Assembly (NCBI RefSeq): GCF_900113175.1
Contig: NZ_FOOK01000004.1
Span: forward strand, 1 to 64,000
DNA: 64,000 bases
Direction of reading: 5' to 3'
Source: Planifilum fulgidum
GTDB taxonomy: Bacteria; Bacillota; Bacilli; Thermoactinomycetales; DSM-44946
A program made the translations under genes and the position numbers. How positions within the stretch are numbered: position 1 is the first letter of the stretch; each line of letters opens with the position of its first letter. A model generated the notes under the pieces. That model was not told the DNA's origin. It worked only from the letters and a program-made list of their open reading frames with translations, and did not search any database. Positions 1-64,000 of the stretch are shown here, piece after piece.

Positions 1-192
1 AGTCAGACCATTGAGCGCAGCTTCGCTGACGCCAAAGAACTTCATGGGCTTCGTTATGCACGCTACAGGGGGCTTGCCAAAGTCAGAGAGCAATGCCTCC
101 TTATTGCCGTGGCTCAAAACATCAAAAAAATGGCCTTGCTCCTCTCGAAGAGAGGAAAAGGCTTTGTGATCCGCCTAATTTACCAAATCTAA
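1..192 (+). mobile_element. IS1182-family transposase, C-terminal fragment cut by window edge
   Basis: Frame 1 is open from the first base to a TAA at 190-192 and encodes 63 residues. The motif ERSFADAKELHGLRYARYRG resembles the end of IS1182-type DDE transposases, where the Glu belongs to the catalytic triad. The rest of the gene lies outside the window, so it cannot be judged whether the element is intact. The element's right end probably lies in the hairpin-rich stretch before position 300. It sits directly upstream of the spoIIIA operon on the same strand. Confidence 0.8.
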
Positions 193-225
193 TTTCCTTT
201 ATCTGTTTATTCCCCATAAACATGC

Positions 226-264
226 AACCCCTGGCGCTTTTCTTGCGAAAAGAGCCAGGGGGTT
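226..264 (+). terminator. Long hairpin after transposase (terminator or IS end)
   Basis: A roughly 17-bp stem with one mismatch and one bulge: AACCCCTGGC-GCTTTTC, loop TTGC, GAAAAGA-GCCAGGGGGTT. There is no long T tail. It may be the structured right end of the insertion element or a readthrough barrier. Confidence 0.5.
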
Positions 265-277
265 TGTCATCAATCTC

Positions 278-300
278 GAGCGGCTTGGCCGCTCTTTTTT
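278..300 (+). terminator. Rho-independent terminator
   Basis: Perfect stem GAGCGGC / GCCGCTC with loop TTG followed by six T. It should insulate the spoIIIA promoter from insertion-element transcription. Confidence 0.8.
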
Positions 301-310
301 GTTGGCTTGG

Positions 311-340
311 TCATATTGCACCGGGACGGGCAATAAGTAT
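311..340 (+). promoter_or_regulatory. Possible sigma-E promoter of the spoIIIA operon
   Basis: TCATATT at 311-317 resembles the sigma-E -35 (KMATATT). About 15 bases downstream ATAAGTAT (333-340) is a poor match to the -10 (CATACAHT). The position, 32 bases before spoIIIAA, and the known sigma-E control of spoIIIA in Bacillus support it, but the -10 is weak. Confidence 0.35.
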
Positions 341-371
341 GAGGTAAACCGAGTGGACAGGAGGCTTCTCC

Positions 372-1340
372 ATGATTGACCGAGTGCTCCGCGTGCTTCC
401 GCTGTCCATCCGGAATTTGCTGGAGTCCCTGTCGCCTGTGGAGAGAAGCCGGCTGGAGGAGATCCGAGTGCGGAAGGATCGCCCGCTGGAGGTCATTACC
501 ACGGAAAAGTCCCGGTTTGTCACTCCGGAGGGGCGCCTCACGCGGGATCCCCGGGAGGCGTACCGGCCTTCCGGCGAAGATTGCCGGAAGATGCTGAATC
601 TGATCAGCAACCATTCCCTGTACGCACTGGAGGAGGAGCTGAGGAGGGGCTATGTCACCATCGAGGGGGGACACCGGATCGGGTTGTCCGGAAAAGTAGT
701 CGTCGAAGGCGGGAGAGTGAGGCACCTGAGGGACATCACCGGGTTCAACGTCCGGATTGCCCGGCAGATCCCCGGGGTGGCCGGCGGTCTCATCCCATAC
801 CTCTTTCAGGGGGGGCGGGTGGAGAATGTGCTCATCGTTTCTCCTCCGCAATGCGGCAAGACCACCTTGCTCCGGGATCTGGCGCGGATCGTCAGCACCG
901 GGGACAAGGGCCTCTCCCCCCTAAAGGTGGGGATTGTGGATGAACGCTCGGAACTGGCCGGGTGCGTGCAGGGAATTCCCCAGCATGATGTCGGTCCCCG
1001 CACGGATGTGTTGGACGGGTGCCCGAAGGCGGAAGGGATGATGATGATGATCCGCTCCATGTCGCCGGACATTCTGGTGGTGGATGAAATCGGCCGCAGG
1101 GAGGACGGGGAGGCGGTGTACGAGGCGGTCCATGCCGGAGTGCATGTGTTTACCACCGCCCACGGCCGAACCCTGGAAGAGGTGTGCCGAAGGCCCACGA
1201 TTTCCGCCCTGGCGCGGGACGGGGTGTTCGGCCGGTATGTGCTTTTGAGCCGGCGCCGCGGCCCCGGAACGGTGGAGGGCGTGTTCGACCGGTCCTTTCG
1301 GCGGGTCGAACGGCTGGAGATGGTCCGTTCGCCATGTTGA
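372..1340 (+). CDS. spoIIIAA: Stage III sporulation protein AA (ATPase)
   Basis: A 322-residue secretion-type ATPase of the SpoIIIA-SpoIIQ channel that links mother cell and forespore during engulfment. Walker A is visible as SPPQCGKTTLL near residue 157, and a Walker B-like PDILVVDEIGR near residue 234. The start is ATG behind AGGAGG with 8-base spacing. The stop overlaps the start of spoIIIAB by a few bases, and it heads an eight-gene operon. By analogy with B. subtilis it is expressed in the mother cell. Confidence 0.95.
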   Translation: MIDRVLRVLPLSIRNLLESLSPVERSRLEEIRVRKDRPLEVITTEKSRFVTPEGRLTRDPREAYRPSGEDCRKMLNLISNHSLYALEEELRRGYVTIEGGHRIGLSGKVVVEGGRVRHLRDITGFNVRIARQIPGVAGGLIPYLFQGGRVENVLIVSPPQCGKTTLLRDLARIVSTGDKGLSPLKVGIVDERSELAGCVQGIPQHDVGPRTDVLDGCPKAEGMMMMIRSMSPDILVVDEIGRREDGEAVYEAVHAGVHVFTTAHGRTLEEVCRRPTISALARDGVFGRYVLLSRRRGPGTVEGVFDRSFRRVERLEMVRSPC

Positions 1341-1852
1341 AGCTGATCGGAGCCGTTTTGATCCTGATTTCCACCACCATGACCGGATTTCGCATCGCCC
1401 GCCGCTATGCCGAACGTCCCAGGCAAATCCGGCAGCTCCGGCAGGCCCTGTCCCTGTTGGAGACGGACATCGCCTACGGATCCCGCACGCTGACGGAAGC
1501 TTTTCGGTGGATCGGGAAACGGGAGCGGGAGCCGGTCGCTTCCCTCTTTTCCTCCTGCGTCCGATATCTGGAGACCCTCGATGGAGCATCCACGTACCAA
1601 TGCTGGAAAAAGGCCGTGGAGGAGACGTGGCCGCATACGGCGATGGGCGTGCCCGAGCGGGAAGTGATGATCGATTTCGGCAAGACTCTGGGTTTGTCCG
1701 ACCGTCAGGATCAGCTGCAGCACCTGAGGATGGCCGTCGCCAACTTGAAGGTGGAGGAAGATCATGCCCGGGACGAGCAGGTGCGTTACGAGAAGATGTG
1801 CAAGACCCTGGGTTTTCTTGCCGGAGCGCTCCTCGTCATTCTGATGATCTAG
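1334..1852 (+). CDS. spoIIIAB: Stage III sporulation protein AB
   Basis: 172 residues, the usual family length (about 171). An N-terminal membrane segment (MLKLIGAVLILIS) and a C-terminal hydrophobic segment (LAGALLVILMI) flank a soluble helical region. The family resembles the GspF/T2SS inner-membrane platform. The chosen ATG overlaps the spoIIIAA stop. An upstream in-frame ATG at 1184 would bury the start deep in spoIIIAA and is not credible. Confidence 0.93.
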   Translation: MLKLIGAVLILISTTMTGFRIARRYAERPRQIRQLRQALSLLETDIAYGSRTLTEAFRWIGKREREPVASLFSSCVRYLETLDGASTYQCWKKAVEETWPHTAMGVPEREVMIDFGKTLGLSDRQDQLQHLRMAVANLKVEEDHARDEQVRYEKMCKTLGFLAGALLVILMI

Positions 1853-1876
1853 CCTTTTGCGACCGGGGGGTCACCG

Positions 1877-2083
1877 ATGTCGTTCAATGTGGACGCTGTC
1901 TTTCAAATCGCCGGGATCGGGATTATCGTCGCCATGATGCACACGGTCCTCAAGCAGATGGGCAAGGAGGACTATGCCCAATGGGTGACGCTGATCGGGT
2001 TTATTGTGGTTTTGTTCATGGTGGCCACGATGGTTGAGGATCTGTTCCAGACGATCAAAAACGTTTTCCTGTTCCAATCGTGA
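1877..2083 (+). CDS. spoIIIAC: Stage III sporulation protein AC
   Basis: A 68-residue membrane protein with two hydrophobic helices (IAGIGIIVAMMHTVL and LIGFIVVLFMVATMV), matching the size and pattern of SpoIIIAC. It forms part of the SpoIIIA channel. The start is ATG behind a GGGGGG ribosome site. It lies between spoIIIAB and spoIIIAD. Confidence 0.93.
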   Translation: MSFNVDAVFQIAGIGIIVAMMHTVLKQMGKEDYAQWVTLIGFIVVLFMVATMVEDLFQTIKNVFLFQS

Positions 2084-2096
2084 GGGGGCGATCCCC

Positions 2097-2486
2097 TTGG
2101 AAATCATCCAGGTGGTCGGCCTCGGCTTGATCGCCACCTTTCTCATCCTGGTCATCAAGGAACAAAATCCCGTCTTTGCCTTTTTGCTGGCCACCTTCGC
2201 CGGAATCGTCATTTTTATCTCCCTTGCAGGCAAGTTGGCCGATGTGATCCGGACCCTGGAACAGCTGGCCGCCCAGGCGGGTGTGAAAGCGGCCTTTCTC
2301 GAGACGGTGCTGAAGATCATCGGCATCGCCTACATTGCCGAATTCGGCGCACAGGTGACGCGGGACGCGGGCCAAGAATCCATCGCCTCCAAGATCGAGA
2401 TGGCCGGAAAAGTGCTGATCATGGTGATGGCAATCCCCATTGTGACGATGATCATCGAAACGATCGTCAAAATTCTTCCATCGTGA
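2097..2486 (+). CDS. spoIIIAD: Stage III sporulation protein AD
   Basis: 129 residues starting at TTG (LEIIQVVGLGLIATF) behind GAGGGGG. The upstream in-frame ATG at 2004 lies inside spoIIIAC and is rejected. There are several membrane helices, including a C-terminal one (KVLIMVMAIPIVTMIIETI). The family is SpoIIIAC/AD. Length and operon position fit the Bacillus protein (133 residues). Confidence 0.93.
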   Translation: MEIIQVVGLGLIATFLILVIKEQNPVFAFLLATFAGIVIFISLAGKLADVIRTLEQLAAQAGVKAAFLETVLKIIGIAYIAEFGAQVTRDAGQESIASKIEMAGKVLIMVMAIPIVTMIIETIVKILPS

Positions 2487-2498
2487 GGATGGTTGTTC

Positions 2499-3689
2499 AT
2501 GGATCGGCTCCTGAAGCGGATCGGGCTTGTTGTGGCGATCTTCCTGACGGCGCCGCTCGTCTGCGCCGCCGCGAATGACCAGCCGGATTCCTCCGTCAGC
2601 GAACAATTGGTGCGGACCCAGCTGGAGCAGTTGGACACGGAACCGCTGGAGTCTTTTTGGCGGGATCTGAAACAGGAGTACGGCCGGTACATGCCGGGGG
2701 GAGAAAAAGGGGATCTTTTTGACGCGGTCCTTTCCCCGGAGGGCGGTTTTTCCCCGGAAGAGACGCTCAAGGCCTTGGCCCGCTACTTTTTCCACGAGAT
2801 CCTGTACAGCGGAAAGCTGCTCGGCACGGTGATCGTCCTCGCCGTATTGAGCATGATCCTTCAGCTCCTTTCCACCGCCTTTCAGCACGATCAGGTGAGC
2901 CGGGTGGCCTTCGCCGTCGCCTTCATGGTGATCATCATCCTCGCGATGGACAGTTTTTCCGTGGCCGTCGAGTCGGCCAAGACGGCCATCGAGCGGATGA
3001 TCCACTTCATGCTGGCCCTGATTCCGCTGGTGTTGACGCTGCTGGCGTCCATGGGCAATTTCGGCTCCGTGGCCATGCTTCATCCCCTGATCGTGTTCAT
3101 GATCCATGTCGTCGGAACGCTTATCTACACCGTGATCTTTCCGCTCCTGTTCTTTTCGGCGGTGCTCGGCATCGTCAGCTGCCTTTCGGAAAAATACAAA
3201 TTGAACCAGTTGGCCGATCTTTTCCGGCGGGTGAGCATGGCGCTGTTGGGAGGGCTTTTGACCATCTTTCTGGGCATCATCTCGATCCAGGGGGCGACGG
3301 CGGCCGTCACCGACGGGGTGACCATCCGCACGGCGAAATACCTGACGGGAAATTTTGTTCCGGTTGTGGGCAGGATGTTTTCCGATGCGGCGGACACAGT
3401 GGTGGGCGCCTCCCTTCTGGTGAAGAATGCGGTCGGGATGGCGGGGGTGTTGATTTTGCTGTTTATCAGCGCCTTTCCGGCGTTGAAGATCATCTCCCTG
3501 GCCGTCATCTACAACTTTTCGGCGGCGGTGATGCAGCCCCTCGGGAGCGGTCCGATCATCGATTGCCTGAACATCATCGGGAAAACCCTGATGTACATTT
3601 TCGCCGCGCTGGCCACCGTCGGGCTGATGTTCTTTCTCGCCGTCACCATCATCATCGCGGCCGGGAACATCTCGGTGATGATCCGGTAG
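2499..3689 (+). CDS. spoIIIAE: Stage III sporulation protein AE
   Basis: A 396-residue polytopic membrane protein with an N-terminal signal-like segment (IGLVVAIFLTAPLVCAAA), an extracytoplasmic charged stretch to about residue 95, and then multiple membrane helices to the C terminus. It is a SpoIIIA channel component. ATG 2499 is preferred over TTG 2493 because GAGGA at 2485-2489 is spaced 9 bases from it. Confidence 0.93.
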   Translation: MDRLLKRIGLVVAIFLTAPLVCAAANDQPDSSVSEQLVRTQLEQLDTEPLESFWRDLKQEYGRYMPGGEKGDLFDAVLSPEGGFSPEETLKALARYFFHEILYSGKLLGTVIVLAVLSMILQLLSTAFQHDQVSRVAFAVAFMVIIILAMDSFSVAVESAKTAIERMIHFMLALIPLVLTLLASMGNFGSVAMLHPLIVFMIHVVGTLIYTVIFPLLFFSAVLGIVSCLSEKYKLNQLADLFRRVSMALLGGLLTIFLGIISIQGATAAVTDGVTIRTAKYLTGNFVPVVGRMFSDAADTVVGASLLVKNAVGMAGVLILLFISAFPALKIISLAVIYNFSAAVMQPLGSGPIIDCLNIIGKTLMYIFAALATVGLMFFLAVTIIIAAGNISVMIR

Positions 3690-3701
3690 GTGAGGGAAAT
3701 G

Positions 3702-4340
3702 ATGGAATTCGTCGGCGGATGGCTCAAACAGATCATCCTGTTGGTGCTTGTCGCCACCTTTTTCGATTTGCTTCTTCCCAACCACTCGATGGAGCGCTAT
3801 GTGAAGCTGGTGATGGGCCTGTTGATCATCCTGGCGATTTTGAATCCGATTTTCTCGCTTTTGGACAAGAATCTGGATCTCGCATCCTTCACCCCGGACA
3901 GCCAGGGGGTGCCGGAGGGGAACGCCGCCGCCTTGAGCGCCATCCGCCGGGAAGGGGAAGCCCTTCAAAAAACCCGGGATCGGTTGATTCTTTCCCAGGT
4001 GCAGAAGAAGTTGGAGGAGACGATCAAACAGGATGTGGAGAGGCAATTTGACGTGAGGGTCGTAAAGAGCCAGGTGTCCGTCTCCCAGCCCGGGGAAAAG
4101 GAATCTCCCGAAATCCAGCGGGTTCACCTGGTGATTTCCCCTCGGCGGAACGAAGGGGAAGGGGGTGAGGTGATGCCCGTTCAACCGGTGGAACCCGTGG
4201 TCATCGGTCCGGATCGGACCGCTTCCGCGGGACGGGATTCCCCATCCCCCCGGGTGCCCTCCCGGATTGCCAGTTATCTTGAGCAGAAATGGGAATTGTC
4301 AACCGAACAGGTGCATGTGACCTGGGAGGATGCTTCCTGA
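3702..4340 (+). CDS. spoIIIAF: Stage III sporulation protein AF
   Basis: About 212 residues. Two N-terminal membrane helices (IILLVLVATFFDLLLP and VMGLLIILAILNPIF) are followed by a soluble domain with a Lys/Glu-rich helical part and a C-terminal domain related to the ring-forming folds of this complex. Upstream GTG 3690 and ATG 3699 are possible, but ATG 3702 best fits the GAGGGA site. spoIIIAE stops at 3689. Confidence 0.9.
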   Translation: MEFVGGWLKQIILLVLVATFFDLLLPNHSMERYVKLVMGLLIILAILNPIFSLLDKNLDLASFTPDSQGVPEGNAAALSAIRREGEALQKTRDRLILSQVQKKLEETIKQDVERQFDVRVVKSQVSVSQPGEKESPEIQRVHLVISPRRNEGEGGEVMPVQPVEPVVIGPDRTASAGRDSPSPRVPSRIASYLEQKWELSTEQVHVTWEDAS

Positions 4341-4352
4341 GGAGGGGTGCCG

Positions 4353-4982
4353 GTGTTCAAAGGGCTGTTTGACCGGCTGGAGAAAATGTGGGGAGGCGGC
4401 GAACAGGGAGCCAAAAGGGTGAACACCTTCCGCTGGTTGATTCTGATCGGCTGCCTGGGTGCCGCGCTGATGATCCTGTCCTCCTTCTTCTCCGTCGAAC
4501 GGGAAGTGCCGGGGGATTCATCCTCGGCGGATTTAAAGGGAGATTCCGTCCCCGCCGCGGCCTTCGGAAATAAGGACATGACCATGCAGGACTATGAGGA
4601 AATGTATGAATCCCAGCTGAGAGATGTCCTGGGAAAGATCGTCGGCGTGGAAAACGTGTCGGTGATGGTCAATCTGGAGTCCTCCGAGGAGACGGTGGTG
4701 GAGAAGGACCGGCGGGAAACAGAGCAGGTGACGGAAGAGAGCGACAAGAAGGGAGGCACGCGGAAGATCAACGAGCACACCGTGGAGGACAAGGTGGTCC
4801 TTTACCGGACGGACGAAGGGGAGAAACCGATTGTGGTCAAGAGGATCAAGCCCCGGGTTCGCGGCGTGTTGATCGTGGCGGAGGGGGCGGAGGACCTGAA
4901 GAGGAAAGCGCTGATCATCGAAGCGGTGCAGCGGGTGTTGGACGTGCCCGTACACCGGATTTCCGTAATGCCGAGAGGATAG
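4353..4982 (+). CDS. spoIIIAG: Stage III sporulation protein AG
   Basis: 209 residues starting at GTG behind GGAGGGG. A cytoplasmic N terminus and one membrane helix near residues 27-46 (FRWLILIGCLGAALMILSS) lead to an extracytoplasmic domain ending VLDVPVHRISVMPRG. In B. subtilis this protein forms a large oligomeric ring in the intermembrane space. The insertion rich in Glu/Lys (residues ~115-150) is typical of the family. Confidence 0.92.
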   Translation: MFKGLFDRLEKMWGGGEQGAKRVNTFRWLILIGCLGAALMILSSFFSVEREVPGDSSSADLKGDSVPAAAFGNKDMTMQDYEEMYESQLRDVLGKIVGVENVSVMVNLESSEETVVEKDRRETEQVTEESDKKGGTRKINEHTVEDKVVLYRTDEGEKPIVVKRIKPRVRGVLIVAEGAEDLKRKALIIEAVQRVLDVPVHRISVMPRG

Positions 4983-5012
4983 CAATTCGGACCCTTGAGG
5001 GAGGGATGCAGG

Positions 5013-5552
5013 ATGACGATGAACAAACAGACGGTCTGGCTGGTGACGATGCTCACGCTGATGGTGGTTCTGTCGGCCTATTACATTGTGACGGGCCCCG
5101 TGGAACCGGTGGATGAGGCCGGCCGGCCGTCCGGGGAAAATGAGGTGCAGGTGGATCTCAAAACGGAAGAAGCCGATTCAAAGGAGGAGGTCCAGAAGGC
5201 GTCCAGCGACTATTTCGTGGGATACCAGCTGCAGCGAAACAATCTTCGTTCCAAGATGACGGAAGAGTACATGAACATCTTGACCAATCCCAAATCGTCG
5301 AAAAAGGAACTGGAAGAGGCCCAGCGCAAGATCGACGAGCTGATGAAGGTGGATAAGACGGAGTCCGTGCTGGAGGAGCTGATCCGGAACGAAGGATTCC
5401 GCGACGCGGTGGTGATCTCGGGGGACAGACACGTGGATGTGATCGTCCAGAGCGAGAAGCTGACCCATTCCCAGGTGGTCAAACTGATCAGCTTGGTGAA
5501 GAAGCACCTGGATGTCCCCGCGACGCAGGTTTCCGTCGCGTACCGTCCGTGA
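5013..5552 (+). CDS. spoIIIAH: Stage III sporulation protein AH
   Basis: 179 residues. One membrane anchor (VWLVTMLTLMVVLSAYYIV) precedes a coiled region and a C-terminal YscJ/FliF-like ring-building domain ending LDVPATQVSVAYRP. It binds forespore SpoIIQ across the septum. ATG 5013 is chosen because GAGGGAGGG lies 7 bases upstream; the TTG at 4995 overlaps that ribosome site. It is shorter than B. subtilis SpoIIIAH (218) through a reduced linker. Last gene of the operon. Confidence 0.92.
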   Translation: MTMNKQTVWLVTMLTLMVVLSAYYIVTGPVEPVDEAGRPSGENEVQVDLKTEEADSKEEVQKASSDYFVGYQLQRNNLRSKMTEEYMNILTNPKSSKKELEEAQRKIDELMKVDKTESVLEELIRNEGFRDAVVISGDRHVDVIVQSEKLTHSQVVKLISLVKKHLDVPATQVSVAYRP

Positions 5553-5570
5553 CGCTCACCGCCTTGTCCC

Positions 5571-5597
5571 GCCCCCCTGCGGGGGTTTTTTCTTTTC
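5571..5597 (+). terminator. Terminator of the spoIIIA operon
   Basis: Stem CCCCC / GGGGG with loop TGC followed by TTTTTTCTTTT, 18 bases after spoIIIAH. Confidence 0.85.
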
Positions 5598-5693
5598 ATT
5601 CCAGGTTAAAATGGAGGGAAGGGGTGGCCAAGCGGGGCAAAAAACTTGTATGATAAAATCGTCACCGCTTGAAAAGTGAGAGGAGTGAAGCTC

Positions 5694-6206
<513 letters not shown>

Positions 6207-6223
6207 GCGCGGGAGGAAGCCGT

Positions 6224-7583
<1,360 letters not shown>

Positions 7584-7591
<8 letters not shown>

Positions 7592-7982
7592 ATGGGATGT
7601 GGAGTATCAGTCGACCGACTTGGGAAAAATCGAGATTGCCCCGGAAGTGATTCAGATCATCGCGGGTCTGGCCGCCGTTCAAGTGGACGGTGTCGCCGGC
7701 ATGAGCGGCGGGGTCGTTGACGACATCACCCAATTTCTCGGCCGAAAAAACCCGCGCCAGGGGATCCGCGTGGAGTTTGAAGAGGGACTGTCGATCGAGG
7801 TGGCGATCCACGTCAAATACGGTTCCTACATTCCGGATGTGGGGAAAGCGGTTCAGGAACAGGTGAAAAACGCGGTGGAGACGATGACGGGATTGCGCGT
7901 TGAAAGCGTGAATGTCCGCGTGGAAGCGGTCAAGTTCCCCGAGAAGTCCGGCGCCGTCGAAGCGACCCAACGGGTGAAGTAA
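7584..7982 (+). CDS. Asp23/Gls24 family protein (YqhY-like)
   Basis: 132 residues with the Asp23 pattern: [18 protein letters not shown] near the N terminus and a domain rich in VRVEFEEGL...EVAIHVKYG. The start ATG overlaps the end of accC. In B. subtilis the equivalent yqhY also follows accC and affects acetyl-CoA carboxylase homeostasis. The next gene encodes AmaP, the membrane anchor for Asp23 proteins, which supports an envelope-associated role. Confidence 0.9.
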
Positions 7983-8019
7983 CGTCCGCAAAGCAATGAT
8001 CTTGGAAGGGGGAGGGGAT

Positions 8020-8556
8020 ATGAGTCTGTTCGACAGACTCCTCCTGGTTTTTCACAGCCTGGTGGTTGCCGTCCTGTCCGCGATGGTTGCTCTCGCCGGA
8101 GCGGGGGCGGCTTCCCTGGAGTGGGTTTGGGAAGCGCCTCATCTCCGCTGGGCGGTGGCGGTGATCGGTCTGCTTCTTTTCCTGTTGAGCCTACGCCTGT
8201 TGTTTTCGGTCATGCGGCGGCCGAAGGGCGAAGGGGTGGACCGCTTGACGGAGTTCGGCTACATCCGCATCTCGTTGGACACGCTGGAGAGCATCGCGCA
8301 GAGAGCGGCCCGCGGGGTAAAGGGAATCCGCGATTTGACGGCGCGGGTCCGGTTTTCCAGCGATTCGCCCTCGTCCGTCGGCATCGGTCTGAAAATCACC
8401 GTGGACGGGGAGACGCCGATTCAGCTCCTTTCCGAGGAGCTCCAGCGGACGGTGAAAAAGCAGGTGGAGGAGATTGCCGGGGTCGAAGTGAATCAGGTGT
8501 CGGTGCTGGTGAAGGACACGGTCCAGCCTGAGCGCTCCCGCATCCGTGTCGATTAA
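8020..8556 (+). CDS. amaP: Alkaline shock response membrane anchor protein AmaP
   Basis: 178 residues with two N-terminal membrane helices (VFHSLVVAVLSAMVALAG and WAVAVIGLLLFLLSLRLLF), then a soluble domain related to Asp23 (ISLDTLESIAQRAARGVKGI...VNQVSVLVKDT). AmaP tethers Asp23 to the membrane in staphylococci. The start ATG 8020 lies behind GGGGGAGGGG. It is flanked by an Asp23-family gene and a DUF2273 gene, a recurring trio. Confidence 0.88.
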   Translation: MSLFDRLLLVFHSLVVAVLSAMVALAGAGAASLEWVWEAPHLRWAVAVIGLLLFLLSLRLLFSVMRRPKGEGVDRLTEFGYIRISLDTLESIAQRAARGVKGIRDLTARVRFSSDSPSSVGIGLKITVDGETPIQLLSEELQRTVKKQVEEIAGVEVNQVSVLVKDTVQPERSRIRVD

Positions 8557-8570
8557 GGCGGTGATCCCTC

Positions 8571-8801
8571 TTGAACTTTATCCCTTGGGAGAAGTTGTTT
8601 GAGACGCACGGCGGCCGAATCGCGGGCACGTGTTTCGGATTGGTTTTGGGATTCATTTATCTCATTGTCGGCTTCTGGAAAACGGTGGTTTTTGCGATGT
8701 TTGTCGGATTGGGTTATCTGTGGGGCTGGCGGTTGGATCGCCGGGAGGATATGGAAAAGGTGGTGTCTGCCATACTCTCGGACAAGTGGATTCGAAAGTA
8801 G
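8571..8801 (+). CDS. DUF2273 small membrane protein
   Basis: 76 residues starting at TTG behind AAGGCGGTG. Two close hydrophobic helices (GTCFGLVLGFIYLIVGFW and TVVFAMFVGLGYLWGW) precede a charged C terminus (RLDRREDMEKVV). Size, topology and its place after amaP match DUF2273. The function is unknown; presumably it assists the Asp23/AmaP complex at the membrane. Confidence 0.8.
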   Translation: MNFIPWEKLFETHGGRIAGTCFGLVLGFIYLIVGFWKTVVFAMFVGLGYLWGWRLDRREDMEKVVSAILSDKWIRK

Positions 8802-8830
8802 GACCCGGTCCCACGGCCCGGGTCTTTTTT
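8802..8830 (+). terminator. Terminator or attenuator before nusB
   Basis: Stem GACCCGG / CCGGGTC with a 9-base loop and a six-T tail, ending only 15 bases before the nusB start. Transcription into nusB must therefore either read through or start nearby. Confidence 0.75.
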
Positions 8831-8845
8831 CGAGGTGGTGAGGAC

Positions 8846-9274
8846 ATGAGTCGAAGAGTGGCCAGGGAAAAAGCGCTTCAGGCCCTGTATCAGTCCGATG
8901 TGCGGGGAGAGGAAGAGGAGGGGGTTCAGAGTCTGGCGGAGGAAGTTTCGGAGCGGGAACGCCCCTTTTTTTGGCGCCTGGTGCGCGGTGTGTGGGAGAA
9001 GCGGCAAGTCATCGATCCGGTGATCGGACAGCATCTCAAAAAGGGCTGGTCCCTTTCCCGGTTGGCGGTCGTTGACCGTTCGATTTTGCGCATGGCGGTG
9101 TATGAACTGCTTTTTGAGCCGGAGATTCCGTACGGCGTCACCCTCAACGAGGCGGTCGAGCTGGCCAAGACCTTCGGTGACGAGAATTCGGGCCGCTTCG
9201 TCAACGGAGTGCTGGGAGGGGTTGTGAAAAACATCGAGACCATCCGGGAACAATTGGCGGCGGAGGGTTCGTGA
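8846..9274 (+). CDS. nusB: Transcription antitermination factor NusB
   Basis: 142 residues, all-helical NusB family: MSRRVAREKALQALYQSD at the N terminus and VDRSILRMAVYELLF in the core, ending ENSGRFVNGVLGGV. It binds boxA in rRNA leaders together with NusE (S10). ATG 8846 follows GAGGTGGTGAGG. The in-frame extension upstream overlaps the DUF2273 gene and is rejected. Confidence 0.94.
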   Translation: MSRRVAREKALQALYQSDVRGEEEEGVQSLAEEVSERERPFFWRLVRGVWEKRQVIDPVIGQHLKKGWSLSRLAVVDRSILRMAVYELLFEPEIPYGVTLNEAVELAKTFGDENSGRFVNGVLGGVVKNIETIREQLAAEGS

Positions 9275-10245
9275 TGGAGAAGCGCCCGGCGGTGCTCGGG
9301 ATTGACACGAGCAATTATTTCACCTCCCTGTGCCTCGTCGACGAGGAGGGGAATCCCCTGTTCGACGGGCGGATGGGATTGGAGGTGCCCCGGGGAGAGC
9401 GCGGCCTTCAGCAATCCGTCGCCGTGTTCGGTCACGTTCGAAATCTCCCGCGCCTGCTTTCCCGGATGAAGCTGGAGGATGTGCGAATTGCCGCCGTCTG
9501 TGCCAGCCGGGCTCCCCGGCCGCAGGAAGGATCCTACATGCCGGTGTTTGAGGTGGGGCTTTCCTGGGGCTTTTCCCTGTCCAGGGCGTGGGGGGCCCCC
9601 TTTTGGGAGACGACGCACCAGGAAGGGCACATCGCCGCCGGCGTCGCCACGGCCCGCCCCGACCTGAGGGAGGATTCTTTTTTGGCGGTCCATCTCTCCG
9701 GCGGAACCACCGAGCTGTTGCGGGTGGTGAAAAAGGGCGAAGGGTATGAGATCAACCGGCTCGGCGGAACGAGGGATCTGAACGCCGGCCAACTGGTGGA
9801 CCGGGTGGGCGTGGCGATGGGACTTCCCTTTCCCGCCGGTCCGTCCTTGGAGAAATTGGCCCTTCGCTATGAGGGTTCGCCGGTGACGGTCGCCTCGGCC
9901 GTCCGGGGGCTGGATTGTTCCTTTTCGGGGCCGGAGACCGCCTTGCTCCGGATGTGGGAAAAGCGGGAACTGCCTCCCGAGGGGATCGCTTTCGCCACCC
10001 TGCGCTGCATCGCCAACACGCTGGAACGGTGGCTTTTGAACGCCTTTCAGGCCGCGGGCGACCGCACCGTGCTGATTGTCGGGGGGGTGGCCGCCAACGG
10101 GCTGATCCGCGAGCGTTTGCGCCTTCGCCTGGAGCATCCCGCCGTGGGAGCGCGCCTTCATTTCGCCGATCCCCGCTACTCGGGGGACAACGCCTTCGGG
10201 GTGGCCCGGATCGGCCTGGAGATGTGGCGAAGGCGGTCGGGATGA
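9274..10245 (+). CDS. TsaD/Kae1-like (peptidase M22 family) paralogue
   Basis: 323 residues. The family fold is suggested by VLGIDTSNYFTSLCLVD at the N terminus, a metal-site-like THQEGHIAAG near residue 113, LSGGTTELL near residue 143, and a late IVGGVAANGLIRERL. Genuine TsaD modifies tRNA (t6A). This protein is diverged and sits outside a tsa operon, between nusB and folD, so its role is unknown. The start ATG overlaps the nusB stop and GGAGGG lies 6 bases upstream. A separate tsaD elsewhere is expected but cannot be seen here. Confidence 0.75.
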   Translation: MEKRPAVLGIDTSNYFTSLCLVDEEGNPLFDGRMGLEVPRGERGLQQSVAVFGHVRNLPRLLSRMKLEDVRIAAVCASRAPRPQEGSYMPVFEVGLSWGFSLSRAWGAPFWETTHQEGHIAAGVATARPDLREDSFLAVHLSGGTTELLRVVKKGEGYEINRLGGTRDLNAGQLVDRVGVAMGLPFPAGPSLEKLALRYEGSPVTVASAVRGLDCSFSGPETALLRMWEKRELPPEGIAFATLRCIANTLERWLLNAFQAAGDRTVLIVGGVAANGLIRERLRLRLEHPAVGARLHFADPRYSGDNAFGVARIGLEMWRRRSG

Positions 10246-10261
10246 ATCGGTCAGGCTGTTC

Positions 10262-10290
10262 TTTACTTCGATCTGGAAAAAGGATACACT
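10262..10290 (+). promoter_or_regulatory. Candidate sigma-A promoter of folD
   Basis: TTTACT (10262-10267), a 17-base spacer, then TACACT (10285-10290), about 47 bases before the folD start. Confidence 0.55.
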
Positions 10291-10336
10291 GTGTTCATGA
10301 ATAATGGTTGAGTCTTCTACAGAGAGGAGCATTTGA

Positions 10337-11206
10337 TTGTCGTCTGCACAACTGATTGACGGAAAATCGATGGCTCAGGATGTGAAGCGGGAACTCGCGT
10401 CCCGGATCAAGCGGCTGGAATCGGAGGCCGGCGTCCGCCCCGGATTGGCGGTGATCCTCGTGGGGGACGATCCCGCTTCGGAGGTTTACGTGCGGGGGAA
10501 AATTCGGGATTGCCGCGATGTGGGGATCCGTTCGGAATGGATCCGGCTGCCGGACAGCAACCCGGAAGAGGATTTGCTCCGCCAGATCGATCGCCTGAAC
10601 GAGGATCCCCGGTTTCACGGCATTTTGGTGCAGCTTCCGCTTCCCCGCCACATTTCCGCCGAACGGGTGATCCATCGCATTCGGCCGGAAAAGGATGTGG
10701 ACGGGTTTCATCCGATCAATGTGGGAAAAATGGTGATCGGCCAGGAGGCCTTTCTGCCGTGCACCCCCTACGGGATCATGGAAATGCTCCGGCGCAGCGG
10801 CATCTCCGTCGCCGGCAAGCATGCGGTGGTGGTGGGCAGGAGCAACATCGTCGGAAAGCCCGTCTCCATCCTGCTCCAGCAAGCGGATGCCACCGTCACC
10901 CTGTGCCATTCGAAGACGCGGGACCTTGCGGCCCACACCCGGAGGGCGGACATCCTGGTGGTCGCCGTGGGAAAAGCCCGCGTGATCGGACCGGAACACG
11001 TGAAGCCGGGGGCGGTGGTCATCGACGTGGGGATCAACCGGACGGAGGAGGGCCGTTTGACGGGAGACGTGGATTTTGAGGCGGTCCGTTCGATCGCATC
11101 GCACATCACGCCCGTTCCCGGCGGCGTGGGGCCGATGACCCGGGCGATGCTCTTGGTCAACACGGTCCGGGCGGCGGAGCGGACGGCCGGAATCGGCCAA
11201 GGTTGA
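10337..11206 (+). CDS. folD: Bifunctional methylenetetrahydrofolate dehydrogenase/cyclohydrolase
   Basis: 289 residues starting at TTG behind GAGAGGAGC. It interconverts 5,10-methylene- and 10-formyl-tetrahydrofolate in one-carbon metabolism. Signatures are SEVYVRGKIRDC, which contains the catalytic Tyr-x3-Lys, ILVQLPLPRHI, DVDGFHP and the NAD(P) region VVVGRSNIVGKPVSILL. The C-terminal TPVPGGVGPMTRAMLL is also typical. Full family length. Confidence 0.96.
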   Translation: MSSAQLIDGKSMAQDVKRELASRIKRLESEAGVRPGLAVILVGDDPASEVYVRGKIRDCRDVGIRSEWIRLPDSNPEEDLLRQIDRLNEDPRFHGILVQLPLPRHISAERVIHRIRPEKDVDGFHPINVGKMVIGQEAFLPCTPYGIMEMLRRSGISVAGKHAVVVGRSNIVGKPVSILLQQADATVTLCHSKTRDLAAHTRRADILVVAVGKARVIGPEHVKPGAVVIDVGINRTEEGRLTGDVDFEAVRSIASHITPVPGGVGPMTRAMLLVNTVRAAERTAGIGQG

Positions 11207-11227
11207 GGATCCTGGGGGACGGAAGGG

Positions 11228-12586
11228 ATGCATTTCAAACGCCAGGCGCTGTCGGTCACCGAGCTGGTGCGGTATTTGCGCACGGTATTGGAGGAGGACG
11301 AGGGCCTCTTTTCCGTCTGGGTCCGAGGGGAAATCTCCAATTTTCACCATCATGTCCGCGGGCACATGTATTTCACCCTGAAGGACGAAAACAGCCGGAT
11401 CAGGGCGGTGATGTTTTCCGGGAACAACCGCCGCCTTCGGTTCATGCCCCGCGACGGCGACCGGGTGTTGGCCCGGGGCTATGTGTCGGTGTATGAAAGG
11501 GATGGTCTGGTTCAGCTGTATGTTCTGGAGATGCATCCCGACGGTGTCGGGGAACTGTATGTGGCCTTTCAGAGGCTGAAGGAGAAATTGGAGGCCGAAG
11601 GGCTTTTCGCATCCGAGCTGAAAAAACCCCTTCCCTTTTTGCCGCGGCGAATCGGCGTCGTCACTTCTCCGGGCGGTGCGGCCGTCCGGGACATCATCAC
11701 CACTTTGCGCCGGCGCTTTCCGATCGCCCGGATTTTGATTTATCCCGTTCCCGTTCAGGGGGAGGAGGCGCCCCGGGCGATCGCCGAAGCGCTGGAGCTT
11801 GTGAACCGGCGGAATGAAGTGGATGTGGTGATCGTCGGCCGGGGAGGGGGCTCCCTGGAGGAGCTTTGGGCCTTCAACGAAGAGGTGGTCGCCCGCAGCA
11901 TACACCGGTCGCAGATTCCCGTGGTGTCCGCGGTGGGTCACGAGACGGACGTGACCATTTCCGACCTGGTGGCCGATGTCCGGGCGGCCACCCCGACGGC
12001 CGCCGCCGAGTTGGTCGCCCCGGCCCTCCAGGATTTGGAGGACCGGCTGGCAGAGCTTGCGGGCCGTCTGGTGCGCTCCCTGGAGAAGCTGTTGAACCGC
12101 AAGCGGGAGCGGCTTCAAGCGTTGAAAAACCGCCCGGCCTTTCGACATCCCCGGGTGAGGCTCGAGCAGCAGAATCAGCGGCTGGATCAGCTGGCATGGG
12201 ACCTTCACAGGTCGTTTCGGGCCCGCCTGGATTGGAAGCGCAGCGAGCTGGAACATCTGGTTTCCCGCCTGGCAGCCCGCCGCCCTGCGGAGAGGATCTC
12301 CGCCCTCCGGGAGCGGCTGGGGCGGCTGGAGCGGGCGTGCGCGGCGGGGATGATCCATCTTCTGAGAAGCCGCCGCGCCCTTTGGGAAAACCGGGTCGGA
12401 AAGCTGGACAGTCTCAGTCCGCTCAAAGTGATGCGCCGGGGATATTCTCTCGTATACCGCTACGGGGAAAACCGATTGATCCAGTCCGTCTCGGAGGTGG
12501 AGCCCGGAGACCTGATCCGGGTACGGTTTGCCGACGGGCGAATTGATTGTCAAGTGTGGGGACGGGAGGCATTGTCCGATGAGTGA
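11228..12586 (+). CDS. xseA: Exodeoxyribonuclease VII large subunit
   Basis: 452 residues. An N-terminal OB-fold (SVTELVRYLRTVLEED, VRGEISNFHHHVRGHMYFTL) precedes the catalytic domain (IGVVTSPGGAAVRDIITTL, IVGRGGGSLEELWAFN, AVGHETDVTISDLVADVRA) and a C-terminal coiled coil. It degrades single-stranded DNA with XseB. Its 3' end overlaps xseB by 8 bases. Confidence 0.96.
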   Translation: MHFKRQALSVTELVRYLRTVLEEDEGLFSVWVRGEISNFHHHVRGHMYFTLKDENSRIRAVMFSGNNRRLRFMPRDGDRVLARGYVSVYERDGLVQLYVLEMHPDGVGELYVAFQRLKEKLEAEGLFASELKKPLPFLPRRIGVVTSPGGAAVRDIITTLRRRFPIARILIYPVPVQGEEAPRAIAEALELVNRRNEVDVVIVGRGGGSLEELWAFNEEVVARSIHRSQIPVVSAVGHETDVTISDLVADVRAATPTAAAELVAPALQDLEDRLAELAGRLVRSLEKLLNRKRERLQALKNRPAFRHPRVRLEQQNQRLDQLAWDLHRSFRARLDWKRSELEHLVSRLAARRPAERISALRERLGRLERACAAGMIHLLRSRRALWENRVGKLDSLSPLKVMRRGYSLVYRYGENRLIQSVSEVEPGDLIRVRFADGRIDCQVWGREALSDE

Positions 12587-12845
12587 ACCCATGGAAAAAA
12601 AGCAGGAGGACCGGGAAGCGCTTTCCTTTGAGGAAGCGATGGAGCGGTTGGAGCGGGTGGTGGAGCGGCTGGAGAGCGGCGAGACCTCCCTGGAGGAATC
12701 CATCCGCCTCTTTGAGGAGGGCATGCGCCTTGCCCGCCTGTGCGGCCAGCAGTTGGAGCGGGCGGAACAGCAGGTGGAGATCCTGCTGAAAGAAAACGGG
12801 GATTGGGTGAAAAGGCCCTTCCGGCCGGAGGAGGACGCGGATTAA
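12579..12845 (+). CDS. xseB: Exodeoxyribonuclease VII small subunit
   Basis: 88 residues, helical: SFEEAMERLERVVERLESGE, then SLEESIRLFEEGMRLARLC, the canonical XseB pattern. ATG 12579 overlaps the xseA stop, with GGGAGGC upstream. It is followed without a gap by ispA, so translational coupling is likely. Confidence 0.94.
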   Translation: MSEPMEKKQEDREALSFEEAMERLERVVERLESGETSLEESIRLFEEGMRLARLCGQQLERAEQQVEILLKENGDWVKRPFRPEEDAD

Positions 12846-13742
12846 GTGGAACCGATTGAAAAATACCTGGAAGCGCAGGCCGACAAAGTGCATCGATTCC
12901 TTGAGAGGGAAGTGGAGAGCTGGACGGAGATCCCTCCTCCCCTCCGCGAAGCGATGGCATATTCCCTGCTGGCGGGCGGGAAACGGTTGCGCCCCATCCT
13001 GGTGCTGGCCACCGCCGAGGCCCTCGGGGGTTCCGCGGATAAGGCTCTTCCCTTTGCCGGTGCGGTGGAAATGATCCACACCTATTCCCTGATCCATGAC
13101 GACCTTCCCGCCATGGACGACGACGATTTTCGCCGCGGCAAGCCGACCAATCACAAGGTGTTCGGCGAGGCGATGGCCATTTTGGCCGGAGATGCGCTTC
13201 TCACCAAGGCCTTTGGTCTCCTGGCGCGGGCGGCCAGGGAGGCGGAACTCCCGGCGGAGACCGCCCTCGCCCTGATCGAGGAGGGTTCCCGGCGCTTCGG
13301 AGCGGAGGGGATGGTCGGGGGACAGGTGCTGGACATTCAGAGCGAGAACCGCCGACTTTCCCTCTCCGAGCTGGAGGCGATCCACCGGGGAAAAACGGGG
13401 GATCTCATCATTTATTCGGTCCGTCTCGGCGCCCTTATCTCCGGCTCCACGAAGGATCAGCTCGAGCTCCTCACTTCCTTCGCGGGCCTTTTGGGACTGG
13501 CTTTTCAGATTCAGGACGACATCCTGGACGTCATCGGCGATCAGGAGACGATCGGAAAACCCGTCGGCAGCGATCAGGCGAAAAACAAAGCGACGTATCC
13601 GTCTTTGATCGGATTGGACAAGTCCCGCGAATTGCTCCTGAAAACCGTGGAAGAGGCGAAAAAATTGCTCTCCCGCCCCTGCGGAATAAAAGCGGAGCGG
13701 CTGATGCAGGTGGCTGATTATTTCGCCCTTCGCAACAGGTAA
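12846..13742 (+). CDS. ispA: Polyprenyl/farnesyl diphosphate synthase
   Basis: 298 residues starting at GTG directly after the xseB stop. It condenses isopentenyl diphosphate with allylic diphosphates. The first aspartate-rich motif is DDLPAMDDDDFRRG and the second QDDILDVIGD. GGKRLRP and the GQVLDIQSE region are also present. It belongs to the isoprenoid pathway fed by dxs, which lies just beyond the OLE RNA and oapA. Confidence 0.95.
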   Translation: MEPIEKYLEAQADKVHRFLEREVESWTEIPPPLREAMAYSLLAGGKRLRPILVLATAEALGGSADKALPFAGAVEMIHTYSLIHDDLPAMDDDDFRRGKPTNHKVFGEAMAILAGDALLTKAFGLLARAAREAELPAETALALIEEGSRRFGAEGMVGGQVLDIQSENRRLSLSELEAIHRGKTGDLIIYSVRLGALISGSTKDQLELLTSFAGLLGLAFQIQDDILDVIGDQETIGKPVGSDQAKNKATYPSLIGLDKSRELLLKTVEEAKKLLSRPCGIKAERLMQVADYFALRNR

Positions 13743-13748
13743 GTCTCA

Positions 13749-13777
13749 TTGTCGCCCTTTGGCGAGTGTGCTATAAT
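13749..13777 (+). promoter_or_regulatory. Sigma-A promoter of the OLE RNA
   Basis: TTGTCG (13749-13754), an exact 17-base spacer and a perfect TATAAT (13772-13777) preceded by TG one base upstream (extended -10). The predicted start is near 13784, a few bases before the 5' strand of the closing helix of the RNA. It begins right after the ispA stop. Confidence 0.8.
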
Positions 13778-13783
13778 ATTGGT

Positions 13784-14365
13784 TAGCCAAGGAGTGGTGC
13801 AGTATTCTAGTCGGCCCGTCTCCCCTGAAGACGGGGCTAAAAATCCGTCAAAGGGCACATCGATGAAGTTCTTGGTGTTGGCTTCCGACGCCCAGTCGGG
13901 GGTTGATGCTGAGAGTTAAGGAAGGGGGGCGATCCACAAGGGCATGTGGGCGTTGACCCTTCTTCCGCGGAGGCCCAAGTGCGTCCCCGGCTGCGGGAGC
14001 CGTCGGGGATGGCTTGGGGGATGAACCTGCATGCGGGATCAAACCTGTGTGCAGTGTAGCCTGCCTTGAGTGGTGCAGCGGGGAGGCGGAGAGCCCGCAG
14101 GCGGTCCGCTGAAACCTGCACTGCAAAAGAGGCTAGGGGGAGGTTCGGTGCCGTCGAGGAAAACTCCTAGACTGTTTGCTTGACGCAAGGCTATCCGGGG
14201 ATTGAAGTGCGTACTAAGTGGCAATCCAGTCCGGCGTTTGGCGACAGCGCCGAAAAGGTCTTAAAGGGGAACCGCTCGGTCGGCGACGACCGAGTGACCT
14301 TTTGGGAAATCCTACTGGACCTAAGTCGCAGGGTTTACCCGGGTAGTCACCACTCCGCCCTCTTT
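13784..14365 (+). ncRNA. ole: OLE RNA (ornate, large, extremophilic RNA)
   Basis: About 580 bases without a credible reading frame between ispA and a membrane protein gene, the classic OLE position. The ends pair: GGAGTGGTG (13791-13799) with CACCACTCC (14348-14356). Inside, nested helices can be read by eye: CCCGTCT/AGACGGG (13815/13829), TGCAGTG/CACTGCA (14050/14119) enclosing CAGCGG/CCGCTG (14076/14106), and TCCAGT/ACTGGA (14225/14314) enclosing AAAAGGTC/GACCTTTT (14253/14296) and CTCGGTC/GACCGAG (14275/14288). OLE RNA forms a membrane-associated ribonucleoprotein with OapA and is linked to alcohol, cold and magnesium stress in Halalkalibacterium halodurans. Exact ends are inferred from the promoter and the closing helix. 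A covariance-model search would settle identity and boundaries. Confidence 0.9.
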
Positions 14366-14442
14366 ATTTTTGCTGTTCACTGAGAATACATGCGTCCGTT
14401 GGCGGACCATGCCGGAAAGAGGCTGGTCAAGCCGGGATCTGT

Positions 14443-14469
14443 TGCCGGCCCTCGAGCGGCCGGCATTTT
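14443..14469 (+). terminator. Terminator-like hairpin between OLE and oapA
   Basis: Perfect 8-bp stem TGCCGGCC / GGCCGGCA with a 7-base loop, followed by only four T. It could partly end the OLE transcript while letting some polymerase continue into oapA, 38 bases downstream. Confidence 0.5.
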
Positions 14470-14506
14470 ACTGCCGCCGGGTCCGCGGCGGGGAGCTGGT
14501 CTTGTC

Positions 14507-15121
14507 ATGAGCGAGTTGCTGAGAAAATCGCTTCGATGGGCCACGTTCATCGGACTTGTCACCGCCCTGCTGGCCATGCTGATGACGGTCGTTTCCACCG
14601 CACTGCTCAATGGCGTTTCCTGGCTGGGCGGGCTGTTGGTGGTTCTGGTGATCGTGGTGGTCAATGTGATCTTTGACATGTTGGGAACGGCGGCAGCGGC
14701 GGGGACGGAGCGCCCCTTTCACGCGATGGCCGCCAAGAAGGTGCCGGGCGCCCGGCACGCCATCGCGATTCTGCGCAGAGCGGACCAGTTTTCCAACTTT
14801 TGTAACGATGTGATCGGCGATATCTGCGGGATCATCAGCGGCGCCGCCGCCTTTGCCGTGGTCGGTTCCCTGGCGACGGAAGTGGGTGGAAACCGGACGG
14901 CCTGGGACGTGTTTTTGGTCTCCGTCATTTCCGCCCTCACGGTCGGATGGAAGGCCCTGGGAAAAACCCTTTCCATCCGCTACGCCAATTCGATCCTCTT
15001 TCAGGTTGGCAAGTTGTTCTTTTTTCTGGAAGACAAGCTTCATATAAGGTTGTTTAATGAAAAAAATAACAGGAAACGAAAGCGAAAGCGAGGCGTTTCT
15101 CGTGCTCCTCGAAAAAATTAA
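14507..15121 (+). CDS. oapA: OLE-associated membrane protein OapA
   Basis: 204 residues. Hydrophobic helices at about 11-33 and 37-58, a middle loop, then helices around 110-130 and 135-150, and a Lys/Arg-rich tail ([10 protein letters not shown]). The conserved DxxxD motif of this family is visible as NDVIGDICG. The protein binds OLE RNA and brings it to the membrane in the described system. ATG 14507 has GGGGAG upstream; the 39-residue in-frame extension to 14390 lacks hydrophobic or conserved character. The basic tail is encoded over the start of dxs. Identification rests on topology, motif and location. Confidence 0.88.
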
Positions 15122-16991
15122 TTCTCCGGAACAGTTGAAACAATTGCCCGTGGAAGAGCTGCCCCGGTTGGCGGAGGAGATTCGCCGTTTCTTGATCGAA
15201 AGTCTCTCGGTGACGGGCGGTCACCTTTCTTCCAACCTGGGAGTGGTGGAGCTCACCCTTGCGCTTCACTATTTCTTCGACAGCCCGCGTGACAAAATTC
15301 TTTGGGATGTGGGGCATCAGGCGTATACGCACAAGATTCTCACCGGCCGCCGGGAGGCTTTTCCCACGCTGAGGCAGTATCAAGGCTTGTCCGGATTTCC
15401 CAAAAGGGAGGAGAGCGAGCACGACGTCTGGGAGACCGGTCACAGCAGCACCTCCCTCTCCGCCGCCATGGGGATGGCTGCGGCCCGCGATCTGAAGGGG
15501 GAGGATTACAAGGTGATCGCTGTGATCGGGGACGGGGCCTTGACGGGCGGCATGGCCCTGGAGGCGCTCAACCACATCGGCAACGAGAAGAAGGATATCA
15601 TTGTTGTGCTGAACGACAACGAGATGTCCATCTCCCCCAACGTGGGCGCTTTGCACAACTATTTGGGACGCCTGCGCACCCACAGGCATTATCACAAAGT
15701 GAAAAAAGACGTGGAGCTTTTGCTGAAGAAAATTCCCACGGTGGGGGAACCCTTTGCCCGCGCTCTGGAGAGGGTGAAGGACAGTCTCAAATATTTGGTG
15801 GTTTCCGGAGTGCTGTTTGAAAAATTGGGATTCACTTATCTCGGACCCGTGGACGGGCACAAGATCGACGAATTGATGGAATGCCTCCGGCAGGCCTCCC
15901 AAACGCCGGGACCGGTGCTGGTCCATGCGGTCACCGTCAAGGGGAAGGGTTACAAACCGGCGGAGGAGGATTCGGTGACCTACCACGGTCCGGGCCCCTA
16001 CAAAATCGAATCCGGGGCGTTTATCAAGAAACCCGCAAAGGGACCCAATTACGCCAAGGTGTTCGGTGATGCGCTGGTCCGCCTGGCCGAACGGGACCCG
16101 CGAATCGTGGCCATCACTCCCGCCATGTTGGAAGGTTCCAAATTGACCGGTTTCGCCGAGCGGTTCCCGGATCGCTGTTTCGACGTGGGCATCGCCGAGC
16201 AACATGCCGCCACCTTTGCGGCGGGGCTCGCCACCCAGGGAATGAAGCCGGTGCTGGCCATCTATTCCACCTTTTTGCAGCGGGCCTATGATCAGGTGAT
16301 CCACGACATCGCCCGTCAAAATCTGAACGTGGTTCTCGCGGTGGACCGGGCGGGTCTGGTGGGGGCCGACGGAGAAACGCACCAGGGCGTGTTCGATATA
16401 GCCTTTTTGCGCTGCGTCCCCAACATGGTGGTGATGATGCCGAAGGACGAAAACGAGCTGCAGCACATGTTGTACACCGCCCTTCAATATGACGAGGGCC
16501 CCGTCGCCGTTCGCTTCCCGCGGGGCAACGGACTTGGCGTGCCGATGGACGAGGAATTCAGGGCCCTTCCCATCGGACGGGCCGAAGTGATCCGGGAAGG
16601 GAGCGACATCGCCCTGCTCGCCTTCGGCAACATGGTTCCGCTGGCGGAACGGGCGGCGGAGCAGATGGTCCGGGAAGGCTTTTCGCCGCGGGTGATCAAT
16701 GCCCGTTTCGCAAAGCCCCTGGATGAAGCCCTCCTCCTTCAGATCGCCGAGGAAGGCATTCCGGTGCTGACCCTGGAGGAAGGAAGCCTGATCGGCGGGT
16801 TCGGCAGCGCCGTGCTGGAGTTTTACGCGGAGCAGGGATTCCATGACATGGTCGTGGAGCGCCTGGCCATTCCGGACCGGTTCATCGAACACGGAAGCGT
16901 GGAACAGCTCCGGAGGGAGATCGGGCTGACGGTGGAACAAATTGTGCAAAAGGGGTGCAGCATGATGCCCCGGAAGCGCAGAAGGGCATAA
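15102..16991 (+). CDS. dxs: 1-deoxy-D-xylulose-5-phosphate synthase
   Basis: 629 residues when started at GTG 15102 ([12 protein letters not shown]), which aligns with known DXS N termini. ATG 15057 would add 15 poorly conserved residues. It is thiamine-diphosphate dependent and makes DXP from pyruvate and glyceraldehyde 3-phosphate, the entry to the MEP isoprenoid pathway. Motifs: [33 protein letters not shown], the ThDP site [15 protein letters not shown] and [15 protein letters not shown]. It overlaps the oapA 3' end. Confidence 0.95.
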
Positions 16992-17055
16992 CAAGGTATA
17001 GGCGGCAAAAAATCGGGAAGCGAGGTGGACCCGCCCGGGTTGCGGGGAGAACAAA

Positions 17056-17868
17056 TTGGCCAAGGAACGGCTGGATGTGTTGCTGGTCAAAAGGGGTTAT
17101 GCTCCGAGCAGGGAACAGGCGCGCCGCACGATCATGGCGGGATTGGTCCGGGTCGGCGGGGAACGGGCGGACAAACCCGGCGTCCGCGTCCCGGTGGATG
17201 CGTCGATAGAGGTGGAAGGGCCGCTCCATCCCTACGTCAGCCGGGGCGGGCTGAAACTGGAGGAGGCGCTCCGAGTCTTCTCGATCGATTTGACCGGCCG
17301 GGTGGTGATCGACATCGGCGCATCCACCGGGGGGTTCACCGACTGCGCCCTGCAAAAGGGAGCGAGGATCGTCTACGCCGTCGATGTGGGCTACGGCCAA
17401 TTGGCCTGGAAACTGCGTCAGGACCCCCGGGTCGTGGTCATGGAACGGACCAATTTCCGCCATTTTCGGCCGGAGGATTTGAAAGGAGAGCGGCCGGACG
17501 TGGGAACCGTCGATGTTTCCTTCATTTCCCTCGCCCATATATTGCCGCCCCTTGCCCGCCTTCTCTCCCCGCCCGGGGAGGTGGTCGCCCTGGTCAAGCC
17601 CCAATTTGAAGCGGGGAAGGAGCAGGTGGGAAAAGGGGGAATCGTCCGGGACCCCGCCGTCCATCGAAGGGTGCTGATGGATCACCTGGATGTGGCGGCG
17701 CAGTCGGGTTTTCGGGTGCTGGGCCTCACTCCTTCGCCGATTGCCGGCGGTGAGGGCAACATCGAGTTTTTGAGCCATTTGATCCTGGCGTCCTCTCCGC
17801 GGCCGGCTGTCTCCGCTGAAGACGTGGAACGGGTGGTGGAGGCGGCGCACCGGCGCATTTCCAAATGA
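17056..17868 (+). CDS. tlyA: TlyA family rRNA 2'-O-methyltransferase
   Basis: 270 residues starting at TTG behind GGGGAG. An N-terminal S4 RNA-binding domain (RLDVLLVKRGYAPSREQARR) precedes a FtsJ-like Rossmann methyltransferase with the SAM loop VVIDIGASTGGFTDCALQ. A homologue follows dxs in Bacillus (yqxC). It is predicted to modify rRNA; the hemolysin label used for some members is historical. Confidence 0.92.
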   Translation: MAKERLDVLLVKRGYAPSREQARRTIMAGLVRVGGERADKPGVRVPVDASIEVEGPLHPYVSRGGLKLEEALRVFSIDLTGRVVIDIGASTGGFTDCALQKGARIVYAVDVGYGQLAWKLRQDPRVVVMERTNFRHFRPEDLKGERPDVGTVDVSFISLAHILPPLARLLSPPGEVVALVKPQFEAGKEQVGKGGIVRDPAVHRRVLMDHLDVAAQSGFRVLGLTPSPIAGGEGNIEFLSHLILASSPRPAVSAEDVERVVEAAHRRISK

Positions 17869-17929
17869 ATCTCCCAGAAAAAGGATTTCTTCGTTTTGGC
17901 TCCGAATAGGTAGGAAAAGGGGGGACCCT

Positions 17930-18448
17930 ATGCTACAGCAAGGGGATTTGATCGTCCTTTTCCTCTTGGTCGGAGCCATTGTCGCCATCGCCGTCCGTCC
18001 GCTTCGCATGCGGGCGAAATCCGCCGTCCCGTGGTCGGAGTCGGACGGCGGCTTCAGCGGGGAAGTGCCGGGCCTGTTGGCTGCTCACGGTTACGAGGTG
18101 GTTGCCGGAAAACAGCGGGTGCCCGTCTCGGTGCGCATCGGGGAGAGGATTTACGACAGCCGCCTTTACATCGACTACATCGCCAGACGGCAACAGGAGA
18201 TCTATCTGGTGATCATCGCCAGATCGCGCAAGCCGCTCCGGATGTCCGGGGCTGCGGTGAGGGACCGTTTTTTGGCCCATTATCTGGCCTTCCAGCCCGA
18301 GGGAATATTGTATGTGGAGCCGGACAAGGGAAGCGTAACGCCCGTCACTTTCGAGTTGGAGGGGATTCCGCTTCCCCGACGGCGCCCCTTTGCGGCTTAC
18401 CTCTTGTCCGCCGGGGTGGGCTTGCTTATCGCACTGCTTTTCCGGTGA
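17930..18448 (+). CDS. Conserved-looking membrane protein of unknown function
   Basis: 172 residues not assigned to a family. One N-terminal membrane helix (DLIVLFLLVGAIVAIAV) and one at the C terminus (FAAYLLSAGVGLLIALLF) flank a soluble domain of about 115 residues with alternating charged and hydrophobic strands (VPVSVRIGERIYDSRLYIDY, EIYLVIIARSRKPL). The start is ATG behind AAGGGGGGA. It lies between tlyA and nadK on the same strand, probably in the same operon. Confidence 0.75.
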   Translation: MLQQGDLIVLFLLVGAIVAIAVRPLRMRAKSAVPWSESDGGFSGEVPGLLAAHGYEVVAGKQRVPVSVRIGERIYDSRLYIDYIARRQQEIYLVIIARSRKPLRMSGAAVRDRFLAHYLAFQPEGILYVEPDKGSVTPVTFELEGIPLPRRRPFAAYLLSAGVGLLIALLFR

Positions 18449-18477
18449 ATCGGATCTTTGGATGGGGTGGGGAGCTA

Positions 18478-19359
18478 TTGAACCGAATCGGGATTTCCGT
18501 CAACAAAGGAAAGCCGAAAGCGCGGGTGGTGGCGCGCCAGCTGGTGTGGCTGATCGAAGAGCGGGGGGCGGAGGTTTATCTGGAACCGGACATCGCCGCG
18601 GAGATGGACCGCCCCGAGCTGGGCCTTCCCCTCGATCAGTTTCCCGACCGGGTCGATATCGTCTTCGTTCTCGGCGGTGACGGGACGCTTCTGGGGATCG
18701 CCCGGCGCTTCGCAAAGTCCCGGGTCCCCATCCTGGGCTTCAATCTGGGCCATCTCGGGTTTCTGTCGGAGGCGGAGCCGGACAGTCTCTCCAGCGCCGT
18801 GGAACGGGTGTTGGCCGGCGATTACATCATCGAGGAACGGATGATGCTCGATGCCGAGGTGATTCGCGACGGCCGCGTGATGGAAACCAGCGTTGCCTTA
18901 AACGACGTGGGCATTGCCAAGGGTTCCTTCAGCCGGATGATCACCTGCACGGTGTTTATGGACGGCGCCTATTTGGGCACGTACTCGGGCGACGGATTGA
19001 TCGTGTCCACCCCCACGGGTTCCACGGCCTATTCCCTTTCCTGCGGGGGGCCCATCGTGTGGCCGGGGCTTCAAACACTTCTCCTCACACCGATTTGTCC
19101 CCACTCTTTGACGGCCCGTCCGATGGTCCTGCCGCCCGACGGGATTTTGGAAATCCGCGTCAGTTCCACGCATCGGGACATGGGATTGACCATTGACGGG
19201 CAACTGGGTTACCGGTTGGAAGTGGACGACATCATCCGCGTAAGCCGCTCCAGATCCGTGACCTCCTTGATCAAGTGGAAGGAGCGAACCTTTTTTGAAG
19301 TGGTGCGAAAAAAGCTTCAGGGCAATGGCGGTGAGGACGGCTGGGAGGACAAAAAATGA
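18478..19359 (+). CDS. nadK: NAD kinase
   Basis: 293 residues starting at TTG ([19 protein letters not shown]) behind GGGGTGGGGAG. It phosphorylates NAD to NADP. Visible motifs are the GGDGT box ([16 protein letters not shown]), the [10 protein letters not shown] region and the [20 protein letters not shown] signature. It overlaps argR by a few bases. A long in-frame extension upstream lies in the preceding gene and is rejected. Confidence 0.95.
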
Positions 19360-19805
19360 TGAAGGCGCAACGACACATCAAAATCCGTGAAATCATTGCC
19401 AACAAGGATATCGAGACCCAGGAAGAGCTGGTGGAGGAACTGAAAAAAGCCGGCTACAATGTCACCCAGGCCACCGTTTCCCGGGACATCAAGGAACTTC
19501 ACCTGGTCAAGGTGCCCACCAATGACGGCCGGTACAAATATTCCCTTCCCGCGGACCATCGATTTAATCCCTTGCAAAAGCTGAAGCGGATGCTGACGGA
19601 GTCCTTCGTGGGCATCGAAAAGAGCGAAAACCTGATCGTCATGAAGACCTTGCCGGGAAACGCCAACGCGGTGGGCGCGCTCATCGACAACCTGGATTGG
19701 CCGGAGATCATCGGAACGATCGCCGGAGACGACACCATATTGATCATTTGCCGGGACCGGGAAAAGGTTCCCGAAATCGTCAACCGATTCATCGACTTGC
19801 TGTAA
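19356..19805 (+). CDS. argR: Arginine repressor
   Basis: 149 residues, the standard length. The N-terminal winged helix is [20 protein letters not shown] with [14 protein letters not shown], and the C-terminal oligomerisation/arginine-binding domain carries [14 protein letters not shown] and [14 protein letters not shown]. It controls arginine synthesis and breakdown genes. ATG 19356 or 19359 could be used; GGGAGGAC lies just upstream, inside the nadK end. Confidence 0.95.
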
Positions 19806-19837
19806 GGCTCAGGGCTGCCGTTCAGGGGTGGTCGCGC

Positions 19838-21526
19838 GTGTTGAAAGAACTTTCCATCCGACATTTCGCCATCATTGAACATGTCCGGTTAACCTTCGAG
19901 AACGGGTTTCACGTCTTGACCGGGGAAACGGGGGCGGGAAAATCGATATTGATCGATGCCCTCAGCCTGGTCGTGGGTGGACGAGCCTCGGCCGATTACG
20001 TGCGGCACGGGGAAAAGAAGGCGGAGATCGAGGCGCTGTTTGAAATATCCGCCGATCATCCCGTCTGCGGGGTTCTCGAAGAAATGGGCCTGGAACCGGA
20101 GGAGGATCTGCTTCTGATCCGGCGGGAAATCAGCGCAAGCGGAAAAAGCGCGTGCCGGATCAACGGAAGTCCGGTCACCCTTTCGATGCTGAAGAAGGTC
20201 GGTCGCTCCCTGCTGGACATCCACGGTCAACACGAACATCAGTCCCTTTTGCGGACCGAGGAGCATTTGGAATGGTTGGACGCCTTCGGGGATCCGTCCC
20301 TGAAGGAGCTTAGGCGCCAGTACGAGGCCCTGTATCACGAGTACCGGGCCTTGGAAAAAGAGCTGAAACGGCTGACTTCGGACGAGCGGGAAACGGCCAG
20401 GCGCATCGATCTGCTCAGCTACCAACTGGAGGAAATCGCCGCCGCCAATCTGGCGGAAGGGGAGGATCAGGAGCTGGAACAGGAGCGGAATCGCCTGGTA
20501 AACGCCGAGAAGCTGGTGAAGGCGACGGGCGATGCCTTCGAGGCGCTGTACGGGGAGGGACGGGGGGCCGATTCCCTGCAGAGCGCCCTGGTTCACCTGG
20601 AGGAGATCCGTCGCTTCGATGAATCGGTCGGCCCGGTGGCGGAACTGGTGCAATCCGCCGCATATCAGGTGGAAGAAGCGATCCGCCTGCTCGGCCGGTA
20701 CCGGGACGAACTGGAATTTGAACCGGATCGCCTGAACCAGGTGGAGGAGCGCCTCGATCTGATTCACCGGCTCAAACGGAAGTACGGAGACACGATCGAA
20801 GCCGTTTTGGCCTACGGAAAGTCCGTCGCCGAGGAGCTGGAAGAACTGAAGAACCGGGATGAGAACCGGGAAGAAGTGAAGCGGAAACTGGAGGCCGTCC
20901 AAGAGAAGCTGGAGAGCGCGGCGAAACGGTTGACAACGGCCCGGAAAAAGGCGGCCGAGCGGCTGGAACGGAGGATGGAAGAAGAATTGTCCGACCTCAA
21001 CATGGCCAACACCACCTTCCGGGTCTCCTTCCAACCGGCGGAACAGGGCTTCACCCCCACCGGCTGCGATCGGGTGGAGTTTCAGATCGCCCCCAACCCC
21101 GGCGAACCGCTCCGTCCCCTTGCCAAGATCGCGTCGGGCGGGGAATTGTCCCGGCTGATGCTGGCGTTGAAAACGATCTTTATCGATGTGGACCCCATCG
21201 GCACCGTGGTCTTTGACGAGATCGACACCGGGGTGAGCGGCCGGGCGGCACAGTCCATCGCCGAGAAGATGGCCGCTCTGGCGCGGAAAAATCAGGTGTT
21301 GTGCGTGACCCACTTGCCCCAGGTGGCTTGCATGGCCGATTTCCATTACCTTATCGTCAAGGAGGTTTCCGGACAAAGGACGCGGACGCGGGTCGAGCGA
21401 CTGGACGCCGAGGGCCGGGCGACGGAGCTGGCGCGCATGCTGGGCGGCGTGGAAGTGACGACGACGACGCGCCGGCATGCGGAGGAAATGCTTCGGCTGG
21501 CCGAGCGCATCAAACAGGCCACCTAG
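19838..21526 (+). CDS. recN: DNA repair protein RecN
   Basis: 562 residues starting at GTG (VLKELSIRHFAIIEHV). It is an SMC-like ATPase: Walker A is LTGETGAGKSILIDALSL, a long coiled coil spans roughly residues 150-390, and the C-terminal ABC signature is KIASGGELSRLMLALK followed by VVFDEIDTGVSGRAAQ. It acts early in double-strand break repair. No LexA box was recognised in the short leader. The upstream frame extension overlaps argR and is rejected. Confidence 0.95.
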   Translation: MLKELSIRHFAIIEHVRLTFENGFHVLTGETGAGKSILIDALSLVVGGRASADYVRHGEKKAEIEALFEISADHPVCGVLEEMGLEPEEDLLLIRREISASGKSACRINGSPVTLSMLKKVGRSLLDIHGQHEHQSLLRTEEHLEWLDAFGDPSLKELRRQYEALYHEYRALEKELKRLTSDERETARRIDLLSYQLEEIAAANLAEGEDQELEQERNRLVNAEKLVKATGDAFEALYGEGRGADSLQSALVHLEEIRRFDESVGPVAELVQSAAYQVEEAIRLLGRYRDELEFEPDRLNQVEERLDLIHRLKRKYGDTIEAVLAYGKSVAEELEELKNRDENREEVKRKLEAVQEKLESAAKRLTTARKKAAERLERRMEEELSDLNMANTTFRVSFQPAEQGFTPTGCDRVEFQIAPNPGEPLRPLAKIASGGELSRLMLALKTIFIDVDPIGTVVFDEIDTGVSGRAAQSIAEKMAALARKNQVLCVTHLPQVACMADFHYLIVKEVSGQRTRTRVERLDAEGRATELARMLGGVEVTTTTRRHAEEMLRLAERIKQAT

Positions 21527-21532
21527 AGAAGG

Positions 21533-21577
21533 GCTGCGCCGGTTGCATCCTGCACATGCAGGAGCGACCGGCGCAGC
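21533..21577 (+). repeat. Nested palindrome after recN
   Basis: An 11-bp outer stem GCTGCGCCGGT / ACCGGCGCAGC encloses an inner CCTGCA / TGCAGG stem. The downstream bases AGTTATTT are not a proper T tail, so it may be a weak terminator, an RNA-stability element or a protein site. Confidence 0.55.
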
Positions 21578-21590
21578 AGTTATTTACCGG

Positions 21591-21619
21591 TCATAAAAAG
21601 GAGCGGCGCGGACACCTTA
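21591..21619 (+). promoter_or_regulatory. Possible sigma-F/G-type promoter of spoIVB
   Basis: TCATA (21591-21595), 14-base spacer, then GGACACCTTA (21610-21619), one mismatch from the GGnnAnAnTR form of sigma-F -10 elements. spoIVB is forespore-expressed in Bacillus, which makes the match plausible. Confidence 0.4.
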
Positions 21620-21680
21620 AGGATACGGAAGACACAACAATCCAGGCAAAAGGGGGGGCGAGGGCAGGAGGCGCAGGAGA

Positions 21681-23027
21681 GTGATCAGCTTGCCACGATG
21701 GAAGAGACAGCAGTGGGTGGGTATTCTCCTGGTGCTGCTGCTGGTTTTCGTAAGTACCACGTCCTTTTTCCGCCAGTTCACTTCTTTCCCCGCCGAATTG
21801 CGCCTGCTTTCCGGAGATCGGGAGCAGCTTCGCTTAACCATCCCCGCCACGGTAACGGCCGATGTGGCCGATCCCGATATCCTTGCGGTCAACGGAGCGA
21901 ATCAACCGTCCGTTCCCGTCGATCTGCACCATCCATTCACCCTTTTTTCCAAGAAAAGGGGCCATACCCGTCTCACCCTCCGCCTGTTCGGAACCCTTCC
22001 GCTGAAGACGTTAAACGTCCGCGTTTTGCCCGACATCCGCGTCATTCCCGGAGGCCAATCGATCGGGGTGAAGCTCCGGTCCCGGGGAGTTCTGGTGGTG
22101 GGCCATCATCGGGTTCCGGGCAGCGGGGACGGCAAATCGCCGGGTGAACGGGCCGATATCCGGGTCGGGGATTACATTTTGGAGATGAACGGTCAGGTCA
22201 TCGAGGACGTGAATCAGGTGGCCGCCGTGGTCCGCAAGGCGGGAGAGAGCCGGCAGCCCATCGATGTCCTGATCATGCGGGATGGACAGAAAAAGAGGAC
22301 CCGCCTCGATCCGGCCTACGATCCGAAGGAAAAGGTTTACCGCATCGGCCTGTACATCCGCGATTCCGCGGCGGGCGTGGGCACGCTCACCTTTTACGAT
22401 CCGGAGCGAAAAGTGTACGGGGCGCTGGGCCATGTGATATCCGACATGGATACCGGGAAACCCATTTCCGTCGGCGGAGGAAAGATCGTCCGTTCCAACG
22501 TCAATTCCATCCGAAAGGGAACTTCCGGCGAGCCCGGAGAGAAAAGGGCCATCTTCTTTCAGGAACATCAGATTTTGGGAACCATAACAAAAAACACGCC
22601 CTTTGGCATCTTCGGGAACTTGTTGAAACGCCCCGAGAACGGACTTCATTCCGATCCGGTTCCGGTGGCCTTGAACGAACAGGTGAAGGAAGGACCGGCT
22701 GAAATTTTGACGGTGGTCGAGGGAGAGAAGGTGGAGCGGTTTGACATTGAAATCGTGCACGTGAACCGCCAGAGGGGGCCGGCGACGAAGGGGATGATCG
22801 TCAAGGTGACCGATCCCCGCCTGCTCGCCAAAACCGGGGGGATCGTGCAGGGGATGAGCGGCAGTCCCATCCTGCAGGACGGGAAACTGGTGGGGGCCGT
22901 CACCCACGTGTTCGTCAACGATCCGACCACCGGTTATGGGACGTTCATCGAGTGGATGCTTCAGGATGCGGGGATCTTCACTAACGGGGCTCGACAAGAG
23001 TCCCTTTTTTTATACGGTAATTTATAG
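21681..23027 (+). CDS. spoIVB: SpoIVB serine peptidase
   Basis: 448 residues. An N-terminal membrane/signal segment ([19 protein letters not shown]) is followed by a PDZ domain ([20 protein letters not shown], residues ~155-215) and an S55 peptidase domain whose nucleophile lies in [17 protein letters not shown] near residues 391-407. It is secreted by the forespore to trigger pro-sigma-K processing by signalling to the SpoIVF complex. The GTG start has AGGAGG 9 bases upstream. The last codons run through an imperfect hairpin with a T run (about 22986-23012). Confidence 0.93.
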
Positions 23028-23065
23028 AAAAAATGATGTCTATTTGGAGGAATTGATCTGGCCCC

Positions 23066-23072
23066 TGTCGAA
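23066..23072 (+). promoter_or_regulatory. 0A box (Spo0A binding site) upstream of spo0A
   Basis: Exact TGTCGAA, the Spo0A core target, 37 bases before the start codon. Upstream GGAGGAATT (23046-23054) fits a sigma-H -35, but the nearest GAAT (23074) is about 4-5 bases too far for a normal sigma-H promoter, so only the 0A box is proposed. Confidence 0.5.
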
Positions 23073-23108
23073 GGAATCTCATAGATCGTGAGAGGGGGAG
23101 GTTTGGCA

Positions 23109-23888
23109 GTGGATAAAATCCGTGTCCTGTTGGCCGATGACAATCGCGAATTCGTCCAGATGCTCCGGGACCATTTGTCGGCCCAAAGCGACATGGAAGT
23201 CATCGGAGTGGCATACAACGGAAACGAAGTGATGGAGCAATTGTCGAGGCAGATGCCCGACGTTCTGGTACTGGATATTATCATGCCCCATCTCGACGGA
23301 TTGGGCGTTTTGGAAAAACTTCAAGAAAAAAAGTTTCAGAGAGTTCCCAAAATAATCATGCTGACCGCCTTCGGTCAGGAAAACGTGACACAGCGGGCGG
23401 TGGAACTGGGTGCCGCGTACTACATACTGAAACCCTTTGATCTGGACGTTCTCACCGACCGCATTCGGCAGGTGCAAGGAATTCAGGGATCGGTGGCACC
23501 GACCCAGGCGGTCCACGACTCCGGCTCCCGCGCCTCCAACCTGGATGCGAGCATCACCCACATGATCCACGAGATCGGGGTGCCCGCCCATATCAAGGGG
23601 TATCTTTATCTGCGGGAAGCCATCTCCATGGTTTACAAGGAGGTGGAACTGCTGGGGGCCATCACCAAGACCCTGTATCCCCGGATCGCCGAGAAGTACA
23701 AAACGACGCCGAGCCGGGTGGAGCGGGCGATCCGCCACGCCATCGAGGTGGCCTGGAGCCGGGGAAACATGGAGTCCATCCGCAACCTGTTCGGGTACAC
23801 CATCAATGTGACCAAGGCCAAACCCACCAACAGCGAGTTCATCGCCATGGTGGCGGATCGCCTGCGAATCGAGCACAAGGTGGGATAG
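23109..23888 (+). CDS. spo0A: Sporulation master regulator Spo0A
   Basis: 259 residues starting at GTG ([15 protein letters not shown]) with GGGGGAGG 7 bases upstream; the GTG at 23088 and TTG at 23103 are less well placed. The receiver domain has acidic residues LADDN and the phosphorylation site VLVLDIIMP with Asp56. A linker follows, then the C-terminal DNA-binding domain ([36 protein letters not shown]). It is the response regulator of the sporulation phosphorelay. It follows spoIVB as in Bacillus. Confidence 0.97.
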
Positions 23889-23927
23889 GGGCGATCCGAC
23901 GCGCTGTACACACCGCCAGGGGAGACG

Positions 23928-23983
23928 AAACCCCGCCGCACCCCTGCGCCCGTCGGCATTCCGCCGCGGGTTAAGGGGTTTTT
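23928..23983 (+). terminator. Possible terminator of spo0A
   Basis: AAACCCC (23928-23934) can pair with GGGGTTT (23975-23981), and the right arm runs into a T stretch. The 40-base GC-rich loop has competing pairings, so folding is uncertain. Confidence 0.4.
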
Positions 23984-24592
23984 GTTTGCGCGCCCGCACC
24001 AAGCGGTGCTGGAAGACCCGGGCATTTTGACGGGAAACGATAAACCTCTGCCAATACCGCGCATACACGGCGCATCCCAGAGATCGGCGGGCCGGGCGCC
24101 GGACGGAAAACACGCGAAAGCCGGGATTTCAGCCTTTGCGGCGGAAGTCGACAAGCGCCGAAAAACGCGGCAAGCGGAGCCAGCCGAACCGGCCAAAAGG
24201 GATCAACCGGCGGAAGAAAAACAGGTGGGACGGTCGCGGATCCAGTCGGGGAGATCACGGATGCGGGGCTTGGGGAAGAGGTTCCGCCGCGGCGCCAAAT
24301 GACGAACGGACGGATTTGAAGGCATGGCGGAAGTCCGTGACATCCAGGAAAACATGATTAAAGAGGTCGCAGCGCTTTCCGTTTCCGCCTGTGTATGACA
24401 TCGGAACCATGAAGAAAATCCCGCGGGCGTCCACCTGCCGATCCAAGCATCGCGGATGTCCGGGCCGCACTCCGAAATACGGGGAGGGAGGGCAGAGAGC
24501 GATGAGGGACATCTTTCCGCTTTGCGAGGGCGGACGTGAGGCAGGGCGGAAAGGGGCGAAGCCGGGCGGAGGAATTGATCCTTCCGATCCTT
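23984..24592. other. Gene-free stretch between spo0A and steA
   Basis: About 600 bases in which the open frames look like random GC-rich frames, without ribosome sites or recognisable domains. It ends at a clean terminator (24593-24614) that belongs to no visible gene, which leaves room for a small RNA or a steA leader. No known riboswitch signature was recognised. Confidence 0.5.
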
Positions 24593-24614
24593 CCCTCCCG
24601 CCGAGGGCTTTTTT
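24593..24614 (+). terminator. Rho-independent terminator upstream of steA
   Basis: Stem CCCTC / GAGGG with a 5-base loop and CTTTTTT tail, 66 bases before the steA start. There is no coding sequence in front of it for 700 bases. Confidence 0.7.
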
Positions 24615-24679
24615 GTATGAAAATGGAGGAGACACGCATACTAACCCCAGGGATAGCGAAAAAAAGGAGTCACCCCGGC

Positions 24680-25840
24680 ATGCTTCAATGGGCGATGCGA
24701 CATCGGCACGGCGAAATCGTCGGAACGGCGGTGGTCGACGGAAAAACGAAACATCTTTTGAAGCGGATCCGTCCGGGACAGATCGCCGTGATTCACCATC
24801 GGGATCTGGACGAGGTGGCGGCGATGGGCCTGGTTGAAAAGCGGGTTCGCGCCGTGATCAACGGGGATGAATCCATCAGCGGAATCTATCCCACGCCGGG
24901 TCCGGGAAGGCTTCTCGCCGCCCACATTCCCGTCCTGGACAAGGCGGGGAATGTGTTGGAGCGGCTGGAAGACGGGATGCCCCTGTGGATCGAAGGGGAT
25001 TGCTTCGGCAGTTGGAACTCCCGGGGTGAAAAGGTCGCCCTGGGACGCGGCCGGCGTCTGACGGCCGATCTGCTGAACGAGAAGCTGGAGCAGGCGCAAT
25101 CCAACATGTCGCTCACTCTGGAACGATTTATCGAAAACACCCTGCGCCATGCCGAAAAGGAGAAGCAATTCGTCACCGGGTCCTTTCCCTCGCCGCCCCT
25201 GAAGACGGAAATCCGCGGCCGGCATGTGATCATCGTGGTCCGCGGGGCCGGCTACAAGGCGGATCTGTATGCGCTCCGCTCCTATATCGAAGAGGTGAAG
25301 CCGGTTCTGATCGCCGTGGACGGCGGGGCGGACGCGCTTCTCGAAAACGGATACCGGCCCCACATCATCGTCGGGGACATGGATTCCGTGTCCGACCGGG
25401 CGCTCCTCTGCGGGGCGGAAGTGGTGGTTCATGCGTACCCGGACGGAAGGGCACCGGGACTGAAGCGGGTGAAGGCGCTGAATCTCAACCCTCACATCCT
25501 GCCCTCGGTGGGCACCAGCGAGGATGTGGCGATGCTCCTCGCCTATGAAAAGGGGGCGGAGCTGATCGTCGCCCTCGGGACCCACACCAACATGGTGGAT
25601 TTTCTGGAAAAGGGCAGAAAGGGGATGGCCAGCACCCTGTTGGTCCGGATGAAAATCGGAACCAAGCTGGTGGATGCCAAAGGAGTGAACCAGCTGTACC
25701 GCAGCCGGATGCGATGGCGGGAACTTTCCCTGTTGGGTGCGGCTTCCGCTTTTCCGGTGATGGCGCTCGCCGCCATCAATCCGAACGCCCGCCACCTGTT
25801 CCGCATGCTGTGGCTGCATCTGAAAATGCTCGTCACCTAG
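24680..25840 (+). CDS. steA: SteA-like protein (putative cytokinetic ring protein)
   Basis: 386 residues starting at ATG behind AAAGGAG. The region with GKTKHLLKRIRPGQIAVIHH and later LIAVDGGADALLENGYRPH and IIVGDMDSVSD resembles thiamine pyrophosphokinase-like folds, as reported for SteA. The C terminus has a hydrophobic segment (LSLLGAASAFPVMALAAI). In Corynebacterium, SteA and SteB act in cell separation. The next gene is a SteB-like protein, which supports the assignment. Confidence 0.8.
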   Translation: MLQWAMRHRHGEIVGTAVVDGKTKHLLKRIRPGQIAVIHHRDLDEVAAMGLVEKRVRAVINGDESISGIYPTPGPGRLLAAHIPVLDKAGNVLERLEDGMPLWIEGDCFGSWNSRGEKVALGRGRRLTADLLNEKLEQAQSNMSLTLERFIENTLRHAEKEKQFVTGSFPSPPLKTEIRGRHVIIVVRGAGYKADLYALRSYIEEVKPVLIAVDGGADALLENGYRPHIIVGDMDSVSDRALLCGAEVVVHAYPDGRAPGLKRVKALNLNPHILPSVGTSEDVAMLLAYEKGAELIVALGTHTNMVDFLEKGRKGMASTLLVRMKIGTKLVDAKGVNQLYRSRMRWRELSLLGAASAFPVMALAAINPNARHLFRMLWLHLKMLVT

Positions 25841-25848
25841 GTGATTCC

Positions 25849-26496
25849 ATGCTCACGACTCGGTATCATCTCAGCACCATCGTCGCCATTTTTTTTGCCC
25901 TGGGGATCGGCATCCTGGTCGGAGGTTCCCTGGGGCAGCAATGGTTGAGCGAGCGGCAGCAGGCCCTCGTGGAACGCCTGGAAAAACGGTACGAAGAGGT
26001 GCGAGACCGCAGCCGGCAGCTGGAGAAGCGCATCGCGCTTCTTCAATCGGAGCTTATGGAAGGAAGGAGACAAAACCGGGAGCTGTTGAAGGCCGCGGTG
26101 AAGGATCAGCTGACGGGGCGGCGCATCCTCCTCCTGGGAGGGGATCGCAAAGCGGCCGAATCCCTGTCCGAAATCATCCGCTGGGCGGGGGGCAGCGTTT
26201 CCCGGGCGTCCGATTTGGCCGGATTGCCGGGAGAGGCGGACGCCGTCCTGCTGTTGGAGGGATATTCCGATGACTGGAAAACCGGTTTGATGAAGCGGAT
26301 GGGAGAAGGTTTGTCCATGCCCGTCATTGTCCGGGTGGGCAAGAATCAAAACGTTTCATCGGGGGAAATCCCCGTCCATTCCTTCGACGGAAAAATCGAT
26401 GATCATTCCCTGGATGCCCTGGAACTGATCCGAATGCTCAACAAGTCGATGATCGGAAAAGAGGAGCCTGTCCATGAAATCCAAACCGGCGGTTAG
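25849..26496 (+). CDS. steB: SteB/MctB-like copper transporter family protein
   Basis: 215 residues. One N-terminal membrane helix (LSTIVAIFFALGIGILVGG) precedes a coiled-coil region (residues ~25-75) and a C-terminal alpha/beta domain (RRILLLGGDRKAAESLSEII). This architecture matches the SteB/MctB (DUF3186) family, which pairs with SteA. The copper name comes from a mycobacterial member and need not apply. ATG 25849 follows GGTGAT; the 3' end overlaps the next gene. Confidence 0.75.
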   Translation: MLTTRYHLSTIVAIFFALGIGILVGGSLGQQWLSERQQALVERLEKRYEEVRDRSRQLEKRIALLQSELMEGRRQNRELLKAAVKDQLTGRRILLLGGDRKAAESLSEIIRWAGGSVSRASDLAGLPGEADAVLLLEGYSDDWKTGLMKRMGEGLSMPVIVRVGKNQNVSSGEIPVHSFDGKIDDHSLDALELIRMLNKSMIGKEEPVHEIQTGG

Positions 26497-27154
26497 CGTG
26501 ATCATTCCTGCCTACAACGAAGAGGAGCGGATCGGGGGCACCCTGCGGGCGGTAAGGCGCCTCGGATGCGATGAAGTGATTGTCGTGGACGATGGAAGCC
26601 GGGATCAAACGGCTGCCATTGCCGGCCGTTATGCCGACCAGGTGATCCGTCTCGCCAAGCACCGGGGCAAGGGTGCCGCTTTGGCCGAAGGAATCCGGTA
26701 TGCCAAGGGCGAGATCCTGTTGTTTTTGGACGCCGATCTGAAGGAACACGCCAGGCTGTCCGCGCCGCTTTTGGAACCGATTCTGAAGGGGGAGGCGGAC
26801 ATGACCATCGCCCGTTTTCCCGCTCCTTTGCGCAAGGGGGGGTTCGGATTGGTCAAGGGATTGGCCCGGTCGGGCGTGCGGCTGTTGACCGGAAAGACGC
26901 TCCAGGCCACCCTGTCGGGCCAGAGGGCGGTGAGTCGCAAAGTGATCTCGCGCCTTACGTATTTTCCCTCCGGGTTCGGCATTGAGCTGGGTTTGACCGT
27001 ACAGGCGCTCCGGGCGGGCTTTCGGGTCAAGGAGGTGCCCCTTCCGATGCGCCACCGCGAAACCGGTCGCGATCTTCGGGGATTTTGGCACCGGGGAAAG
27101 CAGTTTGTCGCCATCCTGCACACCTTGCTCCGCCTCTGGAGGCAACCGGTATGA
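26474..27154 (+). CDS. Glycosyltransferase family 2
   Basis: 226 residues, GT-A fold: PAVSVIIPAYNEEERIGGTL, VIVVDDGSRDQT and a DxD-type metal site LFLDADLKEHARL. There is no long C-terminal membrane domain. It overlaps the steB-like gene upstream and the MraY-like gene downstream, so all four likely form one operon that builds or attaches an envelope glycan. Acceptor and sugar are unknown. Confidence 0.85.
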   Translation: MKSKPAVSVIIPAYNEEERIGGTLRAVRRLGCDEVIVVDDGSRDQTAAIAGRYADQVIRLAKHRGKGAALAEGIRYAKGEILLFLDADLKEHARLSAPLLEPILKGEADMTIARFPAPLRKGGFGLVKGLARSGVRLLTGKTLQATLSGQRAVSRKVISRLTYFPSGFGIELGLTVQALRAGFRVKEVPLPMRHRETGRDLRGFWHRGKQFVAILHTLLRLWRQPV

Positions 27155-27993
27155 TGATGGCGCTGTGGGTGCTGGGAGCGGCTCTTTTTTCCGTGGCCGT
27201 CGGCCGTTGGGGGACGGCCGCAGGCGGCGCTTTTCTCTCCTCCAAGAAAGTGATGGCGCCCAATTTTCGCAACGAAGTGATCCCCACCAGCTTCGGCGGG
27301 GTGATGGCCCTTCTTCACGTGTTTGCGGTGCTGGTGGCGGTCGGAATTCCCAGGTTTTTTCTCCCCTTGGTCTCCGATTCGCTGTTTTTTGCGGTGCTGT
27401 TTGCGACCGGAACCGTCGCCTTTTTGGGATGGCTGGATGACACCCTTGGCGACACCCGGCCCAAGGGATTTCGCGGTCACCTGCTTTCTCTGGTGAGGGA
27501 GCGGAACCTGACCACCGGGGGCTTGAAGGCGCTGGGAGGAGGAATGGTGGCCGCCCTTTGCGCCGCGGCCTTCGCCCGGGACTTTGTGGAATGGCTGGTC
27601 GATGCGCTGTATATCGCCCTGATGACCAACTGGCTCAATTTGCTGGATCTCAGGCCGGGGCGGTGCCTCAAGTTTTATTTGGCCGGCGGAACCCTTCTGC
27701 TGGCTTTCTCCCTCGACCGGGCGGAGTCACTCCTATTTGTCCCCCTGTGGGGGTTGGCCCTCGCCCTGCTCAAGGAGGATCTGGCGGCCAAGGTGATGTT
27801 GGGGGACAGCGGTTCCAATCTGCTCGGCGTTCACCTGGCCCTTTGGTCCCTGAACGTCCTTTCCTTCCAGGCCATCCTCCCCTTGCTCGCTTTGCTGATG
27901 CTCGGTCATTATTACGCGGAGCGCCATTCCATCACGAAAAGGATTGAAAAAAGCCGCTTTCTTGGATATCTGGACCGGCTGGGAAGGCAGTAG
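27151..27993 (+). CDS. MraY/WecA-like membrane glycosyl-1-phosphate transferase (GT4-type)
   Basis: 280 residues with about nine membrane helices. Family motifs are GTVAFLGWLDDTLGD, the NLLDLRPGR stretch in place of the usual N-x3-DG-x-DG segment, and KVMLGDSGSNLLG with the conserved Asp. These enzymes load a sugar phosphate onto undecaprenyl phosphate. It is not mraY itself by context. ATG 27151 overlaps the previous stop and TGGAGG lies 7 bases upstream. Confidence 0.8.
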   Translation: MMMALWVLGAALFSVAVGRWGTAAGGAFLSSKKVMAPNFRNEVIPTSFGGVMALLHVFAVLVAVGIPRFFLPLVSDSLFFAVLFATGTVAFLGWLDDTLGDTRPKGFRGHLLSLVRERNLTTGGLKALGGGMVAALCAAAFARDFVEWLVDALYIALMTNWLNLLDLRPGRCLKFYLAGGTLLLAFSLDRAESLLFVPLWGLALALLKEDLAAKVMLGDSGSNLLGVHLALWSLNVLSFQAILPLLALLMLGHYYAERHSITKRIEKSRFLGYLDRLGRQ

Positions 27994-28006
27994 GAAAGCA
28001 GTGAAA

Positions 28007-28030
28007 AACCCCCGAAGGGGGCGTTTTTTC
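28007..28030 (+). terminator. Terminator between the glycosyltransferase operon and sodF
   Basis: Stem CCCCC / GGGGG with a GAA loop and a TTTTTT tail on the plus strand. The A run before the stem lets it also serve the convergent minus-strand gene. Confidence 0.8.
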
Positions 28031-28038
28031 TTTAATCA

Positions 28039-29016
28039 TTAAAAGGGCTTCCACCTCAACCGACGGGCCTTCAGATAGCGGCGGTTGACGGCGGGCCAGT
28101 TGACCACGTTCCACCAGGCGTCGATGTACGCCTTCCGGTTGTTCTGATACTTCAGATAGTAAGCGTGTTCCCATACATCCAGGGGAAGCAGGGGAACCAC
28201 ATCCCACTGGGACAGGTTTTGGTGTTTTTCCGCCTGCAGAATTTGCAGCCGTTGAGAGCGGGGGGACCAGACCAGAAGGGCCCAGCCGGATCCCTCCACC
28301 GCTTCGGCCGCCTTGGAAAAATGCTGTTTGAAGGCGTGGAAACTGCCGAAGTCCCGGATGATCTGTTTCCTGAGGTCGCCGGAGGGCTCTCCCCCTCCAT
28401 CGGGACTCATGGTTTCCCAGAACAGGGTGTGCAAGTAGTGACCCGCGCCGTTGAAGGCCGCTTCCCGCTCCCAGTGTTTGATCAGCTCGAAATTTCCCGT
28501 CCTGCGCGCCTGGTACATCATCCGTTCCGCCCGGTTGAGGCCGTCCACATAGCTTTTGTGATGCTTGTCGTGATGAAGGCGCATCGTTTTTTCGTCGATG
28601 TGAGGTTCAAGGGCGTCGTAGGGGTAGGGAAGGGGAGGCAGCGTGTGCCGGCCGATCGGCACGGGATTGAAGAGAAGCCGTTCTTCTGCACGGGAATCCT
28701 TCGGCTCCGCTCCGGAGAATTCCCCCGGCAACTCTTCCGTGCCGAGGATGCCGGCGGCGGGGGAAGCCGGGATGTCCCCCAGGATGCGCTGAAGCCGGTG
28801 ATGGCTGTTCCAGGCTTTTTTCATCAGATCATAGAGCGGGATGGGATGATCCCCGATTTGAAGGCTCCTCTTTTCCAGGGATTTCAAGCGGTGCAACATC
28901 CGTTCGACCTCCGCGTTTCCCGCGTCGAGGCCATCCAGCAGGGCCCGTCCGCGGCGGGCAAAGGAGCGGACGGCCCGCTTGATCGCTTCCGCATGTCTGT
29001 CGCCTGGATAATCCAT
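28039..29016 (-). CDS. Superoxide dismutase (Fe/Mn) with N-terminal extension
   Basis: 325 residues. The C-terminal ~200 residues are a complete Fe/Mn SOD with metal ligands in RLHHDKHHKSYV, AGHYLHTLFWETM and LPLDVWEHAYYLKYQN. The first ~115 residues are an extra helical, charged domain ending in a Pro-rich linker, as in Bacillus SodF-type proteins. No signal peptide is visible. ATG on the minus strand follows AAGGGG. It converts superoxide to peroxide; the role of the extension is unknown. Confidence 0.92.
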   Translation of the reverse strand: MDYPGDRHAEAIKRAVRSFARRGRALLDGLDAGNAEVERMLHRLKSLEKRSLQIGDHPIPLYDLMKKAWNSHHRLQRILGDIPASPAAGILGTEELPGEFSGAEPKDSRAEERLLFNPVPIGRHTLPPLPYPYDALEPHIDEKTMRLHHDKHHKSYVDGLNRAERMMYQARRTGNFELIKHWEREAAFNGAGHYLHTLFWETMSPDGGGEPSGDLRKQIIRDFGSFHAFKQHFSKAAEAVEGSGWALLVWSPRSQRLQILQAEKHQNLSQWDVVPLLPLDVWEHAYYLKYQNNRKAYIDAWWNVVNWPAVNRRYLKARRLRWKPF

Positions 29017-29095
29017 GATAACCCCTTCTTTTCACGCGATTTACCGATAGCATATGAGAGAGGGGTTGGAGGTGTGCCCAGGGCGTGCGCCGCGC

Positions 29096-29341
29096 TCATT
29101 CCTTCTTTCTCCGGAGTTTCGGCTGAATCTTGTTCCGCTTGGCGTCCCGGTGGTAAATGAATCCGCCGAGAAAGGCCAGTCCGAGCAGAAAGAGGGTGAG
29201 CCCGCCGAGGAAGGAAAGCCAGTCAAAGCCCTTTCCGGCCATGTAATCGAAAAACACGTTCCGCATCCAGGTCCAGCCGTAGACTCCGAGGGCCCCGGGG
29301 ATGCAAAGGATCAGAATGGCGATCACTCGCTGAAAAACCAT
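29096..29341 (-). CDS. DUF2627 membrane protein (YqzF-like)
   Basis: 81 residues with an N-terminal membrane helix (RVIAILILCIPGALGVYGW), a second one (FLGGLTLFLLGLAFLGGFIY) and a basic tail. It matches the DUF2627 family, which in Bacillus also lies beside bkdR. A much longer frame on this strand is a shadow of bkdR; the real start is the ATG at 29341 behind AAAGGCGGGTG. Function unknown. Confidence 0.85.
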   Translation of the reverse strand: MVFQRVIAILILCIPGALGVYGWTWMRNVFFDYMAGKGFDWLSFLGGLTLFLLGLAFLGGFIYHRDAKRNKIQPKLRRKKE

Positions 29342-29476
29342 GGTTTCACCCGCCTTTTCGGAATTCCTCTCTAAATGGTACCTTATTTTCCCGACATCCG
29401 CCATGTTGTTGCCGTTATGGTAAGATGGTACCGGATGCACCCTGAGGAGGAATCCGGCGAAAGGGGGGAATCGGAT

Positions 29477-31528
29477 ATGGAGCGCTTTCTGATCATCGGC
29501 GGGGACCGGGGAGGAGCCGCCCTGCTCCGGGCCCTGGATCAAATGGATCGGGTGAAGGTGATCGGTGTGGTGGACCGCGATCCCGAGGCCCCCGCCTTCG
29601 CCGAGGCGAGGAAGCGGGGAATTCCCGTCGGAACGGATCCGGAACCCTTTCTGACGCTCATCCCCGACGTCATCATCCAGTTGTCGGAGTGGCCGGACCT
29701 TTCCCGGCTTCCCCGCGACGGCCAAAAACCCCTTTTGATCAGCGGGGCGGTCAGCCGGGTGATGGTGAAGCTCATCGAGGAAAAGGAGAAATGGGTTGAA
29801 GCGTGGCGGATGCGTCAGGGGGAGCTGCACACCATAATCGACTCCACCCATGACGGGATGATCGCCGTCAACGCCAAGGGGGAAATCACCCTGTTCAACC
29901 GTTCCGCCGAACGGCTGATGGGCATGAAGGCGCAGGATGTGATCGGCAAGCCGGTGACCCAGGCCGTTCCGGGAACCGGATTGGACCGGGTGCTCAGGAC
30001 CGGGCGCGCCGAACTGAATCGACAGCAGGAACTGCCCAACGGGGTCAAGATCGTGACCAACCGGGTGCCGGTGAAGGACCGGAACGGCCGGGTGATCGGC
30101 GTGGTGGCCGTTTTCCGGGACATCACCGAAGTGCTCGCGCTGACCAAGCAGGTGACGGATCTGGAGTCGATGAAAAGTCTGCTCCAGGCGATCATCGACT
30201 CCTCGGACGAGGCGATTTCCGTGGTGGACGCAAGGGGCATCGGCATCCTGATCAATCCCGCCTACACCCGGTTGACGGGGCTGCCGCCCGAGGAGGTGAT
30301 CGGAAAACCCGCCGATGCCGACATCTCGGAAGGGGAAAGCATGCACATGAAGGTGCTGAAGACCCGGAAACCGGTTCGGGGCGTTCCGATGAAGGTGGGT
30401 CCCAACCGGAAGGACGTGGTGGTCAACGTGGCGCCCATCATTGTGGACGGGGAGCTGAAGGGGAGCGTCGGCATCATTCACGACATGTCGGAGATCAAAC
30501 GGCTCAACCGGGAGCTGGAACGGGCCCGCCGGATCATCCGCACCCTGGAGGCCAAATACACCTTCGATGACATCATCGGCGAGAGCGAAGGGATGCGCAT
30601 GGCCATCGACCAGGCCCGGCAGGCCGCCCGCACCCGGGCGACGGTTCTGCTGCGGGGGGAATCCGGAACCGGGAAGGAGCTGTTTGCCCACGCCATCCAC
30701 AATGACAGCGATCGGAAGTACCACCAGTTCGTTCGGGTCAACTGCGCCGCCATCTCGGAGTCCCTGCTGGAAAGCGAGCTGTTCGGATATGAGGAGGGTG
30801 CCTTTACTGGGGCCCGCCCCGGAGGAAAAAAGGGACTTTTCGAGGAGGCGAGCGGAGGAACGATCTTCCTCGATGAGATCGGCGAGCTGGCTCCCAACAT
30901 CCAGGCGAAGCTCCTCCGGGTGCTGCAGGAGAAGGAAGTGATCCGTGTGGGGGGAACCCGCCCGATTCCCGTGGATGTGCGGGTGATCGCCGCCACCAAC
31001 GTACATCTGGAGAAGGCGATCCAGGAAAAGCGGTTCCGGGAGGATCTCTATTACCGGCTCAACGTGCTTCCGATCTCCATCCCGCCCCTGCGCTTTCGCA
31101 AGGAGGATCTGCCCCTTTTGGCCAACCACCTGATCAAAAAATTTAATCAGGAATACGGGCGTAACGTGGAGGAGATCGACGAAGAGGCGGTTCAGGCGCT
31201 GATGGATTACGATTGGCCGGGGAACGTGCGGGAGCTGGAAAACGTGTTGGGCCGTGCGATGATCAACATGAATTTCAGCGAGCGGCGGATGAAAAGGGAG
31301 CATCTCCCTCCGCTCCACGGCGCGGCGATCAGCCGGTCCGGTTCCGACGTCCCCGAAAAACCCGGCGGAGACACGGAGAGTCTGCAGGAGGTGCTGGCCC
31401 GGGCGGAACGGGAGCACATCGAAAGGGTGTACCGGGCCTGCCGCGGGAACAAGACGGAAACGGCCCGCCGGTTGGGAATATCCGTGCGCAACTTGTATTA
31501 CAAATTGGAACGCTACGGAATCGGGTGA
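29477..31528 (+). CDS. bkdR: Sigma-54-dependent activator BkdR
   Basis: 683 residues. Order: an N-terminal Rossmann-like domain ([19 protein letters not shown], to ~95), PAS 1 (~110-215), PAS 2 (~230-335), and a sigma-54 interaction AAA+ domain (~360-595) with Walker [20 protein letters not shown] at ~441 and Walker [13 protein letters not shown] Fis-type helix-turn-helix follows at the C terminus ([19 protein letters not shown]). It activates the downstream leucine dehydrogenase/bkd genes, whose -24/-12 promoter starts 130 bases after its stop. ATG 29477 follows AAAGGGGGGAA. Confidence 0.93.
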
Positions 31529-31533
31529 GGAGT

Positions 31534-31584
31534 CTGCAAAAAATTGCAGGAAATAATCCGCAGACTTTCTGCAATTTATTGCAG
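31534..31584 (+). promoter_or_regulatory. Twin dyad upstream activating sites for BkdR
   Basis: Two 16-base dyads of the form CTGCAA-N4-TTGCAG at 31534-31549 and 31569-31584, with a 35-base repeat distance (about 3.3 helical turns). They lie 77-127 bases upstream of the sigma-54 promoter, the normal place for enhancer-binding activators. Confidence 0.8.
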
Positions 31585-31660
31585 AGAGTCCCTGTCTTTC
31601 ATTTCATGCCACAGCGTTTTTTCAGGGGGAACAAGGGGAATCGGGAGAAGCGGAGGAGGT

Positions 31661-31675
31661 TGGCACGGATATTGC
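31661..31675 (+). promoter_or_regulatory. Sigma-54 (-24/-12) promoter of bcd
   Basis: TGGCAC-N5-TTGC, an exact match to the core -24/-12 consensus, 125 bases before the bcd start. Confidence 0.88.
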
Positions 31676-31799
31676 TTCCCTTGCATGGAGGCCCATTCTT
31701 TCGCCAAAACTAAAAGTGGCAATTGATGGAATGATGGAAGCGCTTTCGGACGCGGCGCCTCCACGGCCGCTTCTGTCAAGCCTTTGAGGAGGGTTGCAA

Positions 31800-32894
31800 A
31801 TGAAATGGTTCGACTATATGGAGAGGTATGATTATGAACAATTGCTCTTGTGTCAGGACAAAAATTCCGGTTTAAAGGCGATCATCGCCATTCACGACAC
31901 CACCCTGGGTCCCGCCCTGGGCGGAGTGCGCATGTGGAACTACGCTTCGGAGGAAGAAGCGATCATCGACGCCCTCCGGCTGGCGCGGGGCATGACCTAC
32001 AAGGCGGCGGCCGCCGGCCTGAATCTGGGGGGAGGAAAGACGGTCATCATCGGGGATCCCCGGAAGGACAAGAACGAGGCGATGTTCCGCGCCCTCGGCC
32101 GCTTCATTCAGGGATTGAACGGGCGTTACATCACGGCGGAGGACGTGGGGACGACGGAGGAGGATATGGACATCATCCATCAGGAGACCCGGTATGTGAC
32201 CGGCGTTTCCCCGGCGTTCGGATCCAGCGGGAATCCCTCTCCCGTCACCGCCTACGGCGTCTATCGGGGAATGAAAGCCGCCGCGAAGATCGCCTTCGGC
32301 AGCGATTCCCTGGAAGGAAGGACCGTGGCGGTCCAGGGCGTGGGCAGTGTGGCCTACCATCTTTGCAAGCACCTGCATGAGGAGGGCGCCCGCCTCATCG
32401 TGACGGACATCGTCCGGGAAAACGTGGAGCGGGCCGTGCGCGATTTCGGCGCCGAATCGGTGGATCCCGACAAGATTTACGATGTGGAGTGCGACATCTT
32501 TTCTCCGTGCGCCCTGGGGGCCATCATCAATGACGAAACCCTCCCCCGCCTCAAGTGCCGGGTGGTGGCCGGTTCGGCCAACAATCAGCTGAAGGAAGAG
32601 CGCCATGGAGACCGGCTGGAGGAATTGGGCATCATCTACGTGCCGGATTACGTGATCAACGCCGGCGGGCTGATCAACGTCGCCGACGAATTGCTCGGGT
32701 ACAATCGCGAACGGGCGATGAAAAAGGTGGAAACCATCTACGACAATGTCCTGAAGGTTTTTGAAATCGCCAAACGGGACGGGATTCCTTCATACAAAGC
32801 GGCGGATCGGATGGCGGAGGAAAGGATTCAATCCATGGCCCGTTCCCGGAGCACGTTTTTGCAAAATGAACGCCATGTATTGAATATGGTCTGA
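31800..32894 (+). CDS. bcd: Leucine dehydrogenase
   Basis: 364 residues, identical to the usual length. It deaminates leucine, isoleucine and valine to 2-oxo acids with NAD. The catalytic region is [19 protein letters not shown], the substrate region [15 protein letters not shown], and the nucleotide-binding loop [20 protein letters not shown] 31800 follows GAGGAGGG. It is first in the sigma-54-controlled branched-chain degradation module. Confidence 0.96.
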
Positions 32895-33688
32895 AGGGCT
32901 CGCCGGCCTTTGGCAGCGAAGGGGCGCGAGGGATCCATCGGGACGGCGGCCCTGCGGGGCGGGTTTTGCGGACCGGACGCATGTGCTGCGGTCGGTTGAC
33001 CGCTCCCCCGCCCGCCGAAAAAGACCGAAGGCGAAAACGTTGCGAGCCCGTTTCTCCTTGGCGGGCCAAGCTTCCCGGACGCTCGAAGTCGTTGGCGATT
33101 TGCCGGTCGTCCGCTTCCGCCCCCGGCGGGAACCGCGCGTGCGGAGGAGCAGGGTCCCATCTGCGATCAAAAGGGGATGAACTTGCCGCCTTTGCGGGGA
33201 CGGGAAGGCGAAGGTGGGGTTTCCGCCTCGTCCTTTTGCGGTTCCTGCCGCCTTTTTCGCAACTTGCGGGACGGAAACGACGGAGCCGTCGTTCTTTGCG
33301 GGAAAATCCGCCGCCCGGGTCCGTCGGGACGGATGGACGGGATCCCGGCGTCTTTGCCTGTTTTGGCCTTGAAGGCGGCCTTTAGCCTTCGGATTTTTTG
33401 GACGGGTGCGTTTGGACGGCGAAAGGATGGACATGACCGGCGACACTTTCGGGACCTCCGAAGGAGAGGAATTGCCGCGGCGGACCCCTGGGATTTTCAG
33501 CTGCGCGGCGGTCCTGACGGAACATGCGGATGCCGTCATCCTCCCCGGCAGCCCCCCTTGCGGTAAAATGTTTTACGGAGGAAAGGCGGGTTTCCCGGAT
33601 GGGTGATCCTGCGGGTCCGTCCGAAGGGCCCCTGGCGTCGGACGGGAAGACACGCCGGCGGAATACGAGAAGGGAGTCGAGGGAATCC
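32895..33688. other. Gene-free stretch between bcd and lpdV
   Basis: About 790 bases where Bacillus carries buk. The frames found are compositional and lack homology to butyrate kinase or phosphate butyryltransferase. It holds a perfect 8-bp hairpin AACGACGG/CCGTCGTT (33276-33293) and a terminator at 33371-33399. Confidence 0.5.
33371..33399 (+). terminator. Terminator downstream of bcd
   Basis: Stem GAAGGC / GCCTTC with an 8-base loop, then GGATTTTTT. It suggests that bcd and lpdV may be transcribed separately, at least in part. Confidence 0.65.
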
Positions 33689-35116
33689 ATGGCTGAGCAA
33701 TACGATCTGGTGGTTTTGGGTGCGGGTCCGGGCGGTTATGTGGCCGCCATTCGGGCGGCTCAACTGGGCATGAAGGTGGCCGTGGTGGAGAAGGAGAAGG
33801 TGGGGGGCGTCTGTCTGCACAAGGGATGCATCCCCACAAAGTCGCTCCTCCGCAGCGCGGAAGTCTACCACGAGATGAAGCACGGCGAGGATTACGGAAT
33901 CACGGCGGAAGGGGTTCGCGTCGACTTCAGCCGGGTTCAGAAGCGCAAGGAAAAGGTGGTGGAGCAGCTGCACCGGGGCGTCCGGCATCTGCTCAAAAAG
34001 AACGGCGTCACCGTCGTGGAGGGCACGGGGCGCATCCTCGGACCGTCGATTTTTTCGCCCCAGGCGGGGACGGTTTCCGTGGAGAAAAAGGAGGGGGGAG
34101 AGGCGGAAATGCTCGTTCCCCGGTACCTTTTGATCGCCACGGGTTCCCGCCCGCGCAGCCTGCCCGGCCTGGAGGTGGACGGGCGCTATGTGATGAATTC
34201 CGATCACGCGCTTCAGATGGAGGAACTTCCCCGTTCGATCATCATCGTCGGCGGCGGGGTGATCGGAATCGAGTGGGCCTCCATGCTGAACGATTTCGGC
34301 GTGGACGTGACGGTGGTCGAATTTGCCGATCGGATCCTGCCCTTTGAGGATCCGGACGTCTCCAGGGAGATGACCCGCCTTCTCAAAAAGCGAAAGGTGA
34401 AAATTTTGACGAAAGCCAGAGTGTTGCCGGAAAGCGTTCGGATCGAAGGAAATGGGGTCACGCTGAAGGCGGAAAAGGGAAACGAGACGGTGGAACTTGA
34501 GGCGGAACGGGTGCTGGTCTCCGTCGGCCGGCAGGCCAATGTGGAGGGCATCGGCCTCGAAAACACGTCGGTCAAGGTGGAAAACGGCTTTATCCGGGTA
34601 AATGAAATGATGCAGACGGCGGAATCCCACATTTACGCCATCGGAGACGTGGTCGGAGGGTATCAGCTGGCCCATGTCGCCTCCCACGAGGGATTGGTGG
34701 CGGTGGAGCACATGGCCGGCAGAAACCCGAGCCCCCTCAATCCCCTGCTGATCCCGCGCTGCACCTACAGCCGCCCCGAGATCGGGAGCATCGGCCTCAC
34801 CGAGGAGGAGGCGAAGCGGCAGGGGTACTCGGTGAAGATCGGCAAATTCCCCTTCCGGGCGACGGGCAAATCCCTGGTGTTCGGCGAAACGGACGGTTTC
34901 ATCAAAATCATTGCGGACAAGAAAACGGAAGACCTGCTCGGCGTCCACATCATCGGCCCCCATGCCACCGATCTGATTTCCGAAGCGGGATTGGCCAAGC
35001 TGCTGGATGCCACACCGTGGGAGATCAGCCACACCATCCATCCCCATCCGACCTTGTCCGAGGTCTTCGGGGAGGCGGCGCTGGCGGTGGAGGGAGAGGC
35101 GATCCACGCGGGTTGA
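33689..35116 (+). CDS. lpdV: Dihydrolipoyl dehydrogenase (branched-chain complex E3)
   Basis: 475 residues. FAD site VVLGAGPGGYVAAIRAAQLG, redox disulfide GGVCLHKGCIPTKSLL, NAD site IIIVGGGVIGIEWASML and the C-terminal HTIHPHPTLSEVF with the catalytic His. It reoxidises the lipoyl groups of BkdB. ATG 33689 follows GAGGGA with 5-base spacing; the upstream open frame to 33524 lacks conservation. Confidence 0.95.
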   Translation: MAEQYDLVVLGAGPGGYVAAIRAAQLGMKVAVVEKEKVGGVCLHKGCIPTKSLLRSAEVYHEMKHGEDYGITAEGVRVDFSRVQKRKEKVVEQLHRGVRHLLKKNGVTVVEGTGRILGPSIFSPQAGTVSVEKKEGGEAEMLVPRYLLIATGSRPRSLPGLEVDGRYVMNSDHALQMEELPRSIIIVGGGVIGIEWASMLNDFGVDVTVVEFADRILPFEDPDVSREMTRLLKKRKVKILTKARVLPESVRIEGNGVTLKAEKGNETVELEAERVLVSVGRQANVEGIGLENTSVKVENGFIRVNEMMQTAESHIYAIGDVVGGYQLAHVASHEGLVAVEHMAGRNPSPLNPLLIPRCTYSRPEIGSIGLTEEEAKRQGYSVKIGKFPFRATGKSLVFGETDGFIKIIADKKTEDLLGVHIIGPHATDLISEAGLAKLLDATPWEISHTIHPHPTLSEVFGEAALAVEGEAIHAG

Positions 35117-35147
35117 TCAAGGCGCAGTGAAAAGGAGGGACCCCCCA

Positions 35148-36140
35148 ATGGGTGAAGCGCGTCATCATTCCCTGGGTTTGAGCGATGAGCAAGTGTTGGA
35201 CATGTACCGGTACATGCTCCTGGCGCGGAAGATTGACGAACGGATGTGGCTGTTGAACCGGGCGGGGAAAATCCCCTTCGTGATTTCCTGCCAGGGACAG
35301 GAAGCGATTCAGGTGGGCGCCGCCTTTGCCCTGGATCGGGAAAAGGATTGGCTGTGCCCCTATTACCGGGACATGGGCATGGTGCTGGTTTTCGGCCAGA
35401 CGGCGAAGGAACTGATGCTTTCCGCCTTTGCCAAGGCGGAGGATCCCAACAGCGGGGGAAGGCAGATGCCGGGTCATTTCGGCGACAGCCGGTTCCGCAT
35501 CCTGTCCGGGTCCAGCCCCGTGACGACCCAGCTGCCCCACGCGGTGGGGATCGGATACGCGGCGAAGCTGGAGGGAAAGGATCTGGTGGTGCTGACGTGC
35601 TGCGGCGAAGGCTCCAGCAACCAGGGCGATTTCCACGAGGCCTGCAACTTCGCCGGGGTTCACAATCTGCCCGTCATTTTTCTGGTGCAAAACAACAAAT
35701 ATGCCATTTCGGTGCCGCTCAAGAAACAGGTGGCCGGAGGAAAAGTGTACAAGCGGGCTGAAGGTTACGGATTTCCGGGAGTCCGCGTCGACGGAAACGA
35801 TCCCCTGAAGGTGTACGAGGTGGTAAAAAAGGCGGTGGAACGGGCCCGCAGGGGCGAAGGGCCGACCCTGATCGAAGCGGTCGCCTATCGGCTGGTTCCC
35901 CATTCCAGCGATGACGATGACCGCAGCTACCGCAGCCGGGAGGAAGTGGAGGAGGCGCGGAAGAACGATTCGCTCCTCCTGTTCAGAAATTACCTGGTGG
36001 ATGCGGGGATCTTGACGGAAGAGAAGGAAAGGGAGCTCACCGAGCGCATCGTCCGCGAGGTGGACGAAGCGACGGAATACGCCGAAGCCGCCCCGTATCC
36101 CGAGCCGGAAGATCTGTACAAGCATGTTTATGCGGAATAG
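35148..36140 (+). CDS. bkdAA: 2-oxoisovalerate dehydrogenase E1 alpha subunit
   Basis: 330 residues. The thiamine-diphosphate motif is CGEGSSNQGDFHEACNFAG...NNKYAIS. The substrate region GGRQMPGHFGDSRF and the phosphorylation-loop-like YRLVPHSSDDDDRSYRS are also visible. With BkdAB it decarboxylates the 2-oxo acids made by Bcd. ATG 35148 follows AAAAGGAGGG. Confidence 0.95.
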   Translation: MGEARHHSLGLSDEQVLDMYRYMLLARKIDERMWLLNRAGKIPFVISCQGQEAIQVGAAFALDREKDWLCPYYRDMGMVLVFGQTAKELMLSAFAKAEDPNSGGRQMPGHFGDSRFRILSGSSPVTTQLPHAVGIGYAAKLEGKDLVVLTCCGEGSSNQGDFHEACNFAGVHNLPVIFLVQNNKYAISVPLKKQVAGGKVYKRAEGYGFPGVRVDGNDPLKVYEVVKKAVERARRGEGPTLIEAVAYRLVPHSSDDDDRSYRSREEVEEARKNDSLLLFRNYLVDAGILTEEKERELTERIVREVDEATEYAEAAPYPEPEDLYKHVYAE

Positions 36141-36152
36141 GAGGAGAGAAAG

Positions 36153-37136
36153 ATGCCCGTGATTTCCTACATCGATGCGGTGACACAGGCCCTTCGCGAA
36201 GAAATGCGCCGCGATCGGCGGGTGTTTGTCCTCGGTGAGGACGTGGGAGTGCGGGGAGGGGTGTTTCGCGCCACCAGCGGTCTGATCGAGGAATTCGGCG
36301 AGGATCGGGTGTTGGACACTCCCTTGACCGAATCGGCCATCGTCGGGGTGTCCATCGGTGCCGCGGCCTACGGACTCCGCCCGGTGGCGGAAATCCAGTT
36401 TGCCGATTTCATCATGCCGGCGATGAACCAGATCGTCAGTGAAGCGGCCCGGCTGCGCTACCGGTCCAACAACGACTGGCATTGTCCTCTCGTCATCCGC
36501 GCCCCCTACGGCGGCGGCGTTCACGGCGCCCTGTACCACTCCCAGAGCGTCGAGTCCCTTTTCATGAGCGTGCCGGGATTGAAGATTGTCGCGCCTTCCA
36601 CCCCCTATGACGTGAAGGGGTTGTTGAAGTCGGCCATCCGGGATGAGGATCCGGTCCTCTTCTTCGAGCACAAGCGCTGTTACCGGCTGATCAAGGGCGA
36701 AGTGCCGGAGGAGGACTACACGATTCCCATCGGCAAGGCGGATGTGAAGCGGGAAGGAACGGACGTCACGGTCATCTCCTACGGGCTCACCCTGCATTTT
36801 GCCCTGAAGGCCGCGGAGGAGCTGGAAAAAGAGGGGATCAGCGTCCACGTGCTGGATCTTCGGACCCTTCGTCCGCTCGACAAGGAAGCGATTCTGGAGG
36901 CGGCGGCCAAGACCGGGAAAGTGCTCATCGTCCATGAGGACAACAAGACGGGAGGGGTCGGCGGGGAAATCTCCGCCATCATCACCGAAGAGGCCTTCTT
37001 TGAGCTGGATGCCCCCGTTCGTCGCCTGTGCGGACCGGACGTGCCGGCGATGCCCTACAGCCCGCCGCTGGAAAAGGAGTACATGCTCAGTCCGGAGAAG
37101 GTGGCCGCGGCCCTTCGCGAGCTGGCGGAGTTTTGA
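36153..37136 (+). CDS. bkdAB: 2-oxoisovalerate dehydrogenase E1 beta subunit
   Basis: 327 residues, full length. VFVLGEDVGVRGGVFRATSG at the N terminus, EIQFADFIMPAMNQIVSEAA in the core and HEDNKTGGVGGEISAIITEE near the C terminus are standard E1 beta features. It starts 12 bases after bkdAA with AGGAGAG upstream. Confidence 0.95.
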   Translation: MPVISYIDAVTQALREEMRRDRRVFVLGEDVGVRGGVFRATSGLIEEFGEDRVLDTPLTESAIVGVSIGAAAYGLRPVAEIQFADFIMPAMNQIVSEAARLRYRSNNDWHCPLVIRAPYGGGVHGALYHSQSVESLFMSVPGLKIVAPSTPYDVKGLLKSAIRDEDPVLFFEHKRCYRLIKGEVPEEDYTIPIGKADVKREGTDVTVISYGLTLHFALKAAEELEKEGISVHVLDLRTLRPLDKEAILEAAAKTGKVLIVHEDNKTGGVGGEISAIITEEAFFELDAPVRRLCGPDVPAMPYSPPLEKEYMLSPEKVAAALRELAEF

Positions 37137-37196
37137 TGCATGCCTCGCGGGAAGCGAAAGGGGAGCGGTGCCACTCTCGGAAAAAGGAGGTAGAAT

Positions 37197-38492
37197 ATGG
37201 CCACCGATGTGACGATGCCCCAACTGGGAGAGAGTGTGACGGAGGGAACCATCACCCGTTGGCTGAAAAAACCGGGCGACCGGATCGCCAAATATGAACC
37301 CTTGTGCGAAGTGGCCACCGATAAGGTGAACGCGGAAGTTCCGGCCACGATCAGCGGAACCCTTCTGGAGATCGTCGCCGAGGAGGGAGCGACCGTCGAA
37401 GTGGGCCAGCTGATCTGCCGGATTGAGGAGGAAGGCAGCACGCCTTCCCCGCAACCTGAGAATCAGGGGAAGGATTCCGCCGCATCCTCCGCTGCCGCCC
37501 CGGCCGGGCAAGGGGACCAGTCGATGAAGCGGCGGTATTCGCCGGCGGTGCTGCGGCTTGCCCAGGAACACGGGATCGATTTGGAGAAAATCGAGGGGAC
37601 GGGCAGAGGGGGGCGGATCACCCGGAAGGATGTCCTCCGGTATATCGAAAGCGGAAAAGCAGGCGCTTCCCCTTCCGCCGATTCGGAACGGATCGGGAAA
37701 AAGCCCGCCGCGCCGGCCGGGAAACCGGCGGCTCCGGAGATTCGGGTTCCCGTCGCCGAACTCCCGGCCAAGGAGGGGCTTTCCGTCCCCCTGGAAGAGG
37801 GGGATCGGGTAGTTCCCGTGACCAGCGTGCGCCGCACCATCGCCCAGCGGATGGTGACCAGCAAGCACGAGGCTCCCCACGCCTGGACGATGGTGGAGGC
37901 GGACGTCACGGGATTGGTTCAACTGCGCGAACGGCTGAAAAAAGAGTTCAAGGAGCGGGAAGGGATTTCCCTGACCTATCTGCCCTTTTTCATCAAGGCG
38001 GTGGTGGATTCCCTCAAGGAATTCCCCTACCTCAATTCCGTCTGGGCGGGCGACCGGATCATCCTCAAAAAACGGATCAACATTTCCATCGCCGTCGCCA
38101 CGGACGACGCCCTATACGTGCCGGTCATCCATGACGCGGACGAGAAGAGCATCGCCGGCCTGGCCAAAGCGGTCCACCGGCTGGCGGAGAAAACCCGGGC
38201 GGGCAAGCTGACCCTCGAGGACATGCAGGGGGGAACCTTTACCGTCAATAACACCGGTTCCTTCGGATCGATCCTGTCCCAGCCGATCATCAATCATCCG
38301 CAGGCGGCGATCCTCTCGGTGGAGTCGATCGTGAAGCGTCCGGTGATCAAGGATTCGATGATCGCCATCCGGGATATGGTGAATCTGTGCCTGTCTTTGG
38401 ACCATCGGGTTCTCGACGGATTGATGGCGGGCCGCTTCCTTCAGCGCGTGAAGGAGCGCGTGGAGGCCTACGGCCCGGACACGCAGATATAG
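37197..38492 (+). CDS. bkdB: Branched-chain 2-oxo acid dehydrogenase E2 (lipoamide acyltransferase)
   Basis: 431 residues. The lipoyl domain has the attachment site CEVATDKVNAEV (Lys near 44). A peripheral subunit-binding domain follows (SPAVLRLAQEHGIDLEKIEG, ~105-145), linked by Ala/Pro-rich stretches to the catalytic domain, which ends with LSLDHRVLDGLMAGRFLQ and its active-site His. It produces isobutyryl-, isovaleryl- and 2-methylbutyryl-CoA, precursors of branched fatty acids. It needs lipoylation, and lipB follows. Confidence 0.95.
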   Translation: MATDVTMPQLGESVTEGTITRWLKKPGDRIAKYEPLCEVATDKVNAEVPATISGTLLEIVAEEGATVEVGQLICRIEEEGSTPSPQPENQGKDSAASSAAAPAGQGDQSMKRRYSPAVLRLAQEHGIDLEKIEGTGRGGRITRKDVLRYIESGKAGASPSADSERIGKKPAAPAGKPAAPEIRVPVAELPAKEGLSVPLEEGDRVVPVTSVRRTIAQRMVTSKHEAPHAWTMVEADVTGLVQLRERLKKEFKEREGISLTYLPFFIKAVVDSLKEFPYLNSVWAGDRIILKKRINISIAVATDDALYVPVIHDADEKSIAGLAKAVHRLAEKTRAGKLTLEDMQGGTFTVNNTGSFGSILSQPIINHPQAAILSVESIVKRPVIKDSMIAIRDMVNLCLSLDHRVLDGLMAGRFLQRVKERVEAYGPDTQI

Positions 38493-38542
38493 GTCGGGTT
38501 TGAGCCTGCGGTGGCGGAAAGCGGGCCGTCACCCGGCTCCTG

Positions 38543-38584
38543 CTCCGGGAGCGTTCGTTTTCTGCCCTCCCGGAGTTTTCTCTT
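38543..38584 (+). terminator. Terminator after bkdB
   Basis: Perfect 9-bp stem CTCCGGGAG / CTCCCGGAG around a 15-base loop, followed by TTTTCTCTT. It ends 14 bases before lipB, so lipB may depend on readthrough or its own promoter. Confidence 0.75.
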
Positions 38585-38598
38585 AGGGGGGATGAAAG

Positions 38599-39270
38599 AT
38601 GTTTGAGGTGTATCGACTCGGGACGGTCCCGTACCGGAAAGCCTGGGACATGCAAAAGGAGCGGGTGCGCCGGATTGACGAAGGGGATGCTTCCAACCAG
38701 CTCCTCTTGCTGGAGCATCCCCACACGATCACCCTGGGGAGGGGCAGCCATGCGGAACATCTGCTGCTCTCCTCCGAAGAATATGCCCGGCGGGGGATCG
38801 ATGTGGTGGAAATCGACCGCGGCGGAGACGTCACCTATCACGGTCCGGGTCAGCTGGTGGGTTATCCGCTCTTTCATCTGGGAGAGCGGGGAAACGACGC
38901 CCACTGCTATTTGCGCGACCTGGAGGAATCCCTGATCATCGCGCTCCGCGCCTTCGGGATCGAAGGGGAGCGGAAGCCTCCCTACACCGGCGTTTGGGTC
39001 GGGGACGAAAAGGTGGCCGCCATCGGCGTCAAGTTCAACCGCGGCCGAAGGAGAAGGGGTTACATCACCAGCCACGGATTCGCCCTGAACGTGTGTTCGG
39101 ATCTCAGCTATTTCGATCTCATCGTCCCCTGCGGTATCCGGGAATACGGCGTCACCTCGATGGAGCGCCTCGGGAAAAAAGTGTCCATGGACGAGGTGAT
39201 GGACCGGGTGGTGGAGGGCATCAGCCGGGTGTTCGGATGGGAAGCGGTGGAAGGGGTGCATTCATCGTAG
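38599..39270 (+). CDS. lipB: Octanoyl-ACP:protein N-octanoyltransferase
   Basis: 223 residues. It transfers octanoate from acyl carrier protein to lipoyl domains. Signatures are DRGGDVTYHGPGQLVGYPLF, the catalytic Lys in VAAIGVKFNRG and the catalytic Cys in IVPCGIREYGVTSM. Placement after the lipoyl-bearing E2 gene is functionally sensible. ATG 38599 has a purine-rich AGGGGGGATGAA just upstream. Confidence 0.94.
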   Translation: MFEVYRLGTVPYRKAWDMQKERVRRIDEGDASNQLLLLEHPHTITLGRGSHAEHLLLSSEEYARRGIDVVEIDRGGDVTYHGPGQLVGYPLFHLGERGNDAHCYLRDLEESLIIALRAFGIEGERKPPYTGVWVGDEKVAAIGVKFNRGRRRRGYITSHGFALNVCSDLSYFDLIVPCGIREYGVTSMERLGKKVSMDEVMDRVVEGISRVFGWEAVEGVHSS

Positions 39271-39460
39271 AGGGGCGGTTGTGTGGGCACCGGGATATGA
39301 ATTCGGTCGGATCTTCGCAATAGGAGGCTCCTGACCCGGCGGAGAGAAGACGGTTGTCCGCTTTTCTTTCGAAAACGGATTGTTCCCTGGTGCCCCATGA
39401 CATCTGAAACGAAACCGCGAATGGACGGCTCTCCGTGCCGAAGCCCCCAGGACTTGCCGC

Positions 39461-39492
39461 AAAAAAATCCTCTCCGCGTTTTCGCGGAGAGG
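39461..39492 (-). terminator. Terminator of the minus-strand phosphoesterase gene
   Basis: Perfect 10-bp stem CCTCTCCGCG / CGCGGAGAGG; read on the minus strand it is followed by a run of seven T within 39461-39468. Confidence 0.85.
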
Positions 39493-39511
39493 CGGTTGGG
39501 CGGCCGGTGAC

Positions 39512-40246
39512 TCACCTCCCGGCAGGGCTTGTCGCTTCCCGGACGACGCGGATGAGGAGATCGCGATTGGGGTAGCCGCCGTTTGTGAACTGCTTCACCA
39601 CTTTTTCCACATCGTAGGGGACCCGCTGGATGGTCACGCGGAAGCGGTCCCCCTCCGCCTCCACGAGGGCGTAGGAGGCCTGCGGCAGGCCGTCGAAGGG
39701 AAGGCCGACGCTGCCGGTGTTGACGATGCAGCGGCCGTCAATGAAGCGGATATAGGGGAGATGGATGTGGGCGCAGACAAACAGCCGGATGCCGTCGCGA
39801 CTCATCATCCGCACTTTCATCGTCGCCGCATCCGTTTCCGGAGGGACCACGTCAAACAGGCTCTCCGGCGTGGCGTGAAAAGCGTGGACCCGAATCGTTT
39901 CCGAAAGCTCCAGTTCAAGGCTTTCGGGAAGATGGCGCAGGTATTGCAGATCTTTCTCCTCCAGCTGCGCGGCCGTCCACTCGCGTTCCCGGTTCATCAT
40001 CGCCCTGGCCGCCTCCGGCACCTCCCCGGGCCGCACCCCCCGCACCGTCCACTCGTCGGCGTTCCCCTTGATTACGTCGGCGGTCAGGCTTTGCACCCGT
40101 TCCAGCACCCGCTTCGGTTCGGGTCCGCGGAAGGCGATGTCGCCCAGCACCGCGATCCGGTCGACCTTTCGCTTCTCGATGTCCTCCAGGACGGCATCCA
40201 GCGCCACTCCGTTTCCGTGGATGTCGGCGATAAAGGCGACGCGCAC
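39512..40246 (-). CDS. Metallophosphoesterase (YfcE/MJ0936-like)
   Basis: 244 residues starting at GTG behind AGGAGG. Calcineurin-like motifs in order: AFIADIHGNGVAL, AVLGDIAFRGPE, IKGNADEW, VHAFHATPE and CAHIHLPYI. There is no signal peptide, so it is cytoplasmic; the substrate (phosphodiester or diadenosine polyphosphate) cannot be told. A long upstream frame extension is a shadow of the next gene. Confidence 0.88.
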   Translation of the reverse strand: MRVAFIADIHGNGVALDAVLEDIEKRKVDRIAVLGDIAFRGPEPKRVLERVQSLTADVIKGNADEWTVRGVRPGEVPEAARAMMNREREWTAAQLEEKDLQYLRHLPESLELELSETIRVHAFHATPESLFDVVPPETDAATMKVRMMSRDGIRLFVCAHIHLPYIRFIDGRCIVNTGSVGLPFDGLPQASYALVEAEGDRFRVTIQRVPYDVEKVVKQFTNGGYPNRDLLIRVVREATSPAGR

Positions 40247-40332
40247 AGGAAATTCCTCCTTTTTGTGTTTGCATGTCCCGACCCTCATAGGCGGTCCGCC
40301 GGGCGGCGAATCGCCGGAGCCGGTTGCGCCCG

Positions 40333-40851
40333 TCAACCGGCGGCCCGATTTTCCAAATCCCGCAAAAAGCGGGAAACATCCCGGGGGCCTTTCAGCACGA
40401 TGATCCGTTTGCCGCGCGCGTGTTTCAGTTTTTCCTGGATCAGGGGCCTCCGGATCCGGGGAAATTGCCAGATCCACCGCAAGAAGGGAAGGTCGATCTT
40501 CTCGGGACAACCGGGAGGCAGATCCGGCCGGGAGCGTCCCCGGTTCCGCCACCACCGCTTGATCACCCGCCACAGGCAGAGGAGGCGGGGGAAATCGAGG
40601 AAAATCACCGTGTCCGCCTCCGCCAGGCGGATGTCGATGGTTTTGGTGTAATTTCCGTCCATGATCCAGGCGTCCCGACGGGTGAGCCTTTCCACCCGGC
40701 GGAGCCATTCCGCCTCGGAGGGTTCGATCCATCCCGGTTTCCAGTAGTGGACATCGAGATGGATCACTTCGATGTCCAACATCCGGCCCAGGCGGCGGGC
40801 GAGGGTGGACTTGCCGGAACCGGCGGAGCCGACGATCATGATTTTCTTCAT
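40333..40851 (-). CDS. P-loop NTPase, topology-modulation (FlaR) family
   Basis: 172 residues. Walker A MIVGSAGSGKSTLARRLG at the N terminus, then HLDVHYWKPGW, the WIMDGNYTKTIDIRLAEAD segment and a Trp/Arg-rich middle (LLCLWRVIKRWWRNRGRSR), all typical of adenylate-kinase-like proteins labelled topology modulation protein. The real reaction is unknown. AAAGGG lies upstream of the ATG on the minus strand. Confidence 0.85.
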   Translation of the reverse strand: MKKIMIVGSAGSGKSTLARRLGRMLDIEVIHLDVHYWKPGWIEPSEAEWLRRVERLTRRDAWIMDGNYTKTIDIRLAEADTVIFLDFPRLLCLWRVIKRWWRNRGRSRPDLPPGCPEKIDLPFLRWIWQFPRIRRPLIQEKLKHARGKRIIVLKGPRDVSRFLRDLENRAAG

Positions 40852-41493
40852 CGCTTCATCCCTTTCACGTTGGAAAATCGGGGTTGAAAGAGGGGTCAGA
40901 GGCCGCTTGCGTCCCCTCCCCGTGTCATCGCATCCGGCTGCCCGATGCTCACCGGGCCTTGTTCGCCGCCCTTCCCGGTTGTCCTGGGCTTCCGACGGCT
41001 CCTTGGCGGCGCAGATCCCCCTTGCCGCGTGCCTCCGGCTGTTTCTCGGCCCGCTTTTCGACGGTCCGTTTCAGATGATTCCGCTGAGTGCCTCCGTCGG
41101 TCACCACGGCGCGGACAATCCTTCATGGGCGGGGAAAGTCCAAGGTCCCGGGCGGAGGGAGGGCTGGAGGCCGCTTCTTAAACGGCGCAAGATGTTTGCT
41201 GCGTCGGGGTATCCGCCGAAGGGCTCAAGACAGCAGTGTGCCGGGTAAGAGGGTCATGGCCCGCGGGATGAGGGGGCGATCGGACAAGGGGTGAGGAAGG
41301 CAAGGGTGGCTGCGGCGGGGCCGATTTCCGCGAAATTGCGGTTCGGCGCCGCGGCGACGATGGTGACGATGGCGACCCGTGGGGTCAGCAGAACGGACCG
41401 CCGAATGCCCATCATGCAGTGACGGCGGTCCAAGCTGAGGATCTCCTCTCGCGGATGTCTCCCACCGTTTGAGCCCCCGGGCCTTTCCCCAAG
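40852..41493. other. Gene-free stretch
   Basis: About 640 GC-rich bases without a supported gene on either strand. Open frames lack ribosome sites and known motifs. No tRNA or riboswitch was recognised. Confidence 0.45.
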
Positions 41494-41522
41494 CAAAAAG
41501 GCTCCCGGCGGAGCGGGAGACC
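41494..41522 (-). terminator. Terminator of the DUF2759/prli42 transcript
   Basis: Stem GGTCTCCCG / CGGGAGCC (one extra base), read on the minus strand, with a TTTTTGC tail. It lies 17 bases beyond the DUF2759 stop. Confidence 0.75.
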
Positions 41523-41538
41523 TTTTGGGTGGGATGAT

Positions 41539-41709
41539 TTACTGCAGACCGACGAAAGCGTCGTACAGCGCCAGTCCGGTGACGCCGATCAGGGCGAGGC
41601 TGAACAGCCCTCCGACGAAAAAGCCGAAGCGGTTACCCGTCTTTTTGTTGTGGAGGGTTCCGATCACAGCCAGAATGCTCATCAGCACCAGGATGATCAC
41701 CATGTACAT
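41539..41709 (-). CDS. DUF2759-like small membrane protein
   Basis: 56 residues with two hydrophobic helices (MVIILVLMSILAVIGTLH and RFGFFVGGLFSLALIGVTG) separated by a basic turn NKKTGN. Size and pattern resemble DUF2759 (YqgW-like) proteins; the match is by eye only. The ATG at 41709 follows GCGGGTGAT. An upstream GTG would add four residues. Confidence 0.7.
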   Translation of the reverse strand: MYMVIILVLMSILAVIGTLHNKKTGNRFGFFVGGLFSLALIGVTGLALYDAFVGLQ

Positions 41710-41760
41710 TGAAGAAATCACCCGCTTTGCGTCAGATGTTTGTTCGAAGAAGACGAGGCA

Positions 41761-41853
41761 TCAGAAAAAGAGTCCGACCCCGGTCAAGACGGTGGTCACC
41801 ACCAGCGCGAAGATGATGGTATAGACGACCAGTTTGATCCACAGGGGTTTCAC
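41761..41853 (-). CDS. prli42: Probable stressosome-associated miniprotein Prli42
   Basis: 30 residues: GTG start, short basic N terminus (MKPLWIKLVV), then a single membrane helix to the stop (YTIIFALVVTTVLTGVGLFF). The length, the Lys before a VVY start of the helix and the T-x-L-x-G-x-x-x-F ending recall Prli42, which tethers the stressosome to the membrane in Listeria. AGGTGA lies 8 bases before this GTG; a GTG 12 bases further upstream lacks a spaced ribosome site. A sigma-A promoter lies just upstream. Homology is judged by eye. Confidence 0.65.
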   Translation of the reverse strand: MKPLWIKLVVYTIIFALVVTTVLTGVGLFF

Positions 41854-41876
41854 CAGGCGATTCACCTCACTGTGTT

Positions 41877-41905
41877 ATTGTATCCAACTTCTCACCGGAT
41901 GTCCA
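41877..41905 (-). promoter_or_regulatory. Sigma-A promoter for prli42 and DUF2759
   Basis: On the minus strand TGGACA, a 17-base spacer and TACAAT, one mismatch in each hexamer, 24 bases upstream of the prli42 start. Confidence 0.7.
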
Positions 41906-42113
41906 TGACCAAAGAGGGAAACCTTGTGCGGCGTCCCGGCCGGGGGAGGTGCGGCAAGGCGTCCGAAGATCCGGCATTCATCCAGCGCGGAGGGCTTTCC
42001 TTTTCGGGGGATTGGAACCCCTTTCATCGATCTCCTAGGGAGAAGGTTTTTTTGATATCATAAAAAGAGTGAGCGTGCAAAACAGATCATTGGCTTCAAG
42101 GGGGAAAGAGAGG

Positions 42114-43766
42114 GTGGCGGAGAAAGCGTTTGAGCGGCTGTATCAGGAGTGGCTGGAGAAGACCGAGGAACTTCTCGCCAAATTTCCGGAACGAAAGGAA
42201 CGGTTCACCACCCTTTCCGGAATAGAGGTTGAGCGCCTGTATACACGGCTTGTGGACGAAAAGCGATTGATCGAAAAAATCGGGTTTCCCGGAGAGTATC
42301 CCTATACGCGGGGGATTCGGCCGACGATGTACCGCGGGAGGTACTGGACGATGCGTCAGTACGCCGGGTACGGGTCGGCGGAGGAGACCAACCGCCGGTT
42401 TCGCTATTTGTTGGAACAGGGACAGACCGGCCTGTCCGTCGCCTTTGATCTTCCGACGCAGATCGGATACGATTCCGACGATCCGATGGCGGCGGGGGAA
42501 GTGGGCAAAGTGGGCGTGGCCATCGATTCCCTGGAAGACATGGAGCGTTTGTTCGAAGGGATTCCCCTGGATCAGGTGAGCACATCGATGACCATCAACG
42601 CGCCGGCGTCGGTGCTGCTGGCGATGTACATCGCGGTTGCCGAGAAACAGGGCGTTCCGCCGGAAAAACTCCGGGGGACGATCCAGAACGACATCCTGAA
42701 GGAATACATCGCCCGGGGCACCTATATCTTTCCCCCGAAACCGTCGATGCGCCTGATCACCGACATCTTCGCCTTCTGCGCCGAGCGGGTTCCCCGGTGG
42801 AACACGATCAGCATCAGCGGATATCACATCCGTGAAGCGGGCTCGACGGCGGTGCAGGAGGTGGCCTTCACCCTCGCCAACGGAATCGCCTACGTGAAGG
42901 CGGCCCTGGACAAGGGATTGGACGTGGACGAGTTCGCGCCGAGGCTCTCCTTTTTCTTCAACGCCCACAACCACTTCTTCGAAGAGATTGCCAAGTTTCG
43001 GGCCGCCCGGCGCATGTGGGCGCGGATCATGAAGGAGCGGTTCGGCGCCAAGGATCCGCGTTCGCTCCAGCTCCGCTTCCACACCCAGACGGGCGGCTCC
43101 ACCCTGACCGCCCAACAGCCGGACAACAACATCGTCCGGGTCGCCCTGCAGGCGTTGGCCGCGGTGCTGGGAGGAACCCAGAGTCTGCACACCAATGCCC
43201 GGGATGAGGCCCTGGCCCTGCCGACGGAGGAGTCCGCGCGCATCGCCCTGCGCACCCAGCAGATCATCGCCTACGAGACCGGCGTGGCGGACACCGTGGA
43301 TCCCCTGGGCGGCTCCTTCTACGTGGAAGCCCTCACGGACAAGATCGAGGAGGAAGCGGTGAAATATATCGAAAAGATCGATGAGATGGGGGGCGCCGTC
43401 GCCGCGGTGGAACAGGGGTTCATGCAGCGGGAGATTCACCGCGCGGCGCTGGAAACCCAGCGCCGGATCGAATCGGGCGAAGAGGTGGTGGTCGGTGTGA
43501 ACCGCTTCCGTATGGAAGAGGAACCCGAACCCCAGCTGCTCCGGGTGGATCCGTCCCTGGCCAAGCGGCAGATCGAACGGCTCAAGGATCTCCGCAGCCG
43601 CCGTGACGCCGGGAAAGTGGAGGAATCTCTGGCGGCCCTGAAGCGGGCGGCGGAAGGGACGGACAACCTGATGCCGTACATTCTCGACGCGGTGCGCGCC
43701 TATGCCACCGTGGGGGAAATCTGCCATGCCCTGCGCGAGGTGTTTGGCGAATACCAACCGGTGTAA
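42114..43766 (+). CDS. mcmA: Methylmalonyl-CoA mutase, large (catalytic) subunit
   Basis: 550 residues when started at GTG 42114, which has AGGGGG upstream; GTG 42069 would add 15 residues but lacks a ribosome site. It carries only the CoA-binding TIM-barrel half; the B12 domain is a separate gene. Substrate residues fit methylmalonyl-CoA rather than isobutyryl-CoA: Tyr73 in [17 protein letters not shown] and Arg201 in [14 protein letters not shown]. It interconverts methylmalonyl- and succinyl-CoA. Confidence 0.92.
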
Positions 43767-43852
43767 TCCCGTCGTTGATCCGGTTTCAAATTGCGCGGAA
43801 GACGTTCCTGCCCGTGACGGCCGGGCGAGATGAGAGATCGAGGTGACGAGGA

Positions 43853-44263
43853 ATGAATCGACCCATTCGCGTGCTGGTGGCCAAGCCGGGGTTGGACGGC
43901 CATGACCGGGGAGCCCTGGTCATCGCCCAAGCTCTCCGGGATGAGGGGATGGAAGTGATCTATACGGGGCTGCGCCAGTCTCCGGAACAGATCGTGAACA
44001 CGGCCATCCAGGAGGACGTGGACGTGATCGGGCTGTCCTGCCTTTCCGGCGCCCACAACGAGCTCTTTCCCGAGGTGACCCGCCTCCTCCGGGAAAAGGG
44101 GGCCGGGGACATTCTGGTGATCGGCGGGGGAACGATTCCCCGATCGGACATTCCCTTTCTGGAAAAACACGGGATCGCCAAGGTGTTCACCCCGGGAACC
44201 CCGACCAAGGAGACGGCGGATTTTATCCGCAAAGCGTTGGCGGAAAGGAAGGGGAGCCGATGA
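43853..44263 (+). CDS. mcmB: Methylmalonyl-CoA mutase, B12-binding subunit
   Basis: 136 residues, a stand-alone cobalamin-binding domain. The DxHxxG motif that supplies the lower axial His is [18 protein letters not shown], with the partner segments [16 protein letters not shown] and [11 protein letters not shown]. It completes the split mutase. It overlaps the epimerase gene by a few bases. Confidence 0.93.
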
Positions 44264-44688
44264 GCCGGACCGTCGATCCCAAAAAGATCAGCCACATCGG
44301 AATCGCGGTGAGGGATCTGGAGGCGGCCCTGCCCCTTTACACGGACGTTTTGGGACTCGCCCTGGAGGGGGTGGAGACGGTTCCGAGCGAAGGGGTGAAG
44401 GTGGCGTTTCTGCGGATCGGCGAAACGCGGATCGAGCTGCTCGAGCCCCTCGGTCCGGACAGCCCCATCGCCTCTTTTCTGGAAAAGAGGGGAGAGGGGA
44501 TCCACCACATCGCGCTGGAAGTGGACGGGATCGAGGAGCGGCTGCGTTTGCTTTCGGAGAAGGGAATCCGCCTGATTCACGAGCGCCCGAAACAGGGAGC
44601 GCACGGAGCCCGCATCGCCTTCCTGCATCCCAAGGCGACGGGCGGCGTGCTGTACGAATTGTGCGAACCGGACAAGACGGAATCCTAG
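44260..44688 (+). CDS. mce: Methylmalonyl-CoA epimerase
   Basis: 142 residues, glyoxalase fold with two repeats. Metal ligands are visible in [30 protein letters not shown] and the C-terminal [10 protein letters not shown]. It converts (S)- to (R)-methylmalonyl-CoA for the mutase. The ATG overlaps the end of mcmB. Confidence 0.93.
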
Positions 44689-44712
44689 CTTTGCAGCAGA
44701 CGGAGGGAAGCC

Positions 44713-46254
44713 ATGTATCGCAAGATTGACGAATTGGCGGAAAGACGCCGGAAAGTGGAAATGGGCGGCGGGGAGGAAAAGATCCGCGCCCAGCATGAAC
44801 GGGGAAAACTGACCGCCCGGGAGCGGGTGGATCTGCTCCTGGACGAGGGAACCTTTGTCGAGCTGAACCCCTTTGTGGAACACCGGGCCACCCACTTCGG
44901 GATGGACAAGGTGGAAGCCCCCGGGGAAGGGGTGCTGACCGGCTTTGGAAAGATTCACGGCCGCCCGGTGTATGTCTTCGCCCAGGATTTTACGGTTTTC
45001 GGCGGTGCGCTCGGGGAGATGCACGCCCTGAAGATCGCCCGGATCATGGATTTGGCGGCCAAGAACGGAGCCCCCGTCATCGGGTTGAATGATTCGGGCG
45101 GGGCGCGGATCCAGGAGGGCGTCGTTTCCCTGGACGGATACGGGCACATCTTTTATCGCAATTCGATTTATTCGGGCGTGATTCCGCAGATTTCGGTCAT
45201 CATGGGTCCCTGTGCCGGCGGGGCCGTCTATTCCCCGGCGATCACCGATTTCGTTTTCATGGTGGAGAAGACCAGCCAGATGTTCATCACCGGGCCCAAG
45301 GTGATCGAAACCGTCACCGGAGAAAAGATTTCCGCCGAGGATCTGGGCGGTGCCCGCATCCATTCGTCGGTGAGCGGAAACGCCCACTTCATCGCGCCGT
45401 CGGAGCCGGAAGCGCTGGATCAGGTGCGAAAACTTTTAAGTTATCTGCCCCAGAACAACATGGAGGACCCGCCGCGGGTGTATGCCAAGGAAGACGACGG
45501 GTGGAACGAGGAACTGGCGGAGGTCGTCCCGGTGGAAGGGACCAAGGTGTACGATGTCCGGGAGGTGATTCACCGGGTCCTGGACGAGGACAGCTTCTTT
45601 GAGGTGCACGAGCGGTTCGCCCGCAACATCGTCGTCGGCTTCGGACGGATCGACGGATACAGCGTCGGGGTCGTGGCCAACCAGCCGAAGGTGATGGCCG
45701 GGGGATTGGACATCGACTCCTCGGACAAATTGAGCCGGTTTGTCCGTTTCTGCGATTGCTTCAACATCCCGATCATCACCTTTGTGGATGTGACCGGGTT
45801 TTTCCCGGGGGTGAACCAGGAACACCGGGGCATCATCCGCCACGGGGCGAAAATCCTTTACGCCTACTCCGAAGCGACGGTGCCCAAGATCACGGTCATT
45901 CTCCGGAAAGCCTACGGCGGCGCCTATGTGGCCCTCAACAGCAAGGCGATCGGAGCCGACCTGGTATACGCCTGGCCGAGCGCCGAGGTGGCGGTGATGG
46001 GACCGGAAGGGGCGGCCAACATCATCTTCAGCAAGGAAATCGCGGCCAGCGACGACCCGGAACGCACCCGGCGGGAGAAAATCGAGGAGTACCGTCGCCA
46101 GTTCGCCAATCCGTACGTGGCCGCTTCCCGGGGGATGGTGGACGATGTGATCGATCCCCGGGAAACCCGCAAAAAGCTGAAGGAAGGACTGGAAATGCTG
46201 CGGACAAAGCGGGAAAGCCGCCCGCCGAAAAAGCACGGGAACATTCCGCTGTGA
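44713..46254 (+). CDS. mmdA: Propionyl-CoA carboxylase/methylmalonyl-CoA decarboxylase carboxyltransferase subunit
   Basis: 513 residues of the AccA/B-type carboxyltransferase family: GGARIQEGVVSLDGYGHIFY, IMGPCAGGAVYSPAITDF and the second half VTGFFPGVNQEHRGIIRHGA. It moves carboxyl between biotin and propionyl-CoA. No biotin carboxylase or carrier lies in this operon, so either accB-accC or other subunits must serve it. ATG 44713 follows GGAGGGAAGCC. Confidence 0.92.
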   Translation: MYRKIDELAERRRKVEMGGGEEKIRAQHERGKLTARERVDLLLDEGTFVELNPFVEHRATHFGMDKVEAPGEGVLTGFGKIHGRPVYVFAQDFTVFGGALGEMHALKIARIMDLAAKNGAPVIGLNDSGGARIQEGVVSLDGYGHIFYRNSIYSGVIPQISVIMGPCAGGAVYSPAITDFVFMVEKTSQMFITGPKVIETVTGEKISAEDLGGARIHSSVSGNAHFIAPSEPEALDQVRKLLSYLPQNNMEDPPRVYAKEDDGWNEELAEVVPVEGTKVYDVREVIHRVLDEDSFFEVHERFARNIVVGFGRIDGYSVGVVANQPKVMAGGLDIDSSDKLSRFVRFCDCFNIPIITFVDVTGFFPGVNQEHRGIIRHGAKILYAYSEATVPKITVILRKAYGGAYVALNSKAIGADLVYAWPSAEVAVMGPEGAANIIFSKEIAASDDPERTRREKIEEYRRQFANPYVAASRGMVDDVIDPRETRKKLKEGLEMLRTKRESRPPKKHGNIPL

Positions 46255-46265
46255 GGGGGGAAATC

Positions 46266-46697
46266 TTGGGGAAGAAACGTTCGTCGCCCATTGCGGTCTA
46301 CCGGATCGGGGCCGCCTCCTCCGGGCGGGGGAGCGGCCGAATTTCCGGATCCGGCGCGGCTGCCCGCCGGGTCTACCTGCACGGGGCTTATTGGGTGACG
46401 TTTGTCCGCGGCCGGCGGGACCGGTCCCCGTGGAGGGAAGCGGGAAGAAGGCAGCTGTTTGCGCAGCGGGACCACACCAAGGGTCGGTGGACGGGCAACG
46501 CCGGAGGCGATCGGCTGAATTCCTGCGGTTTCGTCCGGGACCCTTGGCGGAAGCCGGTTTCCCCCTTTTCGCCTCCGGGGAACGACGGCGGACGAAGGCC
46601 CGCTGCGGGGAAATCCACCAAATCACGGGAGGAAAGAGCCATTGATCAACCGGGATCGTCTGTTGAAAGAATTTCTGGAGTTGGTGCAGACGGATAG
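46266..46697 (+). CDS. Hypothetical basic protein after mmdA
   Basis: 143 residues starting at TTG with GGGGGG 5 bases upstream, a real-looking start. The N-terminal half contains RSPWREAGRRQLFAQRD, which recalls the SPW-x-x-AGR tail of small proteins that often follow MmdA genes. The second half looks compositional and overlaps the next gene by 55 bases. It could be a degraded or chance frame. Confidence 0.35.
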   Translation: MGKKRSSPIAVYRIGAASSGRGSGRISGSGAAARRVYLHGAYWVTFVRGRRDRSPWREAGRRQLFAQRDHTKGRWTGNAGGDRLNSCGFVRDPWRKPVSPFSPPGNDGGRRPAAGKSTKSREERAIDQPGSSVERISGVGADG

Positions 46698-47763
46698 CGA
46701 GACGGGGGATGAACGGGCGATCTGCGACCTGTTGAAGGAGAAGCTGACGGCCCTCGGACTGGAAGTGACCGAGGACGGTTCGGCGGCCGCCACGGGACAC
46801 GGGGCGGGCAATTTGGTGGCCACCCTGGAGGGGAATGTGGAGAAGGCCCCCGTCATCTACTTCACCTGCCACATGGACACCGTTGCGCCGGGGAAGGGGG
46901 TAAAACCCCGCATCGAGGACGGCTATGTGATGTCGGACGGGACGACGGTGTTGGGGAGCGATGACAAGGCGGGGCTGGCCGCGCTGCTGGAGGGGATCCG
47001 CGTTCTGAAGGAGCGGAACATCCCCCACGGAACGATCCAGCTGGTCATCACCGCCGGGGAAGAATCGGGCCTCGTCGGAGCCCGCCATCTGGAGAGGGAT
47101 CTTTTGCGCGCCGACTTCGGGTTTGCCCTGGATTCCAACGGACCGGTCGGCGAGATCATCACCTCCGCCCCTTCCCAGGTGAAGCTCACCGTCACCATCA
47201 TCGGAAAAGCCGCCCACGCCGGCGTCAATCCCGAGGAGGGGATCAGCGCCATCCAGGTGGCCAGCCGGGCGATCTCCAACATGCCCCTCGGCCGCATCGA
47301 CCATGAGACGACGGCCAACATCGGCCGGTTCCAGGGCGGAACGGCGATGAACATCGTGCCGGAACGGGTGGAGATCGTCGCCGAAGCCCGCAGCCGGGAA
47401 GAGGAGAAATTGGAACGCCAAGTGGAAAAGATGGTCCGGGCTTTCCGGGAGGCCGCCGAGGAGGCCGGCGCCCGGGCGGACATCCGTGTCGAGAAGATGT
47501 ATCCGGCCTTCAAGCACGGTGAATCGGATAAAGTGGTGCGGAAGGCGTCGGAAGCCGTCAAACGCGTGGGCCGCGAGCCGCGCATTCTGGCCAGCGGCGG
47601 CGGGAGCGACGCCAACATCTTCAACGGCTATGGCGTTCCGACGGTCAATCTGGGCATCGGTTACGAGGAAATCCACACCACCAAGGAGCGGATGCCGCTG
47701 TCCGAGCTGGAAAAGGCGGCGGAGCTGGTGGTCGCCCTGGTCGAGGTGTCCCGGGAGGGATAG
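46642..47763 (+). CDS. M20 family metallopeptidase (YqjE/PepT-like)
   Basis: 373 residues starting at TTG behind GGGAGGAAAG. Metal and catalytic residues lie in YFTCHMDTVAPG, LGSDDKAGLAALL, ITAGEESGLVGARHL and the C-terminal GYEEIHTTKERM. A dimerisation domain is inserted at about residues 175-285. It follows mmdA as yqjE does in Bacillus. The substrate is probably a short peptide or acyl-amino acid, unproven. Confidence 0.88.
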   Translation: MINRDRLLKEFLELVQTDSETGDERAICDLLKEKLTALGLEVTEDGSAAATGHGAGNLVATLEGNVEKAPVIYFTCHMDTVAPGKGVKPRIEDGYVMSDGTTVLGSDDKAGLAALLEGIRVLKERNIPHGTIQLVITAGEESGLVGARHLERDLLRADFGFALDSNGPVGEIITSAPSQVKLTVTIIGKAAHAGVNPEEGISAIQVASRAISNMPLGRIDHETTANIGRFQGGTAMNIVPERVEIVAEARSREEEKLERQVEKMVRAFREAAEEAGARADIRVEKMYPAFKHGESDKVVRKASEAVKRVGREPRILASGGGSDANIFNGYGVPTVNLGIGYEEIHTTKERMPLSELEKAAELVVALVEVSREG

Positions 47764-47797
47764 TTTGAGCGGGCGGTCGCTTATACCGATCGGGAAT

Positions 47798-47828
47798 GGG
47801 GAGCCTTTTGGCTCCCCTTTGCTGTTTT
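47798..47828 (+). terminator. Terminator of the methylmalonyl operon
   Basis: Perfect 8-bp stem GGGGAGCC / GGCTCCCC with a TTTT loop, followed by TTTGCTGTTTT. Confidence 0.8.
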
Positions 47829-47904
47829 GGGCCGCCGTACATATTTTTGCTCTTTCCTGCATACCCTTTCCCCGAACTTTTCAGCCTTCGGGGGGGGTGA
47901 AGGG

Positions 47905-49038
47905 ATGATCCGTTGGGAGCTGGGGCGGGTGGAAGAGGTGCTGGAGGAGAGGGAGGAAATCCAGCGGCTCAAGGTGAGGTTGGTGGAAAGCGGGGAAACG
48001 GGGACGGCCGTCCACTACCCGCCGCTGTTGGGGAGGGTGGAGGCCGGTGATGAAGTGTGGCTCAACGCGACGGCGGTTCGGCTCTCCCTGGGAACCGGCG
48101 GCAATCATTTTGTCGGCTGGGTGAACCGGCCGCCCCGGTCGACCCCCGTCCGGGGGCACATCATGAAGTTGCGCTACACCCCGTGGCAGATCGCCCTCCG
48201 CACCGGGGAGGAACAGGGAAGCCCCCACCATGAAATCCTCCGGGATTGCCGAAGCCTGGAGGGCGCGCCGGTTCTGATCGGCGAATTGCACAGCATGCTG
48301 CCGGTGGCGGTTTCCACCTGGCGGTATCTGGCGGACAGGGAGGGGGCGGAACCGCGGATTGTTTATGTGATGACCGATGGGGGGGCGCTGCCGATCGCCC
48401 TCAGCAGGCATGTCCAAACGTTGACGGAACTGGGATGGCTAAATGGCACCGTCACCGCCGGCCACGCCTTCGGCGGGACGCTGGAGGCGGTCAACCTGTA
48501 TTCCGGTCTGCTTCTGGCGGTTCATGCGCTGAAGGCGGACCTCGTCTTCGTCTCCATGGGTCCCGGGATTGTCGGAACGGAAACCGCCTACGGTTTCACC
48601 GGGGTGGAACAGGGGCAGGCGATCAACGCCGTCCACTCCCTGGGCGGCGTTCCCGTTGCCATTCCCCGCCTGCAGAAAGCGGATCGCCGCTTGCGGCACC
48701 GGGGATTGAGCCATCACACCCGGACCGTCCTCGCCTCCGTCGCCCTCGCCCCCGCCGTCGTCCCCCATCCCGAGGATCAGGATCTGTCGGAACTGCGCCG
48801 GACGGCGAAGGCGAAGCATCACTGGATTCCCTTCCGCCTCTCCCTCGAACAGGTGGCCGAAAGGATGTCCGCCTATCCCCTCGCGGTCCGCACCATGGGC
48901 CGCACCTTGGAGGAGGATCCCCTCTTTTTCACGACGGTTGCCGGCGCGGCGGAAACCGCCTGGCGTCTGTGGCGGGATCTCAGCGACGGGCTCGCTCCCG
49001 CCGAGTCAATAGCTCGCTTAGCGTCAGGGAATGGCTAG
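47905..49038 (+). CDS. DUF3866 family protein
   Basis: 377 residues starting at ATG behind GGTGAAGGG. Features include a strand-rich N terminus (LGRVEEVLEEREEIQRLKVR), GTGGNHFVGWV near residue 65, AGHAFGGTLEAVNLYSGLLL and FVSMGPGIVGTETAYGFTG. No signal or membrane helix is seen. The family occurs in Firmicutes and Actinobacteria; its function is unknown. Its 3' end is overlapped on the opposite strand by mciZ. Confidence 0.8.
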   Translation: MIRWELGRVEEVLEEREEIQRLKVRLVESGETGTAVHYPPLLGRVEAGDEVWLNATAVRLSLGTGGNHFVGWVNRPPRSTPVRGHIMKLRYTPWQIALRTGEEQGSPHHEILRDCRSLEGAPVLIGELHSMLPVAVSTWRYLADREGAEPRIVYVMTDGGALPIALSRHVQTLTELGWLNGTVTAGHAFGGTLEAVNLYSGLLLAVHALKADLVFVSMGPGIVGTETAYGFTGVEQGQAINAVHSLGGVPVAIPRLQKADRRLRHRGLSHHTRTVLASVALAPAVVPHPEDQDLSELRRTAKAKHHWIPFRLSLEQVAERMSAYPLAVRTMGRTLEEDPLFFTTVAGAAETAWRLWRDLSDGLAPAESIARLASGNG

Positions 49039-49117
49039 CCAGTTGCCGCAGGCAGGCCCGTACCTGCCACGCCTTGCCCACGATCCGCAACCGGCCGTTT
49101 CCCATCTCCATTTTCAT
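48980..49117 (-). CDS. mciZ: Probable MciZ, peptide inhibitor of FtsZ
   Basis: 45 residues: MKMEMGNGRLRIVGKAWQVR, then a helix (ACLRQLASHSLTLSELLTRR). The strand-then-helix layout with the VGKAW-x-x-R core matches B. subtilis MciZ (40 residues), which caps FtsZ filaments in the mother cell during sporulation. The minus-strand ATG has GGGAGG 8 bases upstream. It overlaps the DUF3866 3' end by 59 bases antisense. The neighbouring nudF region is where Bacillus keeps this gene, as far as I recall. Confidence 0.75.
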   Translation of the reverse strand: MKMEMGNGRLRIVGKAWQVRACLRQLASHSLTLSELLTRRERARR

Positions 49118-49234
49118 CGAAAGAGCCTCCCGATCCGTTTTTTCCAACATTATGATCCGGCCCGGAAAAGATGATTCGCGCCTCGAAAGGAAAGGGGATG
49201 GGCCGCCGATCCAAGATTTCGGGCGAAACATGCG

Positions 49235-49260
49235 AAATCGGGGCCGGAAGGCCCCGATTT
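49235..49260 (-). terminator. Bidirectional hairpin terminator of the esterase gene
   Basis: Perfect 11-bp stem AAATCGGGGCC / GGCCCCGATTT with a 4-base loop, 9 bases after the esterase stop. The T tail is short (TTT). Confidence 0.65.
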
Positions 49261-49269
49261 CAACAAGGA

Positions 49270-51210
<1,941 letters not shown>

Positions 51211-51216
51211 GTGGTG

Positions 51217-51222
51217 TATAAT
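51217..51222 (+). promoter_or_regulatory. -10 element of the nudF promoter
   Basis: Perfect TATAAT, 59 bases before nudF. The -35 region (near 51194) is a poor match, so only the -10 is proposed. Confidence 0.45.
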
Positions 51223-51280
51223 TGAAAAACAGCGGAAACTCACTTTTTGGCTGAAAGCACGAATTGGGGAGTGAACCTGT

Positions 51281-51826
51281 TTGAGCGATCTGAAGGAGAA
51301 AACGATTCGCAGCCGAACGATCTTTGAGGGGAAATTGATCCGCGTTCAACTGGATGAGGTGGAGCTTCCCGACGGAAGGACCTCCACCCGGGAGATTGTG
51401 AGACATCCCGGTGCGGTGGCGGTGATGGCCTTCACCGGGGAAGGGAAGCTGATCCTGGTGCGCCAGCACCGGCATCCGCTGGAAAAAACCACCCTGGAGA
51501 TCCCGGCCGGAAAGCTGGAGCCCGGGGAAGATCCCAAAGCGTGCGCGTTCCGCGAGCTCGAGGAGGAAACGGGATACCGGGCGGAGGAGATGCATCCCAT
51601 CGTTTCCTTTTATACTTCCCCCGGTTTTGCCGATGAAAAGCTTCATCTGTTCGAAGCCCGGGGCTTGACAAAGGGAGAGATGCGGCCGGATGCGGACGAA
51701 TTCGTGGAGGTGGAGGAGCTGACCCTGGAGGAGGCCTATGGGAAGATGGAGGAAGGGCTGATCTGCGACGCCAAAACGGTCGCCGCCGTGTACATCTGGC
51801 ATAACCGGGTGTTGGGCGGCCGATGA
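51281..51826 (+). CDS. nudF: ADP-ribose pyrophosphatase (Nudix)
   Basis: 181 residues starting at TTG behind GGGGAGTGA. The Nudix box is GEDPKACAFRELEEETGY. The N-terminal strand region (IRSRTIFEGKLIRVQLDEV) and FYTSPGFADEKLHLFEA fit NudF. It hydrolyses ADP-ribose and related compounds. It overlaps the next gene by a few bases. Confidence 0.93.
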   Translation: MSDLKEKTIRSRTIFEGKLIRVQLDEVELPDGRTSTREIVRHPGAVAVMAFTGEGKLILVRQHRHPLEKTTLEIPAGKLEPGEDPKACAFRELEEETGYRAEEMHPIVSFYTSPGFADEKLHLFEARGLTKGEMRPDADEFVEVEELTLEEAYGKMEEGLICDAKTVAAVYIWHNRVLGGR

Positions 51827-53016
51827 GTTTCAGACGGGTGTTTGCGGACCTCCACATCCACATCGGCCGGACGGAGAGCGGACTGCCGGTCAAGATCAGT
51901 GCCGCCCGCAATCTCACGTTTCACGAAATCGTGCGCGAAGCGGCCCACCGCAAGGGACTGGACATGATCGGCATCATTGACGCCCATTCCCCGCCGGTTC
52001 AGGAGGAGATCGCCCGGGGACTGGAGCGGGGGATCTACCGGGAAGATCCCGAGGGGGGAATCCTCTACGGAACAACCACGGTGATCCTGGGAACGGAGAT
52101 CGAAGTGAAGGAAGAAGGGATGGGCCCGGCCCACCTGCTGGCCTATTTTCCGACCTTCGCGTCGATCCGGCGGTTTACCGGCTGGTTGTCCCGTCACATG
52201 AAAAACGTGCGGCTGAGCACCCAGCGGCTGCACCGGCCGGCCCGGGAGCTGCAGGAACGGGTGGCGGAGGAGGGGGGGTTGCTCATTCCCGCCCACGTGT
52301 TCACCCCCTTCAAGAGCGTTTACGGGAGCGCCACCGACCGGATGAGCCGGTTGCTTGACATGGACGGAATTGTGGCGGTGGAGCTGGGTTTGAGCGCGGA
52401 TGCGTCGATGGCCGACCATCTCCGGGAATTGTCCCGGGTTTCCTTCGTCACCAATTCCGACGCCCATTCCCTGGCCAAAATCGGCCGCGAGTACAACGAA
52501 TTCCGCCTTTTACGCCCCTCGTTCCGGGAATTGGAGCTGGCGCTGCGCCGGGAAAAGGGGCGGGGGATTGCCGCCAATTACGGACTGAATCCGAAGCTGG
52601 GCAAATACTACAGGACGCGCTGTACCGGTTGCGGCGCCATTTTGTCCCCGGACAAGGGAGAGACGGGCCCCTGTCCCCGCTGCGGCGGCAATCGGATCGT
52701 GAAGGGGGTGTCGGACCGGATCGCCGAAATCGCCGACGGACCCTCCAAAGCACCGGCACACCGGCCTCCCTATGTGTATCAGGTGCCCCTCGAATTCATT
52801 CCCCAACTGGGGCCGAAGACCCTTGACCGTCTCTTGGGGAGGTTCGGAACGGAGATGAATGTGCTTCACCAGGCCCCGATCGAAGAGGTGGCCGCTGTGG
52901 CGGGGGAGACCATCGCCCGGTTTATCCGCTTGGCCCGCGAGCGGCGGCTGGAATTTGAAGAGGGGGGCGGGGGAGCGTACGGCCGGGTAAGGGCGTCCTC
53001 CGGAGGCGCGGATTGA
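51823..53016 (+). CDS. Endonuclease Q-like protein (PHP domain, YqxK-like)
   Basis: 397 residues. The PHP metal site begins FADLHIHIGRTESGLPVKIS, continues with IGIIDAHSPPV, GTEIEVKEEG and NSDAHSLAKIGREYNEF. A four-Cys zinc motif follows (CTGCGAILS ... CPRCGG, ~263-287) and a C-terminal helix-hairpin-helix (PQLGPKTLDRLLGRFG). This architecture fits EndoQ, which nicks DNA 5' of deaminated bases. The ATG overlaps the nudF stop; no strong ribosome site, so coupling is likely. Confidence 0.85.
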   Translation: MSFRRVFADLHIHIGRTESGLPVKISAARNLTFHEIVREAAHRKGLDMIGIIDAHSPPVQEEIARGLERGIYREDPEGGILYGTTTVILGTEIEVKEEGMGPAHLLAYFPTFASIRRFTGWLSRHMKNVRLSTQRLHRPARELQERVAEEGGLLIPAHVFTPFKSVYGSATDRMSRLLDMDGIVAVELGLSADASMADHLRELSRVSFVTNSDAHSLAKIGREYNEFRLLRPSFRELELALRREKGRGIAANYGLNPKLGKYYRTRCTGCGAILSPDKGETGPCPRCGGNRIVKGVSDRIAEIADGPSKAPAHRPPYVYQVPLEFIPQLGPKTLDRLLGRFGTEMNVLHQAPIEEVAAVAGETIARFIRLARERRLEFEEGGGGAYGRVRASSGGAD

Positions 53017-53026
53017 GAAAGGGACT

Positions 53027-53055
53027 TCTATTTTCCCCTTGTTCGTCATAGAAAT
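53027..53055 (+). promoter_or_regulatory. Possible sigma-E promoter of spoIIM
   Basis: -10-like CATAGAAA (53047-53054) resembles CATACAHT; TCTATTT (53027-53033) is a partial -35, 13 bases away. Consistent with mother-cell expression of spoIIM in Bacillus. Confidence 0.4.
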
Positions 53056-53079
53056 AGAATGGACAAGGGGGAGGTTCCT

Positions 53080-53733
53080 ATGAAGGCGAAGCGGAAAAAC
53101 CTCGGGGACACGCTCAAGCTCCACGTGAGGAATCAGATGTCCCTCTACCTGTTCATCACCGTGCTGTTTATGATGGGGGTCGTGTTCGGGGCGGTGGTGG
53201 TCAACACCCTTTCACCCGCCCAGAAGGAGGGCTTGCTGGAGTATTTGGGATATTTTTTCCGAGGCTTGGAGCAGAATACCATCGCCGAGCCGCAGATCGC
53301 GTTTCAGCATTCCATGGGGGACCATCTGAGGAACCTGGGGCTGATGTGGATGCTCGGCCTTTCCATCATCGGCATTCCCCTCATCCTCATCTTGATCTTT
53401 TTAAAAGGGTTGGTGATCGGTTTTACGGTCGGTTTTCTGGTCAGCCAGCTCTCCTGGCGGGGATTATGGTTTGCCTTTTTGTCGGTGGTTCCCCAGAATT
53501 TGCTGGTGGTTCCCGCCATGATCATCATGGCGGTCTCCGGAATCCATTTTTCCCTCCTGCTGGTGAGAAACCGGCTGATTTCCCGACGGGGAAGCATTTA
53601 TCCGGAGTTTCTCGCCTATTCCGGCCTGGTGATGGCGATGGCGGTGGTGTTGGTGTTTGCCTCCCTCTTTGAAGCGTATCTGTCGCCGGTTTTGATGCGG
53701 ATGGCCGTTCCTTCGGTGGGGATGCTGAATTGA
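53080..53733 (+). CDS. spoIIM: Stage II sporulation protein M
   Basis: 217 residues starting at ATG with GGGGGAGG 5 bases upstream; an upstream ATG 53059 overlaps the ribosome site. About five membrane helices, the first YLFITVLFMMGVVFGAVVV. With SpoIID and SpoIIP it drives septal peptidoglycan hydrolysis and engulfment. Size matches B. subtilis (214). Confidence 0.93.
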   Translation: MKAKRKNLGDTLKLHVRNQMSLYLFITVLFMMGVVFGAVVVNTLSPAQKEGLLEYLGYFFRGLEQNTIAEPQIAFQHSMGDHLRNLGLMWMLGLSIIGIPLILILIFLKGLVIGFTVGFLVSQLSWRGLWFAFLSVVPQNLLVVPAMIIMAVSGIHFSLLLVRNRLISRRGSIYPEFLAYSGLVMAMAVVLVFASLFEAYLSPVLMRMAVPSVGMLN

Positions 53734-53778
53734 CCCGGATGTGCGGAAGAGGGTGCAAAAAAGGGGAACAAATGTATT

Positions 53779-53810
53779 TTATAATCATTATTAATTGATA
53801 TTGATTATTA
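53779..53810 (+). promoter_or_regulatory. Tandem PerR/Fur-type boxes upstream of fur
   Basis: TTATAATCATTATTA (53779-53793) differs at one position from the PerR box TTATAATnATTATAA. TGATATTGATTATTA (53796-53810) differs at two from the Fur-type TGATAATnATTATCA. Both lie directly upstream of the -35. Confidence 0.65.
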
Positions 53811-53815
53811 TCTGT

Positions 53816-53845
53816 TTGACTTCCCCCCCGTCTCTCCAATATAAT
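53816..53845 (+). promoter_or_regulatory. Sigma-A promoter of fur
   Basis: TTGACT (53816-53821), 18-base spacer, perfect TATAAT (53840-53845), 30 bases before the start codon. Confidence 0.8.
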
Positions 53846-53874
53846 GGTGACAAGAAAGGCCGGGGGGGTTGCCT

Positions 53875-54354
53875 GTGGAGGATCGGGTCAATCAAATCAA
53901 GCAACAGTTATCCGCCCATAACTACAAATTGACCCCCCAACGGGAAGCGACGGTCCGCGTGTTGTTGGAGAACGAAGAGAAACACCTCAGCGCGGAAGAT
54001 GTCTACCTGTTGGTGAAGGGGAAGTCGCCGGAAATCGGATTGGCCACTGTCTACCGGACCCTGGAGCTTTTGAGCGATTTGCAGATCATCCACAAGCTCA
54101 ACTTCGGTGACGGGGTTACGCGGTATGAATTTCGCGCAGAGGGTGCCGAACATCATCACCACCATCTGTATTGCCTGAACTGCGGTGCGGTGGATGAAAT
54201 CATGGAGGACCTGCTGGGTCCCATCGAGGAAAAAGTGGAGAAGGAGTTCGACTTTCAGATCATCGACCATCGGCTCACATTCCACGGGATCTGCCACCGG
54301 TGCAAGGGACAGGTGAAGGATCCCAAAAAATTGGTAGGATCAAAGGTGACGTGA
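53875..54354 (+). CDS. fur: Ferric uptake regulator Fur
   Basis: 159 residues starting at GTG with GGGGGGG 6 bases upstream. A winged helix (NYKLTPQREATVRVLLE, IGLATVYRTLELL) precedes the metal-binding dimerisation domain, with AEHHHHHLYCLNCG, the structural zinc pairs CLNC and CHRC, and IDHRLTFHGIC. It sits between spoIIM and yqzK as in Bacillus, so it is called Fur rather than PerR or Zur, though paralogue identity by eye is not absolute. Confidence 0.88.
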   Translation: MEDRVNQIKQQLSAHNYKLTPQREATVRVLLENEEKHLSAEDVYLLVKGKSPEIGLATVYRTLELLSDLQIIHKLNFGDGVTRYEFRAEGAEHHHHHLYCLNCGAVDEIMEDLLGPIEEKVEKEFDFQIIDHRLTFHGICHRCKGQVKDPKKLVGSKVT

Positions 54355-54381
54355 GGTCTCAAGCGATCTCACGTTATTTTG
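54349..54381 (+). terminator. Terminator of fur
   Basis: Perfect 7-bp stem ACGTGAG / CTCACGT with a 12-base loop and a TTATTTTG tail. The left arm includes the fur stop codon. Confidence 0.55.
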
Positions 54382-54463
54382 TGGTGTATGATCGGCGGAA
54401 TGAAAGTGGTATGATAATAGGCGGAGAATTGATCCATGCACTGTTTTTAAGGAGGCGAGCCCC

Positions 54464-55597
54464 TTGATTATCGGTGTTCCCAAGGAGATCAAAGACAATG
54501 AAAACCGGGTGGCCATCTCTCCGGCGGGCGTCGATGCCCTCGTGGAAGCGGGTCACGAAGTCCTGATTGAATCGGGGGCGGGGGAAGGAAGCGGTTTCCC
54601 CGATGAGGCGTTTGTCGAACACGGGGCCAAAATTGCCCGGAGCGCCGAGGATGTGTGGTCCTCCGCCGACATGGTGCTGAAGGTGAAGGAGCCGCAGCCG
54701 AGCGAGTACCGCTTCTTTCGCGAAGATCTGATCCTGTTCACCTATTTGCATTTGGCCGCGGAACCGGAACTGACGCGCGCGCTGATGGAGAGCAAGGTGA
54801 CGGCGATCGCCTATGAGACCATCCAGCTGGAGAACGGCTCCCTGCCCCTGCTCACCCCGATGAGCGAAGTGGCCGGGCGGATGTCGGTCCAAATCGGGGC
54901 GCAACTTTTGGAAAAGCCCAAGGGCGGAAAAGGAGTGCTTCTCGGAGGCGTTCCCGGGGTGCTGCCGGGGAAGGTGGTGATCATCGGCGGCGGGACGGTC
55001 GGAACCAATGCGGCCAAAATGGCCCTGGGCCTGGGAGCCGATGTGACGATTCTGGACGTCAATCCCGACCGGCTGCGGGAATTGGACGACATTTTCCGCG
55101 GACAGGTGCGGACGCTGATGTCCAACAGCTACAATATCGGACAGGCCGTAAAGCAGGCCGACCTGCTGATCGGAGCGGTCTTGGTTCCCGGCCGGAGGGC
55201 GCCGCGCCTGGTGACGGAAGAGATGGTCAAATCCATGTCTCCGGGGTCGGTGATTGTGGACGTGGCGATCGACCAGGGCGGGTCGATCGAGACGATCGAC
55301 CGGGTGACCACCCACAGCAATCCCACCATCGTGAAACACGGGGTGGTCCATTACGCCGTGGCCAACATCCCCGGAGCGGTGCCGCGCACATCCACCCTGG
55401 CCTTGACCCACGTGACCGTGCCCTATGCCGTTCAGATCGCCAACAAGGGTGTGGAAAAGGCGGCGAAGGAAAACCGCGCCCTGGCGCTGGGGGTCAACGT
55501 AATGAAGGGGCACGTCACCCATCAGGCGGTGGCCGAAAGTTTGTCCCTCCCTTACGTGCCGCTGAGCGATGTGCTGGGCAATCCCGTCATGGGATGA
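54464..55597 (+). CDS. ald: Alanine dehydrogenase
   Basis: 377 residues starting at TTG behind [27 protein letters not shown] is the family N terminus; the NAD site is [21 protein letters not shown], and [16 protein letters not shown] and [18 protein letters not shown] are conserved. It interconverts alanine and pyruvate and matters for sporulation on alanine in Bacillus. Its place between fur and yqzK differs from B. subtilis. Confidence 0.95.
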
Positions 55598-55712
55598 GGT
55601 TTTCCACCGGAAAAATGTAAGGGCTTTTATCGGGGAGAGGGGAGTTTGAGCGGAATAAACACGGCAAGCCATCCCATACGATGGTAACAGGACATCGGAA
55701 GGGACGATCCGC

Positions 55713-55955
55713 ATGATCGTGTCGCTCAGGCGCTTGGTGGAATGGATCAAATTCTTGATCCTGTTTGTATTGTTCACGATCCTCGTGTATCAGGTGCTTG
55801 CCTTGTTTTCCGATTGGCTCCAGCCCCGATATCCTTACCGGGAGCCGGCGGGGAGGGCCGTCAAGGTCTTTGCTCCCGCTTCCCCCGGCGGTCCCGATCC
55901 CGCTTCGGTGGACATCGGGGAACGCCTTCTCCTCTACTTTCGCATCGGAGAATAA
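55713..55955 (+). CDS. yqzK: DUF4227 small membrane protein (YqzK-like)
   Basis: 80 residues with one membrane helix near the N terminus (FLILFVLFTILVYQVLALFS) and an extracytoplasmic tail. Matches DUF4227 in size and location downstream of fur. The function is unknown. ATG 55713 follows GGAAGGGACGATC. A 7-bp hairpin GCCCGCC/GGCGGGC follows at 55956-55981. Confidence 0.8.
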   Translation: MIVSLRRLVEWIKFLILFVLFTILVYQVLALFSDWLQPRYPYREPAGRAVKVFAPASPGGPDPASVDIGERLLLYFRIGE

Positions 55956-56048
55956 GCCCGCCCCGAAAAAAGGAGGCGGGCCTTCTCCTTATAGGAGCTT
56001 TCGGAAGCAGCGCGAAGGGACGGTCTTGATCGATCGGGAGGGATCCGT

Positions 56049-56876
56049 ATGAAGGAAAAGATTGAACAAGCTGCGGCGATGATCAGGAAGCAGTCGTCCA
56101 TTCATCCGCGGATCGGTCTCATTCTCGGTTCGGGATTGGGGGTTTTGGCGGATGAAATCGAAGAGGCAGTCGTCATTCCCTATGCGAAGATTCCCCATTT
56201 TCCCGTTTCCACGGTGGAGGGACATGCGGGACGGCTGGTGCTCGGCCGGCTGGAAGGTCAGGCGGTTGTGGCGATGCAGGGGCGCTTTCACCTGTATGAG
56301 GGGTATTCCCTTGAAGAGGTCACTTTCCCGATCCGGGTGATGAAGCGGTTGGGCGTGGAAACCGTTCTGATCACCAATGCGGCGGGTGGAATCAATGAAT
56401 CCTTCCAGGCGGGGGATTTGATGCTGATCCGGGATCACATCAACTTCATGTTCCGCAACCCGCTGGTCGGACCCAACGATCCCGAGCTGGGGGACCGCTT
56501 TCCGGACATGACGGAGGCTTATGATGCGGATCTCCGTCGGTTGGCCAAAAAGGTGGCCGAAAAACTGGGCATTGATCTGAAGGAGGGCGTTTACGCGGCG
56601 ATGCTGGGTCCCTCCTACGAAACGCCGGCGGAAATCCGCATGTTGCGCACCGTCGGCGGGGATGCCGTCGGCATGTCGACGGTGCCCGAAGTGATCGTCG
56701 CCCGCCACGCGGGGATCCGCGTTCTCGGCCTCTCCTGCATCGCCAACATGGCGGCGGGGATCCTGCCGCAGCCTTTGAGCCATGAAGAAGTGATGGAAAC
56801 GGCGGAGCGGGTGAAGGAAACGTTTCTTCGCCTGGTGAAGGGGATTCTGCGGGAACTACCCGGAGAGGGAGAATAA
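56049..56876 (+). CDS. punA: Purine nucleoside phosphorylase
   Basis: 275 residues. IGLILGSGLGVLADEIE is the phosphate-binding region; VAMQGRFHLYEGY, TNAAGGINESF and LGPSYETPAEIRML with DAVGMSTVPEVIVARH are standard. It cleaves inosine and guanosine nucleosides to bases. In Bacillus, xerD and drm stand between yqzK and this gene; here they are missing. ATG 56049 follows GGGAGGGATC. Confidence 0.94.
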   Translation: MKEKIEQAAAMIRKQSSIHPRIGLILGSGLGVLADEIEEAVVIPYAKIPHFPVSTVEGHAGRLVLGRLEGQAVVAMQGRFHLYEGYSLEEVTFPIRVMKRLGVETVLITNAAGGINESFQAGDLMLIRDHINFMFRNPLVGPNDPELGDRFPDMTEAYDADLRRLAKKVAEKLGIDLKEGVYAAMLGPSYETPAEIRMLRTVGGDAVGMSTVPEVIVARHAGIRVLGLSCIANMAAGILPQPLSHEEVMETAERVKETFLRLVKGILRELPGEGE

Positions 56877-56899
56877 TGCCCGGCCGGAGGAAACAGTGC

Positions 56900-56927
56900 G
56901 GAGGACCGTTCATAGGTCCTCCTTTTT
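56900..56927 (+). terminator. Terminator of punA
   Basis: Perfect 8-bp stem GGAGGACC / GGTCCTCC with a 7-base loop and a TTTTTG tail. Confidence 0.82.
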
Positions 56928-57035
56928 GCGTATTGTCCTATGGCCGCAGTTTCCGATTTTTTCGCAATCGAAGACATTTTGATCCATTTATGGTAACATG
57001 ATTGTCGAAAACTTTTTTGAACCGGGGAGGATTTC

Positions 57036-57335
57036 ATGAAAGCGCTCATCATCTTTATTTCTTTATTGTTGGTGATTCTTTTTCTCATCAAGGCTGTTGT
57101 CCTGTTTTTCAGGTACCGGAGGACGCCGAAGGATGAATGGGGAAAACTCCACCCCGAATTTTACAAGTGGATGGCCGTCGCCTTTTTGGGCATGGGGCTG
57201 ATGGAATTGGTGGATTTGTCGGAAGGAGACGGAAGTGTTTTCAGCGCCGTCATTAAACTGCTCTTGTTCGCGACGCTGCTTTTCGAATCCCGGCGGCGCA
57301 GGCGCCTGCTGGAAAAGGATCGCGAGTCCCTTTGA
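57036..57335 (+). CDS. Small membrane protein of unknown function
   Basis: 99 residues starting at ATG with GGGGAGGA upstream. Membrane helices at ~2-26 (LIIFISLLLVILFLIKAVVL) and ~45-60 (WMAVAFLGMGLMELV), perhaps a third at ~70-83, then a very basic tail (ESRRRRRLLEKD). No family recognised. It stands alone between terminators, so it is probably monocistronic. Confidence 0.7.
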   Translation: MKALIIFISLLLVILFLIKAVVLFFRYRRTPKDEWGKLHPEFYKWMAVAFLGMGLMELVDLSEGDGSVFSAVIKLLLFATLLFESRRRRRLLEKDRESL

Positions 57336-57336
57336 C

Positions 57337-57367
57337 GCGGGGGAGGGCGCGGCCCCCCGCTTTTTTT
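57337..57367 (+). terminator. Terminator of the small membrane protein gene
   Basis: Stem GCGGGGG / CCCCCGC with a GC-rich 10-base loop followed by seven T. Confidence 0.85.
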
Positions 57368-57510
57368 GTCCAAGAGATGAAACAGGGCCTCTTCACAAGC
57401 CGAGATGGACGGCGAAGGTTCCGCGGAAAGGGGATCTTTTCGCTCGGGGACAACTGATGCGTTTCCCGCAGGTCTTTTGTTCGCCGCGGCGGGTTTGCCG
57501 CAGGGAGCTG

Positions 57511-57539
57511 TCATAATTCTCCTGTTCCGGGACAGACTA
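57511..57539 (+). promoter_or_regulatory. Candidate sigma-F promoter of dacF
   Basis: TCATA (57511-57515), 14-base spacer, GGACAGACTA (57530-57539), a full match to GGnnAnAnTR. dacF is sigma-F dependent in Bacillus; the predicted start would give a leader of about 23 bases containing AGGAGG. Confidence 0.55.
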
Positions 57540-57568
57540 GGGGTAGTCCTGGATAGGAGGGAACGTCG

Positions 57569-58762
57569 ATGCGTCCGCGTTTGTGCATTTCCTTGCTCGT
57601 CGGGTGCCTTTTTTTCGCGATGGGAATTCCGGCGGGATTTGCCGGGGAGCGGGATCTCGCGCCGGATGCCCGGTCTGCCGTGTTGATCGATGAAGACACG
57701 GGAACCGTGCTGTTCGAGAAAAACAGCCGCGACAAGTTGCCGCCCGCCAGCATCACCAAAATCATGACGATGCTGCTGGTGATGGAGGATCTGGATGCGG
57801 GGAAGATCAGACTGGATGAAAAGGTGCGTGTCAGCGAGCATGCCGCCTCGATGGGAGGATCGCAAATTTTCCTCGAACCCGGGGAACAGATGACGGTCCG
57901 GGATCTCCTGAAGGCGGTGGCGATCGCGTCGGCCAACGATGCTTCGGTGGCGTTGGCGGAACACCTCGCCGGAACGGAGGAGGCTTTTGTGGAACGGATG
58001 AATCAGCGGGCAAAGGAATTGGGGATGACGGACACCCGCTTTCAAAATGCCACCGGGCTTTCGGAGCCGGAACACGTGACGTCCGCCAGGGATATCGCCA
58101 TCATGTCCCGGGAGTTGCTGAAGCATCCGGAGATTACGGGCTATACCCGGATTTATCAGGATTATCTGCGAAAGGACACGAAAAAACCCTTTTGGCTTGT
58201 GAACACCAACCGGCTGGTTCGCTTTTATCCGGGCGTGGACGGTTTGAAAACGGGTTATACTTCGGAGGCGAAGTATTGCCTTTCCGCCACGGCGAAGCGG
58301 GGAAATTTCCGGGTGATCGCCGTGGTGATGGGAGAGCCGGATCCCAAGACGAGAAACCGGGATATCTCCCGCATGTTGGATTTCGCTTTCAGCCGGTACA
58401 CCAATCACGTGGTGTACAAGAAAGGGGATCTCATCGGCGAGGTTCGGGTCAGCGGGGGGGACCCCCACAGGCTGGCGGTGCGCTCGCCGCAGCAATTGAG
58501 CATCCTGATGAAAAAGGGAGAAAGGGCGGGAGAATATAAAAGAAAGGTCCTTTGGGAGAATCTGAAGGCGCCCGTCCGCCAGGGACAGAAATTGGGGACC
58601 GTTCTCATTGAAAAGGACGGGAAGAAAGTGGCCGAAATGGAAATCCAAAGCCCGAGGGAGATTCCGCGGGCGGGCCTTTGGACCACGATCAAGCGGGTGA
58701 CGAAAGGGGTTCTCTTTTTTCCGGAAGATGCCAGGGCGCCCGAGGAGGAACGGGCGGGCTGA
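57569..58762 (+). CDS. dacF: D-alanyl-D-alanine carboxypeptidase DacF
   Basis: 397 residues with a signal peptide (residues 1-25, LCISLLVGCLFFAMGIPAGFAG). Penicillin-binding motifs: SxxK in PPASITKIM, SxN in IASANDAS and KTG in GLKTGYTSEA. A C-terminal beta domain follows and a last amphipathic region (LWTTIKRVTKGVLFFP) may anchor it. It trims spore-cortex precursor peptides. ATG 57569 follows TAGGAGGGAAC. Gene order dacF-spoIIA is interrupted here by an FAD oxidoreductase gene. Confidence 0.93.
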   Translation: MRPRLCISLLVGCLFFAMGIPAGFAGERDLAPDARSAVLIDEDTGTVLFEKNSRDKLPPASITKIMTMLLVMEDLDAGKIRLDEKVRVSEHAASMGGSQIFLEPGEQMTVRDLLKAVAIASANDASVALAEHLAGTEEAFVERMNQRAKELGMTDTRFQNATGLSEPEHVTSARDIAIMSRELLKHPEITGYTRIYQDYLRKDTKKPFWLVNTNRLVRFYPGVDGLKTGYTSEAKYCLSATAKRGNFRVIAVVMGEPDPKTRNRDISRMLDFAFSRYTNHVVYKKGDLIGEVRVSGGDPHRLAVRSPQQLSILMKKGERAGEYKRKVLWENLKAPVRQGQKLGTVLIEKDGKKVAEMEIQSPREIPRAGLWTTIKRVTKGVLFFPEDARAPEEERAG

Positions 58763-58779
58763 CGCGGCGCTTAAAGGGT

Positions 58780-58813
58780 GCAGGGGGCGAAGATCCGCCC
58801 CCTGCGCCTTTTT
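58780..58813 (+). terminator. Terminator of dacF
   Basis: Perfect 10-bp stem GCAGGGGGCG / CGCCCCCTGC with a 6-base loop and a GCCTTTTT tail. Confidence 0.85.
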
Positions 58814-58936
58814 CGGCGGGAAAAGGCGTTTCTTTGGCGCGGCGCTTTTTTACGCGGGATGAAATATTCCCCGGTGAGCCCTCCGAGACGCGCCTGCCCG
58901 GCGCAAAGGAATTCTTCACGGATCCGCAGCGTTATT

Positions 58937-58966
58937 ATATATTATATTTGAAATAATCCATACATT
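58937..58966 (+). promoter_or_regulatory. Sigma-E-like promoter of the FAD oxidoreductase gene
   Basis: ATATATT (58937-58943, core ATATT of the -35), 15-base spacer and CATACATT (58959-58966), an exact match to the sigma-E -10 CATACAHT. The surroundings are unusually AT-rich for this GC-rich region. Confidence 0.65.
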
Positions 58967-59022
58967 CAAAATTGATTGTGCCTCCTCGGTCAAGCGAATC
59001 CGGAAGGACAGGAGGGAAAAGG

Positions 59023-60348
59023 GTGGGGGATTTCCGGAAGAAAAGCTTTTGGATGGAAAGTCTGGGAGCATATCGAGGGCGCCCGCCCCTGGACGGGAGC
59101 ACCCGGGCGGACGTCTTAATCATCGGAGCGGGATTTACGGGGTTGTCCACGGCGATTCACCTGAAGGAGAAAAGGCCCTCCCTAAAGGTCCTCGTGTTGG
59201 AATCGGACGTGGTCGGTTTCGGCGCGAGCGGGCGAAACGGCGGGTTCTCGATGCGGCTGTTCGGGATCACGATGGAGCTGACCGCCATGCGTTACGGCAG
59301 GGAAAAGACAAAGGAAGCGGATCGGTATATGGTGAAGGCGGTCGACCACCTGGAACGAATGGTTCAAAAGTATCGGATCGAGTGCGACTATGTGCGCCAC
59401 GGAATGATGACCGTAGCCGCCAATCCCCGGCAACTGAAGCATCTGGAAAAGGAGATGCGCCTCGCCGAAGAACTGGGGATCAAGGGACTTCGGTGGCTGA
59501 CTGCGGAGGAAGCCCGGGCGTTGGTTGACTCTCCCACCTATCTGGGGGCTCGTTTTGATGAACATTGCGCGTTGGTCCATCCGGTCAAACTGGTCCGCGG
59601 ATTGGCCGATGCGGCGGAACGGCTGGGGGTGGACATCCGCGAGCGGACCCGGGTCCTCGATATTCGACCGGACAAGTCCGAGGTGCACACCGATCGGGGG
59701 ATCGTCCGGGCCGATTCGATCGTGATCGCCACCAACGCCTTTTCCGGCCTTTTTTCCCCGTTGCGGGCGAAACAGCTCCCCGTTTACACGTATATCGCTC
59801 TGACCGAACCGCTGTCCGCCGGGCAACTGAAAAGTTTGGGGTGGGAAAGGCGCATCGGGATTGAAGATGCCCGCAATCTGCTGCATTATTACCGCCTGAC
59901 GCCGGACAACCGGCTGCTCTTCGGGGGAAGCGACGCAATTTATTATTACGGAGGTCCCCTTGACCGGGACCGAAACGAGCTCATTTTTGCCCGTCTGAAG
60001 CGGGCTGTCGCCGAAACTTTCCCGCAGCTCCAAGGCATCCGTTTCACCCATCATTGGGGCGGTCCCATCTCCGCCACGCTGGATCTCGTGCCGGTGATCG
60101 GACGGATTCGGCCAAACGTTTGGTACAGCGTGGGCTGTATGGGGCACGGGGTTTCCCTGACCAACTACAACGGATTGACGATCGCCGAGCTCCTGTTGGG
60201 GGAGGAATCGGAACGGACGGACTTTTTCATCGTGGGTCGCCGCGTCACTCCCCTTCCGCCGGAGCCTTTCCGCTTCCTGCTGGCCGAAGCGATCCTCCGG
60301 TTTTTCCGCTATGGGGACCGGAAGGGAATGAGGGCCGGCAAAACGTGA
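59023..60348 (+). CDS. FAD-dependent oxidoreductase (DadA/PuuB-like)
   Basis: 441 residues starting at GTG with AGGAGGG 6 bases upstream; a TTG at 58972 would add 17 residues but lacks a ribosome site. The dinucleotide fold is DVLIIGAGFTGLSTAIHL, followed by VVGFGASGRNGGFSMRL, a flavin-contact motif typical of amine/amino-acid oxidases such as gamma-glutamylputrescine oxidase. The C-terminal GCMGHGVSLTNYNG is also FAD-contacting. The substrate is unknown. It stands between dacF and spoIIAA behind a sigma-E-like promoter, suggesting expression in the mother cell. Confidence 0.85.
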   Translation: MGDFRKKSFWMESLGAYRGRPPLDGSTRADVLIIGAGFTGLSTAIHLKEKRPSLKVLVLESDVVGFGASGRNGGFSMRLFGITMELTAMRYGREKTKEADRYMVKAVDHLERMVQKYRIECDYVRHGMMTVAANPRQLKHLEKEMRLAEELGIKGLRWLTAEEARALVDSPTYLGARFDEHCALVHPVKLVRGLADAAERLGVDIRERTRVLDIRPDKSEVHTDRGIVRADSIVIATNAFSGLFSPLRAKQLPVYTYIALTEPLSAGQLKSLGWERRIGIEDARNLLHYYRLTPDNRLLFGGSDAIYYYGGPLDRDRNELIFARLKRAVAETFPQLQGIRFTHHWGGPISATLDLVPVIGRIRPNVWYSVGCMGHGVSLTNYNGLTIAELLLGEESERTDFFIVGRRVTPLPPEPFRFLLAEAILRFFRYGDRKGMRAGKT

Positions 60349-60587
60349 GAAGTCATGTGGTCTGCGTCCCGTCCGGCCTTTTGGCGCCGCTTCCCGGCCC
60401 CTTTGACTTCCGCCCGCCTTTCTGACCGATCCGATCGGCGGTCGGCGGGAAACGGAGAACATCGCCTTGCAGAGGTCCCGGCTTCCTTTTCCGCCGCTTC
60501 GCCCTTGCCGGCGAAAAGGAGATTTTCAGATAAAAAGGGACTTCTCCCGACAGGAGCGTCCCGATTTTTCTGTTCTTTTGTCGGAGG

Positions 60588-60617
60588 GAAGGAAGCGGGC
60601 AAAAATCCGTAGAAGTT
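60588..60617 (+). promoter_or_regulatory. Possible sigma-H promoter of spoIIA, with 0A-like box
   Basis: GAAGGAAGC (60588-60596) resembles the sigma-H -35 (RnAGGAwWW) and GTAGAAGTT (60609-60617) its -10 (RnnGAATwW), 12 bases apart. Just upstream, TGTCGGA (60579-60585) is one mismatch from the 0A box. Confidence 0.5.
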
Positions 60618-60646
60618 CCAAGGTAAAAGAGCGGGGAGGGAATGTC

Positions 60647-61000
60647 ATGGGCTTGTCGGTGGAAGTGACGGATTCCCGAAATGTGCTCGTGGTCCGATTG
60701 GCCGGAGAATTGGACCACCACACGGCGGAGAAGGTGCGAAACGAGATTGACGAAAAGCTGACGACGGGGTTGTACACGAATCTGGTCTTCAACCTGTCGG
60801 GGCTCACCTTTATGGACAGTTCCGGGTTGGGCGTTCTTCTGGGTCGATACAAGCGCGTTTCCCAGCTGGGGGGAAATATGATCCTCTGCGCGGTGAATCC
60901 CTCGATATACCGGTTGATGGAGCTTTCGGGGCTGTTCAAGATCCTGCCCATCTACCAAAGCGAGCAGTCGGCCTTGCAAGCCTGCGGGGTGACACTATGA
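60647..61000 (+). CDS. spoIIAA: Anti-sigma-F factor antagonist
   Basis: 117 residues, STAS fold. The regulatory serine is Ser58 in [16 protein letters not shown], the same number as in B. subtilis. It frees sigma-F by binding SpoIIAB when dephosphorylated by SpoIIE. ATG 60647 has GGAGGG 6 bases upstream; the long in-frame extension is non-conserved. Start of spoIIA, overlapping spoIIAB by a few bases. Confidence 0.95.
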
Positions 61001-61452
61001 AGAAGGTACATAGCAATTACATGGAGCTGAAGTTTCCCAGCCGGTCGGAAAACGAATCCTTCGCCCGGGTGGCCGTCGCTTCCTTCGTTTCTCAACTGGA
61101 TCCGACGATGGAAGAGCTGACGGACATCAAGACGGTGGTGTCGGAAGCGGTCACGAATGCGGTCATTCACGGCTACGAAGAGAGAGAGGATGGCATCATC
61201 ACCATCCGCACGGAAATCGAGGGTTCCCGCGTTTTCATCGAAATACGGGACGAAGGCGTGGGAATCCGCGACATCGACCAGGCTCGGCAGCCCCTGTTCA
61301 CGTCGAAACCCGAACTGGAGCGCTCCGGAATGGGCTTTACCATCATGGAGAACTTCATGGATGAGGTGGAGATCATCTCCGAGCCCGGCCGGGGAACCAC
61401 CGTCCGAATGGTGAAAAACCTGAAAACCCCCCATCGGACGATGGCCAACTGA
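60997..61452 (+). CDS. spoIIAB: Anti-sigma-F factor and SpoIIAA kinase
   Basis: 151 residues, GHKL ATPase: N box [19 protein letters not shown]1 box [13 protein letters not shown] and the later [18 protein letters not shown]. It holds sigma-F inactive in the predivisional cell and phosphorylates SpoIIAA. ATG 60997 overlaps the spoIIAA stop. Confidence 0.95.
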
Positions 61453-61463
61453 GGGAGCCGACC

Positions 61464-62231
61464 ATGGATTCCGATGTTCGCAATTCCCGACACGCCCATT
61501 TGCCGGACGAGGAAGTGCGCCGACTGATCGAAGCGAGCCAAAGGGGGGATGAAGAGGCGCGCAACCGGTTGGTCCGGCACAACATTCGCCTGGTTTGGTC
61601 GGTGGTTCAGCGGTTTCTCAACCGGGGCTACGAAGCGGAGGATCTCTTTCAGATCGGGTGTATCGGCCTGCTGAAGGCCGTGGACAAGTTTGATCTTTCT
61701 TACGATGTGAAATTTTCCACCTATGCGGTTCCGATGATCATCGGGGAGATTCAGCGGTTCCTCCGGGACGACGGCATGGTGAAGGTGAGCCGTTCCCTGA
61801 AGGAGCTGGCCAACCGGATCCGGAAGGTGAAGGATGATCTCACCAAGGAGTTGGGCAGGGTGCCGACGGTGAGCGAGATCGCCGCCGAGATGGGGGTTTC
61901 GCCGGAAGAGATCGTTTTTGCCCAGGAGGCGAACCGGACGCCGGCCTCCATCCACGAGACGGTCTATGAAAACGACGGAGATCCCATCACGCTGATGGAT
62001 CAGATCGCGGACGATTCGGAGGAGGCGTGGTTTGATAAAATCACCCTGAATGAGGCGATCAACCGGTTGAGCAAACGGGAGCGGCTGATCGTTTATCTGC
62101 GCTTTTTCAAGGATCAGACCCAATCCGAAGTGGCCGAGCGGCTGGGCATTTCCCAGGTCCAGGTTTCCCGGCTGGAAAAGAAGATCATCCAAAAGATCCG
62201 TCAGGAGTTGGACCCGCCTCCATCACCCTGA
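61464..62231 (+). CDS. sigF: RNA polymerase sigma-F factor
   Basis: 255 residues. Region 2 is visible in RLVWSVVQRFLNRGYEAEDL and FQIGCIGLLKAVDKFD, region 3 in RSLKELANRIRKVKDDL, and region 4 in RLIVYLRFFKDQTQSEVAER with the helix-turn-helix LGISQVQVSRLEKKII. It is the first forespore-specific sigma factor. It starts 11 bases after spoIIAB with GAGGGAGC upstream. Confidence 0.96.
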   Translation: MDSDVRNSRHAHLPDEEVRRLIEASQRGDEEARNRLVRHNIRLVWSVVQRFLNRGYEAEDLFQIGCIGLLKAVDKFDLSYDVKFSTYAVPMIIGEIQRFLRDDGMVKVSRSLKELANRIRKVKDDLTKELGRVPTVSEIAAEMGVSPEEIVFAQEANRTPASIHETVYENDGDPITLMDQIADDSEEAWFDKITLNEAINRLSKRERLIVYLRFFKDQTQSEVAERLGISQVQVSRLEKKIIQKIRQELDPPPSP

Positions 62232-62240
62232 AATTCTTTC

Positions 62241-62286
62241 AAAGACCCGTCCGCCGAAATGTTTCGGCGGACGGGTCTTTCTTTTC
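62241..62286 (+). terminator. Strong terminator of the spoIIA operon
   Basis: A perfect 19-bp stem (62241-62259 with 62262-62280) with a 2-base loop and a CTTTTC tail. It separates spoIIA from spoVA. Confidence 0.9.
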
Positions 62287-62304
62287 GTCGCCGCCCCCGT
62301 CTTC

Positions 62305-62335
62305 CGAATGGGGAGCAGGGCCGAAAACCATATTA
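62305..62335 (+). promoter_or_regulatory. Candidate sigma-G promoter of spoVA
   Basis: CGAATG (62305-62310), 18-base spacer, CATATTA (62329-62335), close to the sigma-G consensus TGAATA / CATACTA, 33 bases before spoVAA. The spoVA operon is sigma-G controlled in Bacillus. Confidence 0.6.
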
Positions 62336-62367
62336 ATCCTAGAGGCGACAGGAAGGAGCGGGTGCGA

Positions 62368-62985
62368 TTGCAACCCGGGATGGTTTATCTGCGGTTGAAA
62401 AAGAAAGTCCGGATTTCTCCGGGTCAGAGGATCCGCCTTGGAGATATCGCCCAGGTGCTGGCAGATGAGGAGGCGATGCCGCTCGTCCAACTGGAAGTGC
62501 ATCACCACACTTCGCCTCGGGACGGCAACCTGGTTGTCATCGACGTGATGGATGTGATTGAGCGGATTCGGAGGGCTTATCCCGGGCTGGATGTCCGCAG
62601 CGTCGGCCCCGCCCAGACCATCATCGAAACGGAAGAGCGACGACGCCTTCCCTCCGCCGTTTCGGTGGCGCTGATCTGGCTTCTGTTGTTCGTGGGCTCC
62701 GGGTTGGCCCTCATGAATTTTCACACGGATGTGAGCATGAAGTCCGTTCACCAGCGCATTCATTATCTGGTCACCGGAAAACACGAAGCGCGTCCCCTGA
62801 TCCTTCAGATCCCCTATTCCCTGGGAATCGGCGTCGGCATGATTTTGTTTTTCAACCACCTGTTCAAACGGCGGTTCAACGACGAACCCAGCCCTCTCGA
62901 GCTGGAGATGTATTTGTACGAGGAAAACCTGAATCAATATGTGATCGATCATGAGAAATCCAAAAAACCGCCGGATGGCCCGTGA
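62368..62985 (+). CDS. spoVAA: Stage V sporulation protein AA
   Basis: 205 residues starting at TTG (LQPGMVYLRLKKKVRISPG) with GGAAGGAG 9 bases upstream; GTG 62362 is too close to that site. A soluble N-terminal domain (~1-95) precedes two membrane helices (SVALIWLLLFVGSGLALM and PYSLGIGVGMILFFNHLF). It is part of the dipicolinate transport/germination apparatus. Length matches B. subtilis (206). Confidence 0.92.
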   Translation: MQPGMVYLRLKKKVRISPGQRIRLGDIAQVLADEEAMPLVQLEVHHHTSPRDGNLVVIDVMDVIERIRRAYPGLDVRSVGPAQTIIETEERRRLPSAVSVALIWLLLFVGSGLALMNFHTDVSMKSVHQRIHYLVTGKHEARPLILQIPYSLGIGVGMILFFNHLFKRRFNDEPSPLELEMYLYEENLNQYVIDHEKSKKPPDGP

Positions 62986-63410
62986 TCCTGGAGTGGATTG
63001 TGCCGGCCTTCATCGGATTGGCCGGGGGACTGGCGGTGGGAAGCGGTTTTGTGGCCTTCATCACGGTGTTGGACATCGTTCCCCGCCTGGCGCAGATGTC
63101 CAGGACCGGAGGGAAGATCCACCTGTACGAGCATGCGCTCGTCGCCGGGGCCGTCGTCTCCACCTGGGCGGACTTTTTTGATTGGACCGGTCACCTGTCC
63201 GGCTGGTGGTCCGCCCCCCTGGGCCTGTTTGCGGGATGCTTCGTCGGCTTGCTGGCGGCGGCGCTGACGGAGGTCCTCAATGTGCTGCCCATCTTGGCGA
63301 AGCGGGTGCGGATGCGGCACGCCGTCCTGCATCTGTTGATGGCCATGGTTTTCGGAAAAGTGGCGGGCTCGCTGTTTCAGTGGATCCTTTTTGACGTCGC
63401 GGGGAGGTAG
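62982..63410 (+). CDS. spoVAB: Stage V sporulation protein AB
   Basis: 142 residues starting at GTG overlapping the spoVAA stop. Four membrane helices, the first with the Gly-rich VPAFIGLAGGLAVGSGFVAF. Family length is about 141. It works with the other SpoVA proteins in moving Ca-dipicolinate. Confidence 0.92.
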   Translation: MILEWIVPAFIGLAGGLAVGSGFVAFITVLDIVPRLAQMSRTGGKIHLYEHALVAGAVVSTWADFFDWTGHLSGWWSAPLGLFAGCFVGLLAAALTEVLNVLPILAKRVRMRHAVLHLLMAMVFGKVAGSLFQWILFDVAGR

Positions 63411-63414
63411 GGCC

Positions 63415-63984
63415 GTGAAGCGGAAAGTGATTCTGATCACCGATGGGGACCGCGTGGCCCGTGAGGCGGTGGAGGAAGTGGCCAGGCAGGTGGGAGGGAG
63501 GGCCATTTCCGCCTCGGCGGGCAATCCCACCCCCCTCACCGGCGAGCAGTTGGTGGAGCTCATCCTGCAGGCCAAGCATGATCCCGTTCTGGTCATGTTT
63601 GATGATTGCGGGTCCGGCGGAACGGGCCGGGGAGAACGGGCGATGGAGTATGTGGCGAACCACCCCGATGTGGAAGTGCTTGGGGCGGTGGCGGTGGCTT
63701 CCAACCAACGCAGAGGGGAAAGGGTCCCTGTGGACATTCTGCTGGACCGGGAAGGGAATCAGGTGGTTCACGGCGTCGACAAAAACGGCTTGGAGGTGAA
63801 GGGGGAGCCGCCCGTCATCTGGGGGGACACCGTTGAAGCGTTGAACCGGATTTCCGTTCCCATCATCGTCGGAATCGGCGATGTCGGGAAAATGGACCGG
63901 TTCGACGACGTGAAGAGGGGGGCGCCGGTCACCCGGAAGGCGGTGGAGCTGATTTTGACCTTCAGTGAAAAAAACCGCAAATAG
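63415..63984 (+). CDS. spoVAEA: Stage V sporulation protein AE (SpoVAEA type)
   Basis: 189 residues starting at GTG with GGGAGG upstream. KRKVILITDGDRVAREAVEE opens the protein, followed by GGRAISASAGNPTPLTGEQL, VLVMFDDCGSGGTGRGERA and VPIIVGIGDVGKMDRFDDV. This soluble protein matches the SpoVAEA family. In B. subtilis, spoVAC, spoVAD and spoVAEB lie between spoVAB and this gene; here it follows spoVAB after 4 bases. The window ends 16 bases later. Confidence 0.88.
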   Translation: MKRKVILITDGDRVAREAVEEVARQVGGRAISASAGNPTPLTGEQLVELILQAKHDPVLVMFDDCGSGGTGRGERAMEYVANHPDVEVLGAVAVASNQRRGERVPVDILLDREGNQVVHGVDKNGLEVKGEPPVIWGDTVEALNRISVPIIVGIGDVGKMDRFDDVKRGAPVTRKAVELILTFSEKNRK

Positions 63985-64000
63985 AGGGTCTTTTCCCGCA

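Follow-up and report, generated by a model that had tools for sequence, protein, structure and literature searches.

Prli42 in Planifilum fulgidum, a genome in which RsbR and RsbS are not detectably encoded

The closest described system is Prli42 of Listeria monocytogenes, whose curated family model, NF033880, carries the product name 'stressosome-associated protein Prli42'. The protein has been presented as connecting the stressosome to the membrane, and the passages on it in two reports differ in the weight they give to that connection (PMC6614362; PMC9840623). According to the passages of the first that treat the Listeria protein, mutating K4, K5 and R8 singly has an effect on the binding of RsbR (PMC6614362). 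The corresponding passages of the second describe a prli42 deletion strain that grows like the wild type under several stresses, and a membrane localisation of RsbR1 that depends on Prli42 (PMC9840623).

We analysed a 64,000-nucleotide stretch of Planifilum fulgidum DNA (positions 1 to 64,000 of contig NZ_FOOK01000004.1, the window). An initial annotation, made from the letters alone, had described here a 30-residue Prli42-like reading frame preceded by an AGGTGA ribosome site and a promoter, TGGACA-N17-TACAAT. All three are present on the minus strand where they had been placed, and the peptide sequence is as it had been given, except that the initial M is encoded by a GTG codon. The gene belongs to a unit with the following features.

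41905 to 41877, minus strand: sigma-A-type promoter TGGACA-N17-TACAAT, matching at 10 of 12 positions (-35 TGGACA at 41905-41900, spacer of 17, -10 TACAAT at 41882-41877)
41867 to 41862, minus strand: ribosome site AGGTGA, read from the sequence, 8 nt 5' of the GTG at 41853
41853 (GTG start) to 41761 (stop), minus strand: prli42 coding sequence, 30 aa (MKPLWIKLVVYTIIFALVVTTVLTGVGLFF), placed by its NF033880 score and by aligned starts and conserved positions
41709 (ATG) to 41539 (stop), minus strand: gene for a 56-aa protein, second after prli42; a GTG at 41721 is also a possible start
41519 to 41502, minus strand: intrinsic terminator-like stem with a T-run, 3' of the second gene

In the 1.1 kb region around prli42, one promoter-like site was seen against 0.3 expected from shuffled sequences. 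In a genome of the same genus (G231), the -35 and -10 hexamers, their spacing, the ribosome site and the GTG start are identical, whereas other non-coding stretches differ; the stem of the terminator is also kept. With about 24 synonymous and 66 nonsynonymous sites, the prli42 coding sequences of the two genomes differ by five changes of the first kind and six, all conservative, of the second. The gene is presumably expressed. A 34-residue form starting at GTG 41865 is possible but less likely, because this codon overlaps the AGGTGA and the starts of related peptides align with the 30-residue form.

The 30-residue peptide is a genuine Prli42 orthologue. The initial annotation had proposed a comparison with the Prli42 family model and with its conserved positions; the peptide scores 35.6 bits against NF033880, above the curated equivalog cut-off of 27.5 (E 5.8e-9), and the alignment shows all of the conserved helix positions, namely the basic residue 8, Tyr12, Ser/Thr21, Thr22 and Gly26. 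A Pfam search with the same peptide returned meaningless weak matches alone (COX7a, COX14, PsbI; E above 2). The protein shares with Listeria Prli42 a length of about 30 residues, a single helix, the basic residue 8, Tyr12, the Ser/Thr-Thr pair and the Gly. It is probably a single-pass membrane miniprotein, with a short basic tail that the positive-inside rule would place on the inner side. It differs from the Listeria protein at residues 4 and 5, which are K4 and K5 there in the passages on RsbR binding (PMC6614362) and Pro-Leu in the window, as well as in its genomic setting: RsbR and RsbS are not detectable in P. fulgidum, and a gene for a two-helix membrane protein lies downstream of its prli42. 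The genes on either side of the unit are listed below.

36153 to 39270, plus strand: dehydrogenase E1-beta, E2 and lipB genes, on the other flank of prli42
42069 to 43766, plus strand: catalytic subunit of methylmalonyl-CoA mutase, divergent from prli42
43853 to 44263, plus strand: B12-binding subunit of methylmalonyl-CoA mutase, in the divergent block beside prli42
from 44260: VOC gene, following the B12-binding gene, in the conserved block
from 44713: carboxylase gene, in the conserved block beside prli42
from 46642: pepT-like peptidase gene, in the conserved block beside prli42

We compared gene order between the window and 20 genomes picked across families, 21 loci in total. Prli42 is divergent from one conserved block in the 20 genomes, the fullest form of which is mutase, VOC, acyl-CoA carboxylase and pepT. 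Most of the 20 carry bkd-like and lipB genes on the opposite flank, and the window is arranged likewise. This gene order is kept both in genomes with a stressosome (e.g. G053, G229, G354) and in genomes without one (G003, G076, G104, G211). It supports orthology and, with the NF033880 score, places the identity of the peptide beyond chance; the original assignment to Prli42 is thus upheld by profile, aligned positions and neighbourhood.

The second gene of the unit encodes a 56-residue protein with two hydrophobic stretches around an NKKTGN motif, and in many genomes of the order Thermoactinomycetales it follows Prli42 immediately on the same strand. Compared with G231, it shows nine synonymous changes and one nonsynonymous change; by these counts it is more strongly constrained than prli42 itself. 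Its nearest described likeness is the DUF2759 family (Pfam PF10958); in an alkaliphile, respiration is supported by a relative of that family, BpOF4_01690 (PMC6120979). The two share a length of 50-60 residues, two hydrophobic stretches and a basic loop. The match to PF10958 scores 16.6 bits where the cut-off is 22, and hhalign against true DUF2759 proteins gives a probability of 48%, a weak similarity between profiles across roughly the first 30 residues. They also differ in location: in the other genomes compared, a distance of at least about 70 kb separates DUF2759 genes from Prli42, unless the two are on different contigs. Because the likeness is sub-threshold, a link of the second gene to respiration should not be relied on. 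Locally, the adjacent two-helix protein is nevertheless the best candidate for physical contact with Prli42, and the two may pair in the membrane.

From the presence of Prli42, RsbR/RsbS-like partners had been predicted in this genome. The assembly is 99.99% complete in 62 contigs, and the prediction fails in it. Across the whole genome, searching for STAS proteins found two only, SpoIIAA and RsbV, and the first of these is the only STAS protein in the window:

60467 to 62231, plus strand: spoIIAA-spoIIAB-sigF; the SpoIIAA is neither RsbS nor RsbR

The RsbS profile gave no match in the whole genome even at E<=10, and the genome has no globin domain of the RsbR type. The sigB operon, which encodes the RsbV, lies on another contig (C13; L071, C13:52000-64000) in its customary surroundings, in the order alr-ndoAI-(ndoA)-rsbU-rsbV-rsbW-sigB-tex; its RsbU retains the RsbU_N domain, and rsbR, rsbS and rsbT were not found at their usual place before rsbU. 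The search for rsbR, rsbS and rsbT that the initial annotation had suggested was therefore negative for the first two, while for the third it revealed a diverged orphan RsbT-like kinase (contig C25; L042:1468-1899, minus strand). This kinase is 36-41% identical to RsbT and gave no matches in a PDB search. Its gene is flanked by an ABC exporter gene on one side and a protoheme IX farnesyltransferase-like gene on the other. Matches similar in strength to that of the kinase occur in 29 of the 38 genomes of the order. RsbR and RsbS are thus not detectably encoded in P. fulgidum and, for this reason, Prli42 cannot anchor an RsbR/RsbS stressosome here.

We surveyed 399 Bacilli genomes and 14 control genomes, calling Prli42 by NF033880 at E<=0.001, RsbS at E<=1e-30 and RsbT-like proteins at E<=1e-10. 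Prli42 was found in 193 of the 399, with 160 of these matches over the curated cut-off, and in one control genome, that of B. subtilis. RsbS was found in 71 Bacilli genomes, 61 of which also carry Prli42; the ten that do not belong to families f17 and f39. The association between the two is positive and strong in a two-by-two table, but the genomes are related, the counts are uncorrected for this, and the p-value cannot be read literally. RsbS is missing from 132 of the 193 Prli42 genomes (about two thirds), and in 93 of these no RsbT-like protein was seen at E<=1e-10 either. Were all 33 sub-cut-off Prli42 matches false and all in RsbS-less genomes, 99 RsbS-less Prli42 genomes would still be left. 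Another 26 genomes, whose RsbS matches all fell in the range 1e-10 to 1e-30, were left out of the RsbS-bearing set because, among the matches listed, these are mostly large proteins of about 500 residues. SigB is missing from 58 of the 193 (about 30%), spread over 12 families and including all 37 genomes of f9 and all six of f40.

A STAS census of 76 RsbS-less Prli42 genomes is consistent with the absence of RsbR and RsbS. The 32 genomes of f15, for example, have an RsbV-sized STAS protein, the others among the matches listed being transporter-sized. At four loci of f8 (L073, L074, L075, L077), rsbT-rsbU comes immediately after ndoA, so that rsbR and rsbS are missing there, and Prli42 is kept. 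RsbS was likewise not found in the same genus or order as P. fulgidum, and about a third of the genomes of this order have no Prli42 match. Prli42 without RsbR/RsbS is therefore the general pattern and not an exception. The initial annotation had taken a lack of stressosome genes as grounds for rejecting the assignment to Prli42. RsbR and RsbS are indeed lacking, although an RsbT-like kinase exists; since most Prli42 genomes have no RsbS, this absence refutes the idea that Prli42 implies a stressosome, and not membership of the family.

Separately, we observed that the 31 genomes of f27 carry RsbT homologues (E about 1e-52 to 1e-60) with no RsbS at E<=1e-30 and no Prli42 match, apparently another stressosome-less use of RsbT.

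The basic residues involved in RsbR binding in Listeria, K4, K5 and R8, are a functional feature of that protein and lie outside the family cut-off of NF033880. At these positions the peptide of the window is basic at 8 alone, with Pro at 4 and Leu at 5. Residue 4 is basic in all ten Prli42 peptides sampled from RsbS genomes; among 27 peptides of the window's order, by hand count, it is Pro in 21 and basic in three, and a basic pair at residues 4 and 5 occurs in two at most. Residue 8 is basic in every peptide of both sets, and Tyr12, Ser/Thr21-Thr22 and Gly26 are largely retained in both alike. The order thus has a Prli42 tail of its own, M-x-P-x-W-[IV]-[KR]. A fuller basic tail is retained in the remaining RsbS-less families that were sampled, so the loss at residue 4 characterises this order and is no rule for genomes without RsbS.

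We think it probable that Prli42 is an old membrane adaptor, used secondarily by the stressosome, and that in P. fulgidum it does the ancestral job of the family. The conserved face of the helix (basic 8, Tyr12, Ser/Thr21-Thr22, Gly26) would pair with a membrane partner inherited across the Bacilli, and the cytosolic tail would dock differing clients, one of them being the acidic patch of RsbR where RsbR exists. The stressosome would then have recruited Prli42 secondarily. In the order of P. fulgidum, the tail has been rebuilt (Pro4, Trp6), and the gene has that of the two-helix membrane protein as its operon partner. Such an adaptor fits the observation that most stressosome genomes have Prli42 and not the reverse, and it fits the wild-type growth of the Listeria deletion strain despite the dependence of RsbR1 localisation on Prli42. 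Counting against it are the positive association of Prli42 with RsbS and the stressosome-related nature of its only published function, as described in the passages on it in PMC6614362. The fuller basic tail in further RsbS-less families and the third or so of the order's genomes without a Prli42 match also weigh on that side. A more detailed version is a tentative proposal, which may well fail in one part or another: an ancient Bacilli adaptor with an undiscovered partner, kept at one place in the chromosome next to genes for acyl-CoA and branched-chain dehydrogenase proteins, for which the stressosome became a later and optional client, and which in this order forms a two-protein membrane module with the adjacent miniprotein.

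Prli42 could alternatively take the place of RsbR and hold either RsbU or the orphan RsbT-like kinase to the membrane, passing membrane stress directly to RsbU, RsbV, RsbW and SigB. The genome does retain all of the parts, including the RsbU_N domain, and within the order an RsbT-like kinase accompanies Prli42 in 24 of 26 genomes as compared with 5 of 12 without Prli42, a correlation that is confounded by relatedness. We nonetheless consider such a reduced pathway unlikely: RsbT is reported, in the part of PMC7705745 that concerns them, to be missing from Listeria Prli42 immunoprecipitates, and 93 Prli42 genomes have neither RsbS nor an RsbT-like protein, while 58 have no SigB. As many Prli42 genomes are without RsbT or SigB, serving SigB through RsbU or an RsbT-like kinase is not the general role of the family. 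The orphan kinase was also considered as a family-wide partner and rejected, many Prli42 genomes having none.

Oxidase miniproteins of the CydX/CydS type are single-helix membrane proteins of about 30-40 residues, and Prli42 resembles them in its small size and one helix. If it were a small accessory subunit of a respiratory oxidase, as those are of cytochrome bd, the stressosome could learn through contact with it how the membrane is respiring. Cytochrome bd is said to co-purify with Prli42 in the section of PMC12153296 dealing with it, and the adjacent reading frame is weakly like DUF2759, with its respiratory relative BpOF4_01690 (PMC6120979). However, that assignment is sub-threshold, the prli42 of the window is unlinked to cyd genes, and the loci compared show no linkage of Prli42 to an oxidase gene. 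Cytochrome bd subunit I, present in 70 of the 80 Prli42 genomes tested, was not found in the other ten, which are P. fulgidum, its congener G231 and eight more. We therefore regard an oxidase subunit as quite improbable; as an obligate partner of Prli42, cytochrome bd is ruled out by these absences.

That strongly diverged RsbR/RsbS, or copies in the gaps of a 62-contig assembly, still partner Prli42 here is very improbable, for although an RsbT-like kinase, of a kind normally held by RsbS, is present, the 99.99% completeness, the STAS and RsbS-profile searches, the sigB operon without rsbR/S/T, the lack of RsbS in genus and order, and a residue 4 that is no longer basic all speak against it.

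We return to Prli42 as an adaptor that would predate its use by the stressosome. The gene itself is a member of a known family; the notable point is the separation of this family from the complex that gave it its name. This separation is not stated in the literature passages that mention Prli42, a set outside which the founding paper lies, and we claim no priority for it. With most carriers lacking RsbS and about 30% lacking SigB, the product name 'stressosome-associated protein' does not amount to a stressosome in the genome, and the question of further binding partners of Prli42 becomes directly testable in laboratory Bacillus.
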